Source: Phaeovulum sp. (GTDB lineage Bacteria > Pseudomonadota > Alphaproteobacteria > Rhodobacterales > Rhodobacteraceae). Taken from it: a DNA stretch of 64,000 bases. The stretch spans positions 62,001 through 126,000 of the forward strand of contig NZ_JAUXPI010000003.1 of the NCBI RefSeq assembly GCF_030684035.1, in the 5' to 3' direction. The notes under the pieces are model-generated. The model was given only the letters and a program-made list of their open reading frames with translations. It did not search any database and was not told the origin of the DNA. Positions 1 through 64,000 of this stretch are shown piece after piece. Position numbers and translations under genes: made by a program. Numbering within the stretch: position 1 is the first letter of the stretch; every line of letters starts with the position of its first letter.

Positions 1-185
1 GGGGTGCTGCCTGCCTTTCTACCCGCACGCTGGGTTGCGGGGCACATGCGCTGGCTGATAGACGCGTGACGCATTTGCCACTGATTGGTATTTCACAAAT
101 GCGAATTTCTTGATGCAGGTCATGGTCGCTCCCAGGACCGCAGCCCTATCTGGTGCTTGATCCCGCCGATACCGGAGACGAACCC
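1..185. other. Upstream region of ccoG, no supportable gene
   Basis: No reading frame here can be tied to a known family. One frame stays open from the window edge to a TGA at 67-69, but its 22 residues do not resemble the end of CcoP, which often precedes ccoG. An FNR-like sequence, TTGAT-N4-GTCAT at 110-123, lies before ccoG. Only its first half matches the TTGAT-N4-ATCAA consensus well, so it is at best a weak oxygen-control site. Confidence 0.3.
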
Positions 186-1643
186 GTGAGCCAGACTGAA
201 CCCGATACCCCGCTTTATGCCGCCCGCGAGCCGGTGTTCCCGCGCCGCGTTTCGGGCAATTTCCGTACCCTGAAGTGGTGGCTGCTGGGTTTCATGCTGG
301 GCATCTACTACCTCATCCCCTGGCTCCGCTGGGACCGCGGCCCGATGCTTCCCGACCAGGCGGTGTTGCTTGACCTTGGCAACCGCCGGTTTTTCTTTTT
401 CATGATCGAAATCTGGCCGCATGAATTCTATTTCGTCGCTGGCTTGCTGATCATGGCGGGGCTTGGCCTGTTTCTTTTCACCTCGGCACTTGGCCGGGTC
501 TGGTGCGGCTATGCCTGCCCGCAGACGGTCTGGACCGACCTGTTCCTGTTGATCGAGCGCTGGGTTGATGGCGATCGCAACAACCAGTTACGGCTGCTGC
601 GCCAGAAATGGGATCTGCACAAGCTCCGGCTTCGGCTGGTGAAATGGACCCTGTGGCTGTTGATTGCGCTCGCCACCGGCGGTGCCTGGGTGTTCTACTT
701 CACCGATGCCCCGGCACTGGCATCGAACCTGATCCACGGCACTGCGCACCCGGTGGCCTACAGCACGATTGCCGTCTTGACCGCGACGACCTTCCTGTTT
801 GGCGGGTTCATGCGCGAGCAGATGTGTATTTACGCCTGCCCATGGCCGCGCATTCAGGCGGCGATGATGGATGAGGATACGATCACCATCGCCTACCGCG
901 AATGGCGCGGCGAACCGCGCGGCAAGCATCGCAAGGCCGAGGGTGCCGAGGCGCTGGGCGATTGCATCGACTGCATGGCCTGCGCCAACGTCTGTCCGAT
1001 GGGGATCGACATCCGCGACGGTCAGCAACTGGAATGCATCACTTGCGGCCTTTGCATCGATGCTTGTGACGAGATGATGGACAAGGTCGGCAAACCGCGC
1101 GGTCTGGTCGCCTATATGGCGCTGAAAGACGAGGCGGCAGAACGTGCCGGTGCGCATCCGAAACAAATCTGGAAGCACATGTTCCGGCCGCGCACGCTGA
1201 TGTATTTCACGCTTTGGGCGGGTATCGGAATAGCGCTGGTGGTGGCATTGTTCATGCGACCGCCGTTTGAATTCAACGTCAGCCCGGTGCGCAACCCGCA
1301 GTATGTGCTGCTTGCCGATGGATCCATCCGCAACACCTACGAAGTGCGCCTGCGCAACAAGCAGCCGCGTGAAGCGACGCTTGAAATCAGCCTGGTCGAT
1401 CCAGAAGGCGATCACGATTTCGATGAAGACGAAGGTGCCGTGCAACTGACACTGGAAGGGCGCACGGCGAATGTGGTAACTGTGGCCCCGGATGAAACGC
1501 TTCTGCAACGCGTCTATGTGACCGCGCCGCGCGGTTCCGATCTGGCAGACGAAAGCCGCACCAACATACGGTTCTGGTTGCGCGATGTCGAAGGGACCGA
1601 GCGGATAAGTGCTGACAGCGTGTTCAATGGAAAGGACCACTAA
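186..1643 (+). CDS. ccoG: cbb3 oxidase accessory protein CcoG (FixG/RdxA family)
   Basis: CcoG is an integral membrane protein with bacterial ferredoxin-like clusters. It is linked to copper reduction during assembly of cbb3-type cytochrome c oxidase. The protein has several hydrophobic segments in its first half, including the conserved CGYACPQTVW region. Two ferredoxin-type cysteine clusters follow, encoded around 962-1070 (CIDCMACANVCP, then CITCGLCIDACD), then one more membrane segment and a C-terminal beta-rich domain. I place the start at GTG 186 because GGAGA at 173-177 lies 8 nt upstream and the product then begins like other CcoG proteins. A GTG at 153 is the alternative. The gene is followed 2 nt later by ccoH. 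Confidence 0.93.
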   Translation: MSQTEPDTPLYAAREPVFPRRVSGNFRTLKWWLLGFMLGIYYLIPWLRWDRGPMLPDQAVLLDLGNRRFFFFMIEIWPHEFYFVAGLLIMAGLGLFLFTSALGRVWCGYACPQTVWTDLFLLIERWVDGDRNNQLRLLRQKWDLHKLRLRLVKWTLWLLIALATGGAWVFYFTDAPALASNLIHGTAHPVAYSTIAVLTATTFLFGGFMREQMCIYACPWPRIQAAMMDEDTITIAYREWRGEPRGKHRKAEGAEALGDCIDCMACANVCPMGIDIRDGQQLECITCGLCIDACDEMMDKVGKPRGLVAYMALKDEAAERAGAHPKQIWKHMFRPRTLMYFTLWAGIGIALVVALFMRPPFEFNVSPVRNPQYVLLADGSIRNTYEVRLRNKQPREATLEISLVDPEGDHDFDEDEGAVQLTLEGRTANVVTVAPDETLLQRVYVTAPRGSDLADESRTNIRFWLRDVEGTERISADSVFNGKDH

Positions 1644-1645
1644 GC

Positions 1646-2101
1646 ATGACCGCCCCACTGACCGGCCGCAAGGTTCTGCTCATCACGGTTAGCGCTTTCG
1701 GCGTGATCATCGGGGTGAACCTGCTTATGGCGTTCAAGGCGATCAGCACCTTTCCCGGGCTGGAGGTTGCCAATTCCTATGTAGCCTCGCAAAACTTCGA
1801 CTCCGAGCGCATAGCCCAGGAAGCGCTCGGCTGGGTGGTCGATCCGGTCTATGCCGATGGTCTGCTTCGCCTCAATATCCGCGATGCAGCAGGCCTGCCG
1901 GCCGAGGTCCGCGATATCAGCGTATTGGTCGGGCGCCCGACCAGCGTGCGCGATGACAAGGTGCTGAGCCTGGTCGAAGTCGCGGGGGCCTATTCTGCGG
2001 CGGTCGAACTCGCGCCGGGTAACTGGCTCTTGCACCTGGAAGCGCACGCCACCGACGGCACCCTGTTCCGCCAGAGGCTCGACTTTGTGGTGAAGGGTTA
2101 G
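1646..2101 (+). CDS. ccoH: cbb3 oxidase assembly protein CcoH (FixH)
   Basis: This is a FixH-family protein of 151 residues. It has one N-terminal membrane anchor (about residues 8-30) followed by a periplasmic domain containing the family-typical region around NSYVASQNFDS and the conserved GW at the start of the globular part. CcoH interacts with the oxidase subunits and is needed for stable assembly of cbb3 oxidase. The ATG lies 2 nt after the ccoG stop and the gene ends 4 nt before ccoI, so the genes are certainly co-transcribed and probably translationally coupled. Confidence 0.88.
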   Translation: MTAPLTGRKVLLITVSAFGVIIGVNLLMAFKAISTFPGLEVANSYVASQNFDSERIAQEALGWVVDPVYADGLLRLNIRDAAGLPAEVRDISVLVGRPTSVRDDKVLSLVEVAGAYSAAVELAPGNWLLHLEAHATDGTLFRQRLDFVVKG

Positions 2102-2105
2102 CGCG

Positions 2106-4310
2106 ATGAGCGCGATCTTCGAGCAGGAAGACATGCGCATGCAGGCTTCGGCCTGCCCGGCCTGTGTCGCGGCCCCCTCAGCCGAACGGCTGGCGGCTGC
2201 GGCGGCACCGAAAGACGCGCGGCTGATGCTGTCGCTGCCTACCGCGCATTGTGCCACCTGCATTGTTGATGTTGAGCACGAGCTGGAACGGCACCCGCAG
2301 GTGCGTTCGGCACGGGTCAACCTGACGCTTAGGCGGGTCAGCGTTGACGCCGAGCCGGGGGTTGAGGCCGCCGATCTGGTGGCGCGGCTGACCCGCATCG
2401 GCTACGAGGCGCACGAGCTGGACCCCGATGTGCTGAGCGCCACCCAAGCCGATAAACGCGGACGCGACATTCTCATGCGGATCGGTGTTTCCGGCTTTGC
2501 AATGATGAACATCATGCTGCTGTCGGTGGCGGTCTGGTCGGGTGCCGAGGCTGCAACCCGCGATCTCTTTCACTGGATTTCCGCAGCAATCGCGCTGCCT
2601 ACGGTGGTTTTCGCCGGGCAGCCGTTCTTCTCCAGCGCCTGGGCCAGCTTGAAGGGCGGGCGACTGGGAATGGATGTGCCGATCTCGCTGGCGATCATTC
2701 TTGCCTCGTCGATCTCGGTTTATGAAACGGCACATTCCGGCCATCACGCCTATTTCGATGCGGCGGTGATGCTGACCTTTTTCCTCCTGATCGGCCGCTA
2801 CCTCGACTATCGAACCCGCGCTGTGGCGCGCTCGGCGGCAGAGGAACTGGCAGCGCTCGAGGTGCCGCGCGCGCAACTTCTGCGCGACGGGCAGGAGCTG
2901 ACGGTGCCGGTGGGCGAGCTTGTTCCGGGCGATCTCATCCGCATCCGCCCCGGCGCGCGGGTGCCCGCCGATGGCGAAGTGACCGAGGGCACATCCGAGA
3001 TGGACCGCGCGCTGTTGACCGGCGAAAGCCTGCCGGTCTGGGCGGGGCCGGGATCGGCGCTCAGCACCGGCGAGGTGAACCTGACCGGGCCGCTTGTGCT
3101 GCGGGTCACGGCGGCGGGGCGGGCAAGCTCGCTGCACCGCATGGCCGATCTGGTGGCGGCTGCGGAAAGCGCCAAGAACCGCTATACCTCGCTTGCCGAG
3201 CGCATGGCCTCGTTCTACTCGCCGTTCGTGCACCTTACCGCCTTTGCCGCATTTCTGGGCTGGTTGCAGGTTTCGGGTGGCGATGTGCGGCTGGCGATCA
3301 ACATTGCGGCGGCGGTCTTGATCATCACCTGCCCCTGCGCCCTTGGGCTTGCGGTGCCTGCGGTTGTCACCTCCGCCTCGGGCAAGCTTTTTCGCAAGGG
3401 CATGCTGATCAAGGATGGCACCGCGCTCGAACGGCTTGCCGAGGTCGATACGGTGCTGTTTGACAAAACCGGCACCCTGACCATGGGCGCGCCTGAACCA
3501 CAAAACATTGCCGACCTGGCCGAGGGCGATCTGGCGGTGGCGGCGGCGCTGGCCGAGGCTTCTGGGCATCCGCTTGCATTGGCGCTGGCCGAGGCCGCGC
3601 GTGGGCTGGCGGTGGTGCCGGCAGCGGTGAGCGATCTGCGCGAGGTTCCGGGTTATGGCATCGAAGGGCTCTGGCAGGGCGAGCGGGTGCGGCTGGGGCG
3701 CGCCGACTGGGTTGGTGCCGCACCCGGCGAGATGACCGCCACACATTTGCAGGTTGGGACGCGCGCGCCGATTTCCATCGCCTTTGCAGACCGCCTGCGC
3801 CCCGGTGCCGAGGAAGCTGTGCGGGCGTTTCTGGCGGCGGGCAAGACCGTGCATCTGGTCTCGGGCGACACCTCCGGGGCGGTTTCGGCGCTGGCGGCGC
3901 GGCTTGGCATCGCGCATTGGCACGCCGGTTGTCTGCCTGCCGAAAAAGCAGCGCTGGTGGCGGCGCTTTCGGCCAGTGGCGCAAGGGTGCTGATGGTCGG
4001 CGACGGGTTGAATGATACGGCGGCGCTTGCCGGGGCCCATGTTTCGATCTCGCCCGCCTCGGCGCTTGATGCGGCGCGCACGGCGTCTGACATTGTGCTC
4101 TTGGGTGCTGACCTTGGGCCGGTCGCAGATGCGGTCCGGGTGGCGGTGCAGGCGCGGCGGCGGATCAAGCAGAACTTCGCCATTTCACTTATCTATAACG
4201 TGGTCGCAGTGCCAATTGCGATTCTCGGTTTTGCCACGCCGCTTGCTGCGGCCTTGGCGATGTCTCTTTCATCCGTTACGGTGTCGTTGAATTCGCTCAG
4301 GCTGAAGTGA
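2106..4310 (+). CDS. ccoI: copper-translocating P-type ATPase CcoI (FixI)
   Basis: This P1B-type ATPase exports Cu(I) to supply the CuB centre of cbb3 oxidase. Visible features in order are an N-terminal CPAC motif near residue 17, a heavy-metal-associated domain with CATC near residue 50, several transmembrane helices, the actuator TGES near residue 305, the membrane metal motif CPC (CPCALGLAVP) near residue 409, the phosphorylation motif DKTGTLT near residue 453, and the hinge motif GDGLND near residue 631. At 734 residues the length is normal. The product starts at ATG 2106; later in-frame ATGs at 2133 and 2139 are possible. Its place between ccoH and ccoS supports the CcoI assignment over a general CopA. 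Confidence 0.95.
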   Translation: MSAIFEQEDMRMQASACPACVAAPSAERLAAAAAPKDARLMLSLPTAHCATCIVDVEHELERHPQVRSARVNLTLRRVSVDAEPGVEAADLVARLTRIGYEAHELDPDVLSATQADKRGRDILMRIGVSGFAMMNIMLLSVAVWSGAEAATRDLFHWISAAIALPTVVFAGQPFFSSAWASLKGGRLGMDVPISLAIILASSISVYETAHSGHHAYFDAAVMLTFFLLIGRYLDYRTRAVARSAAEELAALEVPRAQLLRDGQELTVPVGELVPGDLIRIRPGARVPADGEVTEGTSEMDRALLTGESLPVWAGPGSALSTGEVNLTGPLVLRVTAAGRASSLHRMADLVAAAESAKNRYTSLAERMASFYSPFVHLTAFAAFLGWLQVSGGDVRLAINIAAAVLIITCPCALGLAVPAVVTSASGKLFRKGMLIKDGTALERLAEVDTVLFDKTGTLTMGAPEPQNIADLAEGDLAVAAALAEASGHPLALALAEAARGLAVVPAAVSDLREVPGYGIEGLWQGERVRLGRADWVGAAPGEMTATHLQVGTRAPISIAFADRLRPGAEEAVRAFLAAGKTVHLVSGDTSGAVSALAARLGIAHWHAGCLPAEKAALVAALSASGARVLMVGDGLNDTAALAGAHVSISPASALDAARTASDIVLLGADLGPVADAVRVAVQARRRIKQNFAISLIYNVVAVPIAILGFATPLAAALAMSLSSVTVSLNSLRLK

Positions 4311-4317
4311 GATACCG

Positions 4318-4476
4318 ATGGATGCGCTGGTCTATCTGATCCCGACCTCGCTGGCGCTGGGCGGTATCGGCCTTCTGGCGTTTGTCTGGAGCTTGCGGCA
4401 CCGGCAGTATGAAGACCCCAAGGGCGATGCCGAGCGCATACTGAACGCCGAATGGGACGACCACCCCAAACCCTGA
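4318..4476 (+). CDS. ccoS: cbb3 oxidase maturation protein CcoS
   Basis: This small gene encodes 52 residues beginning MDALVYLIPTSLALGG. It has a single N-terminal membrane helix (about residues 4-25), then the basic-aromatic SLRHRQYED stretch and an acidic tail with GDAERIL, as in CcoS proteins of about 50-60 residues. CcoS is required to obtain active, cofactor-containing cbb3 oxidase. It starts 7 nt after the ccoI stop and completes a ccoGHIS operon. The TGA stop lies in one arm of an inverted repeat shared with the convergent downstream gene. Confidence 0.9.
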   Translation: MDALVYLIPTSLALGGIGLLAFVWSLRHRQYEDPKGDAERILNAEWDDHPKP

Positions 4477-4492
4477 GCTGCCCGGTTCAGGG
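4471..4492. terminator. Inverted repeat shared by convergent ccoS and peptidase gene
   Basis: CCCTGA at 4471-4476 and TCAGGG at 4487-4492 form 6-bp arms around a 10-nt loop. The left arm contains the ccoS TGA stop. The right arm contains the complement of the stop of the convergent peptidase gene. It is a short candidate bidirectional terminator without a clear T-run, so the function is inferred. Confidence 0.4.
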
Positions 4493-6520
4493 ACCGATTA
4501 CCGAGCATTCAAGCTGCCGGGCGACAAGGCGGCGGCAGGCCATCTCGGCAAGTTCCTGCGGCATTCCGACGAAAGTTGCATCGAACCCGCCCCGGCGGTT
4601 TGCGACCTTGCGCAGCGCGTCGCCAAGTGTTTCGGCCTCCATCAACGCTGTTTGCAGCAAGACACGCTCTGCCTGATAGCTTGTCGTGAATTTTCCAAGC
4701 GACACACCCCAACCCTGACCGCCCGAGGTGGAAAGGCGCGTGATAACCTCGGGAATGGCTTGCGGCACCGGTGCCGGGGGGGTCAGCGCGGTGAGGATAA
4801 GCCCCTCTGGTCGCGGCACCGGGCTCGCTTCGGCGGCGGGTGAAGGCGCGGCGGGGCCAGGACCGGCGGCGGCGAGCAGCATGGTTTCGGGCTGCGCGGG
4901 CTCGCTGGCGGCAAACATCGGCCGCACCGGCGACGTGTCGGTTTCGGCGGCGAGGGGCGCAGGCGCAGCGGCCGAACCTGGCGCAGCTTCGGCGAGCACG
5001 GGTGCGGCTTCGGTTGCCGCGGCGGCGGGCGCAAGAGGCGAGGTTTGCGCAGGCAAGACCGCGTTACCGGCAATTGTCGCGTTGGCGGGCTCTGCCACAA
5101 GCGCCGGGCGTGGGGCGCGAAGCGGACGGGGCGAGGCGGACAGTGCGAGTGGTGAGGGAGCCGCAATGGCGGCTACTGCGACAAGCTCAGGTGCCGGTGC
5201 TGCGTCGGCTAGAGCCGGTTCCGGTTGTGCCGAACCGGGCGTTTCTGCCACGGCGACGGTCTCGGCCAGCGCTGCCGAAACCTCGGCGGCTGGGGCCGCC
5301 GCGACTGCCACCAGGGGCGATCCCGTTGGGGCCGCCAGCAGCGCCAGAGTTTCGGGTTGCGGCGGCGCGCTTTGCGCGAATTGTGGCTCAACCGGTTCTG
5401 CGGGTTCGACCACCTCGGCCTCGGGGCGCGGTATCGGCAAGGGTACCTCAGCGAGGCTCAGCGTTTCGGGTTGTGGTGCTTCGCTGGCGGCAAAAACCGG
5501 ACCGGGCGGCGGCTCGACCGCTGCGACGAGAGCGGCTTCTGCGTCAGGCTCTGCTGCGGGACGCCGGGTCGGTCGTGGGCTGCTCGTGACCAGGCCAGAG
5601 ACGCGAACGGTCTTGGCCCCGGTGCTGCCTTGCGCTACGGGCGGCGGCGGCGTGGCCGGGTAAACCGGCGGCGCGGGACGCACCTCGCGCACCCGGCTTG
5701 GTGCCTTGGAAAACCCGAGATCCAGCAGTTCCGCCATTTTGGCATTACGCTGCGGCGTGGATGTTCCACCCATGACCGTCGCGATGATGCGCTTGCCGCT
5801 GCGTTCGGCGGAAGCGGTCAAATTGAAGCCCGCAGCTTGCGTGAAGCCGGTCTTGATGCCGTCAGCGCCCTCATAACTGTCAAGAAAGCGCGCATTGGTG
5901 TTGCTGACCGAGGCCATGCCTGCATCGGCAGAGCGGCGCGAAAACAGGTTGTAGTATTCGGGATAGTCGTAAAACAGCCGCCGCCCCAGCAGCGTGAGGT
6001 CGCGGGCGGTCGAAAGATGCCCGGTTTCGGTCAGGCCATTGGCATTCTTGAAGGTTGAGTTCTTCATCCCGATCGCGTTGGCGGTGCGGTTCATCCGCGC
6101 GGCAAAAGCCGGGACCGAGCCACCTACCGCCTCGGCAATCGCCGTGGCCGCGTCATTGGCCGATTTGATTGCGGCAGCGCGGATCAGGTAGCGCAGGGCA
6201 ATCTTCTGGCCAGCGCGCAGACCGAGCCGCGAGGGCTGTTCGGCGGCCGCGCGCGCGGAAACCGTAACCATTGTATCAAGGCTGATCTCGCCGCGTTCGA
6301 TGGCCTCGAAGGTGACGTAAAGCGTCATCATCTTGGTCAATGATGCGGGGTGCAGGCGGGTATCGGCGTTGGTCGAATAAAGCACTTCACCGGTGCGTGC
6401 GTCCATCACCAGCGCCGCATAAGGCGCTGTCGATGCCATGAACGGCACCAGAATCAGAAACATCGACATAAGCCCGTAACGGACCCAGTGCGAAAGCCTG
6501 GTCACCAGTCTGCCCTTCAC
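4487..6520 (-). CDS. D-alanyl-D-alanine carboxypeptidase with C-terminal SPOR domain
   Basis: This is a penicillin-binding serine peptidase (S11 family) that trims peptidoglycan stem peptides in the periplasm. From the chosen start it has an N-terminal signal or membrane segment (about residues 12-33), the catalytic SLTK motif at about 60-63, the SAN motif near 120 and KTG near 223. A very long Ala/Pro-rich linker of about 300 residues follows, then a SPOR-like domain in the last 80 residues, which in other proteins binds denuded septal glycan. The linker carries three copies of a FAxSxxPQPET-like motif. I chose GTG 6520, with GAGG just upstream and the signal peptide directly after it. An upstream ATG at 6643 would add 41 residues that do not look like a signal peptide. 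Confidence 0.87.
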   Translation of the reverse strand: MKGRLVTRLSHWVRYGLMSMFLILVPFMASTAPYAALVMDARTGEVLYSTNADTRLHPASLTKMMTLYVTFEAIERGEISLDTMVTVSARAAAEQPSRLGLRAGQKIALRYLIRAAAIKSANDAATAIAEAVGGSVPAFAARMNRTANAIGMKNSTFKNANGLTETGHLSTARDLTLLGRRLFYDYPEYYNLFSRRSADAGMASVSNTNARFLDSYEGADGIKTGFTQAAGFNLTASAERSGKRIIATVMGGTSTPQRNAKMAELLDLGFSKAPSRVREVRPAPPVYPATPPPPVAQGSTGAKTVRVSGLVTSSPRPTRRPAAEPDAEAALVAAVEPPPGPVFAASEAPQPETLSLAEVPLPIPRPEAEVVEPAEPVEPQFAQSAPPQPETLALLAAPTGSPLVAVAAAPAAEVSAALAETVAVAETPGSAQPEPALADAAPAPELVAVAAIAAPSPLALSASPRPLRAPRPALVAEPANATIAGNAVLPAQTSPLAPAAAATEAAPVLAEAAPGSAAAPAPLAAETDTSPVRPMFAASEPAQPETMLLAAAGPGPAAPSPAAEASPVPRPEGLILTALTPPAPVPQAIPEVITRLSTSGGQGWGVSLGKFTTSYQAERVLLQTALMEAETLGDALRKVANRRGGFDATFVGMPQELAEMACRRLVARQLECSVIGP

Positions 6521-6898
6521 TGCCTCGCGCCCCTTGTTTTCCGGGGCATCATTGCTCGCGGCAAGGTTAGCACGCCACTCCGCTTCTGAAAACACCCATA
6601 ATTCAATGACTTTCGGGCTGTTGTTCAGGTGCATCATGCGCATGGATCAAGGCTTGGTGGTGCGTGGGCGGTCAGCTACCAGATATTCCGGCAACCGCTC
6701 TGCGCCAGCACGGCGGCCATGCGCGCGCCTGCCCACTCGGCGGGGCTGGCAACCACCGGGCAACGCGCCAGGTTCAAGGCCCGGACCGGGGATATCGCAT
6801 GATCCGCCAGAGGCGCGCGAATGGCAGGGGTTTTCAGCGCTGCCAATCCGCCTATATTGCGATAACCCGATTGAATCCGATTCCCGCAAGGAGACTGC
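6521..6898. other. Intergenic region between divergent peptidase gene and clpS
   Basis: These 378 nt separate two divergent genes and should hold both promoters. I see no reading frame with family-like content on either strand. The only clear signal is the clpS ribosome-binding site AAGGAG at 6888-6893. The extra 123 nt upstream of the preferred peptidase start (6521-6643) could be coding if the longer start is used. Confidence 0.4.
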
Positions 6899-7240
6899 GT
6901 GACCCGTCGCCCCGACATCATGGCCGACCGCGAGGACGACCCAGATGGCCGCACCGGCGTCGCGACCAGGACACGCACGAAAACCGAGCGCCCGCCGCTT
7001 TACAAGGTATTGCTTCTGAACGATGATTACACGCCGATGGAGTTCGTGGTGCACATTCTGGAGCGGTTCTTCGGGCTGGGGCACGCGGCCGCTTTCGAGA
7101 TCATGCTGACGGTGCACAAGAAGGGCCTGGCGGTGGTCGGGGTGTTCAGCTTCGAGATTGCCGAGACCAAGGTCGCGCAGGTGATGGATTTTGCCCGCCG
7201 CCACCAGCACCCGCTGCAATGCACGATGGAAAAGGAATAG
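6899..7240 (+). CDS. clpS: ATP-dependent Clp protease adaptor ClpS
   Basis: ClpS binds N-degron substrates and delivers them to ClpAP. The 113-residue product has a disordered, charged N-terminus followed by the ClpS core. The core includes the signature [16 protein letters not shown] near residues 39-54, which forms the N-degron pocket, and the second conserved stretch [15 protein letters not shown]. The start is GTG 6899, 5 nt after AAGGAG; ATG 6920 would give a shorter but still plausible protein. ClpA is not seen nearby. The methyltransferase gene begins 6 nt after the stop. Confidence 0.93.
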
Positions 7241-7246
7241 GCCTGC

Positions 7247-8275
7247 ATGGCTGATCCGCGCATTTCGCTGGCACTGGCGGTGCCGGATGTCTTGCCGCCT
7301 GCCGGGCGGATCTTGCTGTTGCGGCCGCGCGCCGAGCATGACCTGAGCGCCTTGCCGCAGGCGCGGCTGCATCTGGTGCAGGGTTTCCGGCCCGATTTCG
7401 AGGCGCTCACGGCGCAGGGCCATACGGTTTCGCCCGAGCCGGAAGGGCGCTATGCTGCGGCTTTCGTCTTTGTTCCGCGCGCCCGGTCCGAGGCCGAGGC
7501 GCTGCTTGCCGAGGCGGCGGCGCGGGTGGTTCCTGGCGGGCCGATCTGGGTGGACGGTGCCAAGACCGATGGCATCGACGGCATCCTGCGCGCGGTTCGC
7601 GCGCGGCTTGCGGTGGACGAGCCGATTTCGAAGGCGCATGGCAAGATCTTCCGCTTTGCCGCGCCGCGGCCCGAGGCGCTGGCCGATTGGCGCGGGCAGC
7701 GTTTCAACCCGGCACCCGGTTTTACCACGGTGCCGGGCGTCTTTTCCGCCGAGGCGCTGGATCGCGGGTCAGCGCTTCTGGGGGCCGCGCTGCCCGCCCG
7801 GCTGCCCGCCCGCGTGGCTGACCTTGGCGCGGGCTGGGGCTGGCTTTCGGCGCAGGTGCTGGCGCGCGAAGGGGTGGAGGAATGCCATCTGATCGAGGCG
7901 GAACATGCGGCACTTGCCTGCGCGCGCGCCAATATCACCGATCCGCGCGCCCGGTTTCACTGGGCCGATGCCCGCAATTTCCGCCCCGAGGCGCGGTTTG
8001 GCGCGGTGGTGATGAACCCGCCGTTTCACTCCAGCCGCAACGCCGACCCGGCGCTTTGTCTTGCCTTCATCGCGGCGGCGCAGGCGATGTTGTCGCTTTC
8101 GGGCACCCTTTACATGGTGGCCAATCGGCATCTGCCCTATGTGAAGCACCTCAAGTCGCTTTTCCGCGTTGTTGACGAGTTGGGCGACGACCCGGGTTAC
8201 CGCCTGATCCGGGCGCAAAGGCCGCAGGCGGAACCCAAACCGCGGGTCACGCCGCCGTCTCGCGCCGGACGCTGA
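7247..8275 (+). CDS. RsmC-like class I SAM-dependent methyltransferase
   Basis: The C-terminal half is a Rossmann-type methyltransferase domain. It has the SAM-binding loop VADLGAGWGWLS near residues 190-201 and the NPPFH motif near residue 258, which is typical of N2-guanine rRNA methyltransferases such as RsmC and RlmG. The N-terminal half looks like the inactive duplicated methyltransferase domain that helps RsmC bind RNA. The 342-residue length matches RsmC, so a 16S rRNA m2G role is likely, but the exact target base cannot be read from the sequence. It follows clpS by 6 nt and is probably co-transcribed. Confidence 0.78.
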   Translation: MADPRISLALAVPDVLPPAGRILLLRPRAEHDLSALPQARLHLVQGFRPDFEALTAQGHTVSPEPEGRYAAAFVFVPRARSEAEALLAEAAARVVPGGPIWVDGAKTDGIDGILRAVRARLAVDEPISKAHGKIFRFAAPRPEALADWRGQRFNPAPGFTTVPGVFSAEALDRGSALLGAALPARLPARVADLGAGWGWLSAQVLAREGVEECHLIEAEHAALACARANITDPRARFHWADARNFRPEARFGAVVMNPPFHSSRNADPALCLAFIAAAQAMLSLSGTLYMVANRHLPYVKHLKSLFRVVDELGDDPGYRLIRAQRPQAEPKPRVTPPSRAGR

Positions 8276-8318
8276 GATCGGCTAACGTCACCGTGCGAGA
8301 ATCAGCGCAAGGGCTCAG

Positions 8319-9122
8319 ATGTCGATTTCCATTTCCGGCAAGACCGCGATTGTCACTGGTGCTGCCAACGGCGTTGGCCTTGCCATCGCGCGGCACTTTG
8401 TCGAAAGCGGCGCGAACGTAATGTTTGCCGATATTGACGAACAGCGTCTGGCGGCCGAGGTGGGCGACCAGAATGAAGGCTCGGCGCGCTATTTTGCCGG
8501 TGACCTGTGCCAGAAGCTGACGCTGGCCAACCTGCTCTCGGCGACCGTCGATGCCTTTGAACGGATCGACATCCTGGTGAACGCGGCGCGGGTGATCGGC
8601 ACCGGCGACCCGCTTTGCGCCGACGAGGCGCTGCTTGAATCGATGTTGCATCAGAACCTTATGGCCGGGCTGCGGCTAAGCCAGTTGACGGCGAAGCGGA
8701 TGCTGGCACAGGCGGAAAAAGAGGGGCGTCAGGCCGAGCCTGTGGGCAGCATCATCAACATTTCGACGCTTGCGGCGCGGTGCGCGCAGCCGGAACTTCT
8801 GGCCTATTCCGTCTCTTGCGCAGCGGTGGAACAGGCAACACGGTCGCTTGCGGTGGCGCTTGCACCGCGCGGCATTCGGGTGAACTGCGTGGCCTTCGGA
8901 TCGCTGATGAGCGCAAGCCTGCATGGCGCGCTAAGTGAACACAGCGGCTGGCGGGACGAGATCACCCAAGGCACACCGATGCGGCGGATAGCGGGCGCGG
9001 CAGAGCTGGCCGAAGCGGTGCAGTTTCTCGCGTCGGACGGCGCGGGCTTCATCACCGGGCAGGTGCTGACCGTCGATGGCGGTCGCAGCCTGCGTGACGC
9101 GGTGCCGGTGCCCGCGTTCTGA
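8319..9122 (+). CDS. SDR-family protein with altered catalytic residues
   Basis: This is a short-chain dehydrogenase/reductase fold protein of 267 residues. The cofactor motif TGAANGVG is at about residues 14-21, an NAAR segment (classical NNAG position) near 88-91, and a C-terminal GQVLTVDGGRS near 250 is typical of SDRs. The catalytic YxxxK motif reads Y163-S-V-S-C167: the lysine is a cysteine encoded by TGC at 8817-8819. The residue 13 before the tyrosine, normally the catalytic serine, is Thr150. The fold and cofactor site look intact, so this may be a non-catalytic or mechanistically altered SDR. The substrate cannot be inferred. It stands alone, 43 nt after the methyltransferase gene. 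Confidence 0.8.
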   Translation: MSISISGKTAIVTGAANGVGLAIARHFVESGANVMFADIDEQRLAAEVGDQNEGSARYFAGDLCQKLTLANLLSATVDAFERIDILVNAARVIGTGDPLCADEALLESMLHQNLMAGLRLSQLTAKRMLAQAEKEGRQAEPVGSIINISTLAARCAQPELLAYSVSCAAVEQATRSLAVALAPRGIRVNCVAFGSLMSASLHGALSEHSGWRDEITQGTPMRRIAGAAELAEAVQFLASDGAGFITGQVLTVDGGRSLRDAVPVPAF

Positions 9123-9125
9123 TCG

Positions 9126-9542
9126 CTACTGCGGGTAGATCGCGCGGCACTGGGCGATTTCGGCGGCTGCATTGCGCCGAAGCTCGGCGACCTTTGCGGC
9201 CAGACCGTCGCGCTTGCGCATTTCGGCGCTCGGGTCGATTGCCACGCGGCGCTGCAGCGTTACGGTGACCGGCTCGAAGCACATGCTTTGTTGCGGTGGC
9301 TGCGGCGGGCTGCCGGGCGGTGGCGGCGGTGCCGGTTTCGTGCAGCGCACCCACTGCATGTTGGTTTGCTGGTATTCCTCCCAGGCGTATCCGCGCGCGA
9401 GGTTGCCTTCGACCTCGGCCAGAAGTTCCTCGACCGACCCGAGTTCTTGCGTCGCGCGCCAGATGCAGCGCTCTTGCGGCGTGCCGCAGGCGAGAAGTGT
9501 GAGGACAAGGGCAAAAGGCAGCAGTCGGAAGGCACGGCGCAT
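9126..9542 (-). CDS. small cysteine-containing lipoprotein of unknown function
   Basis: The 138-residue product begins MRRAFRLLPFALVLTLLACG. This is a lipoprotein signal peptide with lipobox LLAC, so the mature protein should be lipid-anchored. The mature part has four further cysteines, a proline-rich loop near residues 70-85 (PPPPPGSPPQPPQQ), and a C-terminal Ala/Arg-rich helix ending in AIYPQ. I chose ATG 9542 because GGAG lies about 6 nt upstream and the signal peptide starts there; longer frames add non-signal sequence. I do not recognise the family. It ends 3 nt from the convergent SDR gene and is divergent from hemF. Confidence 0.7.
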   Translation of the reverse strand: MRRAFRLLPFALVLTLLACGTPQERCIWRATQELGSVEELLAEVEGNLARGYAWEEYQQTNMQWVRCTKPAPPPPPGSPPQPPQQSMCFEPVTVTLQRRVAIDPSAEMRKRDGLAAKVAELRRNAAAEIAQCRAIYPQ

Positions 9543-9654
9543 GGCGATCTCCGGCAGGTTCTCGCGCCAGCTTCGCGCCGCGCCGGGCTTTTGGCAATTC
9601 CCGACCGGCGCAAGTTTTGCTAATACGCGGCTCCGAGGCACGGCGGAGGGTCAG

Positions 9655-10530
9655 ATGGCGGGCGATTACGAGAGCGAGAAGGCAGCGGCGGCGGCGTGGT
9701 TTGGCACCTTGCGTGACCGTATCGTGGCGGCATTCGAGGCGGTGGAAAATGTCGGCACCGGTGCCGCGCCGGGCCGCTTTGAGGTTACGCAGACGCGGCG
9801 CGAAGCCCCCGGCGGGGAGGAAGCGGGCGGCGGGCTGATGAGCGTCATGCGTGGCGGGCGGGTGTTCGAAAAGGTGGGGGTGAACATCTCGACCGTCTGG
9901 GGCAGCCTTGGCGCGCGCGCACAAGCGGCAATGGCGGCGCGAGGGGTGCCGGGAATGGCCGACGATCCGCGCTTCTGGGCCTCGGGCATCAGCCTTGTCG
10001 CGCACATGCAAAACCCGCATGTGCCCGCCGTGCACATGAACACGCGGATGTTCTGGACCCCGGGTGCCTCGTGGTTTGGCGGCGGGTCGGATCTGAACCC
10101 CTGCATCGAATACCCCGAAGATACGGCGCATTTTCACGCCACGCTTCAGGATGCGTGCGACGCCCATTCGCCCGACTATTATTCCCGGTTCAAAGCCTGG
10201 GCCGACGCCTATTTCTTTGTACCCCATCGTGGCCGGGCGCGGGGTGTAGGCGGGATCTTCTATGATGATCTGAACAGCGGTGACTGGGCTGCCGACTTCG
10301 CTTTCACCCGCGCCGTGGGCGAGGCTTTCCTCCCTGCATATCTGCCGCTGGTGGCTCGGCGGCGCGAAATGGGCTGGGGCGAGGCCGAGAAAGACACCCA
10401 ACTGATCCACCGCGGGCTTTATGCCGAATACAACCTCATCTACGACCGCGGCACCAAGTTCGGGCTGGAAAGCGGCCATGACGCGAATGCGGTGCTGATG
10501 AGCCTGCCACCGCTGGCGAAATGGGTCTGA
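9655..10530 (+). CDS. hemF: oxygen-dependent coproporphyrinogen III oxidase HemF
   Basis: HemF decarboxylates two propionates of coproporphyrinogen III using O2, giving protoporphyrinogen IX. The 291-residue length matches the E. coli enzyme. Conserved blocks are GGGSDLNPCIEY, FFVPHRGRARGVGGIFYDDL and YAEYNLIYDRGTKFGLESG. The start is ATG 9655 with GGAGG 5 nt upstream; the open frame extends further 5' but only as antisense to the neighbouring lipoprotein gene. Heme genes hemE and hemC occur about 3-5 kb downstream but not in the same operon. The 3' end is followed by strong GC hairpins and an intergenic repeat. Confidence 0.95.
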   Translation: MAGDYESEKAAAAAWFGTLRDRIVAAFEAVENVGTGAAPGRFEVTQTRREAPGGEEAGGGLMSVMRGGRVFEKVGVNISTVWGSLGARAQAAMAARGVPGMADDPRFWASGISLVAHMQNPHVPAVHMNTRMFWTPGASWFGGGSDLNPCIEYPEDTAHFHATLQDACDAHSPDYYSRFKAWADAYFFVPHRGRARGVGGIFYDDLNSGDWAADFAFTRAVGEAFLPAYLPLVARRREMGWGEAEKDTQLIHRGLYAEYNLIYDRGTKFGLESGHDANAVLMSLPPLAKWV

Positions 10531-10532
10531 TC

Positions 10533-10596
10533 CGGGGGGTGCCGCCCCCCGAGGGCCTGCGGCCCTTCCCCCCGGGGTATTTGGGCAAAGAAGAAG
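10533..10596. repeat. Tandem terminator-like hairpins plus intergenic repeat copy A
   Basis: Two hairpins follow hemF: a G6/C6 stem at 10533-10551 and AGGGCC/GGCCCT at 10552-10566. Directly after them is the repeat core CCCCGGGGTATTTGGGCAAA followed by GAAGAAG (10568-10596). The element sits between convergent hemF and the Lrp gene. Related cores occur at 41500-41527 and 49671-49696, also at convergent junctions. Confidence 0.6.
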
Positions 10597-10606
10597 GCCG
10601 CGGGGC

Positions 10607-11059
10607 TCAGGCGCGTTCGTCCTTGGGCGAGCCCATCACCACATAAGACGAGATCGAGGTGACCTGCGGCAGGGTGCCCAGCACCTCGGTATGGAAGTGC
10701 TTGTAGGCGGCGAGGTCGGCCACCTCGACGCGCAACAGGTACTCGATCGCGCCGGTGACGTTGTGGCATTCGCGCACCTCGCGCGCGTGGGCGATGGCGC
10801 GCTCGAAAGCTTCTTGCGCGGCCTTGGTGTGCTGCGAGAGGCCGACCGCGACATAGGCGGCAAAGCCGAGACCGCGGGCGTCGGGGTTGAGCCGGGCGCG
10901 GTAGCCGGCGATCACGCCGCTGCGCTCCAGTTCCTGCACCCGGCGCAGGCAGGCGGAAGGCGAAAGGCCGACGCGCGCGGCGAGGTCGAGGTTGGAGATT
11001 CGCCCCTCGCGCAGGAGGGTCTGCAATATCCTTTCGGTGATTTGGTTTTGTGTGCTCAT
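10607..11059 (-). CDS. Lrp/AsnC-family transcriptional regulator
   Basis: The 150-residue product has an N-terminal helix-turn-helix (ERILQTLLREGRISNLDLA, then LSPSACLRRVQELE) and a C-terminal RAM/AsnC effector-binding domain with the typical ECHNVTGAIEYLL segment. Proteins of this family sense amino acids and control uptake, export or catabolism genes. It is transcribed divergently from a LysE-type exporter starting at 11132. That arrangement strongly suggests it regulates the exporter and itself from the 72-nt shared spacer. The start is ATG 11059, giving the usual family length. Confidence 0.9.
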   Translation of the reverse strand: MSTQNQITERILQTLLREGRISNLDLAARVGLSPSACLRRVQELERSGVIAGYRARLNPDARGLGFAAYVAVGLSQHTKAAQEAFERAIAHAREVRECHNVTGAIEYLLRVEVADLAAYKHFHTEVLGTLPQVTSISSYVVMGSPKDERA

Positions 11060-11131
11060 TTGTTGCGCAAGATGGCAATTGGCGCGGCAAATAGCAACAT
11101 TGTTTCCGGAGGGTTCGAATATAGTTGCGCG

Positions 11132-11734
11132 ATGGACCAGACATTGTTCCTTGCCCTTGCCTCTTTCGCCTTTGTCACCTCGGTCACGCCGGGGCCAAAC
11201 AACCTGATGCTGTTGGCATCGGGTGCCAATTTCGGTCTGCGCCGCACGTTGCCGCATATGCTGGGCGTGGCAGTGGGGTTTGCGATCATGCTGCTGAGCC
11301 TGGGTGCGGGTGTTGTCGGGGTGTTTGCGGTGGAGCCGCAGGCATGGACCGTGTTGAAGGCGGTGAGCGTGGCCTACATGATCTGGCTGGCGTGGAAGAT
11401 CGCTACTGCGGCACCGCCTGCCGAGCGGGTAGCGGGCGGGCGGCCTTTCAGCTTCTTGCAGGCGGTGGCGTTCCAGTGGGTCAACCCGAAGGCCTGGGCG
11501 ATGGCGCTGACCGCGCTTGCCGTCTATGCACCGGTCGGGGGGATGGCAGGGGTGGGCATGGTGGCGGCAGTTTTCACGCCGATCAACCTCGGTTCGATCT
11601 CGCTCTGGGCGGGCCTGGGCACCGCGATGCAGGGGGTGCTGCACAGCCGCGCCCGGATGCGCGCCTTTAACGGCATCATGGCGGCGCTGCTTTTGGCCTC
11701 GCTCTGGCCGGTGCTGGCGACGGGCGCGCATTGA
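11132..11734 (+). CDS. LysE/RhtB-family amino acid exporter
   Basis: This 200-residue membrane protein has about six hydrophobic segments and the family signature SVTPGPNNLMLLASG near residues 17-31, followed by the conserved FQWVNPKAWAMAL near 115-127. Members export amino acids or small metabolites. I chose ATG 11132 because it matches the family N-terminus (MDQTLFLAL). The best nearby ribosome-binding-like sequence, GGAGGG, is about 20 nt upstream and thus distant, so translation may be leaderless or weak. The divergent Lrp regulator is its likely controller. The substrate is not predictable. Confidence 0.85.
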   Translation: MDQTLFLALASFAFVTSVTPGPNNLMLLASGANFGLRRTLPHMLGVAVGFAIMLLSLGAGVVGVFAVEPQAWTVLKAVSVAYMIWLAWKIATAAPPAERVAGGRPFSFLQAVAFQWVNPKAWAMALTALAVYAPVGGMAGVGMVAAVFTPINLGSISLWAGLGTAMQGVLHSRARMRAFNGIMAALLLASLWPVLATGAH

Positions 11735-11811
11735 GGCTATACAGGGGCCGCGTTTCCCGTTAAGGGGCGCGGTCCGCGAGCATCGCGCCCCCCCAACCCG
11801 AAAGTGTTTCG

Positions 11812-13854
11812 ATGACCCAGTTTGACGGCGTGCATGCAGTTTTGGCGCGAAGCCTTGAGACCAAGGGCTATGCCGAACTGACCCCGGTGCAGCGCGCGGT
11901 GCTGGAGCCGGGCGCGGCGAGTGCCGATTTGCTGGTTTCGGCACAGACGGGGTCGGGCAAGACGGTGGCCTTTGGCCTGACCATCGCTTCGCAACTTCTT
12001 GGGGATAGCGCGCGGACGGGGCCTGCCGACATTCCCCGTGCGCTGATCATTGCGCCGACGCGCGAACTTGCCATGCAGGTGAAGCGCGAGCTGGAGTGGC
12101 TTTACGCCGCCACCGGGGCGGTGATCGCGGCCTGCGTGGGGGGCATGGATGCGCGCGCCGAGCGGCGTGCGCTGGAGCGGGGCGCGCATATCGTGGTGGG
12201 AACGCCGGGGCGGATTTGCGACCATATGCGGCGCGGCGCGCTCGATCTTTCGGCGCTTGCGGTGGCGGTGCTGGATGAGGCCGACGAGATGCTTGACCTC
12301 GGTTTTCGCGAGGATCTGGAATTCATTCTGAAAGCCGCCCCGGCCGAGCGCCGCACACTGATGTTTTCGGCCACCGTCTCGCGCGAGATTGCGGCGCTTG
12401 CCAAAGCCTACCAGCGCGATGCACATCGGATCTCGACCGTGGCCGAGCGCGAACAGCACCACGACATCGAATACCGCGCGCTGCTGGTCGATCAGGCGGA
12501 TCGCGAGAATGCCATCGTGAACGTGCTGCGCTATTACGAGGCGCGCACCGCGCTGGTTTTCTGCTCGACGCGGGCGATGGTCACGCATCTGACCGGGCGG
12601 TTCCTCAATCGCGGCTTTCAGGTCGTGGCCTTGTCGGGCGAGTTGAGCCAGGCCGAGCGCAGCCACGCGCTGCAATCAATGCGCGACGGGCGGGCGCGGG
12701 TCTGCGTGGCAACCGACGTCGCGGCGCGGGGCATCGATCTGCCGGGGCTGGAACTGGTGGTGCATGCTGATTTACCGGTGAACAAGGAAGCGCTGTTGCA
12801 CCGCTCGGGCCGCACCGGCCGTGCCGGGCGCAAGGGCGTTGCCGCGGTGATCGTGCCCTTTTCGGCGCGCAAAAAGGCCGAGCGGCTTTTCTCATTCGCC
12901 AATATTGCGCCGATCTGGGCTTCGGCCCCGGGTGCCGAAGAGGTCAACGCGCGTGATGTCGAGCGGCTGCTCAGCGAGCCGGTACTGACCACGCCCGCGA
13001 CCGTTGACGAAGCGCCGTTGGTAGCGCGCTTGATGCAGACCTATGATGCCGAGGCGCTGGCGGTGGCGGTGGTTCGCCAATACATGGCGCAGCGCTCGGC
13101 CCCCGAGGATCTGGCGGTGGTCAGCCCCGACGGGCCCAAACCCCGTGCCCGCGTCGAGTTCGAGCAGAGCCTCTGGGCGAGCCTTTCGATCGGGCAGGAG
13201 GGCCGCGCCGATCCGCGCTGGCTTTTGCCGATGCTCTGCCGTGCAGGCGATCTGTCGCGCCGCGACATTGGTGCGATCCGGGTGCAGGAGGCGCGCACGC
13301 TGGTGCAGATCCATGCCGACGCGGGTGCCCGTTTTCTTGCGGCTCTGGGTCCGGCGATGCAGCTTGAAGACGGAATTTCGGTAAGCGTGCTCGACACGGC
13401 CCCGATTGGCACCGAAGCGCATTCCGCCCCGCGTCTGGCCGAAACGCGGCGGGCAGCCACCGCCGCACCGCGTGTTTATGGCGCGAAAAAGGCTTACGAA
13501 AAAGTGGCATACGAAACGCCGCCGCCGGACAAGAAACCCTATGGTGGCAAGTCCGCCCCCGCGGCCGAGCGCGCCGACGCACCGCGCCCGGTTAGCGCCG
13601 CGCTGCGCCCAGTGGCGGATCTCGCGCCACATGGCACCGCCAGCGCGCCCGCGAAGAAGCCGCACCGCAAGGGTGCCGAGGCCTATGATCCGCTCAACAC
13701 CCCGGCGCGGCCGGTCAAGCTGCATGCCCGCGATACGGCAGAAGGCGCGGCCCCTGCCAAGGAGCGCGGCGCAGGCTGGGCCAAACCCAAGCCGAAGCCA
13801 AAGCCCGCAGGCAAACCGGGCGCAAAGTTCAGCGGACCGCGGCCCAAGGGCTGA
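11812..13854 (+). CDS. DEAD-box ATP-dependent RNA helicase
   Basis: This is a DEAD-box RNA helicase of 680 residues. Visible motifs in order are a Q-motif region (YAELTPVQRAVL, near 18-29), Walker A AQTGSGKT near 43-50, PTRELA near 82, TPGR near 129, DEAD near 157, SAT near 186, ATDVAARGID near 303 and HRSGRTGRAGR near 331. The region after about residue 400 contains a DbpA/CsdA-type RNA-binding-like domain, then a basic, Ala/Pro/Lys-rich tail. The architecture resembles DeaD/CsdA helicases used in ribosome assembly and cold growth, but no specific symbol is justified. Its stop codon lies in a 22-nt palindrome shared with convergent hemE. Confidence 0.92.
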   Translation: MTQFDGVHAVLARSLETKGYAELTPVQRAVLEPGAASADLLVSAQTGSGKTVAFGLTIASQLLGDSARTGPADIPRALIIAPTRELAMQVKRELEWLYAATGAVIAACVGGMDARAERRALERGAHIVVGTPGRICDHMRRGALDLSALAVAVLDEADEMLDLGFREDLEFILKAAPAERRTLMFSATVSREIAALAKAYQRDAHRISTVAEREQHHDIEYRALLVDQADRENAIVNVLRYYEARTALVFCSTRAMVTHLTGRFLNRGFQVVALSGELSQAERSHALQSMRDGRARVCVATDVAARGIDLPGLELVVHADLPVNKEALLHRSGRTGRAGRKGVAAVIVPFSARKKAERLFSFANIAPIWASAPGAEEVNARDVERLLSEPVLTTPATVDEAPLVARLMQTYDAEALAVAVVRQYMAQRSAPEDLAVVSPDGPKPRARVEFEQSLWASLSIGQEGRADPRWLLPMLCRAGDLSRRDIGAIRVQEARTLVQIHADAGARFLAALGPAMQLEDGISVSVLDTAPIGTEAHSAPRLAETRRAATAAPRVYGAKKAYEKVAYETPPPDKKPYGGKSAPAAERADAPRPVSAALRPVADLAPHGTASAPAKKPHRKGAEAYDPLNTPARPVKLHARDTAEGAAPAKERGAGWAKPKPKPKPAGKPGAKFSGPRPKG

Positions 13855-13871
13855 GGCGGCACCGCCTCAGC
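13850..13871. terminator. Perfect palindrome holding stop codons of helicase gene and hemE
   Basis: GCTGAGGCGG, a 2-nt CA centre and CCGCCTCAGC form 10-bp perfect arms. The helicase TGA (13852-13854) is in the left arm and the complement of the hemE stop (13867-13869) in the right arm. It is a candidate bidirectional terminator. There is no T-run, so intrinsic termination is inferred only from the stem. Confidence 0.5.
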
Positions 13872-14901
13872 GCGCTTCGCGCACCGTTTCGACCATCAGC
13901 GCAACGTTGTCGGGGTTGCCGTCGGGGGTGATGCCGTGGCCAAGGTTGAATATGTGCGGGCCCTTGGCGAATGCCCGCACGATCCGCCGCGTCTCGTCCA
14001 CCAGCCCCTGCCCGCCGGTGACCATGTGGCGCGGGTCGAGGTTGCCCTGCACGCAGCCATCCTTTTGCACGTTTGCCGCGGCCCATTCCGCCGACACGGA
14101 ATTGTCGAGCGCCACGCAATCGGCCCCGGTGGCGCGGGCAAAACCCACATAGCGCGGCCCCGCCTCGCGCGGGAAGGCGATGACCGGCAGGCCGGGGTGG
14201 CGCGCCTTCAGCGCGGCGATGATCCGCGCGGCAGGGGCAAGCGCGAAATCGGTGAAGTCCTGCCCCTTCAGGCTACCTGCCCATGAATCGAACAGTTTCA
14301 CCACTTCGGCACCGGCCACGACCTGGGCGGAGAGGTATTCGATGGTCGCCTCGGTCAAAAGCTCGATCAGCGCCGAGAAGGTCTTGCGGTCGGCAGCCTT
14401 GAGCGCATGTGCGGGGCCCTGGTCGGGCGTGCCGCGACCTGCGACCATATAGCTCGCCACCGTCCATGGTGCCCCGGCGAAACCTATAAGCGCGGTTTCG
14501 CGCGGCAGCTCACGGGCAAGAATGCGCATGGTTTCATAGACCGGGGCAAGACTGTCGTGAATGTCGTCCTTGCCCTTGAGCGCGCCGAGGTCGGCAGCGC
14601 CGGTAATGGTTGAAAGCCGCGGCCCTTCACCGGTCTCGAACCAGAGTTCTGCGCCAAGTGCCTGCGGCAGCAAGAGAATGTCTGCAAACAGGATTGCTGC
14701 ATCAAAGCCGAAACGGCGGATTGGCTGAAGTGTCACCTCGGCGGCAAGATCGGAGTTGTAGCAAAGCGAGAGAAAATCACCGGCCTTTGCCCGGGTGGCG
14801 CGATATTCGGGCAGATAGCGACCCGCCTGCCGCATCATCCAGATTGGCGGCGTTGGCAGGGTTTCACCCGCGAGGGCGCGCAAAAGCAGCTTTTTGGTCA
14901 T
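13867..14901 (-). CDS. hemE: uroporphyrinogen decarboxylase HemE
   Basis: HemE converts uroporphyrinogen III to coproporphyrinogen III in heme and bacteriochlorophyll synthesis. The 344-residue protein starts [13 protein letters not shown] and shows the conserved [17 protein letters not shown] block near residues 18-34, the [12 protein letters not shown] block with its catalytic aspartate near residue 73, and the GFAGAPWT block near residue 144. The C-terminal NLGHGI motif is also present near residue 317. It is divergent from hemC with a 95-nt spacer, so both tetrapyrrole genes can share control. Confidence 0.96.
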
Positions 14902-14988
14902 TCGTGCACTCCGTTTGCCCCTTCATCGCGGGCGCGGGCGCGATGTCAAGCGCGGAGCTTCTTGCGCGGGTCTTTTGGCGCGGCTATT

Positions 14989-15012
14989 GCGTGGGCATGA
15001 ACATGCCCACGC
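14989..15012. repeat. hemC: 24-nt perfect palindrome across the hemC start codon
   Basis: GCGTGGGCATG, then AA, then CATGCCCACGC form perfect 11-bp arms. The left arm ends in the ATG proposed as hemC start (14997-14999) and a second in-frame ATG (15003-15005) lies in the right arm. It could act as a protein-binding palindrome in the hemE-hemC spacer or as an RNA hairpin hiding the start. Function is inference. Confidence 0.6.
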
Positions 15013-15935
15013 CCCAGAACCCGCTGAAGATCGGCACCCGCGGCAGCCCGCTTGCGCTGGCTCAGGCCTACGAGACGCGCGCGCGCCTGATGGCTGCCCA
15101 TGGACTGCCCGAGGCCGCTTTCGAGGTCGTGGTGATCAAGACCACGGGCGACAAGGTGCTCGACCGGCCGCTGAAGGAGATTGGCGGCAAGGGGCTGTTT
15201 ACCCGCGAGATCGAGGAGGCACTGGGCGAGGGCGGCATCGACATTGCGGTGCACTCGATGAAAGACATGCCGGTGCTGCAACCTGCGGGCCTGGTGCTCG
15301 ATTGCTACCTGCCGCGCGAAGATGTGCGCGACGCATTTGTTTCGCCCCGGCACATGCGGTTGTCCGATCTGCCGCAGGGTGCCGTTGTTGGCACATCCAG
15401 CTTGCGCCGCCGCGCGCAGCTTGCCAATCGCCGCTCCGACCTGAAGCTTGTGGAGTTTCGCGGCAATGTGCAAACGCGGCTGAAGAAGCTGGCAGATGGC
15501 GTTGCCGAGGCGACCTTGCTGGCGATGGCGGGGTTGAACCGTCTAGGTCGGCCCGAGGTGGCGCGGGGTGCGATTGAGGTGGCCGAAATGCTTCCCGCGG
15601 TGGCGCAAGGGTGTATCGGTATCGAGCGGCGGCTGGCAGACGCCCGCGCCGAGGCGTTGCTGGCTGGCATCCACGACACCGGCACCGGCCACCGGCTTGC
15701 CGCCGAGCGCGCCTATCTCGCAACGCTCGACGGATCGTGCGAAACGCCGATTGCCGGGCTGGCGGTGCTAGAGGGCACGACGCTCTGGCTCAGGGGCGAA
15801 ATCCTTCGGCCTGACGGATCGGAGGCGATTGCAGCCGAAGCCCGCGCTGCGGTTTCCGATGCCGCGGCACTCGGTGATGGCCTTGCGCGCCAGTTGCTCG
15901 CGCAGGCACCAAAGGGCTTTTTCGACTGGCGCTGA
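14997..15935 (+). CDS. hemC: hydroxymethylbilane synthase HemC
   Basis: HemC (porphobilinogen deaminase) joins four porphobilinogen units into hydroxymethylbilane on a dipyrromethane cofactor. The product of 312 residues has the N-terminal IGTRGSPLALAQ, the central VHSMKDMP near residue 86, VGTSSLRRRAQL near 133 and the cofactor-attachment loop with cysteine in LDGSCETPIAG near 246-256. All are hallmarks of the family. The start is ATG 14997 or 15003. Both fall inside a perfect palindrome and no ribosome-binding site is clear. It is divergent from hemE and convergent with the MFS gene. Confidence 0.95.
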   Translation: MNMPTPQNPLKIGTRGSPLALAQAYETRARLMAAHGLPEAAFEVVVIKTTGDKVLDRPLKEIGGKGLFTREIEEALGEGGIDIAVHSMKDMPVLQPAGLVLDCYLPREDVRDAFVSPRHMRLSDLPQGAVVGTSSLRRRAQLANRRSDLKLVEFRGNVQTRLKKLADGVAEATLLAMAGLNRLGRPEVARGAIEVAEMLPAVAQGCIGIERRLADARAEALLAGIHDTGTGHRLAAERAYLATLDGSCETPIAGLAVLEGTTLWLRGEILRPDGSEAIAAEARAAVSDAAALGDGLARQLLAQAPKGFFDWR

Positions 15936-15975
15936 TCCGGTCTTGCCCTGGCGCAAGCATCCGCTGCGAGAGGCT

Positions 15976-17175
15976 TCAGTTGCGGTCCAGCAGCCATAGT
16001 GTGGTGATGCCCGCGATCGCCAGCCCCGCACCCAGCACCGCCACGAAAGCGTAGCCAGCAATCCAGGTTCCAAGCGCGAAGGCGGCAGCGGCGAAAATGT
16101 CGCCCGCCAGGCGTTGCACCGCCAACAGGCTCACACCGGCACCGGGGCGCGCGCCGAGAAGGTCTTGCAGATAGGCAATGGGCAGCGTCATGACCAGCGC
16201 GCCCCCGGCTGCGGCGGGCAATGGCAGTAGCCACAGATAGGGCGTGGCAACCAACATCGGCATTGCCACCAGATGCACCATGTATAGCACGGTGCCGATC
16301 AGGATCAGCGTATTGCGCGGCAGATGCCGGGCAATGAGCGGCGATGCCATCATGAACGGCACCTCCAGCCCGGCCACAAAGCCCACATAAAGCGCCACGT
16401 CGGCAGGGCCGCGCCCCGGGGTTTCTGACATGACAAGCGCGATCAGAACGATGTAAAGCGTGATTGCGCCATTGACCGTGCCCAAAAGCGCCACCCGCGC
16501 CAGCACACGCGGCACCGCAAGTTCGCGCAGAGATCCGGCGAAACTCAGCCCCGAGCGCGGATCCTGCCAGCGCGTGGTGCCTTCGCGCGGCCAGCGCGCA
16601 TAGGTCAACGCAAGCATGAAGGCCGCCAGCACCGCCGCCACCGGATATATCGTCATTAACCCTGTGCCATGCGAAAACGCCAGCGACCAGAGCGGCAGCA
16701 CCACGATGAATGGCAGCGCGAAGAGCGCGCGCAGCGTAGCCAATATGGCATTGCGCGCATCCGGCGGATGCGCGCTTGCCGCCAGCCGCGCAAAGGCGAA
16801 GATATGGCCAAAGATCACCGTCGAGAGCGGCAGCGCCAGCGCATGTGCCAGCACGAAGGCCGAGGCTGCGCCGGTGGCAGGCACCGCGAGCACGCCAAGC
16901 AGCATCGCCGAAACCGCGACCATCGCCACCAACCTGCGGTTTGAGCGTTGATCGGCCAGTATTCCGAGGCCAACGGCGCTTGCCACCGACACCAGCGACG
17001 CCGCGACCAGCACCAGCGCAAAGCCTGAATCGCCAAGACCGAAGGCATTGACCGCGAGCGTCGAGACATAGGGCGTGACCGATGCGCTGAAAGCGCCGTA
17101 AAGCATCATCAACAGCGCCGCGAGGCGCAGTGCCGGGTCGGTCAGAAAGGGGCGGAATAGCCCGATCGCGTGCAT
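15976..17175 (-). CDS. MFS transporter of the sugar efflux (SET) type
   Basis: This is a 12-helix major facilitator of 399 residues starting MHAIGLFRPFLTDPALRL. The second half resembles SetA/SotB-type sugar efflux transporters. In particular the segment VALYVGFVAGLEVPFMM and the late ALVMTLPIAYLQDLLG correspond to conserved parts of that family, though the assignment is by eye. The start is ATG 17175, just 1 nt after the stop of the upstream FAD oxidase (TGAAATG), with GGAAAGG inside that gene. The two genes are thus an operon and probably translationally coupled. The substrate is unknown. Confidence 0.75.
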   Translation of the reverse strand: MHAIGLFRPFLTDPALRLAALLMMLYGAFSASVTPYVSTLAVNAFGLGDSGFALVLVAASLVSVASAVGLGILADQRSNRRLVAMVAVSAMLLGVLAVPATGAASAFVLAHALALPLSTVIFGHIFAFARLAASAHPPDARNAILATLRALFALPFIVVLPLWSLAFSHGTGLMTIYPVAAVLAAFMLALTYARWPREGTTRWQDPRSGLSFAGSLRELAVPRVLARVALLGTVNGAITLYIVLIALVMSETPGRGPADVALYVGFVAGLEVPFMMASPLIARHLPRNTLILIGTVLYMVHLVAMPMLVATPYLWLLPLPAAAGGALVMTLPIAYLQDLLGARPGAGVSLLAVQRLAGDIFAAAAFALGTWIAGYAFVAVLGAGLAIAGITTLWLLDRN

Positions 17176-17176
17176 T

Positions 17177-18580
17177 TCAGGGCAGAACCTTTCCGGGGTT
17201 GAGAATGCCCTGCGGGTCGAGCGCTGCCTTGATGGCGCGCATGGCGGCCAGTGCAACCGGGTCCTTGTGCTTCGCCATGCTGGCAATTTTCGATAGCCCG
17301 ATGCCATGCTCGGCGGAAAAACTGCCGCCCATCCCCACCGCCTCTTCGGCCACCGCACCGCGAATGGCAGCGCTCAACATGGCATCGTCGCGCGAGGGAT
17401 AGGCGGTATAGTGAATGTTGCCATCGCCCAGATGCGCCACCACCATCTCTTCGGCCCCGGCATCAAGCGCCGCGAGCCGCACCGCCATGCGCGGCAGGAA
17501 CTCCGCCACCCGGTCGAGCGGCAGGGCGATGTCGGTATCGACCAGCGGCGCGCGGTTGAGCGTGATCTCGGCGGCAGCTTCTCGCATCGCCCAAAGCCTG
17601 CGGCGCTGCGCGCCACTTGCCGCCAGCGCCGTCTCGCGCAGCGCACCCGAACTGATGGCCTCGGCCAGAAGTGCCTCGAACGCCACAGCGAGCGCCGATT
17701 CTCCCTCTGCATTGCAGGCTGCATCGTCAAACCGGGTGCTGGCGACTTCGACAAGGATGTTTACCGGGCAAGGCCTGAAGGGGCAGGCGAGGTCGGGGCG
17801 GATGCTGCCAAGCCGGGCCATGTAGCCTGCGGGCATGTATTCAAAAGCCTCGACCGCGCCGCCGGTGGCAGCTTGCAACCGGTGCAGCAGCGCGAGCGCC
17901 TCGGAAAGGCTGTCCATCCCCAGCAGCGCTGTCACCTGCACGCGCGGCGCGGGTGCCAGCCGCAGCACAGCGGCGGTGATGATGCCGAGCGTTCCCTCGG
18001 CTCCGATAAAGAGGTCGCGCAGGTCGTAGCCGGTGTTATCCTTGTGAAGCGCGCTCATCGCGTTCAGCACCCGTCCGTCGGCCAACACCACTTCAAGCCC
18101 AAGGCAAAGCGCGCGCGCACTGCCGTAGCGCAGCACGTTGGAGCCGCCGGCGTTGGTCGAAAGGAAACCGCCCACCTGCGCCGAGCCCTTGGCCCCGAAG
18201 CTCAGACCGAACACCAGCCCATGTTCCGCCGCCGCCGCCTGCACGTACTCGAGCACCACCCCGGCCTCGACCACCAATGTGCGTGCGTCGGGGTTGACCT
18301 CGCGGATGCGGTTCATCCGCGAAAGCGAGAGCATCAGACCGCCCTCGGCAGAGGTTCCGCCATTCAGCCCAGTATTGCCGCCTACCGGCACCACCGCCAC
18401 CCCCGCTGCCGCCGCCAGCCGCACCACCTCGGCCACCTCGGCAGTGCTGGCGGGCCGCGCCACGGCGAGCGGCTGCCAGTGATACTTGCCGGTCCATTCG
18501 CGGCCATAGCTGGCGGCATCGGTGCCGGTCAGCACATGTGCTGCCCCCAGCGTGGCGGTAAGTTCGGCCAGAATGTCCAT
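17177..18580 (-). CDS. FAD-binding oxidase of the GlcD / D-2-hydroxyacid dehydrogenase type
   Basis: This 467-residue flavoprotein has the PCMH-type FAD domain (VAVVPVGGNTGLNGGTS near residues 61-77, then AKGSAQVGGFLSTNAGG). The C-terminal catalytic domain has the metal-binding motifs HLGDGNIHY near 375 and SAEHGIGLSK near 425. These occur in D-2-hydroxyglutarate, D-lactate and glycolate dehydrogenases. The enzyme likely oxidises a D-2-hydroxy acid and passes electrons to a quinone or flavoprotein partner. It is the first gene of a two-gene unit with the MFS transporter, which might export or import a related compound. The exact substrate is not readable. Confidence 0.85.
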   Translation of the reverse strand: MDILAELTATLGAAHVLTGTDAASYGREWTGKYHWQPLAVARPASTAEVAEVVRLAAAAGVAVVPVGGNTGLNGGTSAEGGLMLSLSRMNRIREVNPDARTLVVEAGVVLEYVQAAAAEHGLVFGLSFGAKGSAQVGGFLSTNAGGSNVLRYGSARALCLGLEVVLADGRVLNAMSALHKDNTGYDLRDLFIGAEGTLGIITAAVLRLAPAPRVQVTALLGMDSLSEALALLHRLQAATGGAVEAFEYMPAGYMARLGSIRPDLACPFRPCPVNILVEVASTRFDDAACNAEGESALAVAFEALLAEAISSGALRETALAASGAQRRRLWAMREAAAEITLNRAPLVDTDIALPLDRVAEFLPRMAVRLAALDAGAEEMVVAHLGDGNIHYTAYPSRDDAMLSAAIRGAVAEEAVGMGGSFSAEHGIGLSKIASMAKHKDPVALAAMRAIKAALDPQGILNPGKVLP

Positions 18581-18673
18581 GCCTGCCCTCGTCGGTTGTG
18601 CCCGAATATTTCACACGCGGCCCACCCTGCGCCAGAGTCAATCGGTGCGCTCCTGGCGACGGCGGCGGCCTCC

Positions 18674-18730
18674 GGCGGGGATATTTCCTTCTGAAGCAGA
18701 GCAATGCTTCAGGCCAAATATCCCCCGCGG
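18674..18730. repeat. Two-tier inverted repeat (intergenic repeat copies D-left/D-right)
   Basis: Outer arms GGGGATATTT (18677-18686) and AAATATCCCC (18716-18725) and inner arms TGAAGCA (18692-18698) and TGCTTCA (18705-18711) are perfect complements. Each half resembles the single element at 59419-59451, so this looks like two copies head to head. It lies between the divergent FAD oxidase and flavin oxidoreductase genes. Confidence 0.6.
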
Positions 18731-18812
18731 AGCGCAGCCCGGCCGATGCTGCCTGCCGGGGCTGGCGGCGCGCAGGCGGCTGGGGCAAGATCGGCCGAAA
18801 TGGGAGGCTCCG

Positions 18813-20846
18813 ATGGCTCAAGATCCGCTTCTTACCCCGTTTCAGCTCAAGCACCTGCGGCTCAAGAACCGCATCATGTCGACCGCGCATGAACCGGCCT
18901 ATTCCGAAGACGGAATGCCAAAAGACCGCTACCGCCTTTACCACCGCGAAAAGGCGCGGGGCGGGATGGCGCTGACCATGACGGCGGGGTCGGCGGTGGT
19001 CAGCGCCGACAGCCCGCAAGCCTTCGGCAACCTGCACGCCTATGATGATGCAATCGTGCCCTGGCTGAAGGCGCTTGCCGACGACTGCCATGAACATGAT
19101 TGCAGGGTGATGATCCAGTTGACCCACCTTGGCCGCCGCACCGGTTGGAACAAGGCGCACTGGCTGCCGGTACTCAGCGCCAGTCCGGTGCGCGAGGCGG
19201 CGCATCGGGCGATGCCGAAAGAGGCGGAAGGCTGGGATCTGGAGCGGATCATTGCCGATTACGCCGCCGCTGCCGCGCGAATGCAGGCAGCCGGGCTCGA
19301 TGGCATCGAATTCGAGGCCTACGGCCATCTGATGGACAGCTTCTGGTCGCCCGCCACAAACCGGCGCGCTGACCAATGGGGCGGCAGCCTTGAGAACCGC
19401 CTGCGTTTCACCTGGTCGGTTCTGGACGCGGTGCGCGGCGCGGTCGGGGCGGAGTTCATTGTCGGCCTTCGCATGGTTGCCGACGAGGCGACGGAGCAGG
19501 GGCTGAGCCGTGCCGAGGGGGTGGAAATCGCGCAGCGGCTGGCGGCCTCGGGCAAGGTCGATTTTCTCAACCTGATCCGTGGGCATATCGATACCGACGC
19601 GGCGCTGACCGGGGTCATTCCAATTCAGGGCATGGCCTATGCGCCGCATCTCGATTTTGCCGGTGAAGTGCGGCAAGCCACGGGCATGCCGATGTTTCAC
19701 GCCGCGCGTATTCCCGATGTGGCAACCGCGCGGCACGCGATCGAAAGCGGCAAGCTTGACATGGTGGGAATGACCCGGGCGCATATTGCCGATCCACACA
19801 TCACCGCCAAGGTGGCGGCCGGGCAGGAGGCGCGCATTCGCCCCTGTGTGGGTGCTACCTACTGCCTTGACCGCATCTACGAGGGGGGTGGCGCGCTTTG
19901 TGTGCACAACGCCGCAACCGGGCGCGAAGCGACGATGCCGCATCTCATCCCGCGCGCCGAGACCGCGCGGCGGGTGGTTGTGGTTGGCGCGGGCCCGGCA
20001 GGCCTTGAGGCGGCGCGGGTGGCGGGTGAGCGCGGGCACCGGGTAACCGTGCTCGAGGCGGCGACGCGAGCGGGCGGGCAGGTGGGGCTGATCGTGCAGC
20101 ACCCGAGGCGGCGCGAGATGGCGGGGATCATCGATTGGCGTTTGGCGGAACTGGAGCGGTTGGGGGTGGAGTTGCGCTGCAATGTCTTTGCCGAGCCGTC
20201 CGACGTGCTGGCTCTGGTGCCGGAGGTGGTGGTGATTGCCACCGGTGGCCTGCCACACCTGCCAGAGGCGGCGGAGGGGCTGGCGCGAACCAGTTGGGAT
20301 GTGATTTCGGGCGACGTGGTGCCGCAGGGGCGGGTGCTGGTCTATGAAGACGGGGCGGGCCATGCCGGGCTGATGGCGGCCGAAATGGCGGCGCGGGCCG
20401 GGGCAGAGGTGGAACTGGTGACGCCTGAGCGCACGCTAGCGCCTGATGTGGGTGGCATGAATCATGTACCTTACATGCGCGCTTTTCACGAGATGGGCGT
20501 GCGCATTACCATCAACACCCGTCTGGCCGGGGTAGCACGGGCGGGCAACGGGGTACTGGTGCGGTTCGGCTCGGATTTCGCACCGGGCTGGAGCGATGCA
20601 CGTCAGGTCGATCTCTTGGTGGCAGACCACGGCACCTTGGCCAATGACGAACTTTATCACGCGCTCAAACCGCTCAGCCGCAATCTTGGTGCGGTCGATC
20701 ATGCGGCGCTGATCGGGTCGGGCGAGGTTTTCCCCGCGCGCAATCCGGGTGCCGCGTTCACGCTCTACCGTATCGGCGACGCGGTGGCGGCGCGCAACAT
20801 CCATGCCGGTATCTACGACGCGCTGCGCTACGGCATCCGCATTTAG
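18813..20846 (+). CDS. NADH:flavin oxidoreductase, TMADH/dienoyl-CoA reductase type
   Basis: This 677-residue enzyme combines an N-terminal FMN-binding TIM barrel (old yellow enzyme type, residues 1-340), an iron-sulfur region and a C-terminal FAD/NAD(P) two-dinucleotide module with VVVVGAGPAGLEAARVAG near 389. Relatives include trimethylamine, dimethylglycine-like and N-methylproline demethylating enzymes and 2,4-dienoyl-CoA reductase. The cluster motif is C345-x2-A348-x2-C351-x11-C363, so the second of four expected cysteines is alanine. The start is ATG 18813 with GGAGG 5 nt upstream. Its stop TAG overlaps the stop of the convergent membrane protein gene. The substrate is undetermined; an N-methylated amine is a guess. 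Confidence 0.85.
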   Translation: MAQDPLLTPFQLKHLRLKNRIMSTAHEPAYSEDGMPKDRYRLYHREKARGGMALTMTAGSAVVSADSPQAFGNLHAYDDAIVPWLKALADDCHEHDCRVMIQLTHLGRRTGWNKAHWLPVLSASPVREAAHRAMPKEAEGWDLERIIADYAAAAARMQAAGLDGIEFEAYGHLMDSFWSPATNRRADQWGGSLENRLRFTWSVLDAVRGAVGAEFIVGLRMVADEATEQGLSRAEGVEIAQRLAASGKVDFLNLIRGHIDTDAALTGVIPIQGMAYAPHLDFAGEVRQATGMPMFHAARIPDVATARHAIESGKLDMVGMTRAHIADPHITAKVAAGQEARIRPCVGATYCLDRIYEGGGALCVHNAATGREATMPHLIPRAETARRVVVVGAGPAGLEAARVAGERGHRVTVLEAATRAGGQVGLIVQHPRRREMAGIIDWRLAELERLGVELRCNVFAEPSDVLALVPEVVVIATGGLPHLPEAAEGLARTSWDVISGDVVPQGRVLVYEDGAGHAGLMAAEMAARAGAEVELVTPERTLAPDVGGMNHVPYMRAFHEMGVRITINTRLAGVARAGNGVLVRFGSDFAPGWSDARQVDLLVADHGTLANDELYHALKPLSRNLGAVDHAALIGSGEVFPARNPGAAFTLYRIGDAVAARNIHAGIYDALRYGIRI

Positions 20847-21280
20847 CCGCGCCCGCGATCGGTCAGGCCGAGAACCACTAGCCCGATCGCGCCGCCGATA
20901 TACAGATAGGCACCGATGCCGAGCAAGTCACTGAAATCTGTGGCTTGCAGCGGCAGGCCGAGCTTGCGCAACTGGTCATTGAAGTTGAATGCCGCATAGA
21001 TCACCACGCCAACCGGCACCGACCCGGCGACCAGCGCCAGAATGCCGGGGCAGCGGCGCAATAGCGCCAGCACCAATACCAGGGCGGCCAGGGGAAACGC
21101 CAGGAAGAACAACTGGCCGGTGAGGTCCATGCGCTTCAGCCCCTCGATGCCCACTTCATCCAGCGTAGCGATCGGCGTTATCTGGATCAGCAACGGGATG
21201 GAAATGACGGGAAGAAAGAAACTGCCAAGGAGGGAGGCGGCAAAAAGCGCGGCAAGCGCGGGCTGGCTGAGGTGGCGCAT
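20843..21280 (-). CDS. integral membrane protein of unknown function
   Basis: The 145-residue product begins MRHLSQPALAALFAASLLGS and has four clear hydrophobic segments (about residues 8-30, 51-70, 75-95 and 120-142). The loop after the first helix contains the charged stretch DEVGIEGLKRMDLTGQ. No family motif is recognised. ATG 21280 was chosen because GGAG is 7 nt upstream; the frame extends 19 codons further without support. The gene is tail-to-tail with the flavin oxidoreductase and their stop codons overlap by 3-4 nt. Confidence 0.65.
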   Translation of the reverse strand: MRHLSQPALAALFAASLLGSFFLPVISIPLLIQITPIATLDEVGIEGLKRMDLTGQLFFLAFPLAALVLVLALLRRCPGILALVAGSVPVGVVIYAAFNFNDQLRKLGLPLQATDFSDLLGIGAYLYIGGAIGLVVLGLTDRGRG

Positions 21281-21375
21281 GACAACTCCGGCACGGATAG
21301 CCCGGCAAGCCTTCGCCGCTGGCCCGCACCGTGTCAATGGTTTCAGCCGCGGCTCCCCCCCCCCCCGCCGTGGTG

Positions 21376-22011
21376 TCAGCGGGGCGGCACGCGCGCGAGC
21401 AGTTCAAGCACCTTCGGGCCGAGTTCCGCGATCACCAGTTTTACCCCTTCGGCCGAGGGGTGGAGGCCATCGGCTTGCATCAGCGCGCGCGCGCTGCGGG
21501 TTTGCAGCGGCAAATCCATGATCGGCGCGAGCAGGTTGGGCAGCATGACGGTGCCATAAGCTGCGGCAAGGTCGGGAAAGATGGCGTCGAACTCGGTCTT
21601 GAACTCGGGGCCGTAGTTCGATGGCGCGGGCAGGCCGACGAGCAATACCGGCAGGCCGCGTTTGCCTGCGTCGGTCAGGATCGCATCAAGATTTGCGCGT
21701 GATTGCGCGGGTGGCAGGCCGCGAAGAAGGTCGTTGCCGCCAAGCGCGACCATCAGCGCGTCGGCCCCGCCCGCCAGTGACCAGTCGAGCCGCGCGAGTC
21801 CGCCAGCGGTCGTATCGCCCGAAACGCCTGCGTTCAGCACCACCACATCGGCACCGGCGGCGGCGAGCCATGCTTGCAGTTGCGGCACCAGCCCCTCTTG
21901 CGGCGGCAGGCCATAGCCGGCGGTCAGGCTGTCACCGAGGGCCACCAATTGCAGCGACGCCGCGAATGCCGGTGTTGCCAGCAGAAATGTGACCGCGGCG
22001 AGGTTGCGCAA
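21376..22011 (-). CDS. GDSL/SGNH-family esterase (TesA/arylesterase type)
   Basis: This is an SGNH hydrolase with GDSLTAGYG (nucleophile Ser, block I), a Gly in VSGDTTAGG (block II), GGNDLLRG (block III) and DGLHPSAEG (block V with Asp and His). It resembles the periplasmic thioesterase/lysophospholipase TesA. The gene is divergent from an ABC ATPase-permease pair, the same arrangement as tesA and ybbA-ybbP in E. coli. No in-frame ATG precedes the signal peptide. TTG at 22011 would give RNLAAVTFLLATPAFA as a normal signal sequence, so I propose it with modest confidence; the start is the uncertain part. Confidence 0.85.
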   Translation of the reverse strand: MRNLAAVTFLLATPAFAASLQLVALGDSLTAGYGLPPQEGLVPQLQAWLAAAGADVVVLNAGVSGDTTAGGLARLDWSLAGGADALMVALGGNDLLRGLPPAQSRANLDAILTDAGKRGLPVLLVGLPAPSNYGPEFKTEFDAIFPDLAAAYGTVMLPNLLAPIMDLPLQTRSARALMQADGLHPSAEGVKLVIAELGPKVLELLARVPPR

Positions 22012-22063
22012 GGCGCGACCCGTGCCATATGCAAATGCAGAGATTGAGGCGAGGGCAGCATTT

Positions 22064-22732
22064 ATGGATACGGTTCTGGGTCTGCGCGATGCGCGGCTGA
22101 CTTTGGCAGGCAACGCGGGACCGGTCGAGATTTTGCGCGGCATCACGCTTGATATTGCGCGGGGCGAGAGCGTGGGGCTGGTCGGGCCATCGGGGTCTGG
22201 CAAGTCGTCGCTCCTCATGTTGATGGGCGGGTTGGAGCGGGCAAGCTCCGGCACAGTCACGGCGTTGGGCCAGGATCTGGGCGCGATGAACGAAGATGCG
22301 CTGGCCCGCTTCCGCCGTGGCAATATGGGGATTGTTTTTCAAAGCTTCCACCTCATTGCGACGATGACGGCGCTGGAAAACGTGGCGCTGCCGCTGGAAC
22401 TTGCGGGGGTGGCAGACGCATTCGGGCGCGCGGCCGAGGAACTGGAAGCGGTCGGGCTTGCGGCGCGCGGCGGGCACTACCCGGCAGAACTGTCGGGCGG
22501 CGAGCAGCAACGGGTTGCGCTGGCACGGGCTGCGGCACCGCGGCCGAAGCTGTTTCTTGCAGATGAGCCGACCGGCAACCTTGATGCGGCCAATGGTGCC
22601 GCGATCATGGACCTGCTTTTCGGGCTGCGCGACAGGCATGGCGCAACGCTGGTGCTGGTCACGCATGCGCCGGAGCTTGCCGCGCGTTGCGACCGGATCG
22701 TGCATCTGGCCGATGGGCGGGTGACACCATGA
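22064..22732 (+). CDS. ABC transporter ATP-binding protein (YbbA-like)
   Basis: This is a 222-residue ABC ATPase of the LolD/MacB/YbbA class. Walker A reads GPSGSGKSS near residue 43, a Q-loop follows in VFQSFHLIATMTALENV, the signature LSGGEQQRVALARA is near 144, and Walker B with LADEPTGNLD is near 164-175, the last being typical of this class. It energises the adjacent large permease; the ATG of that gene overlaps this stop codon (ATGA at 22729-22732). ATG 22064 was chosen over an upstream start at 21989, which would run through the divergent esterase start. Confidence 0.9.
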   Translation: MDTVLGLRDARLTLAGNAGPVEILRGITLDIARGESVGLVGPSGSGKSSLLMLMGGLERASSGTVTALGQDLGAMNEDALARFRRGNMGIVFQSFHLIATMTALENVALPLELAGVADAFGRAAEELEAVGLAARGGHYPAELSGGEQQRVALARAAAPRPKLFLADEPTGNLDAANGAAIMDLLFGLRDRHGATLVLVTHAPELAARCDRIVHLADGRVTP

Positions 22733-25257
22733 GGCTGGCGCTGCGGATCGCGCGGCGTGAACTGCGCGGCGGCATCGCCGGGTTTCGGGTGTTTCTGCTC
22801 TGCCTGATCCTTGGTGTGGCGGCGATTGCCGCAGTTGGCACGGTGCGGGCTGCCATTCAGGCAGGGCTTGACGCGCAGGGGGCCGAGTTGCTTGGCGGTG
22901 ACGCGCAGCTGGAGTTTTCCTATCGCGCGGCGACCGAGGACGAGCGCGCCTGGATGGCCGCGCGGGCGGTGGAGATGTCGGAGATCATCGATTTTCGATC
23001 GATGCTGGTGATGGGCGAGGGCGATACCGCTGAACGCGGGCTGACGATGGTGAAGGCGGTCGATGGTGCCTATCCGCTGCTTGGCGCGGTGGGGCTGGAC
23101 CCGCCGATGCCCTTTGCCGAGGCAATGGCGGGGGCAGGCGGCAAGCCCGGTGTGGTCGTGGACGGGGTGCTTGCCGACCGGATGGGTCTGCAAGTCGGCG
23201 ATGCAGTTCGGCTGGGGGTCAAGAGCTTCGTGATGACCGCGCGGCTGGTGCATGAACCAGACGGCGCATCGGGCGGTTTTGGCTTTGCGCCGCGCACCAT
23301 CGTGGCGGCGGCGGCGCTGGATGGGTCGGGGCTGCTGGAGCCGGGTTCGATTTTCTCGACCGCCTACAGGCTGGTCTTGCCCACAGGTACCGATCTTGCG
23401 GCGTTGCGCAGCGAGGCGCGCGCGCATTTCGATGGTGCCGGGATGCGCTGGCAAGATAGCCGCCGCGCCTCGCCGGGGGCCGAGGTTTTTGTCGAGCGGA
23501 TCGGCTCGTTTCTGGTGCTGGTGGGGCTTGCGGGCCTCGCGGTGGGCGGCGTGGGCATATCCGCCGCCGTGCGCGCCTGGATGGAGCGCAAGACCGAAAC
23601 GATTGCAACCCTGAAGGCGCTGGGAGCAAGCGGGGGGCTGATTCTATCGGTTTTTGCTTTGCAACTTGCGGTGCTGACGGTGATTGGTGTTGGTATCGGG
23701 TTGGTGCTGGGCGCGGGTGGGCCATTGCTTGCGGCACCCCTGATTGCGCGGGTGATGCCCATTCCGGTGGAGTTCGGACTGGCACCTTGGGCGCTGGCAG
23801 AAGCCACCACTTATGGTGTGCTGGTTGCCGCGCTTTTCACGCTCTGGCCCCTGGGTCAGATGCGCGCGGTGCGCGCGGCGGCGCTGTTTCGCGATCTTGG
23901 GCCGGGGCGTCGGGGAATACCCTCGCGCGGGCTTTTGGCGGCAAGCGCGGCGTTGCTGGCAGCCCTGGTGGCGGCGTCGGTCTGGTTTTCGGGCGTGCCG
24001 TCGCTAGCGCTTGGCACTTTGGGCGGCATCGCGGGGGCGCTGGTGCTGCTTGCGGCGGCTGCGCTCATCTTGCGCCGGTTGGCGCGGTTTGCGGCGAGGG
24101 CACCGATGGTGCGGGGCCGGCCCGGTGTCAGGGCGGCGCTGGCCGCCATTGGTGGACCGCGCAGCGAAGCGGTGGCGGTGGTGATGTCGCTGGGCCTTGG
24201 GCTTTCAGTGCTGGCCGCCGTGGGGCAGGTCGATGCGGGCCTGCGCGCGGCGATCCAGAATGATTTGCCCGAGCGTGCGCCAGCCTATTTCATGGTCGAT
24301 ATTCAGTCCGACCAGATCGACGCGTTCAAGGCGCGGGTCACCGCTTTTGCCGAAGTGACGCGGCTTGATACCGCGCCGATGCTGCGTGGGGTCGTCACCC
24401 GGATCAACGGGCAGCCCGCGCGCGAGGTGGCGGGCGACCACTGGGTTTTGCGCGGCGACCGGGGCATAACCTATGCGGACGAGATTCCGAGCACGACGCG
24501 GGTGGTGGCGGGCACCTGGTGGGGGCCGGGATATGACGGGCCGCCGCAGGCGAGTTTCGCCGCTCAGGAAGCCGCCGAGCTTGGGCTGAAGCTTGGTGAC
24601 AAGATCACTGTCAACGTGCTGGGGCGGGACATCGAGGCAGAAATCACCTCGTTCCGCGAGGTTGACTTTTCGACTGCGGGCATCGGCTTTGTCGTGACAC
24701 TGAACCCGGCGGCGCTGGCGGGGGCACCGCACAGCAACATTGCCACCATCTACGCGCCGCCCGAGGTTGAAGCGGCGATCCTGCGAGATGTTGGGGCGGC
24801 CTTTCCCAACATCACCGCAATCCGCATCCGTGACGCGATTGCACAGGTGACGCGCGCGCTTGACGCGATTGCGCGGGCTACGGCGCTGGCGGCAAGCGTG
24901 ACACTCGCCACCGGCTTTGTGGTGCTGATCGGCGCGGCAGCGGCGGGCGAGAGGGCGCGGGCATGGGAGGCGGCGGTGCTGAAGGTGCTGGGCGCGTCAC
25001 GCGGGCGCATTCTTGCGTCATTTGCGCTTCGTGCGGCGCTTATGGGGGCGGCGGCAGGGTTGCTTGCAATCGGCTTTGGTGCGGCTGCGGGTTGGGCAGT
25101 GCTGACTCTGGTTATGGATGCCGAATACCATTTTGCGCCGATACCGGCACTGGCCATTGTGCTCGGGGGGCTGTTGGCGACGCTTGCGGCGGGCCTTGTG
25201 TTCGCGCTGCGCCCCTTGGCGGTGCGCCCCGCCGAGGTGCTGCGCGCCCGCGACTGA
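22729..25257 (+). CDS. FtsX/MacB-type ABC permease (YbbP-like)
   Basis: This 842-residue permease has an N-terminal membrane helix, a periplasmic domain, a first FtsX-type transmembrane block (about residues 250-430), further membrane helices, a second periplasmic domain and a C-terminal FtsX block ending in LRPLAVRPAEVLRARD. The duplicated FtsX layout and the size match YbbP-like permeases. With the upstream ATPase it forms a complex that probably moves a substrate out of the inner membrane or acts mechanically on periplasmic partners. The neighbouring TesA-like esterase suggests a lipid-linked context, but the substrate is unknown. Confidence 0.88.
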   Translation: MRLALRIARRELRGGIAGFRVFLLCLILGVAAIAAVGTVRAAIQAGLDAQGAELLGGDAQLEFSYRAATEDERAWMAARAVEMSEIIDFRSMLVMGEGDTAERGLTMVKAVDGAYPLLGAVGLDPPMPFAEAMAGAGGKPGVVVDGVLADRMGLQVGDAVRLGVKSFVMTARLVHEPDGASGGFGFAPRTIVAAAALDGSGLLEPGSIFSTAYRLVLPTGTDLAALRSEARAHFDGAGMRWQDSRRASPGAEVFVERIGSFLVLVGLAGLAVGGVGISAAVRAWMERKTETIATLKALGASGGLILSVFALQLAVLTVIGVGIGLVLGAGGPLLAAPLIARVMPIPVEFGLAPWALAEATTYGVLVAALFTLWPLGQMRAVRAAALFRDLGPGRRGIPSRGLLAASAALLAALVAASVWFSGVPSLALGTLGGIAGALVLLAAAALILRRLARFAARAPMVRGRPGVRAALAAIGGPRSEAVAVVMSLGLGLSVLAAVGQVDAGLRAAIQNDLPERAPAYFMVDIQSDQIDAFKARVTAFAEVTRLDTAPMLRGVVTRINGQPAREVAGDHWVLRGDRGITYADEIPSTTRVVAGTWWGPGYDGPPQASFAAQEAAELGLKLGDKITVNVLGRDIEAEITSFREVDFSTAGIGFVVTLNPAALAGAPHSNIATIYAPPEVEAAILRDVGAAFPNITAIRIRDAIAQVTRALDAIARATALAASVTLATGFVVLIGAAAAGERARAWEAAVLKVLGASRGRILASFALRAALMGAAAGLLAIGFGAAAGWAVLTLVMDAEYHFAPIPALAIVLGGLLATLAAGLVFALRPLAVRPAEVLRARD

Positions 25258-25291
25258 GGCGAAAACAGGGTCACCCCGGGGTGACGCCGGG

Positions 25292-25714
25292 TCAGAGCGA
25301 CAGGTGCCGCACCCGCGCGCCCCATTCAATGGCGGCAGCATGCAAGCGGTCGATGTTCAATTCGTGCCGGATTTCTTCGAGCAGCCGCAATTCGCCGTCG
25401 CGGATGGTTCCGTCAGCAGCGGCCACGTCGCAGGCGAGCGCATAGGCGGATTCGTGAAGCCTTTCGGACAGGGCGTCGCGCACCAGACCGAACAGGGCAT
25501 CAAGCCCGTCTTCCTCTTCAAAAAGCGCATAGACGGTTTTTGCAACGCGCGGAATGCGGTCGATGTCATAGGCGGCAAATACCGGCATGTGGTTCACGAT
25601 CCGCTCGATCGCTACCAGTTCGGCGGTGCGGATGCGTTCATCCGAGACCGAGACCGCCACCATTACCGCCACCAGGGCGTCTTGGGCGGAAAGCGAAGCG
25701 AGAACCTGAGGCAC
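25292..25714 (-). CDS. TerB-like tellurite resistance-family protein
   Basis: The 140-residue product is all-helical and resembles TerB-domain proteins. It has two similar halves, each with an acidic turn: VSDERIRTAELVAIERIV near residues 22-39 and AADGTIRDGELRLLEEI near 95-111. TerB domains bind metal through such acidic turns, and stand-alone versions are common in alphaproteobacteria with no defined role. The start is GTG 25714 preceded by AAAGGA 8 nt upstream; the frame is open further but unsupported. It is divergent from lysS. Confidence 0.72.
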   Translation of the reverse strand: MPQVLASLSAQDALVAVMVAVSVSDERIRTAELVAIERIVNHMPVFAAYDIDRIPRVAKTVYALFEEEDGLDALFGLVRDALSERLHESAYALACDVAAADGTIRDGELRLLEEIRHELNIDRLHAAAIEWGARVRHLSL

Positions 25715-25815
25715 GGCGGTGTTCCTTTGCGTTACACCCCGCAAATTATTGACGATTGCCGCCCCGTTCAATAGGGAAAGCTCGCGGCACGAATTGGGCT
25801 GCTATGAGGTGTGCC

Positions 25816-27393
25816 ATGACAAGCTTGCGCGACGCTGCGATGAACTCCAAAGCCTGGCCTTTCGAGGAAGCGCGCCGCGTGCTCAAACGCTATGAAAAAG
25901 CGCCGCCGCAGAAGGGTTATGTGCTGTTCGAGACCGGCTACGGGCCGAGCGGCCTGCCCCATATCGGCACCTTTGGCGAGGTGGCCCGTACCACCATGGT
26001 GCGCCGTGCTTTCGAGATCATTTCGGATATCCCGACCAAGCTGCTCTGCTTTTCCGATGACATGGACGGAATGCGCAAGGTTCCCGAAAACGTGCCGAAC
26101 CGCGAGATGTTGAAAGAGCATATGCAAAAGCCCTTGACCGCCGTGCCTGACCCGTTCGGGCACTACGCGAGCTTTGGCGACCACAACAATGCGATGCTGC
26201 GCCGGTTCCTTGATACTTTCGGGTTCGAGTATGAATTCGCCAGCGCGACCGAATATTACAGGTCCGGAAAGCTGGACGAGATCCTGCTGCGTGCGGCTGA
26301 ACGCTATGACGCCATCATGGAGATCATGCTGGCGTCGTTGCGCGAGGAGCGGCAGCAGACCTACAGCTGCTTTCTGCCGATCAGCCCGAAAACCGGCAAG
26401 GTGCTTTATGTACCGCTGACCAATGTCGATGCCAAGGGCGGCACCATCAGCTACGTCGATGAGGACGGCGACGAGGTAACCGTTTCGGTGACCGGGGGCC
26501 GGGTGAAGCTGCAATGGAAGCCCGATTTTGGCGCGCGCTGGGCGGCGCTGGGTGTCGATTTCGAAATGTATGGCAAAGACCATTCCACCAATACGCCGAT
26601 CTACGATGGCATTTGCGAAGTGCTCGGCGGACGCGCACCCGAGCACATGACCTACGAGTTGTTCCTCGATCAGAACGGCGAGAAGATATCCAAGTCAAAG
26701 GGCAACGGGCTGTCGATCGACGAATGGCTGACCTATGCGGCGACCGAGAGCCTCAGCTACTTCATGTATCTCAAGCCGAAAACCGCCAAGCGGATGTATT
26801 TCGACGTGATCCCGAAAGCGGTGGACGAATACCATCAGCAACTGCGCGCCTATCCCACGCAGGATGCGGTGGCGCAGCTCAACAACCCGGTTTGGCACAT
26901 CCACGGTGGCAAGGTGCCCGAGAGCCGGATGGTCGTTCCGTTTGCAATGCTGCTGAACCTTGCCAGCGTTTCGGGGGCGGTCGACAAGGCGGCGCTTTGG
27001 GGTTTTATCCGGCGCTATGCGCCCGAGGCCAGCCCCGAGGCAAACCCCGATCTTGACCGCGCTGCCGAGTTTGCGGTGCGCTATTTCCACGATTTCGTGG
27101 CACCGACCCGCGCCTTCCGCCTTCCGTCAGAAAAGGAACGCGCGGCATTGGCTGATCTGGTGGTGCGGCTCGGCGACTGGCACAGCGGGCTCGATGCCGA
27201 GGCATTGCAGACGATGGTCTTTGCCGTCGGCACCGAGCACGGGTTCGAGCCGCTGCGCGACTGGTTCACGGCGCTTTACGAGGTGCTGCTCGGCGCATCC
27301 CAAGGCCCGCGTTTCGGCGGCTTCATCGCGCTTTACGGGGTGAAGGAAACCATCGCGCTGATCGAAAAAGCACTGGATGGCGGGCTGGTCTGA
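25816..27393 (+). CDS. lysS: class I lysyl-tRNA synthetase
   Basis: This is an archaeal-type (class I) LysRS of 525 residues. It attaches lysine to tRNA-Lys and is unrelated to the class II enzyme of most bacteria. It has the HIGH-like [13 protein letters not shown] near residue 44 and the KMSKS-like KISKSKGN near residue 294, both characteristic of class I synthetases. Alphaproteobacteria are among the bacteria known to carry this form. The start is ATG 25816 with GAGG about 6 nt upstream; ATG 25804 and 25840 are alternatives. It ends in a hairpin shared with the convergent CHAD gene. Confidence 0.93.
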
Positions 27394-27406
27394 GGCCCGC
27401 CTTCAG
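27390..27406. terminator. Small inverted repeat covering stop codons of lysS and CHAD gene
   Basis: CTGAGGC at 27390-27396 pairs with GCCTTCAG at 27399-27406, with one bulged T. The lysS TGA lies in the left arm and the complement of the CHAD stop in the right arm. Loop and stem are very tight, so this is a weak candidate bidirectional terminator. Confidence 0.35.
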
Positions 27407-28263
27407 CCGCGCCAAAGCCGCCACCAGGACCGCCAGCGCGCCGCGAGCGATTTGGCAGGCTCTGCCAGAAGCCGCTCGGCGAGCCGGAAAATTTCGCGCT
27501 CGGCCTGCGCTTGTCGTTTGGCGCAACGCCGGGCCAGTGCCCGCGCCTCGGGCATGGTCTTCTGGCTCTGCACCAATCGTGCATGTAGCTCCGACAGATC
27601 GTGGTGGTTGCCAAGCAATTCGCCAAGTGCATCGGCTGCTGCGATGTGCGGTGCCATCATCTCGGGCCAAATGGGCTGCAGCAGCCGGGCGTGATACCAG
27701 TGGGCCTTGATATGCCCGCGCCAGCGATGAAGTGCCGCGTCATCATGGCCTTTGCGCAGGTGCCGCAACTCGCTGCGGCAGCGCGACCAGGTTCTGCGCA
27801 AACCGTCTTCAAGCGCGCCGAAATCACTGCCGCCGAATTGCCATTGGCCGCAGCGCCCGGCAATTGTTGCCAGCGCTTGCGCGAGCGTGTCCAGATCGGC
27901 GCGCAGGGCAGTGGGCGCGGCTTCGGCGGGGGATAGCGCTTCGGCAAGCCGTGATGCCGCGCGCTCGTCGCCCGTTTGGGCGATAAGCGCAAGCGTCGCG
28001 CCCATCACCTCAACCTCGCGGTGATGGGCGATCTGGCGGGCCGAGTCGCGCAGCGCGCGGTCTTCAAGCCGGAACGCCGGAAAATTGGAGCGTACAAGAC
28101 CCAGAAGGCCGCGTAGCATCTTGATGTTCTTGCGTATTGCATGCAACTGGCCCGGCCCCGGCGCGCCCCGTGCCAGGCTGATTGCCTCGGCCAAAAGTGC
28201 TGCGGCGATGCGGCGGACGGCATCGCCGGCGGTTTTGTCGGCAAGATCGAAACCGTAGGCCAT
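27403..28263 (-). CDS. CHAD domain-containing protein
   Basis: This is a 286-residue CHAD (conserved histidine alpha-helical) domain protein. It is all-helical and rich in conserved basic and histidine residues. Recognisable parts are LHAIRKNIKMLRGLLGLVR near residues 41-59, DSARQIAHHREVEV near 73-86, LRKGHDDAALHRWRGHIKAHWYHARLL near 170-196, and LLGNHHDLSELH near 217-228. CHAD proteins bind inorganic polyphosphate through such positively charged helices. No CYTH or phosphatase domain is attached. The start is ATG 28263; the frame extends further 5' without support. It is convergent with lysS and divergent from the beta-helix gene. Confidence 0.85.
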   Translation of the reverse strand: MAYGFDLADKTAGDAVRRIAAALLAEAISLARGAPGPGQLHAIRKNIKMLRGLLGLVRSNFPAFRLEDRALRDSARQIAHHREVEVMGATLALIAQTGDERAASRLAEALSPAEAAPTALRADLDTLAQALATIAGRCGQWQFGGSDFGALEDGLRRTWSRCRSELRHLRKGHDDAALHRWRGHIKAHWYHARLLQPIWPEMMAPHIAAADALGELLGNHHDLSELHARLVQSQKTMPEARALARRCAKRQAQAEREIFRLAERLLAEPAKSLAARWRSWWRLWRG

Positions 28264-28475
28264 GCCGCAGTGTGCCACGGAAGCGCGCGCCGGGGTCAAT
28301 CTTTGTTTAACCACCGCTGCTAGCTCTCGTCGCGCCGGGGCATGAGGCACCCGGCTTGTTCCCAGCTTGAGCATTCCGGTCAGGAGCCAACCGAAGGAGC
28401 GCGCCCTGCGCGCCCGCGCCCCAGATGCGGACCCTGCGCCGCTGGGGCGGACCGGAACACCTAAGGGGATGCTCT

Positions 28476-30767
28476 ATGAACAAGGCTATTACCGACGGGC
28501 TGCTGCTGATGCCGCCCGCATTCGATCTGGGGCTTGGCGTCTGGTCGAGCGAAAATGGCACCGCAGGCTCGGCCACCTATCAAGGCGCAGCAAACGCGGC
28601 GCTGGTGACGGCCGATCAGGACTTTGGCAATTGCCTTGAGCTGGTAAAAACCGCATCGACGCAGAAATTGCGCTACATGGGGCAGACACCCATTCTGCCC
28701 GGCTGCTACCTGCGCGTCACCGCACACGTCAAGGCGATGAGCGGCAACCTTCCCTCGGTGCGTATCGCAGCTTACGCCATGGGGCCGGGCGACGTGCACA
28801 CGACCGGGTTGACCGAGGTCGGCAGCGCGGTTGCCCTGTCTGCCTATGGCAAAGTCGCCACGGTGCAGGCGATCATTGGCACCGGGTCGCGCGGCGGGGT
28901 CGATATGGCCTGGGGCACGACGCCCCTTTACGGCCACTTCGGGCTTGACCTGACGGGGGCGAACAACGGTGTGGTCCGCATCGACGACATCGCGATTGAA
29001 GATGTTACCTCGGCCTTCCTGCGCGATCTCATGGACTGGGTCGATGTGCGCGATTTCGGCGCGAAGGGGGATGGCATCGCCGACGACCGCGCGGCCTTTG
29101 TTGCGGCCGACGCGGCAGCGGCAGGGCGCGAGATGCTGGTTCCAGCCGGGGTCTACCGCATCGGCTCGAATCTTTCGATCAACACGACAGTGCGCTTTGT
29201 CGGAACGGTGACGATGGACGCTGCGGTGCGGTTGCTCCTGTTGAAAAACTACGACTTCCCGACCTATGCCGAAGCGTTTGGCGACGAGCATCTGGGCTTC
29301 AAGAAGGCGTTGCAGGCGCTTTTCTATTTCAACGACCACAACATTCTCGATCTCAAGGGCCGCCGGGTCGAGGTGACCGAGCCGATCCTGATCAGTGACG
29401 TGGCACCGGGGCTTGTGTCCTTTTCCAGCCGCCGGGTGGTGATGAACGGCCAGTTGAACGCGATCGACGGGCCTGCCTGGACGCCTGATGTGGTGACATC
29501 GCTGGCCACCTACGACGTGACGCAGCCGACGACGCTGACGGCAGTGGCCAACATTGCCAATATCGCGGTGGGATCGCGGATTACCGGAACCGGGATCGGG
29601 CGCGAGGTTTATGTGCGCGCCCGAAATATCGGCGCGGGCACGATTACGCTTTCGCAGCCCTTCTATGGCGGCTCGGGCACCCGCACGCTGACCTTCACCC
29701 GCTACAAATACATGCTCGATTTTTCAGGCATGGACAAACTCGACCGCTTCAACATCAGCGAGATCGAGTTTCTGTGCAACGGCGTGGCGAGCCTTGTCAT
29801 GCTCGCCCCTGCGGGCGAGACCTTTCATTTGCGCGATTGCTCGGTGATCCGCCCGCGCGACCGCGGCATCACCTCGATCGGCCGCGCCTGTCAGGGCATG
29901 ATGATCGACCGCTGCCAGTTCCTTTCAAACGAAATGGACCTGCGCGCGCAGGATCGCACCACGATTGCGCTCAACGTCAACGCCAATGACGTGAAGGTGC
30001 GCGACAGCCGCTTTGTGCGGTTTGCGCATTTCATGGTCGCCTATGGTACCGGTCACCTGATCGTCGGCAACCACTGGTTCCAGGGTGACAACGAGGCAAA
30101 CGGCGTGCGCTTTGGCGGGCTGGTGCTGACCCGGCCCAACGTGCAGACTTCGGTGACAGGCAACTACATCGACAATTCGGTGATCGAATGGACCAACGAA
30201 TATGAGGTCAGCCCGGATTATGCCGACCAGTTTTCGTTCGGCGGGCTGACGATCAGCGGCAACACTTTCGTTTCGATTGACGTCGCACCATGGTTCCGCT
30301 GGATTTCGGTGAAACCCTACGGCACCGGGCACTTTGTCCATGGGCTGAACGTTTCGGGCAACGTGTTCCGCGCGATCGGTGGCGATGTGGACCGTATCGA
30401 GCAGGTCGATACAACCTTTGCCGACCTCAACTTCAGCCGGATGCGCAACATCGTGATGGAAGGCAACATCTTCAACGGCGTGCTGCAGTATGTGTCGAAC
30501 CCGCTGACGATGGACTTTACCCAAGCTACCGCACAGACCACCTGGACGCTCAGCCCCGGCGCTGCGCTTCCCTTCGGTGGCTGGGCGCGCAACGTGGAAA
30601 GCGTGGTGACCCAGGGCATGATCACCAATGCCTCGAACGCGCGGGTTAGCGAGTTGCCTTATGTACTGACCGAGCAGGGAACAGGCAAGAAGTCGATCAC
30701 GCTCAACTGGTCGCAGGCCGCCAAGGGCCGGGCGCAGGTGAAACTGCGGATGGACGTGCTGGCCTGA
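28476..30767 (+). CDS. large right-handed beta-helix protein (glycosyl hydrolase 28 / pectate lyase-like)
   Basis: The 763-residue product starts MNKAITDGLLLMPPAF with no signal peptide. The first 185 residues form a jelly-roll-like N-domain. Near residue 190 begins the motif VDVRDFGAKGDGIADDRAAF, the hallmark of pectate_lyase_3/GH28-related and phage tailspike beta-helices. The remainder is a repetitive beta-helix with many G-N-x-F/I turns (for example SGNVFRA, EGNIFNG) and a C-terminal cap. The start has AAGGGG 7 nt upstream. Lack of a signal peptide and of phage neighbours, plus its fold, resembles stand-alone spike genes of gene transfer agents such as GhsB in Rhodobacter capsulatus. That comparison is from memory and unproven. 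A strong terminator follows. Confidence 0.75.
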   Translation: MNKAITDGLLLMPPAFDLGLGVWSSENGTAGSATYQGAANAALVTADQDFGNCLELVKTASTQKLRYMGQTPILPGCYLRVTAHVKAMSGNLPSVRIAAYAMGPGDVHTTGLTEVGSAVALSAYGKVATVQAIIGTGSRGGVDMAWGTTPLYGHFGLDLTGANNGVVRIDDIAIEDVTSAFLRDLMDWVDVRDFGAKGDGIADDRAAFVAADAAAAGREMLVPAGVYRIGSNLSINTTVRFVGTVTMDAAVRLLLLKNYDFPTYAEAFGDEHLGFKKALQALFYFNDHNILDLKGRRVEVTEPILISDVAPGLVSFSSRRVVMNGQLNAIDGPAWTPDVVTSLATYDVTQPTTLTAVANIANIAVGSRITGTGIGREVYVRARNIGAGTITLSQPFYGGSGTRTLTFTRYKYMLDFSGMDKLDRFNISEIEFLCNGVASLVMLAPAGETFHLRDCSVIRPRDRGITSIGRACQGMMIDRCQFLSNEMDLRAQDRTTIALNVNANDVKVRDSRFVRFAHFMVAYGTGHLIVGNHWFQGDNEANGVRFGGLVLTRPNVQTSVTGNYIDNSVIEWTNEYEVSPDYADQFSFGGLTISGNTFVSIDVAPWFRWISVKPYGTGHFVHGLNVSGNVFRAIGGDVDRIEQVDTTFADLNFSRMRNIVMEGNIFNGVLQYVSNPLTMDFTQATAQTTWTLSPGAALPFGGWARNVESVVTQGMITNASNARVSELPYVLTEQGTGKKSITLNWSQAAKGRAQVKLRMDVLA

Positions 30768-30788
30768 CGCCGAAGGCAGGCGTTCGGG

Positions 30789-30820
30789 AAAGGGGCGGTG
30801 CCTGCGGGTGCCGCCCTTTT
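30789..30820 (+). terminator. Rho-independent terminator after the beta-helix gene
   Basis: The stem AAAGGGGCGGTGCC (30789-30802), loop TGCG and GGTGCCGCCCTTTT (30807-30820) pair over 14 positions with three G-U pairs. It ends in a T-run on the plus strand. It lies right at the 3' end of the convergent FMN-split-barrel gene and could serve both directions. Confidence 0.8.
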
Positions 30821-31311
30821 CATTGCGCGAGGTCTGCGGCGGTAAGCTCGAACGCCTTGCCAAACCCGCCGTTCAACAGCGCGGCGGTGGGCAGCAGATG
30901 CACAAATCGGAAATCCGGCAGATCGGCATAGACCAGCGCTTTCGGGTGCCGCGCCAGCCAGAGCGCACGCAAGCCGCGCTCGCTGGCGGCGGCGGGGGCG
31001 ATAAAGGCGGCGGTAACGCTCAGGCTCAGGCGCGGATGGGTAAGCGGGTCGCCCTTTGGCCCGGGCTCGCCCACCAGAAGCCCCGCCTGCGGTGCCAGGG
31101 TGAGCGCCCGGCTGTGCAGCGCCAGCCCCGATATCAGCGCGAGCAATCCACCGCCCGCTGCGGGTGCAAGTGCAATGCGCGCAACATGTGGGGTGCCGGT
31201 GCCAGGGTGCAGCACCCCGAGTGCGCCAAAGCTAGCGCCCGAAATCAGTGCGCATGCCAGCGCGCGGGCGGCTGCATCGGTGGGGCGGATTGGCGAAATC
31301 GGTTCCCGCAT
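30820..31311 (-). CDS. pyridoxamine 5'-phosphate oxidase-like (HugZ-type) protein
   Basis: This 163-residue protein has the FMN-binding split-barrel pattern of the pyridoxamine phosphate oxidase superfamily, closest by eye to HugZ-like proteins. It shows an N-terminal AAARALACALISGASFGALG helix-strand segment, a central GPKGDPLTHPRLSLS strand and a C-terminal FVHLLPTAALLNGGFGKAF. HugZ relatives bind heme or flavin and can degrade heme, but the key heme-binding residues cannot be assigned here. The second, C-terminal DUF2470-type domain is absent, so the protein is a short form. The start is ATG 31311 with GGAGA upstream. Confidence 0.68.
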   Translation of the reverse strand: MREPISPIRPTDAAARALACALISGASFGALGVLHPGTGTPHVARIALAPAAGGGLLALISGLALHSRALTLAPQAGLLVGEPGPKGDPLTHPRLSLSVTAAFIAPAAASERGLRALWLARHPKALVYADLPDFRFVHLLPTAALLNGGFGKAFELTAADLAQ

Positions 31312-31713
31312 TGGGTCTCCGCAGCTTGGACCCGCCCTGCTCTAGGGCGTATATGGGCAACTTTCAAGGCACCGAGGCGTGCGAATCGTTACCGCGGCGC
31401 ATGGCACAAGGATGCCCCAGGTTGATTCGCTCTGGCGCGCGTCAATGCCCCCGCGCCCGGAACGCCAGGTAACATCACCGTCGCGTGAACAGGCAATGTC
31501 TTGAAATAACATGCCAAAAAAGTGCTGCAAATCGCTGTTTTTACAAAGTTACCGACTAGTCTGTGAATTTATTTACAAAATAATTCAACTCACAAAGGGG
31601 GTTACATCAAATGCCACAATTGGTTTACAATCCCCTTGGGATGGAGAGCCCGATGTTTTCGGGGGTGCGAGGTCACCGCGCTGCGTGATCTCGGGGATAG
31701 GGAGGATAGGGCA
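31312..31713. other. Intergenic control region between FMN-barrel gene and acs
   Basis: This 402-nt divergent spacer has no convincing gene. Its acs-proximal third (about 31500-31635) is markedly AT-rich for this genome and carries four TTTACAA-like repeats. The last 15 nt hold GGAGGA (31701-31706), the acs ribosome-binding site. Confidence 0.5.
31540..31630 (+). promoter_or_regulatory. Cluster of TTTACAAA repeats upstream of acs
   Basis: TTTACAAA occurs at 31540-31547 and 31572-31579, TCACAAAG at 31590-31597 and TTTACAA at 31624-31630. The spacings are 32, 18 and 34 nt. They sit in an AT-rich island 80-170 nt before acs. The motif is one base from TTTGCAAA, the core reported for RamB/ScfR-type short-chain-acid regulators, so it may bind such a protein. 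Function is inference. Confidence 0.45.
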
Positions 31714-33687
<1,974 letters not shown>

Positions 33688-33691
33688 GCGG

Positions 33692-34378
33692 ATGCAGGGC
33701 AGGGCAAAAACCACCCCCGCCGTGTTGATCCTGCTCGGGCCACCCGGCGCGGGCAAGGGCACACAGGCGCGCATGCTTGAAGAGCGTTACGGGCTGATTC
33801 AGCTTTCCACGGGCGATCTTTTGCGCGCCGCGGTTGCTGCGGGCACACCTGCGGGGAAAGCCGCCAAGGCGGTCATGGAGGCCGGGCAACTGGTCAGCGA
33901 CGACATCGTTCTGGCGATTCTGAAAGAGCGGATGGCCGCCCCTGACGTGAAGGCGGGGGTCATACTTGATGGCTTCCCGCGCACCGACGGGCAGGCTACG
34001 GCGCTCGACGGTCTTCTGGCCGCGTCAGGGCAAAAGGTAACCGCCGCAATCAGCCTTGAGGTTGACGACGAGGCGATGGTGGCGCGGGTTTCGGGCCGCA
34101 CCACCTGCGCGGGTTGTGGGGAAGGCTACCATGACGAATTCAAACGGCCCGCCACGGCGGGGGTTTGTGACAAATGCGGCGGCACGGAGTTCAAGCGCCG
34201 GGCCGACGACAATGCCGAAACGGCGAGGGAACGGCTGAAGGCCTACCACGACCAGACGGCACCGCTGATTGCGCATTACGCGAAGGCAGGGGTTCTGGAA
34301 ACGATCGACGCGATGGGCTCCATCGACGAAATCGCGTCCGGCCTGGACCAGATCGTGGCGCGCGTTTCAGCACCTTGA
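33692..34378 (+). CDS. adk: adenylate kinase with zinc-type LID
   Basis: Adenylate kinase interconverts AMP + ATP and 2 ADP. The 228-residue protein has the P-loop GPPGAGKGTQA near residues 16-26, the AMP-binding LSTGDLLRAA near 38-47, DGFPRTDGQ near 92-100, and a long LID containing two CxxC pairs (CAGC near 139 and CDKC near 159) that should bind a structural metal. It begins 5 nt after acs, so AMP from acetate activation can be recycled by a co-transcribed enzyme. It is a second-position adk outside the ribosomal-protein operon; another copy elsewhere is possible. GTG 33722 is a shorter alternative start. Confidence 0.93.
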   Translation: MQGRAKTTPAVLILLGPPGAGKGTQARMLEERYGLIQLSTGDLLRAAVAAGTPAGKAAKAVMEAGQLVSDDIVLAILKERMAAPDVKAGVILDGFPRTDGQATALDGLLAASGQKVTAAISLEVDDEAMVARVSGRTTCAGCGEGYHDEFKRPATAGVCDKCGGTEFKRRADDNAETARERLKAYHDQTAPLIAHYAKAGVLETIDAMGSIDEIASGLDQIVARVSAP

Positions 34379-34439
34379 CGGGGAAGGGCGGTTCCCTGCA
34401 GGGGGGTGCCGCCGGAGGTAACAACAGGGAGTTACGCAT

Positions 34440-34697
34440 ATGGCGGACAAATCTTCGTCCAACGCCTACTGGAAAGCGAACATCCGGATGATTCAGCTCT
34501 TTCTGATCATCTGGTTCGTCGTTTCCTTCGGCTTTGGCATCATTCTGCGCCCGATGCTCATGGGCATCGCGGTGGGCGGCACCGATCTGGGCTTCTGGTT
34601 TGCCCAGCAAGGCTCGATCTTGGTCTTTCTTGTCCTGATCTTCGTTTATGCCTGGCGCATGAACCGGCTCGACAAGGAATTCGGCGTCGAAGAATAA
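34440..34697 (+). CDS. DUF4212 small subunit of a sodium/solute symporter
   Basis: The 85-residue product has two membrane helices (about residues 15-37 and 52-73) and matches the DUF4212 layout, including the N-terminal NAYWKANIRMI and the C-terminal YAWRMNRLDKEFGVEE. Genes of this type always sit directly before a VC_2705-type sodium:solute symporter. They are thought to be its small subunit. The start is ATG 34440 with a GGGAG ribosome-binding site. It lies 61 nt after adk and 15 nt before the large subunit gene. Confidence 0.88.
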   Translation: MADKSSSNAYWKANIRMIQLFLIIWFVVSFGFGIILRPMLMGIAVGGTDLGFWFAQQGSILVFLVLIFVYAWRMNRLDKEFGVEE

Positions 34698-34712
34698 GGG
34701 AGAGCAGGGACA

Positions 34713-36524
34713 ATGGATCAATTTACCCTCAACTTGCTGGTGATTGGCGCGACCTTCGCGCTTTACATCGGCATCGCGATCTGGGCCCGCGCGGCCTCGA
34801 CGTCAGAGTTCTATGCGGCGGGTCGCGGTGTGCACCCGGTGCTGAACGGCATGGCGACCGGCGCTGACTGGATGTCGGCGGCATCGTTCATTTCGATGGC
34901 CGGTATCATCGCCATGGCGGGTGCCGGTGGCTATGAGCAGTCGGCCTATCTGATGGGCTGGACCGGCGGCTATGTGCTGCTGGCGCTGCTGCTTGCGCCC
35001 TACCTGCGCAAGTTCGGCAAGTTCACCGTGCCGGAATTCATCGGCGACCGCTTCTATTCGAAGTCGGCGCGGATGGTGGCGGTGGCCTGCCTGATCATCG
35101 CCTCGGTCACCTACGTTATCGGCCAGATGACCGGCGTCGGCGTTGCCTTCGCGCGCTTCCTCGAAGTGAAATCGTCAACCGGTCTCTATATCGGCGCGAC
35201 GATCGTGTTCGCCTATGCCGTGCTTGGCGGCATGAAGGGCATCACCTATACGCAGGTTGCCCAGTACTGCGTGCTGATCGTCGCCTATACCATTCCGGCG
35301 ATCTTCATCTCGCTCAACCTGACCGGCAACTTCCTGCCGCAAGCCGGCCTCTTTGGCACCCACTCCGCCTCGGGTGTGGCGCTGCTGGCCAAGCTTGACA
35401 GTCTGGTTACCGAACTCGGCTTTACCCAGTACACCGGCCACACCAAGAACACGCTCAACATGGTGCTGTTCACCATGTCGCTGATGATCGGCACCGCCGG
35501 CCTTCCTCATGTGATCGTGCGCTTCTTCACCGTTCCGAAGGTCGCTGATGCGCGCGCTTCGGCCGGTTGGGCGCTGGTGTTCATCGCGCTTCTCTACACC
35601 GTCGCCCCCGCCGTTGGCGCGATGGCCCGGCTGAACCTGACCACCACCTTCTGGCCCAACGCCATTACCGGCAATGCCTTCGACGGCCCCGCCGTCTCGG
35701 TTGCCGACATCGCCTCGAAGCCAGAGCTGAACTGGATCAACAACTGGGTCAAAACCGGTCTGTTGAAGTTCGAAGACAAGAATGGTGACGGCCAGATCCA
35801 GTACTACAACGACAAGAACCCGACGGTGAAAGCTGCGGCGGAAGCCAAAGGCTGGACCGGGAACGAACTGACCACGGTGAACAACGACATCATCGTGCTG
35901 GCCAATCCCGAAATCGCGCGTCTGCCCGGTTGGGTTATCGCGCTGGTCGCCGCCGGTGGTCTTGCCGCCGCGCTCTCGACCGCTGCGGGCCTGCTTCTGG
36001 CAATTGCTTCGGCCATCAGCCATGACGTGATCAAGGGTGCGATCAACCCGAGCATCTCGGAAAAGGGTGAACTGCTGGCCGCGCGGATCGCCATGGGTGC
36101 GGCGATTATTGTGGCAACCTACCTTGGCCTCAACCCGCCGGGCTTTGCGGCGCAGACCGTGGCGCTTGCCTTCGGTATTGCCGCCGCCTCGATCTTCCCG
36201 GCACTGATGATGGGCATCTTCTCGAAGCGCATCAACAACAAGGGCGCGGTCGCGGGGATGCTTTCGGGCCTGATCTTCACGCTCGTCTACATCTTCATCT
36301 ACAAGGGCTGGTTCTTCTTCCCCGGCACCAACCAACTGCCTGACAACGTCGATAACTGGGTGTTCGGCATCTCGCCGCTCTCGATCGGTACCGTCGGCGC
36401 GCTGGTAAACTTCGCGGCGGCCTATATCGTGTCGCTCGCTACCGAAGAGCCGCCGCAGGAAGTGCAGGAGTTGATCGAGTCGATCCGCGTGCCGAAAGGC
36501 GCAGGCGCGGCGACCGCTCACTAA
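34713..36524 (+). CDS. sodium:solute symporter large subunit (VC_2705 / ActP-like)
   Basis: This SSS-family transporter of 603 residues has about 13 hydrophobic segments. It carries the family-typical STSEFYAAGRGV and GADWMSAASFISMAG near residues 30-62 and TAAGLLLAIASAISHDV near 430. Paired with DUF4212 it belongs to the VC_2705 subgroup, whose members act on acetate or other small carboxylates where known. Its position two genes after acs supports that. A hydrophilic insertion near residues 350-370 contains D355-K-N-G-D359-G-Q-I362, which looks like an EF-hand calcium loop. The start is ATG 34713 with GGGAGAGCAGGG upstream. Confidence 0.88.
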   Translation: MDQFTLNLLVIGATFALYIGIAIWARAASTSEFYAAGRGVHPVLNGMATGADWMSAASFISMAGIIAMAGAGGYEQSAYLMGWTGGYVLLALLLAPYLRKFGKFTVPEFIGDRFYSKSARMVAVACLIIASVTYVIGQMTGVGVAFARFLEVKSSTGLYIGATIVFAYAVLGGMKGITYTQVAQYCVLIVAYTIPAIFISLNLTGNFLPQAGLFGTHSASGVALLAKLDSLVTELGFTQYTGHTKNTLNMVLFTMSLMIGTAGLPHVIVRFFTVPKVADARASAGWALVFIALLYTVAPAVGAMARLNLTTTFWPNAITGNAFDGPAVSVADIASKPELNWINNWVKTGLLKFEDKNGDGQIQYYNDKNPTVKAAAEAKGWTGNELTTVNNDIIVLANPEIARLPGWVIALVAAGGLAAALSTAAGLLLAIASAISHDVIKGAINPSISEKGELLAARIAMGAAIIVATYLGLNPPGFAAQTVALAFGIAAASIFPALMMGIFSKRINNKGAVAGMLSGLIFTLVYIFIYKGWFFFPGTNQLPDNVDNWVFGISPLSIGTVGALVNFAAAYIVSLATEEPPQEVQELIESIRVPKGAGAATAH

Positions 36525-36533
36525 ACGCGATTT

Positions 36534-36599
36534 CCGGGCGCAGGGCTTGCCCCAGCGCCCGGACTGCAAGACCGGCGGCGCGCCGAGAACCGGCGCGCC
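36534..36599 (+). other. Two tandem hairpins between symporter gene and DUF294 gene
   Basis: Hairpin 1 (36534-36562) has CCGGGCGC/GCGCCCGG outer arms and an inner GGGC/GCCC. Hairpin 2 uses two copies of GGCGCGCC (36577-36584 and 36592-36599), each itself a palindrome. Neither has a T-run. They may stabilise or attenuate the operon mRNA between the transporter and signalling genes. Confidence 0.5.
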
Positions 36600-36622
36600 T
36601 GCCAACCGGAAGGGGGGTAACG

Positions 36623-38446
36623 ATGAACGACGATCTCAAGGCGACCATCGCGTTTCTCGAAACCGTGCACCCCTACGATACCTTGCCCAAGGACGAACTG
36701 GCGCGGGTCGCCGGTTGCTTCGTGCGCAATGAGTTTGCGGCCGATACGCTGGTTTACCAGATCGGCGAGCCATTGGCCGGGATATTCCTGATCAAGCGCG
36801 GCGGGGTCGAGGTGCTTGACCGCAATGGCGGGCTGGTTTCATTGCTGGCTGCGCGCAACACCTTTGGCGAGCGCGGGCTGATGCGTGATGGCCTGGCCGC
36901 CACCACCGCCCACACCCGCGAGGACAGCACAATTCTGATGCTGCCCGCGATCGAGTTTCGCGAGCTGATCGCGCGCTTTCCCTCGTTCGAGCGGTTTTTC
37001 AATCGCGGTCGCGGTCAGGACCATCACACCAGCGACATTTCGACGCTGAAGGTGGCCGACCTGATTGCCCGCAAACCGCTGTCCTGCGCGCCCGACACGC
37101 CTGTTGCCGAAGCCGCAAGGATGATGCGCGATGCCCAAATCTCGAGCCTCGGCGTCACCGATGGCGAAAAGCTCGTGGGCATTCTTACGGTGCGCGATCT
37201 GGCAAACAAGGTGCTGGCCGAAGGTCGCAGCGCCACCACACCGGTTGCCAAGGTGATGACCGCCAAGCCGATCTCGCTGCCCCCTACGGCGCTCGGGACA
37301 GACATTTTGCACATCATGCTGGAACGCAAGATCGGGCATTTGCCGATTGTTGAAGATGGCCGCTTTGTCGGCATGATCACCCAGACCGATCTCACCCGGT
37401 TTCAGGCGGTCAGCTCGGCGGTGCTGGTACGAGATCTGGCAGGGGCGACAAAGGTTGCAGAGATGGCCGCGGTCACCGCGCGCATTCCAAGGCTTCTGGT
37501 GCAACTTGTGGGCGGCAACCACGCGCATGAGGTGGTGACGCGGCTGATTACCGACATTGCCGATACCGTGACCCGCCGCCTGCTGGCACTGGCCGAGGCG
37601 GAGCTTGGCGCGGCACCGGTGCCCTATCTCTGGCTCGCCTGCGGCAGCCAGGGGCGGCAGGAACAGACCGGCATCTCCGATCAGGACAACTGCATGATCA
37701 TCCACAATAATGCCACGCCGGATGACATGGTCTATTTTGCCAAGATGGCGAAGATCGTCAGCGACGGGCTGAATGAATGCGGCTACGTCTATTGCCCCGG
37801 TGACATGATGGCCACCGCCGACCGCTGGCGCGTGCGCCAAAAGCTCTGGCGCGACTATTTCCAGCGCTGGATCGCCGTGCCATCGAACGAGGCGCAGATG
37901 CTCGCCTCGGTGATGTTCGATCTGCGCCCGATCGGCGGAACGGTCAGCCTCTATCAGGAATTGCAGCAAGAAACGTTGGATATGGCCGCCAAGAACTCGA
38001 TCTTTGTGGCGCATATGATCGCAAACTCGCTCAAGCACACGCCGCCTCTGGGCCTCATTCGTGGCTTCGCCACGATCCGCTCGGGCGAACACCGCAACCA
38101 CATCGACATGAAGCACAACGGAGTGGTGCCGGTGGCTGACCTCGCGCGCGTCTATGCGCTGCAAGGCCGTCTCACCGCAGCCAATACCCGCGCCCGACTG
38201 CAAGGTGCGGAAGCGGCGGGGATCATCTCCACCTCGGGCGCGCGCGACCTGATCGAGGCCTACGACCTGATCGCCTCGATGCGGCTGGAAAACCAGGCGC
38301 TTCTGGTGCGCTCGGGGCGCAAGCCCGACAATTTCCTTTCACCGACCGACCTTTCGGATTTCGAGCGCAGCCACCTTCGCGATGCGTTCGTGGTGGTGCG
38401 CACAATGCAATCGGCGCTTGCACACGGCAAAGGCGCACCGGGCTAA
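36623..38446 (+). CDS. cNMP-binding / CBS / DUF294 nucleotidyltransferase-like protein
   Basis: This is a multidomain cytosolic protein of 607 residues. Residues about 15-125 form a cyclic-nucleotide-binding (CAP effector) fold with GEPLAGIFLIKRG. Two CBS motifs follow at about 145-200 and 210-265. Next comes a DUF294 nucleotidyltransferase-like domain with G341-S342 in CGSQGRQEQT and the metal-binding pair D353-x-D355 (ISDQDN). A C-terminal DUF294 helical domain ends the protein. The pattern resembles the GlnD-type nucleotidyltransferase fold, so it may modify a protein or make a nucleotide signal, with ligand sensing by CBS and cNMP domains. It lies in the symporter operon; in bacteria these genes commonly neighbour such symporters and a DnaQ-like nuclease. 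Confidence 0.87.
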   Translation: MNDDLKATIAFLETVHPYDTLPKDELARVAGCFVRNEFAADTLVYQIGEPLAGIFLIKRGGVEVLDRNGGLVSLLAARNTFGERGLMRDGLAATTAHTREDSTILMLPAIEFRELIARFPSFERFFNRGRGQDHHTSDISTLKVADLIARKPLSCAPDTPVAEAARMMRDAQISSLGVTDGEKLVGILTVRDLANKVLAEGRSATTPVAKVMTAKPISLPPTALGTDILHIMLERKIGHLPIVEDGRFVGMITQTDLTRFQAVSSAVLVRDLAGATKVAEMAAVTARIPRLLVQLVGGNHAHEVVTRLITDIADTVTRRLLALAEAELGAAPVPYLWLACGSQGRQEQTGISDQDNCMIIHNNATPDDMVYFAKMAKIVSDGLNECGYVYCPGDMMATADRWRVRQKLWRDYFQRWIAVPSNEAQMLASVMFDLRPIGGTVSLYQELQQETLDMAAKNSIFVAHMIANSLKHTPPLGLIRGFATIRSGEHRNHIDMKHNGVVPVADLARVYALQGRLTAANTRARLQGAEAAGIISTSGARDLIEAYDLIASMRLENQALLVRSGRKPDNFLSPTDLSDFERSHLRDAFVVVRTMQSALAHGKGAPG

Positions 38447-38462
38447 CAAGGACAATCGGCCA

Positions 38463-38984
38463 ATGGCAATCGACTGGATCACGATGGCGGCGGTGGGCAT
38501 TCTGGCCTTCTGCATTGTCTTTGCGGCCAACCACCTGAGCAAGCGACGGCTGCCGAAATGGCTGATGCCCGCCGCCATCGGCGGCTCGATGATCGCCTAT
38601 TCGGTCTGGAACGAATATTCCTGGTTCGACCGTGTGCGCGCCGATCTTCCCGCCAGCGTGGTGATTTTGGCCGAGGTGCAGGGCGGCGCGCCGTGGCGGC
38701 CCTGGTCTTACGCCTTCCCGGTGACCTCGCGGTTCATTGCGCTCGACAGGGCGGCGGTGCTGCGCTCTGCCGCCTCGCCCGATCTGGTAGCTACCGACGT
38801 TCTGCTGGTGACACGCTGGGGCCAAACGGTGCGGGTACCGGTCGCCTTCGATTGCAAGGCCGGCGCGCGTGCCGATCTGGTGGAAGGTGCCGAACTGGTG
38901 CCCGACGGAACCCTGCGCGGTGCCACCTGGGTGGCGGTGGGGTTGGATGACGAGATGCTGAAGGCCGCCTGCAACGGAGGATGA
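38463..38984 (+). CDS. membrane-anchored protein of unknown function
   Basis: The 173-residue product begins MAIDWITMAAVGILAFCIVF and has two membrane segments (about residues 5-23 and 34-50) with a short basic link (KRRLPKW). A C-terminal domain of about 120 residues is probably periplasmic and shows the repeated strand pattern typical of small beta-rich domains. No family is recognised. It starts 17 nt after the DUF294 gene and stops 3 nt before the receiver gene, so it belongs to the same operon. Its role there is unknown; membrane tethering or sensing is a guess. Confidence 0.68.
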   Translation: MAIDWITMAAVGILAFCIVFAANHLSKRRLPKWLMPAAIGGSMIAYSVWNEYSWFDRVRADLPASVVILAEVQGGAPWRPWSYAFPVTSRFIALDRAAVLRSAASPDLVATDVLLVTRWGQTVRVPVAFDCKAGARADLVEGAELVPDGTLRGATWVAVGLDDEMLKAACNGG

Positions 38985-38987
38985 GCA

Positions 38988-39383
38988 ATGGCCGACGGTG
39001 GAAGAAAACACCGGGTTCTGGTGGTCGAGGACGAGGACAATATTGCCATCGCGCTCGATTATCTGCTGACCCGCGAAGGCTATGACCACGACCGCATCGC
39101 CAATGGGGCCGAGGCAATGGCGCGCATCCGCGCGACGCTGCCCGACCTTGTGCTGCTTGACGTGATGCTGCCCGAGGTATCGGGGTACGAGATCTGCCAG
39201 ACTGTGCGCGCCGACCCCGCGCTCATTGGCGTGAAGATACTGATGATGACGGCGCGCGGTTCAGCGATGGAGCGGCGCAAGGGGCTGGCGCTGGGTGCCG
39301 ACGGCTTCATTGCCAAGCCATTCGAGTTGAAGGAACTGCGCGCCGAAGTGCAGCGCCTGCTTGCTGCGGAGCCGGGGTCATGA
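38988..39383 (+). CDS. single-domain response regulator (CheY-like)
   Basis: This 131-residue protein consists of a receiver domain only. Acidic residues EDED near 15-18, phospho-acceptor D58 in LLDVMLP, Thr in MMTARG near 88 and K110 in AKPFE are all present, so it should be phosphorylatable. No DNA-binding or enzymatic output domain follows. Its ATG lies 3 nt after the membrane protein stop, and its stop overlaps the start of the sensor/exonuclease gene (ATGA at 39380-39383). It therefore probably works with a histidine kinase, but the neighbouring sensor lacks its phospho-His, so another kinase must donate phosphate. Confidence 0.9.
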   Translation: MADGGRKHRVLVVEDEDNIAIALDYLLTREGYDHDRIANGAEAMARIRATLPDLVLLDVMLPEVSGYEICQTVRADPALIGVKILMMTARGSAMERRKGLALGADGFIAKPFELKELRAEVQRLLAAEPGS

Positions 39384-41476
39384 TCGAACGGCTCAGCCTG
39401 CGGATCCGGGTTTTCCTGTTCTTCGTGGCGCTGGCAGCAGGCAATCTGGGCGCGATCATTGCGGGCATCTATGCTGGCTACCATCGCATTGAAGACCCTG
39501 CGGTATTCAACGCCTTCATTCAGGGCGGCATCATCACCGGCTTCACCATCCTGGGTCTGATCACCTGGGTCTGGTTCCTGTTCGACAAGAATGTGGCGCG
39601 ACCGATCGAGCGATTGGCGGGCGGCATTCGCGCCCGCACCCATGCCGAGGTTTCGGCAGAGCTTGACCACACCTCTGGCAAGTATCTCGGCGATCTGGCA
39701 CCTGCCGCGCTTGCGGTAACCCAGTATCTGGCCGAGACGCGCGACGCGCTTTCCGGGGCGGTGGAACGCGAGACGGCGCGGCTGGAGACCGAAAAGGGGC
39801 GGCTGGAAACGCTCTTGTCCGATGTGCCGGTCGGGGTTCTCCTGTGCACAGCTGACCATCAGTTGGTGTTCTACAACGGGCAAGCAGTTGATCTGCTGGG
39901 TCGTGCCGACACATCGCAGGGACCGGGGCTTGACCGCGGCCTCTTTGAATACCTGCACCACGCGCCGATCGAGCAAGCCTGGGCACGGCTGCGCGAAACC
40001 GACGATCACGATGCCGCTTCGGATCTGCTCTGCGCAACCACCGGCTCGGGCAAGGTGCTGGCGGCGCGGATGCGGCTTCTGGCAGAGCCGGTTGGCAGCG
40101 ACGGCACCCGGCCAAGACCCGGCTATGTGCTGACGCTGCGCGATGTGAGCAGCGATCTGGCGTCGCAAGCCGAGCGCGAGGCACTGATCGACGAGATGTT
40201 CGACAGGGTGCGGCGCCCGGCGGCAAACCTGCTTTCGGTGATTGGGGTGGTGACCGAAGCGGGCGGTGCGCTGCCGGAGAAACTTGGCGGCGCGATGTTG
40301 GCCGAGGTAACGGCTCTGGCGCAGGCGGTCACCGAGCTGGCCGCGCGCCACGATGCGGCGCGGGCAGAATGGCGGCCGCTCAGCCTGGTCCGCGCCTCCG
40401 ATCTGACCGAGGCGATCCGGGCGCGGGCAGGGGCAGAGGGCGTGGTGCTCGATGTCGCGGCGCAAGAGCTGATCCTGCGTTGCGACGGGTTCGAGCTTGC
40501 GGCGCTGATGGCGTCGCTGGCGGCGCGGCTGGCATCCGGTCGGCAAGGCCTGCGCGTGGAGATCGGCGAGGATGGGCCGGGGGCGCTGATCGCGCTTGCC
40601 TGGCAGGGGCCCGCGGTTTCGGTCAGCGAGCTTGACCGCTGGCTTGATGCGCCGCTTGAGGTCGGCATGCCCGACCTGACCGGGCGGCGGGTGCTGGCAA
40701 CGCATGCTACCGAAATCTGGCCCGAACCGCTGGCCGCAGGCGAAGCGCGCATCTGCCTGCCGCTGCGCGAAGTGCGCCGCGCCCACAAGCGACCGGCACC
40801 GGTGCTGCGCGCCGTGGTCTATGACTTTGACCTGCTGCTCAAGGACCGCCCGGCAAGCCTGATGGCGGCGCGCCTTGATGATCTGACCTATGTCGTGTTC
40901 GACACCGAGACGACAGGTCTTCTGCCCGCGCAGGGCGACGAGATCGTGCAGATTGCCGGGGTGCGGATCGTCAACGGGCGGCGGCTGGAAAAGGAAGTGT
41001 TCGATGCGCTGGTGAACCCGGGTCGCCCGATCCCATCGGCATCGACCGAGGTGCATGGCATCACCGATGCAATGGTAGCCGATGCGCCCGACATTGCCGA
41101 TGTCGGGCGCCGTTTCCACGCTTTCGCCAAGGGCGCGGTGCTGGTGGCGCATAACGCGCCCTTCGATGTCGAATTCCTGCGCCGCAAGCAGGCCCGGATC
41201 GGCGCGGTGTTCGACCATCCCACGCTGGATACGGTGCTCTTGTCGGCGGTGGTGTTCGGGCAGGGCGAGAGCCACAGCCTCGATGCGCTGACGCATCGGC
41301 TCGGGATCACCATTCCCGAGGAGGCGCGCCATACGGCGATTGGCGATACCGTGGCGACCGCCGAGGCCTTCCTGAAGCTTCTGCCCTCGCTCAAGGCGCG
41401 CGGGCTTGAGACCTTTGGCGATGTGCTGCGCGAGGTGCGCAAGCACGGGCGGCTGCTGAAAGATCTGAACGGCTGA
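39380..41476 (+). CDS. membrane sensor pseudokinase fused to DEDDh 3'-5' exonuclease
   Basis: This 698-residue fusion has two N-terminal membrane helices (about 10-30 and 47-67), a HAMP-like linker, a PAS domain (about 145-255, SDVPVGVLLCTADHQLVFYN) and a DHp-like helix. There the usual H-E-L-R-T-P-L reads D275-R-V-R-R-P-A, so the phospho-acceptor is lost. A weak ATPase-like region follows. From about 500 there is a DnaQ-type exonuclease with D508 and E510 (DTETTG), H591-D596 (HNAPFD) and H651-D656 (HTAIGD), all catalytic positions intact. The protein probably senses a signal at the membrane and regulates nuclease action on DNA, RNA or a nucleotide signal. It is coupled to the receiver gene by a 4-nt overlap. 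Confidence 0.86.
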   Translation: MIERLSLRIRVFLFFVALAAGNLGAIIAGIYAGYHRIEDPAVFNAFIQGGIITGFTILGLITWVWFLFDKNVARPIERLAGGIRARTHAEVSAELDHTSGKYLGDLAPAALAVTQYLAETRDALSGAVERETARLETEKGRLETLLSDVPVGVLLCTADHQLVFYNGQAVDLLGRADTSQGPGLDRGLFEYLHHAPIEQAWARLRETDDHDAASDLLCATTGSGKVLAARMRLLAEPVGSDGTRPRPGYVLTLRDVSSDLASQAEREALIDEMFDRVRRPAANLLSVIGVVTEAGGALPEKLGGAMLAEVTALAQAVTELAARHDAARAEWRPLSLVRASDLTEAIRARAGAEGVVLDVAAQELILRCDGFELAALMASLAARLASGRQGLRVEIGEDGPGALIALAWQGPAVSVSELDRWLDAPLEVGMPDLTGRRVLATHATEIWPEPLAAGEARICLPLREVRRAHKRPAPVLRAVVYDFDLLLKDRPASLMAARLDDLTYVVFDTETTGLLPAQGDEIVQIAGVRIVNGRRLEKEVFDALVNPGRPIPSASTEVHGITDAMVADAPDIADVGRRFHAFAKGAVLVAHNAPFDVEFLRRKQARIGAVFDHPTLDTVLLSAVVFGQGESHSLDALTHRLGITIPEEARHTAIGDTVATAEAFLKLLPSLKARGLETFGDVLREVRKHGRLLKDLNG

Positions 41477-41480
41477 AGGC

Positions 41481-41527
41481 CGGGGGCGCTGCCCCCGGAC
41501 CCCCGGGGTATTTGGACGATGAAGAAG
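41481..41527. repeat. Terminator-like hairpin plus intergenic repeat copy B
   Basis: CCGGGGGC/GCCCCCGG with a 3-nt loop (41481-41499) is followed by the repeat core CCCCCGGGGTATTTGGACGA and TGAAGAAG (41500-41527). It lies between the convergent sensor-exonuclease gene and pyrD. The core matches the one after hemF over about 25 nt with few changes. Confidence 0.6.
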
Positions 41528-41537
41528 CGGCGGGGGG

Positions 41538-42596
41538 TCAGGTCCAGTCGCCGATGCCGCTGCCGACAGCATCGGCGACAGTGGCAAACCCGTCACGCGC
41601 AAGCAGCAGATCAAGGCCGCGCGCAATCTCTGCGCCAAGCGAGAGGCCGCCAAACACCAGCGCCGTGTAAAGCTGCACCGCCGAGGCCCCGGCGCGAATT
41701 TTCTGGTAGGCCTGATCGGCGGAGCCAACCCCGCCAACCCCGATCAGCACCAACCGGCCAGCGGTCAGTTGCGCGAGGCGGGCAAGCAGGCGCGTGGAGA
41801 TTTCGAACAGCGGCGCGCCCGAGAGGCCGCCTTTCTCGTTCCGATCAGCAGATTTCAGGCCGTCGCGCGCAATCGTGGTGTTGGTGGCGATGATCCCGTC
41901 GATGCCGGAGGCAAGCGCCACCTCGGCGATATCCTCCAGCGCAGCTTCTGCCAGGTCGGGCGCAATCTTGAGAAACAGCGGCAACGGCCGGGCGAGCTCG
42001 GTGCGTGCCGCGAGCACGGCTTCGAGCAGGGCGGCAAGTGCCGCCGGGCCTTGCAGGTCGCGCAATCGCTCGGTGTTGGGCGACGAGACGTTGATGGTGG
42101 CAAAGTCGATATGCGGTCCGGCGATGCGCAGCACCTCGGCAAAGTCGGCGGCACGGTCGGGGCTGTCCTTGTTGGCACCAAGGTTCAGCCCCACCGGAAT
42201 CCCCGGAGGGCGGCGCGAGAGGCGCTTGGCGATGACCTCCGCGCCTTCGTTGTTGAAGCCAAAGCGGTTGATCGCGGCGCGGTCTGCGGTCAGCCTGAAC
42301 AGCCTCGGCTTCGGGTTGCCGGGCTGCGCGCGCGGCGTGGCGGCCCCGAGTTCGAGAAAGCCGAAGCCCGCGCGCATCAGCGGTGCGACCGCCACCGCGT
42401 TCTTGTCGAAGCCTGCGGCAAGGCCGATCGGGTTGGGCAGCGCCAGCCCCGCGAGCCGGGTTTGCAGGCGCGGCGTCGAGACCACCCCCGACAGCGGCAC
42501 CAGGCCCGCGGCGAGCGCGCGGATCGAGAGGCCATGCGAGAGTTCCGGGTCGAGCCGCAAAAGCACCGCAAGCCCGGCGCGTTCGATCAGGTTCAC
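41538..42596 (-). CDS. pyrD: dihydroorotate dehydrogenase (quinone), class 2
   Basis: PyrD oxidises dihydroorotate to orotate and passes electrons to quinone at the membrane. The 352-residue length and the N-terminal helical extension ([22 protein letters not shown]) mark it as class 2. Conserved parts are [13 protein letters not shown] near residue 60, [12 protein letters not shown] near 111, [14 protein letters not shown] near 172 with the active-site serine, ATNTT near 247 and the FMN-binding [20 protein letters not shown] near 295. The start is GTG 42596, overlapping the stop of the DUF952 gene as GTGA, so the two are translationally coupled. Confidence 0.95.
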
Positions 42597-42931
42597 GGCA
42601 TGCCCTCTGGAAAAATGTGGCCGCTGGCACCGAGCGGCAGAGAGGTGTCGCGCACTACTTCGGCTATCAGCAGCGGCCGGTAGAGATGCGGGAACAGCGC
42701 CCCGCCGCGCGCCGGTTCCCATTTCAGCGCCGCGCCAAGGCGGGTGGCGTCGAGCGAGACAAGCACCAGATCGCTTTCGCCGGCGAAATGTCGGGCGGCG
42801 GTTTCGGTCACCTGCGCGGCGGTGGAAAAGTGGATGAAGCCATCCGCGAGATCGACCGGGGCACCGAAGGTTTGCCCCGCGGCGCGGAACGCATCCCATT
42901 CGGGGCGGCGGAATATCTTGTAGATCAGCAT
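42593..42931 (-). CDS. DUF952 domain-containing protein
   Basis: The 112-residue product begins [15 protein letters not shown] and contains the DUF952 pattern [23 protein letters not shown] near residues 28-50 and the HLYRPL motif near 90. DUF952 proteins have an ADP-ribosyltransferase-like fold and no established function. The start is ATG 42931; upstream in-frame codons up to 43012 lack a ribosome-binding site. The stop overlaps the pyrD start by 4 nt, a pairing common in alphaproteobacteria, which suggests co-expression rather than a pyrimidine role. Confidence 0.85.
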
Positions 42932-43083
42932 GTGCCCCACATGCGCCAAGGCGGGTGCGCGGTCAATGCCTGCCGCGGTCATGATGCCGTTGCACTGAGC
43001 GACTACCAGCACCGCAGTGGAGCTTTGACAGATTGCCGCGAAGGTCGCACAGTGTGGCGATCATCACCAAGGGGAGTTCTCGC

Positions 43084-44595
43084 ATGTCTGCTTTTTCACG
43101 CAATCTGGTTGCGGCGTTGCTCGGGGCGTCCTGCCTCGTGGCTGCGCCAGCACTAGCGGAGACGGTCAAGCTGACCATTCTCGGCATCGGCGATATCTAC
43201 AGCTACGACGGCGACGGCACGCGCGGCGGTTTTGCGCGCCTCAATGCCGTGGTAAAGGCCGAACGCGCCGCCAACCCGAACATGATCTACGCCTTTGACG
43301 GCGACATGCTTTCGCCGTCGTTGCTTTCGGGCTTTGACCTCGGGCAGAATACCATCGACCTGACCAATCTCGTTCCCTTCGACATCGCGGTGCCGGGGAA
43401 CCACGAGTTTGACTTCGGGCCCGAGAATTTCTTCGAGAAGATGGCCGGTTCCAACTATCCTTGGGCCGCGATCAACATTACCAACGCCGATGGCTCGGCG
43501 ATACCCGGGCTTGGCGGGGTGATGGTGAAAGAGGTGGGCGGGATCAAGGTTGCGCTGATTCCGATCGCGCAGGACACCACACCCGAAGTGTCGAGTTCGG
43601 GTGATCTGGTGTTTTTGCCCACGGTGGAAACCGGCATCGCCGCCGCCAAGGCGGCGCGCGCCGATGGTGCCGAAATCGTGATCGGCGTGGTGCAGACCAA
43701 CATGGAAAACGACCGTGCGCTGATCGCAAGCCACGCTTTCGACGTGATCCTGTCGGGCGACGACCATTCCTATGCCACCGCCTATGACGGCTTCACCGCC
43801 TATGTCGAAACCTCGGTTGACGGGCGCCACATTGCGCCGCTCGATCTGATGGTGGATGTGACCGAGAAAGACGGCAAGCGCACGATCAAATGGATGCCGG
43901 TGTTCCGTTTCATCGACAGCGCAACCGTAACGCCCGACCCGGAAAGCCAGGCGCTGGCGGATGGCTTCAAGCAGATGCTTGACGACACGCTCAGCGCGGC
44001 GATCGGCAGCACCGAAGGGCCGCTTGATTCGCGGCGCAATGTGGTGCGCAAGGAGGAATCGGCGATGGGCAACCTGATCGCCGATGCCATGCGTGCGGCG
44101 GTGAATGCCGATATCGCGATCATGAACGGCGGCGGCATCCGCGCCGACCGCACCTATGACGCAGGCACCGTGCTCACCCGGCGCGACATGCTGACCGAAC
44201 TGCCGTTTGGCAACCTGACGGTTGCGACGGAGCTTCCGGGGTCGCAGATTCTGGCGGCGCTGGAAAACGGTGTCAGTCAGGTGGAAAACGGCGCTGGCCG
44301 CTTCCCGCAGGTTTCGGGGCTTACCTTCACGCTGGACCCGGCCGCCCCGGCAGGGTCGCGCGTGTCCGAAGTTATGGTCGGCGGCGCGCCGCTCGATCTC
44401 AACAAGGTCTATCGACTGGCGACCAATGACTTCCTGCTTGATGGTGGCGACGGCTACACCGCGCTTAGCGGTGGTCGGGTGCTGACCAACATCGGCGGCG
44501 GAAATCTGGTTGCCAATGACGTGATGGCCTTTGTCGAAAAGAACGGCAAGGTGACCAACACGGTCGAAGGCCGGATCAAGATCCTCGGCAAGTAA
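43084..44595 (+). CDS. exported 5'-nucleotidase/metallophosphatase-like protein
   Basis: The 503-residue product has a signal peptide (MSAFSRNLVAALLGA, cleavage near ALA-ET), an N-terminal calcineurin-like phosphoesterase domain and a C-terminal 5'-nucleotidase substrate-binding domain (NGGGIRADRTYDAG near 347, TELPFGNLTV near 369, LATNDFLLDGGDGYTAL near 444). It should act on nucleotides or phosphate esters in the periplasm. Metal ligands are unusual by eye alignment: D37-x-Y39 instead of DxH, D74 and N106-H107 normal, Q204 where H is expected, and G-D226-D-H228 instead of GHxH. The start is ATG 43084 after AAGGGGAG. A strong terminator follows. Confidence 0.87.
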   Translation: MSAFSRNLVAALLGASCLVAAPALAETVKLTILGIGDIYSYDGDGTRGGFARLNAVVKAERAANPNMIYAFDGDMLSPSLLSGFDLGQNTIDLTNLVPFDIAVPGNHEFDFGPENFFEKMAGSNYPWAAINITNADGSAIPGLGGVMVKEVGGIKVALIPIAQDTTPEVSSSGDLVFLPTVETGIAAAKAARADGAEIVIGVVQTNMENDRALIASHAFDVILSGDDHSYATAYDGFTAYVETSVDGRHIAPLDLMVDVTEKDGKRTIKWMPVFRFIDSATVTPDPESQALADGFKQMLDDTLSAAIGSTEGPLDSRRNVVRKEESAMGNLIADAMRAAVNADIAIMNGGGIRADRTYDAGTVLTRRDMLTELPFGNLTVATELPGSQILAALENGVSQVENGAGRFPQVSGLTFTLDPAAPAGSRVSEVMVGGAPLDLNKVYRLATNDFLLDGGDGYTALSGGRVLTNIGGGNLVANDVMAFVEKNGKVTNTVEGRIKILGK

Positions 44596-44615
44596 CGCCC
44601 GACCAATGCAGCGTG

Positions 44616-44642
44616 AGGCGCGCCCGGACCGGGCGCGCCTTT
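44616..44642 (+). terminator. Hairpin terminator after the 5'-nucleotidase-like gene
   Basis: AGGCGCGCCCGG (44616-44627), one A, and CCGGGCGCGCCT (44629-44640) form perfect 12-bp arms ending in TTT. It lies 21 nt after the stop codon and before the SRAP gene. Confidence 0.75.
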
Positions 44643-44692
44643 GCATTCGCGCCCCCTTCGCGCCGCCCCCCGAGGGCGTTATGCTTGGGCGC

Positions 44693-45373
44693 ATGTGCGG
44701 ACGCTTTGCCATCACCCTGCCGCCCGAAGCGATGGTGCGGATGTTCGATGCGGTGCCGGGCAATGATGTGCCACAGGGTGCCCGCTACAACGTCTGCCCG
44801 ACCCAGATGGTGGCCGCCGTGACCTCGCTTGAAGGGGTGCGGCACCTGCGCGGGCTGCGCTGGGGCTTTGTGCCCGCGTGGTATGAAACTCCGACCGATG
44901 GGCCTTTGCTGATCAATGCAAGGGCCGAAACCATAGCCGAAAAGCCCGCGTTTCGCGCGGCGGTCAGGGCGCGGCGGTGCCTGATCGCTGCCGATGGGTT
45001 TTACGAATGGAACGTGGGCGGGAACGGGGCGCGGCTGCCGTGGTTCGTGACCCGCGCCGATGGCAGGCCGATGGCGATGGCGGGCATCTGGCAAGACTGG
45101 GAGCGTGCGGGCCAGCGGTTGACAGGTTGCGCCATCGTCACCTGCGCGGCGGGGCCGGACATGGCACCCATTCATCACCGCGAGCCGGTGCTGGTGGACC
45201 CCGCCGATTGGCCGCTCTGGCTGGGCGAAAGCGGCCATGGTGCCGCGCGCCTGATGCGGGGGCACCCGGAGGCGGCGCTTCGTGCCTGGCGGGTGGGGGT
45301 CGGGGTGAACTCGAACCGCGCGACGGGAGCAGAGCTTTGCGCCCCGCTGGCAACCGGCACGCCGGGGGCGTGA
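44693..45373 (+). CDS. SOS response-associated peptidase (SRAP, YedK/HMCES family)
   Basis: This family forms a covalent thiazolidine crosslink with abasic sites in single-stranded DNA through its N-terminal cysteine. The start must be ATG 44693, because the product then reads MCGRFA and Cys2 becomes the catalytic N-terminus after Met removal; ATG 44681 would block this. Other conserved parts are RYNVCPTQ near residue 33, LINARAET near 73 with the active-site Asn, DGFYEW near 100 with the Glu, and the His in MAPIHHREPVLV near 157-168. The 226-residue length is typical. It stands alone between a terminator and tRNA-Gly. Confidence 0.92.
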   Translation: MCGRFAITLPPEAMVRMFDAVPGNDVPQGARYNVCPTQMVAAVTSLEGVRHLRGLRWGFVPAWYETPTDGPLLINARAETIAEKPAFRAAVRARRCLIAADGFYEWNVGGNGARLPWFVTRADGRPMAMAGIWQDWERAGQRLTGCAIVTCAAGPDMAPIHHREPVLVDPADWPLWLGESGHGAARLMRGHPEAALRAWRVGVGVNSNRATGAELCAPLATGTPGA

Positions 45374-45445
45374 AGGCCCGGGTTTCGCGCCAATGATGCC
45401 GCAGCACTTGCGCGCCGCCGGGGCCTCGGCTTATAGGGGGCGGGC

Positions 45446-45519
45446 GCGGGTGTAGCTCAATGGTAGAGCAGCTGCCTTCCAAGCTGAATACGTGGGTTCG
45501 ATTCCCATCACCCGCTCCA
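45446..45519 (+). tRNA. tRNA-Gly(UCC)
   Basis: This 74-nt cloverleaf has acceptor arms GCGGGTG/CACCCGC, D-arm GCTC/GAGC, anticodon loop CTTCCAA with anticodon TCC, T-arm GTGGG-TTCGATT-CCCAT and an encoded CCA end. By my pairing the anticodon stem GCTGC/GCTGA has a T-T opposition at 29-41 and a G-A at 27-43. Confidence 0.93.
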
Positions 45520-45731
45520 TCTTCTCCCTTTGGCCAAATGGCTGCTCTGGTGCGCCGCGTTGCAGCACCTTTCCTGCCTTTGCGATGGCAAGCGCAGCGG
45601 GGTTCTGGCGCGCGTCATCCCCATTGGGCAAACGTTGGCAGGACTGGCGCAGGGCAAAATGCGCGGCGCAGACAGACCGGGCGCGCGGACCCTGCGGCGC
45701 GCCCTGTCACATGGTGTCACGATCTCGGCGG

Positions 45732-45866
45732 TCAGCCCTTTTTCGGCGGCTTGGCGGCGTTTGGCGAAAGGCCTTTTTCAAAGGTCGCGGTGGCGGCTGG
45801 GGCTACCTTCTTGTCCTTCTTCGGTTTCTTCGCTTCCTTGTTGCTGCGCAATTGGCTTTTGGCCAT
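45732..45866 (-). CDS. 44-residue lysine-rich conserved small protein
   Basis: This short gene encodes 44 residues beginning [18 protein letters not shown] and ending in KPPKKG. It is very basic (11 Lys before residue 32) and has no hydrophobic segment, so it is a soluble, probably disordered or nucleic-acid-contacting protein. Similar [16 protein letters not shown]-type small proteins recur in proteobacteria, which supports reality. GGGAG lies 6 nt upstream of ATG 45866. No function is known. It lies antisense to no other real gene, between tRNA-Gly and the oxoprolinase gene. Confidence 0.75.
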
Positions 45867-46050
45867 GACATGCTCCCATTGTGCCGACGGCGGGCGAGAC
45901 TCGCCCCCGTGCCGATGCTATTTGGCTCCCATTCGCCCCTGCTCCGCAAGAGCTTTGAATGATGGCGCGACCGTGGTGCCGCGCGGAGGCCTTTGGTTGA
46001 CATTGCCGCCCTGCGGGCCCGACAAGGGGCCGGGATGTGCCGGGGGCAAC

Positions 46051-49000
46051 ATGGCTTGGGAATTCTGGATCGACCGTGGCGGTACCTTTACCGATATCGT
46101 GGCGCGCGCCCTTGACGGCAATTTGCGGGTGCTCAAGCTGCTTTCGGAGAACCCCGAGCTTTACCAGGATGCGGCGGTCGAGGGCATCCGCGCGGCGCTT
46201 GGCCTGACGGCAGGCGCACCAATCCCAGCGGGCGCGATTGGCGCGGTCAAGATGGGCACGACCGTGGCCACCAACGCCCTTCTCGAGCGCAAGGGCGAAC
46301 GGGTGCTTTTGCTGGTGACGCAGGGATTTGTGGATTTGCTGCGGATCGGCAACCAGACCCGGCCACGACTTTTCGATCTCGACATCCGCCGCCCCGATCT
46401 GATCTACGAACGCGTCGCTGAGGTGCCGGGGCGGCTCGATGCCGAGGGGGAAGAAATTGCGCCGCTGAACGAGGGCGCGGTGGTTGCGGCGCTGGCCGAT
46501 GCCCATTCGGCGGGTATTCGCGCGGTGGCGGTGGTCTTGATGCACAGCTACCTCAACCCCGCGCACGAGGTCCGGGTGGGGGCGCTGGCGCAGGCGGCGG
46601 GGTTCACCCAGGTATCGCTGAGCCACGAATGCTCGCGGTTGATCCGGCTTGTGGGGCGCGGCGATACCGCAGTGGCCGATGCCTATCTTTCGCCGATCCT
46701 GCGGCGCTATGTCGTTCAGCTTGCTGCGGCGCTTGATCTGGGGCGCGGCACCGGGCGGCTTTTCTTCATGCAGTCGTCGGGCGGTTTGACCGATGCGGCG
46801 CGCTTTCAGGGCCGCGATGCAATCCTGTCAGGCCCTGCGGGGGGCATTGTCGGCATGGTGAAAACCGGGCTCGCGGCGGGGTTCGGCAGGCTTATCGGCT
46901 TTGATATGGGCGGCACCTCGACCGATGTCAGCCATTATGCCGGCAGCTATGAACGCAGTTTCGAGACCGAGGTTGCCGGGGTGCGGATGCGCGCGCCGAT
47001 GATGGATATTCACACCGTCGCGGCCGGTGGCGGCTCGATCCTGCGTTTCGCCGACGGGCGCTATCAGGTCGGGCCGGAAAGCGCGGGCGCAAACCCCGGC
47101 CCAAGCGCTTACCGGCGCGGCGGGCCGCTGACCGTGACCGATGCCAACGTCATGCTCGGGCGGCTCAACCCCGGCCATTTCCCCGCGCTCTTCGGCCCCG
47201 GTGGCGATGCGCCGCTTGATGCGCAGGCGGTGCGCAACGGCTTCGCGCGGCTTGCCGCCGAAATTGGCGCGACCACCGGGGATGTACCTGCGGCCGAGGC
47301 GGTGGCCGAGGGCTTTCTTGCCATAGCCGTTGCCAATATGGCCAATGCGATCAAGAAGATATCGGTGCAGCGCGGGCATGATGTGACCGCCTACACGTTG
47401 CAGTGTTTTGGCGGCGCGGGCGGCCAGCATGCCTGTGCCGTGGCCGATGCACTGGGCATGCGGCGGGTGCTGTTGCACCCTTTCGCGGGGGTGCTTTCTG
47501 CCTATGGCATGGGGCTGGCCGAATTGCGCAGCCTGCGCGAGGAGCAGGCCGATGCGGGGTTGGATGCAGCGCCCGCGATGCGGGCGCGCATCGAGGCTTT
47601 GCTGGCCGAAGCCCGGGCCGATCTGCTGGCGCAGGGCGTGGCCGATGCTGACATCGCCACCGCCGCGCGGGCGCATTTGCGCTACGAAGGGTCGCATCAG
47701 GCGCTGGAAGTGGATTTTGCAGAACCCTCCGCCATGCAGGCTGCTTTCGAGGCGGCGCACCACGCGCGGTTTGGTTACACCGACCCCGCCCGCGCCATCC
47801 GCTTCGAGATGCTTGCGGTTGAGGCGGCAGGCGGTGCCGCAGCGCTGGCCGAAAAGGCCCGGCCGCCGGGGTCGGCAGGGCCGGTTGCACGTCACCCCGT
47901 CTATTTCGCCGGTGCCTGGGTCGAGACGCCATTCCATGACCGCGCCCAGCTTGGTGCCGGGGCACGGATTGCCGGGCCAGCGGTCTTGCTCGAGGAAACC
48001 GGCACGACCGTGCTCGAACCCGGTTGGTCTGCCCGTGTCGATGGCACCGGCAACCTCATTCTGGAGCGCGAGAAAGCGGCATCCCACAGCCGCGCCGCAG
48101 GCACCGAGGCCGATCCGGTGCGGCTGGAGGTGATGTCGAACCTTTTCATGTCCATTGCCGAGCAGATGGGGGCCACGCTTGCCAATACCGCCTGGTCGGT
48201 CAACATCAAGGAACGGCTCGATTTTTCCTGTGCGATTTTCGATCCGGGCGGCAACCTTGTTGCCAACGCGCCGCATGTGCCGGTGCATCTTGGCTCGATG
48301 TCGGATTCGATCCGAACGGTGATGCGGGTGGTGGGCGAGCGGGTGGCCGAGGGCGACGCCTACATGCTGAACTCGCCCTATGCCGGGGGCACGCATTTGC
48401 CCGATGTCACCGTGGTCAGCCCGGTTTTCATTGGCGGGCGGGTGCTTTTTTGGCTTGGCTCGCGTGGGCACCACGCCGATATCGGTGGGCGCACCCCGGG
48501 GTCTTGCCCGCCAGACAGTCGCGAGATTTCCGAGGAAGGGGTGCTGATCGACACTTTCCGGCTGGTCTCCGGCGGCGTCATGCACGAGGCCGCGGTGCGC
48601 AGGCTGCTCGCCTCGGGCCGCTACCCGGCCCGCGCCCCCGACCAGAACCTCGCCGACCTCAAGGCGCAGCTTGCCGCAAACGAGACCGGCCGGCGCGAAC
48701 TGGTCCGCGCCGCCGAGGTCTGGGGGGCGGAGGTGCTGGGGGCCTATGCGGGCCATGTGCAGGACAACGCCGAGGCGCTGGTGAAAAACGTGATCGGCAC
48801 ATTGACCGATGGCAGCTTTGCCTACCCGCTCGACAGTGGCGCAACCATCAAGGTGGCGCTGCGGGTAAACCGCGCCGCAGGCCGCGCCACGGTCGATTTC
48901 ACCGGAACCTCGCCGCAGGACAGCGGCAACTACAACGCCCCTGCCGCAATTGCGCGGGCGGTGGTGCTTTATGTCTTCCGCACGCTGGTAGGCAAGGACA

Positions 49001-49635
49001 TTCCGCTGAACGAAGGCTGCCTGCGACCGATCGACATCATCCTGCCCGTGGGCTCAATGCTGAACCCGCGCCCGCCTGCCGCCGTCATCGCAGGCAATAC
49101 CGAAGTGAGCCAGGCGGCGACCAATGCGCTTTATGGCGCGCTTGGCGTGCTCGCCGCCAGCCAGGGCACGATGAACAACTTCACCTGGGGCAATGCGGCG
49201 TTTCAGAACTATGAGACAATCGCGGGCGGTGCAGGGGCCGGGCCGGGGTTTTCAGGGTGTGACGCCGTTCAAAGCCACATGACCAATACCCGAATGACCG
49301 ATCCAGAAGTGCTGGAGCGCCGCTTTCCGGTGCGGCTTGAAAGCCTTTCCATCCGCCACGGTTCCGGCGGCGCGGGGCGCTGGCGGGGCGGGAATGGTGC
49401 GGTGCGGTGCTTGCGGTTTCTGCAAGCGGTCACGGTTACCGTGCTTTCCTCGTCGCGCCGCGTGCCACCCTTCGGCGTGGCCGGCGGCGGTGCCGGGGCA
49501 GTTGGCGAAAACACCGTGATCTGGCCAGACGGGCGGCGCGAGAGGCTTGCGGGCAACGACGAGCGCGATCTGCCAGCGGGGGCGGTGTTCGAGATGCGCA
49601 CGCCCGGTGGTGGCGGCTGGGGCACGCAGGAATAA
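46051..49635 (+). CDS. fused hydantoinase A/B (5-oxoprolinase family) protein
   Basis: The 1194-residue product joins a HyuA-like ATP-dependent domain (residues 1 to about 685, [15 protein letters not shown] near the start and [14 protein letters not shown] near 288-301, both phosphate-binding loops of the ASKHA fold) to a HyuB-like domain (from about 690, [17 protein letters not shown], with [12 protein letters not shown] and the metal-site-like [12 protein letters not shown]). This is the layout of 5-oxoprolinase, which hydrolyses 5-oxoproline to glutamate with ATP. Related fused enzymes act on other cyclic imides or amides, so the substrate is open. The start is ATG 46051. No amidohydrolase or transporter neighbour narrows it. 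Confidence 0.88.
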
Positions 49636-49636
49636 G

Positions 49637-49696
49637 GGTGGGGACGCTGCCCCCGCTGGCCTTGCGGCCGCTCCCCCCGGAGTTTGGCCAAGGCAG
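49637..49696. repeat. GC hairpins plus diverged intergenic repeat copy C
   Basis: GGGGACGCTGCCCC and GGCCTTGCGGCC hairpins (about 49640-49670) are followed by CTCCCCCCGGAGTTTGGCCA and AGGCAG (49671-49696). This is a shortened relative of the copies at 10568 and 41500. It lies between the convergent oxoprolinase gene and an unknown gene. Confidence 0.5.
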
Positions 49697-49707
49697 TCAG
49701 GACCCGG

Positions 49708-50574
49708 TCAGAACCACTGCCCCGGTTCCATCAGCCCGAGTTCCATGAGTTGTTGCGCGTTCCATGCAAACGGCACCGAGTTGTACCACCGAAAGCTTGG
49801 GATATCGAAGGTTGAACCGGCATTTGTCTTGAGCGCCTTGGCGGCCCGGAACGATACGATCGCGGCGGTCAGGTTGTGGTGCCAGGGGCAGGCGAAGGTG
49901 TTGTATTCCTCGATGTTGAAGCTGTGGTTGGGGCGCAGCATGAGCCCCTTTTGCGCGCGAAACAGTCCGACGCGGTCGATCTTGCGGCGATTTTCTGGCA
50001 CATGCTCCTCGAACCGCCAGCGCAGACCGCCGAAGAAATCGTATTGCCGGTCCAGCACCTGCCCAGCAGCGTTCTTGCGCGCCAGCGCGAAATAGCCCGC
50101 GCGGTCGAGCATTGCCTCGGCAAGGTTGACCGCGTCAGGGTTGCGGCCAAGGTCGGGCGCGTAGAGATCGACAACGAAGGTCAGCATCGCATCGCGCCGT
50201 TCTTCGGTGTGAAAGGCGAGCAATTCGCGCACATTGCGCGTTTCGCTGAAGGGGTGGAACAGGTATTCGGCGTTGTAGCAGTAATGCAGCCAGGTGGTTT
50301 CCGGGCAGGCGGCGATCAGCGGGTTCATCGCCCGCGTCAGTGCCTCGGGCGCGCGCATGTCGAAGGGGATGCGGTGGACCTGTCCGGCCAGTTCCGCGGG
50401 CACCTGCCAGACCGGAGGAGAGAAGGCCAGAACCGCGCGAAAGCCTGCCGCAAGCTGATGGCGGATGGTGCCTTCGACCTCGACCAGATCCTCGATCAGC
50501 ACCACGCCGATCGGGCCGCGCGCCAGAACCGGCCCGGCGGTTTGCAAGAATGCCTCAAGCGAAGCGTGGTCCAT
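49708..50574 (-). CDS. protein of unknown function, possible glycosyltransferase-like fold
   Basis: The 288-residue product begins [20 protein letters not shown]. It has no signal peptide or membrane segment. The N-terminal 120 residues read like alternating strands and helices, and the sequence [23 protein letters not shown] near residues 95-117 sits where family 2-like glycosyltransferases carry their metal-binding DxD segment, but no DxD is present. The C-terminal half has several aromatic and basic stretches ([27 protein letters not shown]). I do not recognise the family. ATG 50574 was chosen for its position after GGCGGA; an upstream frame to 50613 exists. It is divergent from miaB and convergent with the oxoprolinase gene. 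Confidence 0.65.
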
Positions 50575-50702
50575 ATCATTCCGCCGTTGAATGCGCGCCC
50601 CAAGATCGGGCAAGCGTGGCGGGAATGCAAGCGGGCGCGGGTGCCAAGGCTTGCCCCGCCGCGCGCTTTCGCAGTATCAGGCGCGACGTGAAAGGGGCCA
50701 TG

Positions 50703-52049
50703 ATGTCCGAGACCGAAACGCCAAAGCCGGGGGCGGGGCCGAAAAAGCTCCATCTCAAGACCTATGGCTGCCAGATGAACGTCTATGACAGCGAGCGCAT
50801 GGCCGAGGCGATGGGTGCGGAAGGGTATGTGCTGACCGATACTGCCGAGGGTGCCGACATGGTGCTGCTCAACACCTGCCACATCCGCGAGAAAGCCAGC
50901 GAAAAGCTCTATTCCGACCTTGGGCGGCTGAAGCCGCTGAAGCTGGCCAATCCGGGCCTGAAGATCGGCGTGGCGGGGTGCGTGGCGCAGGCAGAGGGTG
51001 CCGAGATTCAACGCCGGATGCCGATAGTCGATATCGTCGTGGGTTCGCAGGCCTATCACCGGTTGCCCGCAATGGTGCGCGCGGCTGATGCGGGGCAAGC
51101 CAGTCTCGATACCGAGTTTCCTGCCGAGGACAAGTTCGAGCATCTGCCCGCGCGGCCCCTGCAAAGCCGCCCGGCGGCGTTTCTGACCGTGCAGGAGGGG
51201 TGCGACAAGTTCTGCGCCTTTTGCGTGGTGCCCTATACGCGAGGCAGCGAAGTCAGCCGCCCGGCAGCGCGGATATTGGCCGAGGCGCGGGGGCTGGTAG
51301 CACGCGGCGCGCGCGAGATCACTCTGCTCGGACAGAACGTCAACGCCTATCACGGGGTCGAGGACGGCGCCGACTGGGGCTTGGCGCGGCTGGTGCGGGC
51401 CTTGGCGATGATCGACGGGCTGGAACGCATCCGCTACACCACCTCGCACCCGAACGACATGACGGCAGACCTTATCGCCTTGCATCGCGATGAACCGAAG
51501 CTGATGCCCTATCTGCATTTGCCGGTGCAGTCGGGGTCTGACCGGATATTGAAGGCGATGAACCGCCGTCACACCGCCGACGATTATCTGCGCACGATCG
51601 AGCGCATTCGCGCCGCGCGACCGGACATACTTGTTTCGGGTGACTTCATCGTGGGCTTTCCGGGCGAAACCGATGCCGATTTCGAGGCCACTCTGGCGCT
51701 GATCGAGGCGGTGAATTACGGCATGGCCTACAGCTTCAGGTATTCGCCCCGCCCCGGAACCCCGGCTGCGGATCGCCCGCCCGTCGATGCGGCGGTTGCC
51801 GACGCAAGGTTGCAGGTGTTGCAGGCGCTCATCACCCGCCAGCAACGCGCCGCGCAAGAGGCGATGGTGGGGCGCGAGGTTGGGGTGCTGATCGAGCGCC
51901 CCGGGAAACTGGCCGGGCAGTGGGTGGGCAAGTCCGACTATCTGCATGCGGTGCATCTGCACGATGAAAACCTGGTGCCGGGGCAATTGCGGCGCGCCAG
52001 AATCACCGAGGCCTGGACGAATTCGTTGGCAGGGGTCTGCCTTGGTTGA
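50703..52049 (+). CDS. miaB: tRNA-2-methylthio-N6-dimethylallyladenosine synthase MiaB
   Basis: MiaB is a radical-SAM methylthiotransferase that adds a methylthio group to N6-isopentenyl-A37 of tRNAs. The 448-residue protein has the UPF0004 domain with its three cysteines (TYGCQMN near residue 22, NTCHIRE near 58, GVAGCVAQ near 92), the radical-SAM CxxxCxxC motif in [16 protein letters not shown] near 167, QNVNAYHG near 214 and a C-terminal TRAM domain. The start is ATG 50703 with AAAGGGG 5 nt upstream; the adjoining ATG 50700 is too close to it. Confidence 0.95.
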
Positions 52050-52268
52050 GCGGGCAGCGCCGCTTGCGCCCGGTTTTTGCCGCGATTGATAGCCCGATCT
52101 GGCAACAATTCCAGTCAAGCTGCCAGCTATGTTGACGAAATGAACACAATATCTTGGGATTTGCGCTTCCCATGCCCCACGGTTTTGCTAATCTGGCAAA
52201 GATAGAGTCGTTCAAGTTTGCCGTGGGTGCTGGCCTGCGGCGTGCAGGCATAGGTGGAGGCAATCGCG

Positions 52269-52835
52269 GTGAAAACACGGATTTCCAGGTTTCTGAAACC
52301 GGCAGCGGGCGGGGTGGCAGGTGTTGCACTTGCCTTGGCCACGCTCGCCGCGCCGGCGATGGCGCAGCAGGTGGTGAACAGCGAACAATACATTCCCACC
52401 ATCTGGATCGACCCGGATGGCTGCGAACATTGGGTGATGGATGACGGGGCCGAGGGTTACATGGACAATCGCCTGACCCGCGATGGCCGCCCGGTTTGCC
52501 ACCGCAACGTTTGCGGCGTCCTGCCGACCGATCAGTTGTTCGACACCGACCGGCATGTGGTCACGGCGTCAGGGCGCAGTCGGCTGGAAAACTTCTTCCG
52601 AACCGCGCAGGCCCGCAGCTTCATCATCACCGGCCACACCGACAGCCGCGCTTCGGATGAGTACAACATGGGCCTGTCGCAGCGTCGTGCCAATGCGGTG
52701 GCGGCGGTGGCGCAGTCGGTGGGGGCAAGCGTTCTTGCCGTGCAGTGGTATGGCGAGCGCAACCCGCGCGCAAACAACACCACCGCCGAGGGCATGGCGC
52801 AGAACCGCCGCGTTGAAATCATCTGTGTGAAGTAA
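52269..52835 (+). CDS. exported OmpA-family protein with an N-terminal WIDP/HW domain
   Basis: The 188-residue product has a signal peptide (KPAAGGVAGVALALATLAAPAMA). Next comes a small domain with IPTIWIDPDGCEHWVMDDG and a second conserved cysteine in RPVC, then an OmpA-like peptidoglycan-binding domain (FIITGHTDSRASDEYNMGLS, QRRANAVA and AQNRRVEI). The middle domain recurs in the next gene, a lipoprotein. The start is GTG 52269 with GGAGG 8 nt upstream. The protein should anchor to peptidoglycan and could position the small domain in the periplasm. It is 11 nt upstream of the lipoprotein gene, so the pair is likely co-transcribed. Confidence 0.8.
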   Translation: MKTRISRFLKPAAGGVAGVALALATLAAPAMAQQVVNSEQYIPTIWIDPDGCEHWVMDDGAEGYMDNRLTRDGRPVCHRNVCGVLPTDQLFDTDRHVVTASGRSRLENFFRTAQARSFIITGHTDSRASDEYNMGLSQRRANAVAAVAQSVGASVLAVQWYGERNPRANNTTAEGMAQNRRVEIICVK

Positions 52836-52846
52836 AGGGGCCGGCA

Positions 52847-53146
52847 ATGCGCGCGACCAAATCCGTTGTACTTCTCGCCGCCGTGCTCGGCATGTCGGCC
52901 TGTACCGAAATCGGCCCCGACAAGACGCTCGACCGGGGCATTGATGACAAGCACCTGAGCCAGCTGGTGGCCGGGATCTGGATCGACCCGGAAGGATGCG
53001 ATCACTGGATCATCGATGACGGCGTCGAGGGCTACCTTTCGGGTCGGCTCGACGATTACGGCAAGCCGATCTGCTCGGGCGCGGGCCTTCCCAACACAGC
53101 GGTGGGTCCGTTCAAGTCGGGCAGCTTCATTGTCGATCCGCTCTGA
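52847..53146 (+). CDS. small lipoprotein with the WIDP/HW domain
   Basis: The 99-residue product has a lipoprotein signal peptide ending in lipobox MSAC (Cys19). The mature protein repeats the domain of the preceding OmpA-family protein: IWIDPEGCDHWIIDDGVEGY, then a conserved RLDDYGKPIC, which matches the upstream protein at most positions. The pair of cysteines (in EGC and in PIC) could form a disulfide. No function is known to me. The gene is followed by a 12-bp hairpin at 53166-53196. The paralogy with the upstream gene indicates domain duplication followed by attachment to different anchors. Confidence 0.75.
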   Translation: MRATKSVVLLAAVLGMSACTEIGPDKTLDRGIDDKHLSQLVAGIWIDPEGCDHWIIDDGVEGYLSGRLDDYGKPICSGAGLPNTAVGPFKSGSFIVDPL

Positions 53147-53165
53147 GCTATTTCGGCAGCACAAA

Positions 53166-53196
53166 CGAGGCCGCGCGTCGAAACCGCGCGGCCTCG
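53166..53196 (+). terminator. Hairpin after the lipoprotein gene
   Basis: CGAGGCCGCGCG (53166-53177), loop TCGAAAC and CGCGCGGCCTCG (53185-53196) form perfect 12-bp arms. Only a short T-rich tail (AATGTTTC) follows, so it may be a terminator or an mRNA-stabilising hairpin before phoH. Confidence 0.6.
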
Positions 53197-53299
53197 AATG
53201 TTTCAGCATGATGAATTTTTCGCGTTGACCGGCAACACCGGCCACACCACGCTTGCGCAATAGATGCGGGCGGTCCACCATGAAACCACAAACCGTAGC

Positions 53300-54328
53300 A
53301 TGGAGCCGCCCTTGGGCCTGAGCGCCGTTTCCCCCCCGACCCGACATGCGGATTCGCATGAGACGCTGCTGGAGTTTCCCGACAATCGGTTGCTGATCGA
53401 CCTTTGCGGCCAGTTCGACCGCAATCTGGCGCAGATCGAGCACAAACTTTCGGTACATATCCTGCGCCGCGGCAACCAGTTGGCGGTGGTCGGCCTGCCT
53501 GATGCGCAGGCGCAGGCGGGGGCAGTGCTGGGTGCGCTTTATGCGCGGCTGGAGCAGGGTCGCGCCGTCGATGCAGACGAGATCGACGCGGCGATCCGGA
53601 TGGGCGAGTTCCGCGCCGATACCGTGCCGCTCGATCAGCAACTCGAAATGTTCGAGGCGGGACGCTACGAAATCCGCACCCGCAAGAAACAGGTGGAGCC
53701 ACGCACCGAGGCGCAAAAGGCCTATGTCAAGGCGCTGTTCACGCATGAGATGGCCTTTGGCATTGGCCCGGCGGGCACCGGCAAGACCTATCTGGCCGTG
53801 GCCGTTGGTGTGACCATGCTGGTGGGCGGCCATGTGGACAAGATCATCCTCTCGCGCCCGGCGGTCGAAGCGGGCGAGCGGCTGGGGTTTCTGCCCGGCG
53901 ACATGAAGGAAAAGGTCGATCCCTACATGCAGCCGCTTTACGACGCGCTGAACGATTTTCTGCCCGCCAAGCAGCTTGCCAAGCTGATGGAGGAAAAGCG
54001 CATCGAGATTGCGCCCTTGGCCTTCATGCGCGGCCGCACCCTTTCAAGCGCCTTCGTGGTGCTCGATGAGGCGCAAAACGCCACGACCATGCAGATGAAA
54101 ATGTTCCTCACCCGCCTCGGTCAGGGCTCGCGGATGGTCATCACCGGTGACCGCACGCAGGTCGATCTGCCGCGCGGCACTGCAAGCGGGCTTGCCGATG
54201 CCGAACGCATTCTGGCCGGGGTGAAGGGCGTTGCATTCAATTACTTCACCGCCCGCGATGTGGTGCGCCACCCCCTTGTGGCGCGGGTGATCGAAGCCTA
54301 TGAGCGCGATGATGGCGCTTCTGGTTGA
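53300..54328 (+). CDS. PhoH-family ATPase (PhoL/YbeZ)
   Basis: This is a PhoH-like nucleotide-binding protein of 342 residues. The N-terminal KH-like part ([15 protein letters not shown] near 26-40) precedes the ATPase domain with Walker [14 protein letters not shown] near 153-165, [18 protein letters not shown] near 188, Walker [11 protein letters not shown] near 253 and GDRTQVDLP near 281. It is the first gene of a phoH-ybeY-corC-lnt set in the same order as E. coli ybeZYX-lnt, where YbeZ is thought to act with the rRNA-maturation factor YbeY. No clear ribosome-binding site precedes ATG 53300; an in-frame ATG at 53264 is the alternative. Confidence 0.9.
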
Positions 54329-54818
54329 TATCGTGTTTGAAGACGACCGCTGGCAGGCGCTAGGCCTTCAGGCCTTGGCCGATGCCGCCGCGGGCGCAGT
54401 GCTGGCCGATCAGCGCCTTTCGGGCGATTTCGAGATCAGCCTGCTTGCCTGCGATGACGCCCGTATCGCCGCGCTCAACGCCGATTTCCGTGGCAAGGCC
54501 ACCGCGACCAACGTGCTCAGTTGGCCCGCCGAGGCGCTGGCCACCGAGGAAGACGGTGCCACCCCCTTTGCGCCCGATGCCGAAGACCCGATGGGTGCCG
54601 AACTGGGCGATATTGCCATCGCCTGGGAAACCTGCGCCCGCGAGGCCGCCGAGCAAGGCAAGGAAATCGCCGCCCATGTCAGCCACCTGTTGGTGCATGG
54701 GGTTCTGCATTTGTTGGGATATGACCACATTCGCGAAAAAGATGCGGCGCTGATGGAAGCATGCGAGCTTCGCATCCTTGCAAGCCTGGGCGTCGCAGAC
54801 CCATATGATATCGCCTGA
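54300..54818 (+). CDS. ybeY: endoribonuclease YbeY (rRNA maturation factor)
   Basis: YbeY is a zinc endoribonuclease involved in 16S rRNA 3'-end maturation and ribosome quality control. The family zinc motif HGVLHLLGYDH is present near residues 129-139, after the RKATAT-like region (FRGKATATNVLSWP near 63). The 172-residue length is usual. Its first codons overlap the end of phoH by 29 nt; ATG 54309 or 54312 would shorten the overlap and is equally plausible. The stop is followed 33 nt later by the CBS gene, so it is part of the same operon. Confidence 0.92.
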   Translation: MSAMMALLVDIVFEDDRWQALGLQALADAAAGAVLADQRLSGDFEISLLACDDARIAALNADFRGKATATNVLSWPAEALATEEDGATPFAPDAEDPMGAELGDIAIAWETCAREAAEQGKEIAAHVSHLLVHGVLHLLGYDHIREKDAALMEACELRILASLGVADPYDIA

Positions 54819-54851
54819 GAGCAAACCAGCCGGGCAATCTGGAAAGGACCG

Positions 54852-55754
54852 ATGGGACAAAGTGCAGATGGGCCGGGCCCCGCGCCAAGCGTGGCCGAGC
54901 CGGAAGAAAGCGACAGTCGCGCCGAGCCGGGTGTGAGGCGCAAGTTTTTTGGCCGCATATTGGGCAAGCTGAACCCGACCGCATCCGAAAGCGTCGATGC
55001 CGCGCCGGTGCAACCGGCGGGCTCGCCTGCGCCGCAGGTACTGCCTGGCTTGGGCAACCTGCGCCGGATGCGGGTCGAAGATGTGGCAATACCCAAGGTT
55101 GCCATTGCGGCGGTGCCGGTCACCATCAGCCGCGATGATCTGGTTGATGTGTTCCGCGAACAGGGGTTTTCGCGGATGCCGGTGTTCAAGGGCACACTAG
55201 ACAGCCCGCTTGGCCTCATCCACCTCAAGGATCTGGCGCTGGAGCATGGCTTTGCCCAAGGTGCCCCGACCCGATTTTCGCTGCGCAAGATGCTGCGCCC
55301 GCTGCTTTTTGCCCCACCCTCGATGCCGATCGGGGTGCTTTTGCAAAAGATGCAGCGCGAGCGCATTCACATGGCGCTGGTGATCGATGAATACGGTGGC
55401 GTCGATGGTCTGGTAACGATCGAGGACCTCATCGAGCAGGTGATCGGCGAGATCGAGGATGAGCATGACGAGGCCGAAGGCGGGTTCTGGACGCTGGAGA
55501 AGCCCGGGCAGTATCTGGTGCAGGCACGGGTGCCGCTTGATGAATTCGAAGCACAGATCGGCATGAAGCTTGCCGATGCCGAGGAAGATGAAGAGATCGA
55601 CACTCTGGGCGGCTTCGTCTGCATGCTGGCGGGAAGGGTGCCCGCGCGCGGCGAGGTGATCCCGATGGAGGGTGGTTTCGAGTTTGAAGTTGTCGATGCC
55701 GATCCGCGCCGGGTAAAGCGCATCCGGGTGCGGCTGCCGCTGGCGGTGAAGTGA
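54852..55754 (+). CDS. CorC/TlyC-family CBS-domain protein (YbeX-like)
   Basis: This cytosolic 300-residue protein has a long N-terminal acidic/basic tail, a pair of CBS domains (about 70-200, with VFREQGFSRMPVFKG and MALVIDEYGGVDGLVTIEDL) and a C-terminal CorC/HlyC transporter-associated domain (about 215-295, VPLDEFEAQIG). It matches YbeX (CorC) in size and position after ybeY. YbeX has been linked to magnesium/cobalt efflux and to ribosome metabolism, though its mode of action is unsettled. It overlaps the start of lnt by 4 nt (GTGA). Confidence 0.88.
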   Translation: MGQSADGPGPAPSVAEPEESDSRAEPGVRRKFFGRILGKLNPTASESVDAAPVQPAGSPAPQVLPGLGNLRRMRVEDVAIPKVAIAAVPVTISRDDLVDVFREQGFSRMPVFKGTLDSPLGLIHLKDLALEHGFAQGAPTRFSLRKMLRPLLFAPPSMPIGVLLQKMQRERIHMALVIDEYGGVDGLVTIEDLIEQVIGEIEDEHDEAEGGFWTLEKPGQYLVQARVPLDEFEAQIGMKLADAEEDEEIDTLGGFVCMLAGRVPARGEVIPMEGGFEFEVVDADPRRVKRIRVRLPLAVK

Positions 55755-57328
55755 GCGGCGCGCGCCTGAGGCGGGTGTTCGGCCGCGCCGCGCGGCCCGC
55801 GCCGCGCGTACTTGCCGCTTCGGCTGGCCTGGGGGCGCTGGTCGCTCTGGGGCAAGCGCCGCTCGGCTGGTGGTGGCTGGCGCTGCCCGCCTTTGCCGGG
55901 GTGCTGGCGCTGATCGCGCGGCAGGGCGCTACCGGCAAGGCCGCATGGGCAGGCTGGGCCGCGGGCGCGGGCTTTGGCGCGGCGGCGATGTTCTGGATTG
56001 TCGAGCCGTTCCTTGTCGATGCCGCGCGGCACGGCTGGATGGCGCCTTTCGCGCTACTGTTGCTGGCGGCGGGGATGGGGCTGTTCTGGGCATTCGCGGC
56101 GGCGCTCGGGCTGCAAGCCGCCGGGCAGCGGCGCGGACTGCGCCTGTTGGCACTGGCGTTCGGCTTTGCCGCCTCGGACCTTTTGCGCGGCTATATCTTC
56201 ACCGGGCTGCCCTGGGCGCTTTTGGGCCATGCTTTCATCGGCACCCCGCTGATGCAGCTTGCGGCACTCGCCGGGCCGGTGGGCCTGAGCCTTGCCTTCA
56301 CCCTGCCCGCCGCCGCCTTGGCCGGGGTGTTTGCGCCTGCGGCGGGCGGTCAAAACCGCCTCATGCGCGCGGTGCCGGTTGTGGTCATGGCGGCTGCGCT
56401 GGTGGGCGGCTGGGGCTGGGGCACGGCGCGGCGCGATGCGCCCGCGCCGGTGCCCGCGCGCGATGTTGTCTTGCGACTGGTGCAGCCCAATGCCACCCAG
56501 GCGCTGAAGTGGCAGCGCGACTACGCCTTGGCGTTTTTCTATCGCCAGCTGGATCTGACCGCCGCACCCGCCGCGCGCCGCCCGGATCTGATCATCTGGC
56601 CCGAAACTTCGGTGCCCTTCCTGCTCGATGCGCCGGGCGCGGGGCTCGAAATGATCGTGGAAGCTGCGGCGGGGGTGCCGGTGGCGCTTGGTATCCAGCG
56701 CAGCGAGGGCGCGCGCTATTTCAACTCGCTGGTGGTGTTGGGGCCGAAGGGCGAGGTGTCGGCGCTTTATGACAAGTTTCATCTCACGCCCTTCGGCGAA
56801 TACATCCCCTATGGCGATGCATTCGCGCGGCTCGGGATCACGGCATTTGCGGCACGGCTTGGCAACGGCTTCACGGCGGGGCCTGGGGCGGCGGTGCTCG
56901 ATCTTGGCGGCCTCGGGCGGGTGCAACCGCTGATCTGCTACGAGGCGGTGTTTCCGCAAGATTTGCGCGCGGCACCTGAGCGGCCCGACTGGCTGATGCA
57001 GGTCACCAACGACAGCTGGTTTGGCGCGCTGGCCGGGCCGCAACAGCATCTGGCGCAGGCGCAGTTGCGCGCCGTGGAAACCGGGCTGCCACTGGCGCGG
57101 GCCGCCAACACCGGGGTTTCGGCAATGATCGACGCGCGCGGCAGGGTGCTTGCCACGCTGCCGCTCAACACCGAGGGTTTTCTTGACGTGTCGCTGCCGG
57201 CTGCACAGCCCGCCACACCCTATGCGCGGTTTGGCGACGGCCCGATTTTCGCCTTGATTGTTGCATTGCTGGCGCTCATCGCGGCGCGCGCGCGCTTGCC
57301 CATTGACCGCACTCGCGCCCACGCCTAG
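55751..57328 (+). CDS. lnt: apolipoprotein N-acyltransferase
   Basis: Lnt transfers an acyl chain to the N-terminal cysteine of lipoproteins at the inner membrane. The 525-residue protein has about six N-terminal membrane helices and a C-terminal nitrilase-like domain. The Glu-Lys-Cys triad is visible as E in LIIWPETSVPFLL near 284, K in YDKFHLTPFGEY near 341 and C in PLICYEAVFP near 397, followed by VTNDSWFG near 419. A terminal membrane helix ends it. The start is GTG 55751 overlapping the CBS gene stop. Lipoproteins of this window, such as the WIDP/HW lipoprotein, would be its substrates. Confidence 0.95.
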   Translation: MSGARLRRVFGRAARPAPRVLAASAGLGALVALGQAPLGWWWLALPAFAGVLALIARQGATGKAAWAGWAAGAGFGAAAMFWIVEPFLVDAARHGWMAPFALLLLAAGMGLFWAFAAALGLQAAGQRRGLRLLALAFGFAASDLLRGYIFTGLPWALLGHAFIGTPLMQLAALAGPVGLSLAFTLPAAALAGVFAPAAGGQNRLMRAVPVVVMAAALVGGWGWGTARRDAPAPVPARDVVLRLVQPNATQALKWQRDYALAFFYRQLDLTAAPAARRPDLIIWPETSVPFLLDAPGAGLEMIVEAAAGVPVALGIQRSEGARYFNSLVVLGPKGEVSALYDKFHLTPFGEYIPYGDAFARLGITAFAARLGNGFTAGPGAAVLDLGGLGRVQPLICYEAVFPQDLRAAPERPDWLMQVTNDSWFGALAGPQQHLAQAQLRAVETGLPLARAANTGVSAMIDARGRVLATLPLNTEGFLDVSLPAAQPATPYARFGDGPIFALIVALLALIAARARLPIDRTRAHA

Positions 57329-57342
57329 GTAGCATCATCGAC

Positions 57343-57393
57343 CGTCACAACGGCTTCCTGGCGTGACGGGCTATTTCAATGGAGCACGTCCCC
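57343..57393 (+). promoter_or_regulatory. SAM/SAH riboswitch in front of metK
   Basis: The element has a 6-bp stem CGTCAC (57343-57348)/GTGACG (57363-57368) closing a loop AACGGCTTCCTGGC, then GGGCTATTTCAAT and GGAGCA (57381-57386). The loop UUCC can pair with GGAG to form an H-type pseudoknot, burying the metK ribosome-binding site. Sequence and layout match what I recall of the SAM/SAH riboswitch class found before metK in Rhodobacterales. Ligand binding by SAM or SAH would block translation. Confidence 0.85.
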
Positions 57394-58560
57394 ATGGCAC
57401 GCGAGAACTACGTTTTCACCTCCGAGTCCGTCTCGGAGGGGCACCCCGACAAGTTGTGTGACCGCATTTCCGACGCGGTTCTCGATGCCTTCATCGCCGA
57501 AGAACCCGAGGCCCGGGTGGCCTGCGAAACCTTCGCCACCACCAACCGGGTGATTGTCGGCGGCGAAGTGGGGCTTTCGACCAAGAAGAAGACCCGCGAA
57601 TTCATCGGGCGCGTCGAAGGCATCGTGCGCGATTGCGTGCGCGACATCGGCTACGAACAAGACAAGTTTCACTGGGAAACCCTGCGGGTGCACACCTATT
57701 TGCACAAGCAATCGGCGCATATTGCAAAAGGCGTGGACCGCGACGGCGCGGGCGATCAGGGCATCATGTTCGGCTACGCCACCGACGAGACAGCCGAATT
57801 CATGCCGGCACCGATCCTTTATGCGCACAAGATCCTGAAACGATTGGCAGAGGTGCGCAAATCAGGGGCCGAGCCGACGCTCAGGCCAGACGCGAAATCG
57901 CAGCTTTCGGTGCGCTATGAGGGCGGCAAGCCGGTGGGGGTAGCCTCGATCGTGCTTTCGACACAACACGCATTTGAAAGCCAGACCTCGAGCGATATTC
58001 GTGCCATTGTCGAACCCTACATTCGGGAAGTCTTGCCCCAAGGCTGGATCACCGATGCCACGGACTGGCATGTGAACCCGACCGGCACCTTCGTGATCGG
58101 AGGGCCAGATGGCGACGCCGGGCTGACCGGGCGCAAGATCATTGTGGACACCTATGGCGGTGCCGCCCCGCACGGGGGCGGCGCGTTTTCGGGCAAGGAT
58201 CCGACCAAGGTGGACCGCTCGGCGGCCTATGCGGCGCGCTATCTGGCGAAAAACGTGGTGGCGGCGGGCCTGGCAAAGCGCTGCGCGATACAGGTGAGTT
58301 ATGCGATCGGGGTCGCAAGGCCCTTGTCGGTTTATGTCGATACCTACGGCACCGGATCGGTGCCCGAGGCCGAGATCGAGCGAGTGGTGGCGGTAGTGAT
58401 GGACCTCACGCCGCGCGGCATCCGCGAGCATCTGCGGCTCAACCGTCCGATCTATTCCCGCACCTCTGCCTATGGCCATTTCGGCCGCGCGCCCGAGGCG
58501 GATGGCGGTTTCAGCTGGGAAAAGACCGATCTGGGTGCGGCGCTGCAAAAGGCATTCTGA
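57394..58560 (+). CDS. metK: S-adenosylmethionine synthetase MetK
   Basis: MetK makes S-adenosylmethionine from methionine and ATP. The 388-residue protein starts [21 protein letters not shown] and has the [15 protein letters not shown] block near residue 117-131, VRYEGGKPV near 173, and the phosphate loop [22 protein letters not shown] near 258-279, all conserved in the family. ATG 57394 is chosen because the riboswitch pseudoknot occupies the upstream ATG at 57379, and GGAG lies 9 nt before 57394. Translation is predicted to be shut off when SAM or SAH binds the leader. A hairpin follows the stop. Confidence 0.96.
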
Positions 58561-58569
58561 AGCGGCGGC

Positions 58570-58589
58570 GCGGGGTCGTTGGACCCCGC
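58570..58589 (+). terminator. Hairpin after metK
   Basis: GCGGGGTC (58570-58577), loop GTTG and GACCCCGC (58582-58589) form perfect 8-bp arms 10 nt after the metK stop. No T-run follows, so it may terminate weakly or stabilise the message. Confidence 0.55.
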
Positions 58590-58685
58590 CCCTGACACCC
58601 TCGCGCGCGCGGGCCGGATCCTTCGGCACTGCACCTGTTTCGACAAGGCTTGACCTTGCGCAGGCCGGGGCGCTAGAGGCGCGCC

Positions 58686-59408
58686 ATGGATGACCTGCCC
58701 CCGCCCGACAAGAGCCTTGCCGCGCCGCGCCCGGAATGGCGCAATTTCTATGGCCGTCGCTTTGGCCACACGCTGCGTGCCGCGCAAAAGGGGTATCTGT
58801 CGGACGATCTGGGGGCACTTCGACCGGCAGGGATTTCGCAGGCGGAAAACCCGGGCCGGGTGCCGATTGATCCGGCGTCGCTCTTTGGCGATGACCGCCC
58901 GATCTGGCTCGAAATCGGCTTTGGCGGTGGCGAGCACATGGTGGCGATGGCGGCGCGCTACCCGGGCGCGGGGTTTATTGGCTGCGAGCCTTACATCAAC
59001 GGCGTGGCGATGCTTTTGGGCAAGATCCGCGCGGCGGGGGTGGGCAATCTTTCGGTCTATCCCGGCGATGCGCGCGATTTGCTGGATGTGCTGCCCGCAG
59101 GGGCGCTGCAAAAGGCGTTTCTGAATTACCCTGACCCCTGGCCAAAACGGCGCCATCACCGGCGGCGGTTCGTGACGGCCGACCATCTCGGGCCGCTGGC
59201 GCGGGCGATGGCACCGGGGGCGGAGTTTCGGGTGGCCACCGACATTGCCGATTACATGCGGCAAGCGCTGGGCGAGGTGCCGCAAGCAGGATTCGCGCTG
59301 GAGGCCGCAGGGGCAGAGCCGTGGCACGACTGGGTTTCGACGCGCTACGAACAAAAGGCGCTGCGCGAAGGCCGGGTGCCACAGTATGCGACCTTCCGAC
59401 GGCTCTGA
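58686..59408 (+). CDS. trmB: tRNA (guanine-N7-)-methyltransferase TrmB
   Basis: TrmB methylates G46 in the tRNA variable loop, using the SAM made by the upstream metK product. The 240-residue protein has the SAM-binding WLEIGFGGGEHM near residues 74-85, IGCEPYINGV near 98-107 and the substrate-binding FLNYPDPWPKRRHHRRR near 146-162, which is diagnostic for TrmB, plus a C-terminal TRYEQKALREGR. The start is ATG 58686 with GAGG 6 nt upstream. The gene lies 125 nt after metK behind a hairpin, so it may have its own promoter. Confidence 0.94.
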   Translation: MDDLPPPDKSLAAPRPEWRNFYGRRFGHTLRAAQKGYLSDDLGALRPAGISQAENPGRVPIDPASLFGDDRPIWLEIGFGGGEHMVAMAARYPGAGFIGCEPYINGVAMLLGKIRAAGVGNLSVYPGDARDLLDVLPAGALQKAFLNYPDPWPKRRHHRRRFVTADHLGPLARAMAPGAEFRVATDIADYMRQALGEVPQAGFALEAAGAEPWHDWVSTRYEQKALREGRVPQYATFRRL

Positions 59409-59418
59409 GCCTGCCTGC

Positions 59419-59451
59419 CTTCGGCGAAGATATTTTGCCTGAAGCAGAATG
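59419..59451. repeat. Intergenic repeat copy E
   Basis: TTCGGCGAAGATATTTTGCC and TGAAGCAGAATGC lie between trmB and aroA. The core GATATTTTGCCTGAAGCA matches the right-hand arm of the inverted repeat at 18674-18730 in reverse complement, and more loosely the GGTATTTGG elements at 10568 and 41500. Confidence 0.5.
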
Positions 59452-59515
59452 CAGCGGGTGATTTACCACCTGCGGCCGATGCGGTATCAGGCGCGGACGA
59501 GCGGGGGAGATGCGC

Positions 59516-60865
59516 ATGTCTGGCCATGGTGAGGCGATTGCGATGGTGGCGCGCAGCGGCGCTGCCTTGCGCGGAGTGGCCGAGGTGCCGGGCGACAAGT
59601 CGATTTCGCATCGGGCGCTGATTCTCGGCGCGCTGTCGGTCGGCGAGACCCGGGTGAGCGGGCTGCTGGAAGGGCAGGACGTGCTTGATACCGCCCGCGC
59701 GATGCGGGCCTTTGGTGCCGAGGTGGTGCGGCAGGGGCCGGGCACCTGGTCGGTGCGGGGCGTCGGCGTGGGCGGCTTTGCCGAACCCGCCGATGTGATC
59801 GATTGCGGCAATTCGGGCACCGGGGTGCGGCTGATCATGGGCTGCATGGCGACCTCGCCGATCACCGCGACCTTCACCGGGGACGCGAGCCTGCGCAAGC
59901 GGCCGATGGGCCGGGTGACCGTGCCGCTGGCGCTGTTCGGGGCCGAGGCCCATGGGCGCCGCGGCGGGCGGTTGCCGATGACCTTGGTGGGCGCGGCGGA
60001 CCCGGTGCCGGTGCGCTACACCACACCCGTGCCTTCGGCGCAGGTGAAATCGGCGGTGCTGCTTGCCGGTCTCAATGCGCCGGGCGAAACGGTGGTGATC
60101 GAGCGCGAGCCGACGCGCGACCATACCGAGCGGATGCTGCGGGGGTTCGGGGCGCAGCTGGAGATCGAGGATCTGCCTGAGGGGCGGTTGATCCGGTTGC
60201 GAGGGCAGCCCGAGTTGCGGGCCCAATCCGTCGCCGTGCCGCGTGATCCCTCAAGCGCGGCCTTCCCCGTATGCGCAGCGCTCATCGTGCCGAAATCCGA
60301 CATTCTTGTGCCCGGCGTCAGCCAGAACCCAACCCGGAATGGCCTTTTCACAACCTTGGTGGAAATGGGTGCCGACATTTCCTTCGAGACCCCGCGCGAG
60401 GAGGGCGGCGAGCCGGTGGCCGATCTCAGGGTGAGGTTCTCGAACCTTAGGGGTATCGAGGTGCCGCCCAGACGCGCCGCGAGCATGATTGACGAATACC
60501 CGGTGCTGGCGGTTGTCGCTGCCTGTGCCGAGGGCCGCACGGTTATGCGGGGCGTGCGTGAGTTGCGGGTGAAGGAAAGCGACCGGATCGACGCCATGGC
60601 GCGCGGGCTGGAGGCTTGCGGGGTTCGGGTCGAGGAGGACGAAGACACGCTGATCGTTCACGGGCTTGGGGCGGGTGGCGTGCCGGGCGGGGCAACCTGT
60701 GCAACCCATATCGACCACCGCATTGCGATGTCGTTCCTTGTGCTTGGGCTGGCGAGCAAGCTGCCGATCAGGGTTGATGACGGCTCGCCCATTGCAACCT
60801 CGTTTCCGGCATTCGAAGCGCTGATGGCGGGGCTTGGGGCGGATATTGCGCGGGTGCAGCCATGA
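59516..60865 (+). CDS. aroA: 5-enolpyruvylshikimate-3-phosphate synthase, class II
   Basis: AroA joins shikimate-3-phosphate and phosphoenolpyruvate in the shikimate pathway. The 449-residue sequence follows the class II (CP4-like) form: [20 protein letters not shown] near 25, [14 protein letters not shown] near 121, [14 protein letters not shown] near 171, [10 protein letters not shown] near 325, RVKESDRID near 355 and [12 protein letters not shown] near 399. At the residue matching CP4 Ala100, in GNSGTGVR near 101-108, a glycine is present. The start is ATG 59516, 6 nt after GGGGAG; ATG 59510 abuts that site. The stop overlaps the next gene by 4 nt. Confidence 0.95.
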
Positions 60866-61374
60866 AACGGGGCCTGTTCTGGCTCATGTTTGCGCTGATG
60901 GCCGGGGTTTATGGGGCGATGCTGATCTGGACCCTGCCGCAGCTCAAGCTGCTTTCCGGCGGGCTGCTGCCCTTCGATTTGCGCCCCGGCGGCTATGACC
61001 TTGCCGAGGCGCAGGCACTACTGGCAGCGTTGGGCGCTGACGGGCGGGCCTATTACCTTGGCGTGCAGCAATCGCTCGATTCGGCCTATCCGGCGCTTTA
61101 CGCGGTGGTGATGGTGCTGGCGTTTCGCGCGCTGGTGCCCGGCTGGTGGGGGCGGGTGTTGGGAGTGCTTGTGGCGGCGGGGGCGGGCTTTGACTATCTT
61201 GAAAATGCCCGCGTGGCGGTCATGCTTCGGGCCGAACCGCAGGCAGTGACCGAGGCGATGGTGGCCGCGGCAAGCCAGGCGACCGTCATCAAGAGCGTTG
61301 CGGTCGCGGTGGCGCTGGTGGTGCTGAGCGTGCTTCTGGCGCGGGCTGGGGGGCGGCGCTGGTGGCGGGTCTGA
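60862..61374 (+). CDS. integral membrane protein of unknown function
   Basis: The 170-residue product begins [20 protein letters not shown] and has four hydrophobic segments (about residues 5-25, 74-92, 96-112 and 142-162). A DYLENARV motif near residues 110-117, seen in scattered small membrane proteins, lies at the start of the loop before the last helix. No function is recognised. It starts within the aroA stop (ATGA) and its end overlaps cmk by 13 nt, so it is expressed as part of an aroA-cmk-rpsA unit. Confidence 0.75.
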
Positions 61375-61973
61375 GTTTTACCGTGGCGATCGATGGCCCG
61401 GCGGCGGCGGGCAAGGGCACGATAGCGCGCGCGGTGGCGGCTGAATTCGGCCTTGCACATCTCGACACCGGGCTTCTCTATCGCGCTGTCGGGGCCAAGG
61501 GGGGCGATCCGGTGCAGGCGGCAAAGGGGTTGACCGCCGCTGATCTGGAACGGCCCGGCCTGCGCTCGCTCGAAGCCGGGCAGGCGGCATCGAAAGTGGC
61601 GGTCATTCCCGAGGTGCGCGCCGCGCTGGCCGTATTTCAGCGCCGCTTTGCGCGCCAGCCGGGCGGCGCGGTGCTTGACGGGCGCGACATCGGCACGGTT
61701 ATTTGCCCCGAGGCAGAGGTGAAGCTTTATGTCACCGCCTCGCCCGAAATGCGCGCCCACCGGCGCTGGCTGGAGCTTGGCGGCGACAAGGCGCGCGTGC
61801 TGGCGGAGGTGCGCGAACGCGATGCGCGCGACTCCGGGCGCGCGGATTCGCCGCTGAAAGCTGCCACCGATGCCTTGGTGCTTGATACCAGCGAGATGAG
61901 CATCGCCGATGCGGTCGCCGCCGCGATTGCCGCGGTGCGGGCGCGGCGACAGGGCCTAACGACGCTTGCCTGA
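61362..61973 (+). CDS. cmk: cytidylate kinase (CMP/dCMP kinase)
   Basis: Cmk phosphorylates CMP and dCMP. The 203-residue protein has the P-loop [15 protein letters not shown] near residues 9-23, the [10 protein letters not shown] block near 35-44, the [21 protein letters not shown] block near 107-127, and [16 protein letters not shown] near 153-168. It is slightly shorter than E. coli Cmk (about 225). The start is GTG 61362, inside the preceding gene. Like many alphaproteobacteria, cmk is directly upstream of rpsA. Confidence 0.92.
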
Positions 61974-61994
61974 AGCGCCAAAGCCCCCTATAGG
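61966..61994 (+). promoter_or_regulatory. Candidate sigma-70-type promoter for rpsA
   Basis: TTGCCT (61966-61971), a 17-nt spacer and TATAGG (61989-61994) give an acceptable -35/-10 pair at the end of cmk. This would start rpsA mRNA near 62001, leaving a leader of about 110 nt that contains CCCAAG/CTTGGG arms at 62007-62012 and 62034-62039. The match is moderate. Confidence 0.4.
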
Positions 61995-62112
61995 AACGCC
62001 AGTCTTCCCAAGGCCCGGCACCGCCGCGGCCCACTTGGGGGATTTGTCGAAGATAGACCGGCGGAGCCAACCGCAAGGCCAGTGAAAACACGAGAAAAGG
62101 AAACTGAACCGC

Positions 62113-63798
62113 ATGTCTGCTAAAGCTACCATGGAAGACTTTGAAGCGCTTCTGAACGAAAGCTTCGAAATTGACACGCCCGCCGAGGGCTCGGTTGTCA
62201 AAGGCAAGGTCATCGCCATCGAGGCGGGGCAAGCCATCATCGACGTCGGCTACAAGATGGAAGGCCGCATCGATCTGAAAGAATTCGCCAACCCGGGCGA
62301 AACCCCTTCGATTAAAGTGGGCGATACCGTCGAGGTGTTCCTTGAGCGCGTCGAGAACGCGCGCGGCGAAGCCTCGATCAGCCGCGAGAAAGCCCGCCGC
62401 GAAGAGGCCTGGGACCGTCTGGAAAAAGCCTACGAAAAAGAAGAGCGTGTCGATGGTGCCATCTTTGGCCGGGTCAAGGGTGGCTTCACGGTCGATCTGG
62501 GCGGCGCGGTTGCGTTCCTTCCCGGCAGCCAGGTCGATGTGCGCCCGGTGCGCGACGCCGGGCCGCTGATGGGCCTCAAGCAGCCGTTCCAGATTCTGAA
62601 AATGGACCGCCGCCGTGGCAACATCGTTGTCTCGCGCCGTGCGATTCTGGAAGAAAGCCGCGCCGAACAGCGCGCCGAAGTGATCGGCAACCTTACCGAA
62701 GGCCAGGTGGTCGACGGCGTGGTGAAAAACATCACCGAATACGGGGCGTTTGTTGACCTTGGCGGCGTCGATGGCCTGCTGCATGTCACCGACATGGCAT
62801 GGCGCCGGGTCAACCACCCCTCCGAGATCCTCGCAATCGGCGAAACCGTCAAGGTTCAGGTGGTCAAGATCAACAAGGAAACCCACCGTATCAGCCTTGG
62901 CATGAAGCAACTGCTGTCGGATCCGTGGGATTCGGTGGAAGAGAAGTTCCCGCTGCAATCGGTGCACAAGGGCCGCGTGACCAACATCACCGATTACGGT
63001 GCCTTCGTTGAACTGGAAGCGGGCGTTGAAGGCCTTGTCCACGTTTCCGAGATGAGCTGGACCAAGAAGAACGTCCACCCCGGCAAGATCGTTTCGACCA
63101 GCCAAGAAGTTGACGTGATGGTGCTGGAAATCGACACTGCCAAGCGTCGCGTTTCGCTCGGCCTCAAGCAGACCCAGCGCAACCCGTGGGAAGTGTTTGC
63201 CGAATCCCATCCGGTCGGCAGCATGATCGAGGGCGAGGTGAAGAACATCACCGAGTTCGGCCTGTTCATCGGCCTCGACAACGACATCGACGGCATGGTG
63301 CATCTGAGCGATCTCAGCTGGGATCAGCGCGGCGAAGACGCGATTGCCAACTTCCGCAAGGGCGACGTGGTGAAAGCCGCCGTCACCGAAGTGGATGTCG
63401 AGAAAGAGCGTATCTCGCTGTCGGTCAAGGCGCTTGACGCGGATACCTTCTCGGACGCGGTCGATGGCGTCAAGCGTGGCTCGGTGATCACCGTCACTGT
63501 CACCGCGATCGAAGAAGGCGGGATCGAGTGCGACTACAACGGAATGAAATCGTTCATCCGCCGCTCGGACCTTTCGCGCGAACGCGGCGAGCAGCGCCCC
63601 GAGCGGTTCCAGGTGGGCGATCATGTCGATGTCCGCGTGACCAACGTCGATGCCAAGACCCGCCGCCTCGGCCTGTCGATCAAGGCGCGCGAAATCGCTG
63701 AAGAGAAAGAAGCCGTGGAGCAATATGGCTCGTCGGATTCGGGTGCTTCGCTGGGCGATATTCTTGGTGCCGCGCTCAAGGGTACCAGCGGCCGCTGA
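62113..63798 (+). CDS. rpsA: 30S ribosomal protein S1
   Basis: S1 binds mRNA and helps start translation on the 30S subunit. The 561-residue protein starts MSAKATMEDFEALLNESF and contains six S1 (OB-fold) repeats. They are recognisable by repeating strands such as GRIDLKEFA, FTVDLGGAVAFLPGSQV, YGAFVDLGGVDGLLHVTDMAWRR, YGAFVELEAGVEGLVHVSEMSW and FGLFIGLDNDIDGMVHLSDLSW, with a final IECDYNGMKSFIRRSDLS repeat. An AAGGA site lies about 10 nt before ATG 62113. It is followed by a strong terminator. Confidence 0.97.
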   Translation: MSAKATMEDFEALLNESFEIDTPAEGSVVKGKVIAIEAGQAIIDVGYKMEGRIDLKEFANPGETPSIKVGDTVEVFLERVENARGEASISREKARREEAWDRLEKAYEKEERVDGAIFGRVKGGFTVDLGGAVAFLPGSQVDVRPVRDAGPLMGLKQPFQILKMDRRRGNIVVSRRAILEESRAEQRAEVIGNLTEGQVVDGVVKNITEYGAFVDLGGVDGLLHVTDMAWRRVNHPSEILAIGETVKVQVVKINKETHRISLGMKQLLSDPWDSVEEKFPLQSVHKGRVTNITDYGAFVELEAGVEGLVHVSEMSWTKKNVHPGKIVSTSQEVDVMVLEIDTAKRRVSLGLKQTQRNPWEVFAESHPVGSMIEGEVKNITEFGLFIGLDNDIDGMVHLSDLSWDQRGEDAIANFRKGDVVKAAVTEVDVEKERISLSVKALDADTFSDAVDGVKRGSVITVTVTAIEEGGIECDYNGMKSFIRRSDLSRERGEQRPERFQVGDHVDVRVTNVDAKTRRLGLSIKAREIAEEKEAVEQYGSSDSGASLGDILGAALKGTSGR

Positions 63799-63821
63799 GG
63801 CGCTTTGGCGATGAAATGACC

Positions 63822-63852
63822 AAGGCCCCGCCCGAAACGGCGGGGCCTTTTT
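63822..63852 (+). terminator. Rho-independent terminator after rpsA
   Basis: AAGGCCCCGCC (63822-63832), loop CGAAAC and GGCGGGGCCTT (63839-63849) form perfect 11-bp arms followed by TTT. This is a canonical intrinsic terminator 24 nt after the stop codon. Confidence 0.93.
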
Positions 63853-64000
63853 CATGCTGCGGGCGATTCGTGGCGGTGTGCGAATGCGGCTCTGCCCCCG
63901 CATGCTGCACCGCCGCAACCGGCAGAAGCGCGCTCATTGCGGTGTTGACGCAGAAAAATGCGCCATTCCAAGGACTTTGCCATTTGTGCCGCAGAAAATT
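63853..64000. other. End of window, no gene recognised
   Basis: I see no coding start or RNA gene in the last 148 nt. TTGACG near 63944 could be a -35 element, but no -10 box is found at the right distance before the window ends. In related genomes ihfB often follows rpsA, so the next gene may begin just outside. Confidence 0.4.

Follow-up and report, generated by a model that had tools for sequence, protein, structure and literature searches.

A pseudokinase–DEDDh exonuclease fusion encoded within an acetate-type uptake operon of Pseudomonadota, and its candidate DUF294 nucleotidyltransferase partner

DivL of Caulobacter crescentus reads DivK~P, a single-domain receiver with which it is paired, carries PAS domains upstream of its kinase-like part and acts on another kinase. 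In the accessible portions of the DivL literature this part is a DHp/CA fold without the acceptor His, as in the protein described here, which differs from DivL in having an exonuclease attached directly to its predicted pseudokinase and in that its receiver binding is putative. Two-component control around acetate or pyruvate uptake is likewise exerted by the SSS/STAC histidine kinases (CrbS/MxtR, RpuS), in comparison to which our protein showed no SSF, HisKA or HATPase_c match and possessed no acceptor His. All five catalytic residues and the Exo I–III motifs are held in common with DnaQ/PolC-type DEDDh exonucleases, whereas members of the present family are joined to either DUF294 or a sensor pseudokinase and lack a polymerase context. 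In reversible nucleotidylation by GlnD and GlnE, which modify proteins, writer and eraser are linked or fused, and to our knowledge the erasers are not DEDDh exonucleases. Their nucleotidyltransferase and substrate-binding domains are related to those of the DUF294 protein in our operon, according to the available sections of PMC3710099. A comparable gene arrangement is that of Pseudomonas putida PP_0354/PP_0353, members of the MxtR/ErdR (also CrbS/CrbR) regulon, where excerpts of PMC9927547 likewise describe an operon encoding both a CBS-domain protein and an RNase_T-family exonuclease; a pair of this type adjoins actP/yjcH in P. aeruginosa (PMC9927547, same excerpts).

The window (the whole stretch of 64,000 nucleotides of Phaeovulum sp. 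DNA that was analysed) encodes the fusion protein together with the following genes:

31636..33687, + strand: acetyl-CoA synthetase (acs); ORF with uncertain start, named by eye from the sequence
33692..34378, + strand: adenylate kinase (adk); ORF, named by eye from the sequence
34440..34697, + strand: DUF4212 small membrane protein, likely symporter partner (Pfam PF13937, 116 bits)
34713..36524, + strand: VC_2705-family sodium/solute symporter (NCBIfam TIGR03648, 817 bits)
36623..38446, + strand: cNMP-binding/CBS/DUF294 nucleotidyltransferase/DUF294_C protein (Pfam), with the nucleotidyltransferase motif at residue 341
38463..38984, + strand: U200, membrane-like protein of no known family; start set by eye, the longest ORF beginning at 38382
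38988..39383, + strand: single-domain receiver (REC) with phospho-acceptor D58 (Pfam PF00072, 91 bits)
39380..41476, + strand: TM-PAS-pseudokinase-DEDDh exonuclease, one uninterrupted ORF of 698 aa

The receiver ORF overlaps the fusion ORF by 4 bases. In most loci reaching that far, acs is found upstream of the homologues with adk in the same place. U200, for which neither a Pfam family over the cut-off nor an NCBIfam match was obtained, was present in 116 of 123 loci whose upstream sequence reached 4 kb or more; its place, flanked by DUF294 on one side and by the gene for the receiver or the exonuclease on the other, is conserved.

The initial annotation had described a single protein joining a sensor pseudokinase to an exonuclease, and the uninterrupted ORF and its full-length recurrence in homologous loci confirmed this. 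Full-length homologues are common, so the fusion of exonuclease and kinase-like region is not an artefact: a scan of genome contigs gave 147 relatives, of which the best 80 loci were kept (one, L017, has stop codons within its stretch), and 34 of the 299 genomes surveyed throughout the phylum had a single match spanning residue 91 or earlier to residue 681 or later. Production of the two halves as separate proteins was considered and ruled out, as the fusion is conserved among the full-length loci. The pseudokinase–exonuclease protein occurs across Pseudomonadota within an acetate-type uptake operon, and no function is assigned to it in the literature searched. Its domains in the window are:

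39398..39643, + strand: two apparent membrane helices and start of a HAMP-like linker, residues 7–88 (model helices 7–36 and 40–88; hydrophobic by eye)
39797..40144, + strand: PAS domain, about residues 140–255 (PAS_4 in 53 of 66 members at E ≤ 0.1; model)
40148..40372, + strand: pseudo-DHp hairpin, about residues 257–331, D275 codon at 40202-40204 (alignment, VicK profile match, model)
40376..40777, + strand: pseudo-CA (HATPase-like) domain, about residues 333–466 (model, structure comparison, alignment)
40886..41449, + strand: DEDDh 3'-5' exonuclease domain, about residues 503–690, with D508, E510, D596, H651 and D656 (Pfam, conserved residues)

In Pfam the window protein matched RNase_T (PF00929) at residues 505–664 with 133 bits and, weakly, PAS; five PAS models among the 66 members further supported the PAS domain proposed initially. 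L017, excluded from alignments A1 and A2 because of its stop codons, was kept for the ORF-based tables; L071 and L079 were left out as well, and the remainder was thinned to 66 sequences. AlphaFold models of the window protein showed a PAS domain, then a DHp hairpin and then a CA fold, with a pTM of only 0.56–0.59 that leaves the relative placement of the domains uncertain. The first two model helices are nearly contiguous, being separated by a few residues only, so that a periplasmic sensor domain is seemingly lacking. By this model the protein looks membrane-anchored with almost no external part, and any signal would more likely reach it through the PAS domain, from the receiver or from the transporter encoded nearby. 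Of the membrane-sensed output proposed earlier, the apparent anchor was retained, whereas an external sensing part is nearly absent from the model. The linker can be called HAMP-like only, as Pfam gave no HAMP match in the window protein; residues 70–500 of the 66 members searched singly yielded 19 families at E ≤ 0.1, among which HAMP, HisKA and HATPase_c were all missing.

A profile of residues 70–500 matched the kinase VicK/CovS (4i5s) with an E value of 3.5e-8, and in the VicK alignment the family's Asp (D275) falls on the phospho-acceptor His. Across 110 aligned homologues, the window included, column 275 held D in 71, E in 30, A in 3, G, Q and M in 1 each and a gap in 3, so that D/E occupied 101 and His none of the 107 homologues with a residue there. 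Replacement of the acceptor His by D275, as first read from the window, is thus borne out by the profile alignment and the homologues, and the HMM search gave no HisKA match. The CA fold is clear (VIA-align Z 13–14 against kinase CA domains), with DivL (4q20, Z 13.7) among the best matches, and structure prediction recovered the kinase-like DHp hairpin along with it. The ATP motifs N box and G1 (DxGxG) were missing from the CA region of the alignment by eye, the G1 Asp aligning by eye with W408, which is invariant in the 66-member alignment. With the fold kept, the ATP motifs gone and no Pfam match to HATPase_c (nor to HisKA) in the window protein, the ATPase region was correctly described as poor. 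Judged from sequence, the DHp/CA part is a pseudokinase, predicted to be unable to phosphorylate.

The exonuclease domain retained D508 and E510 in all 110 aligned homologues, D596 in 109 and H651 and D656 in 108, the remainder being gaps. Together with the RNase_T match this agrees with the intact DEDDh exonuclease noted at the outset, for which 3'-5' hydrolysis is predicted. The kinase-like region is dispensable for the exonuclease, as many family members lack it.

Aligned receiver rows, repeats included, showed D58 and K110 in 120 of 120 and T/S88 in 119 of 120. The presence of DHp and of an adjacent receiver was scored in 162 loci, consisting of 79 of the best 80 matches to the full-length query, which are DHp-rich as a result of that choice, 23 from the phylum survey and 60 picks. 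The locus of the window itself (L083) had been taken out beforehand, as had six loci that were retrieved twice, while same-species copies from two collections remain in the 162 and are mostly gone from a set of 146 with near-copies removed. Similarity and the state of the kinase region guided the picks, irrespective of receiver state, except for six previously seen loci that were fetched again (L167-L172); since 28 short and a selection of long members were taken from 136 matched family genomes, the proportions do not represent frequencies. DHp and receiver occurred together in 116 of the 162 loci, neither in 43, DHp only in 3 (L079, L164, L171) and a receiver only in 0; the corresponding numbers were 100, 43, 3 and 0 in the 146 loci and 52, 35, 3 and 0 in 90 loci after 80% thinning, where 9 changes of DHp and 12 of the receiver were placed on the tree. 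In this scoring a receiver fragment at a contig end (L064) counted as present, a receiver ORF on the opposite strand (L171) was not counted, and L166, whose kinase region is degraded and whose sole receiver-like ORF is degenerate (18 bits), was scored as having no receiver. Just 3 pairs lay on well-supported branches and entered a strict sign test of joint loss; they agreed almost every time, with a median p of 0.25. In a distance test on 70 of 115 receiver–DHp pairs, the receiver correlated with DHp given the exonuclease (partial r 0.389); with the rest controlled, receiver–DHp gave 0.342 and receiver–exonuclease 0.343, and so this test does not single out DHp.

This tracking of DHp and receiver favours a DivL-like role in which the pseudokinase would read the receiver, and the earlier suggestion that kinase-like contacts remain is indirectly supported by their joint absence. 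We infer that the receiver probably docks on the pseudokinase. That the kinase-like region is instead a passive relic or dimerisation linker, with the receiver acting elsewhere, would accommodate the many relatives that keep the exonuclease and lack the kinase region entirely, as well as the three loci with DHp and no adjacent receiver; it is improbable given that no receiver without DHp was found in 162 loci, including the 43 where DHp is missing. An active kinase using another residue is very improbable and was rejected: the retained CA fold speaks for it, and the acceptor column, never His and D/E in nearly every homologue, and the missing N box and G1 (by eye) speak against it.

Of 129 loci whose upstream DNA extended far enough, 123 encoded DUF294 upstream in the same orientation, and all 123 had an intact nucleotidyltransferase motif. 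In 25 of 30 DUF294 loci (best matches listed), the exonuclease gene was either the immediate neighbour of DUF294 or separated from it by a single gene; five of these 25 (L180, L182, L188, L190, L196) were recognised via the membrane-PAS part of the exonuclease protein, as the stretch ends before the nuclease. Stand-alone exonucleases in these loci had no membrane, PAS or kinase match, and E replaced D596 in 16 of 20 exonucleases seen beside DUF294, which may therefore differ in activity. In 15 further stretches, chosen for holding an exonuclease or DUF294 match, five encoded exonuclease-CBS-DUF294 single-chain fusions (L209, L210, L211, L212, L218) that all kept the five exonuclease residues, five had both genes adjacent or overlapping, four the exonuclease only (L219, L220, L221, L223) and one DUF294 only (L217). 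It is likely that the exonuclease and the DUF294 nucleotidyltransferase form a functional pair. Literature on the fusion or on this pair was confined, among the matches listed, to the PP_0353/PP_0354 work (PMC9927547), while the available parts of PMC5715377 and PMC3710099 treat DUF294-type proteins alone; the terms sought were absent from PMC5436829 and PMC7918813.

According to excerpts of PMC9927547, P. putida lacking PP_0353 (RNase_T-family protein) or the transporter ActP-I (Delta-actP-I) grew more slowly on pyruvate, and Delta-PP_0354 showed no pyruvate defect. Our likening of these proteins to those of the window is by description; the same excerpts call PP_0354 only a CBS-domain protein. 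An inhibitory writer with the exonuclease as its eraser would be expected to give such phenotypes.

We tentatively propose, with confidence a little short of even, a receiver-gated exonuclease that acts with DUF294 as writer and eraser of an inhibitory NMP mark on the uptake system. DUF294 would attach NMP to an organic-acid uptake component, the first candidates being the symporter or DUF4212, and the mark would inhibit uptake until erased by the membrane-anchored DEDDh phosphodiesterase, whose activity would be set by receiver docking on the pseudokinase. We likewise infer which way the receiver exerts control, as well as the existence and the target of the nucleotidyl mark. By analogy with snake-venom phosphodiesterase, the nucleotide that the exonuclease removes may be one attached to protein and not one in RNA, a step proposed with somewhat less confidence; a protein-O-5'-NMP with a free 3'-OH shares the geometry of a nucleic-acid 3' end. 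The switch in full, with a cNMP/CBS-gated DUF294 writing, the exonuclease erasing and a receiver on a dead kinase gating the eraser, is rather doubtful; if true, it would be an unusual enzyme output for two-component signalling and a new job for DnaQ-type exonucleases. Gating of the exonuclease by a receiver-reading pseudokinase would itself be a form of output for which no description was found in the literature searched. An eraser of the DUF294 mark would explain the puzzling P. putida phenotype and give the widespread DUF294 nucleotidyltransferase a partner and a testable function. The linkage of pseudokinase, nuclease and DUF294 suggests a new on/off control for the acetate-type uptake pathway.

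The exonuclease could alternatively act on RNA under receiver control, either by trimming 3' ends, which might include tails made by DUF294, or by degrading uptake/acetate transcripts, which is possible though unlikely. Its closest solved relatives by sequence, PolC and DnaQ, are nucleic-acid exonucleases, and RNA-tailing enzymes are found among the polymerase beta-like nucleotidyltransferases, the group that contains DUF294. Excerpts of PMC9927547 show its authors speculating on mRNA decay, while the consulted sections of PMC3710099 group DUF294_C with GlnD/GlnE, which counts against RNA. The membrane anchor and fixed position beside the transporter also suggest a local target. Some DEDDh enzymes degrade dinucleotides, and hydrolysis of a linear dinucleotide such as pGpG or of another second messenger had been put forward initially. 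This is highly unlikely, as the sequence neighbours are of the PolC/DnaQ type and no cyclic-dinucleotide enzyme was found among the operon genes scanned (Pfam, NCBIfam); the surrounding genes and the fusions suggest rather that it works with the DUF294 nucleotidyltransferase.

No active kinase was encoded among the operon genes examined. In two loci (L156, L170) the gene directly before the receiver encodes a kinase in which HisKA and HATPase_c both pass the cut-off, and of the 83 and 84 NCBIfam families matched by these kinases, the 25 shown nearly all match the kinase part. Their long N-terminal part appears symporter-like by eye, with no Pfam match to a symporter domain even at E 10. A relative of the L156/L170 kinase is present in the window's own genome (L173), with its own receiver-like ORF alongside by eye.

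The window gene at 39380-41476 (+) was found to be one uninterrupted reading frame of 698 aa rather than two separately translated halves, and it overlaps by 4 bases the gene for a single-domain receiver (38988-39383). It closes a same-strand run in the order acs, adk (both identified by eye from sequence), DUF4212, a VC_2705-family symporter, a cNMP/CBS/DUF294 nucleotidyltransferase, a protein of no known family, the receiver and the 698-aa gene itself. Among the best 80 of 147 relatives in the genome collection, mainly Rhodobacteraceae, most loci extending far enough showed this gene order. The protein of no known family was found in 116 of the 123 loci whose upstream DNA spans 4 kb or more:

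Window 38463-38984, after DUF294 and ahead of the receiver or exonuclease gene: membrane-like protein with no NCBIfam match and no Pfam family reaching the cut-off

A 1391-aa ORF in the same window (45460-49635) resembles, by eye, fused hydantoinase/oxoprolinase A and B subunits.

A DUF294 gene lies upstream on the same strand in 123/129 loci with 3.3 kb or more of upstream DNA, 33 further loci having been left out as their upstream DNA was too short, and all 123 of these genes keep the nucleotidyltransferase motif. The six loci lacking such a gene within the tested span were L155, L156, L168, L169, L170 and L171; L156 and L170 carry DUF294 farther upstream and the L169 genome has it approximately 4 kb off on the opposite strand. 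In the reverse direction, 25 of 30 DUF294 loci (best matches of a phylum-wide search) had the exonuclease adjacent or one gene off, and none was seen within the available stretch at L186, L187, L192, L203 and L208. The nuclease domain itself was visible in 20 of the 25, whose frames matched neither the membrane-PAS part nor a kinase; alignment showed D508, E510, H651 and D656 kept in 20/20 and the D596 position occupied by E in 16/20, and in another relative (L216) D656 is replaced by N. Additionally, five genomes of the window's class (L209, L210, L211, L212, L218) encode exonuclease, CBS and DUF294 as a single polypeptide with all five exonuclease residues and the nucleotidyltransferase motif. 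The core thus appears to be an exonuclease-nucleotidyltransferase pair, to which the pseudokinase is one control attachment among several.

The exonuclease domain (PF00929, 133 bits) has PolC and DnaQ exonucleases as its closest solved sequences. The initial annotation had described its catalytic residues as intact, which held across 110 family sequences (D508 and E510 110/110, D596 109/110, H651 and D656 108/110). A short form with membrane helices, PAS and exonuclease, without the kinase-like region, occurs in at least 28 Rhodobacteraceae genomes (L113-L140).

A function for the pair may be sought in nucleotidylation. DUF294_C is classed with GlnD/GlnE substrate-binding domains in portions of PMC3710099, and excerpts of PMC5715377 repeat a prediction of nucleotidylation for proteins with cAMP-binding, CBS and nucleotidyltransferase domains; deletion of the P. 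fluorescens gene for such a protein had negligible effect on acetate. An NMP joined to a protein through its 5' side, with the 3'-OH left free, would resemble the 3' end of a nucleic acid; on chemical grounds, a DEDDh enzyme could therefore cleave such a mark off the protein. The P. putida proteins PP_0354 (CBS domains) and PP_0353 (RNase_T family) are encoded in one operon of the MxtR/ErdR regulon (PMC9927547); from domains and gene order we infer that they are orthologues of the window's DUF294/exonuclease pair. If the mark were inhibitory, removing the eraser would be expected to have the same effect as removing the transporter, and removing the writer to have none, which is the P. putida pattern in that source, where the PP_0353 and actP-I deletions impaired growth on pyruvate and the PP_0354 deletion did not. 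Action of the exonuclease on RNA suits the enzyme family equally well and is a possible rival reading. Receiver-reading pseudokinases, DEDDh exonucleases and GlnD-type nucleotidylation are already known. Among the literature matches listed, whose scope leaves most subscription journals outside, no sensor pseudokinase-exonuclease fusion was described, nor an exonuclease partner of DUF294 beyond the P. putida operon; a categorically new mechanism is possible.

Pfam analysis of the 698-aa protein gave a weak PAS and the exonuclease and nothing else. In the search for HisKA/HATPase proposed by the initial annotation, residues 70-500 of 66 members (E ≤ 0.1) matched five PAS models and scattered other families with no match to HisKA, HATPase_c or HAMP. 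A profile built from the kinase-like part matched VicK/CovS (4i5s, E 3.5e-8). In that alignment the acceptor His position is an acidic residue, and the HELRTP His of two genuine kinases (L156, L170), aligned to the family DHp profile as a control, fell in the same column. This bears out the assignment of D275 to the acceptor position, where 110 sequences showed D 71, E 30, A 3, G 1, Q 1, M 1 and gap 3. Visual inspection of the alignment found the N box without its Asn residues and W408, which is invariant among 66 aligned members, in the place of the G1 Asp. The AlphaFold model (66 sequences; mean pLDDT 83.9, pTM 0.59) predicted, as the proposed structural check, a DHp hairpin (~257-331) and CA fold (~333-466); Foldseek ranked sensor kinases, WalK and CovS among them, as its top matches, and VIA-align against kinase CA domains gave Z 13-14, mostly across 119-131 residues. 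DivL, itself a pseudokinase, shares the CA-fold similarity (Z 13.7). The pseudokinase state looks old and family-wide rather than a local decay.

Scoring of 162 loci for DHp, CA and an adjacent same-strand receiver showed all three present in 116, all absent in 30, CA alone in 13, DHp and CA without receiver in three (L079, L164, L171) and a receiver without DHp in none. Counts of both, neither, DHp only and receiver only were 100/43/3/0 (n=146) with near-copies removed and 52/35/3/0 (n=90) when thinned at 80% identity. The 90-row tree held 9 changes of DHp and 12 of receiver. The earlier suggestion that kinase-like contacts with the receiver remain is thus indirectly favoured by the joint absence (116/43/3/0 of 162), but well-supported branches gave only 3 independent pairs, with the receiver concordant in a mean of 2.8 and never opposite; at a median p of 0.25, so small a number of pairs does not reach significance. 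A distance test (70/115 pairs) of receiver against DHp given exonuclease gave a partial r of 0.389; for CA the value was 0.309, and the membrane-PAS part reached 0.082. This is weak support for the link, because exonuclease given the rest also reaches 0.343. The receiver's phospho-acceptor Asp (D58 in the window) and Lys were conserved in 120/120 aligned rows, repeats included. In L166, a degenerate receiver-like ORF (L166:3536-3877), by eye seemingly without the acceptor Asp, precedes the gene for an exonuclease protein whose kinase region is degraded. The simplest reading suggested by these patterns is that the receiver may dock on the pseudo-DHp, with reverse flow as reported for DivL and DivK~P in parts of PMC4211667.

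Two genomes carry a histidine kinase gene immediately 5' of the receiver, with HisKA and HATPase_c over the cut-off:

L156:1740-4451 (+), histidine kinase with a long N-terminal part, before receiver and pseudokinase-exonuclease
L170:2695-5352 (-), histidine kinase with a long N-terminal part, before receiver and pseudokinase-exonuclease

By eye, their N-terminal part resembles an SSS/STAC-kinase symporter domain, for which Pfam gave no confirmation in these two proteins. Their position suggests a possible phosphate source for the receiver.
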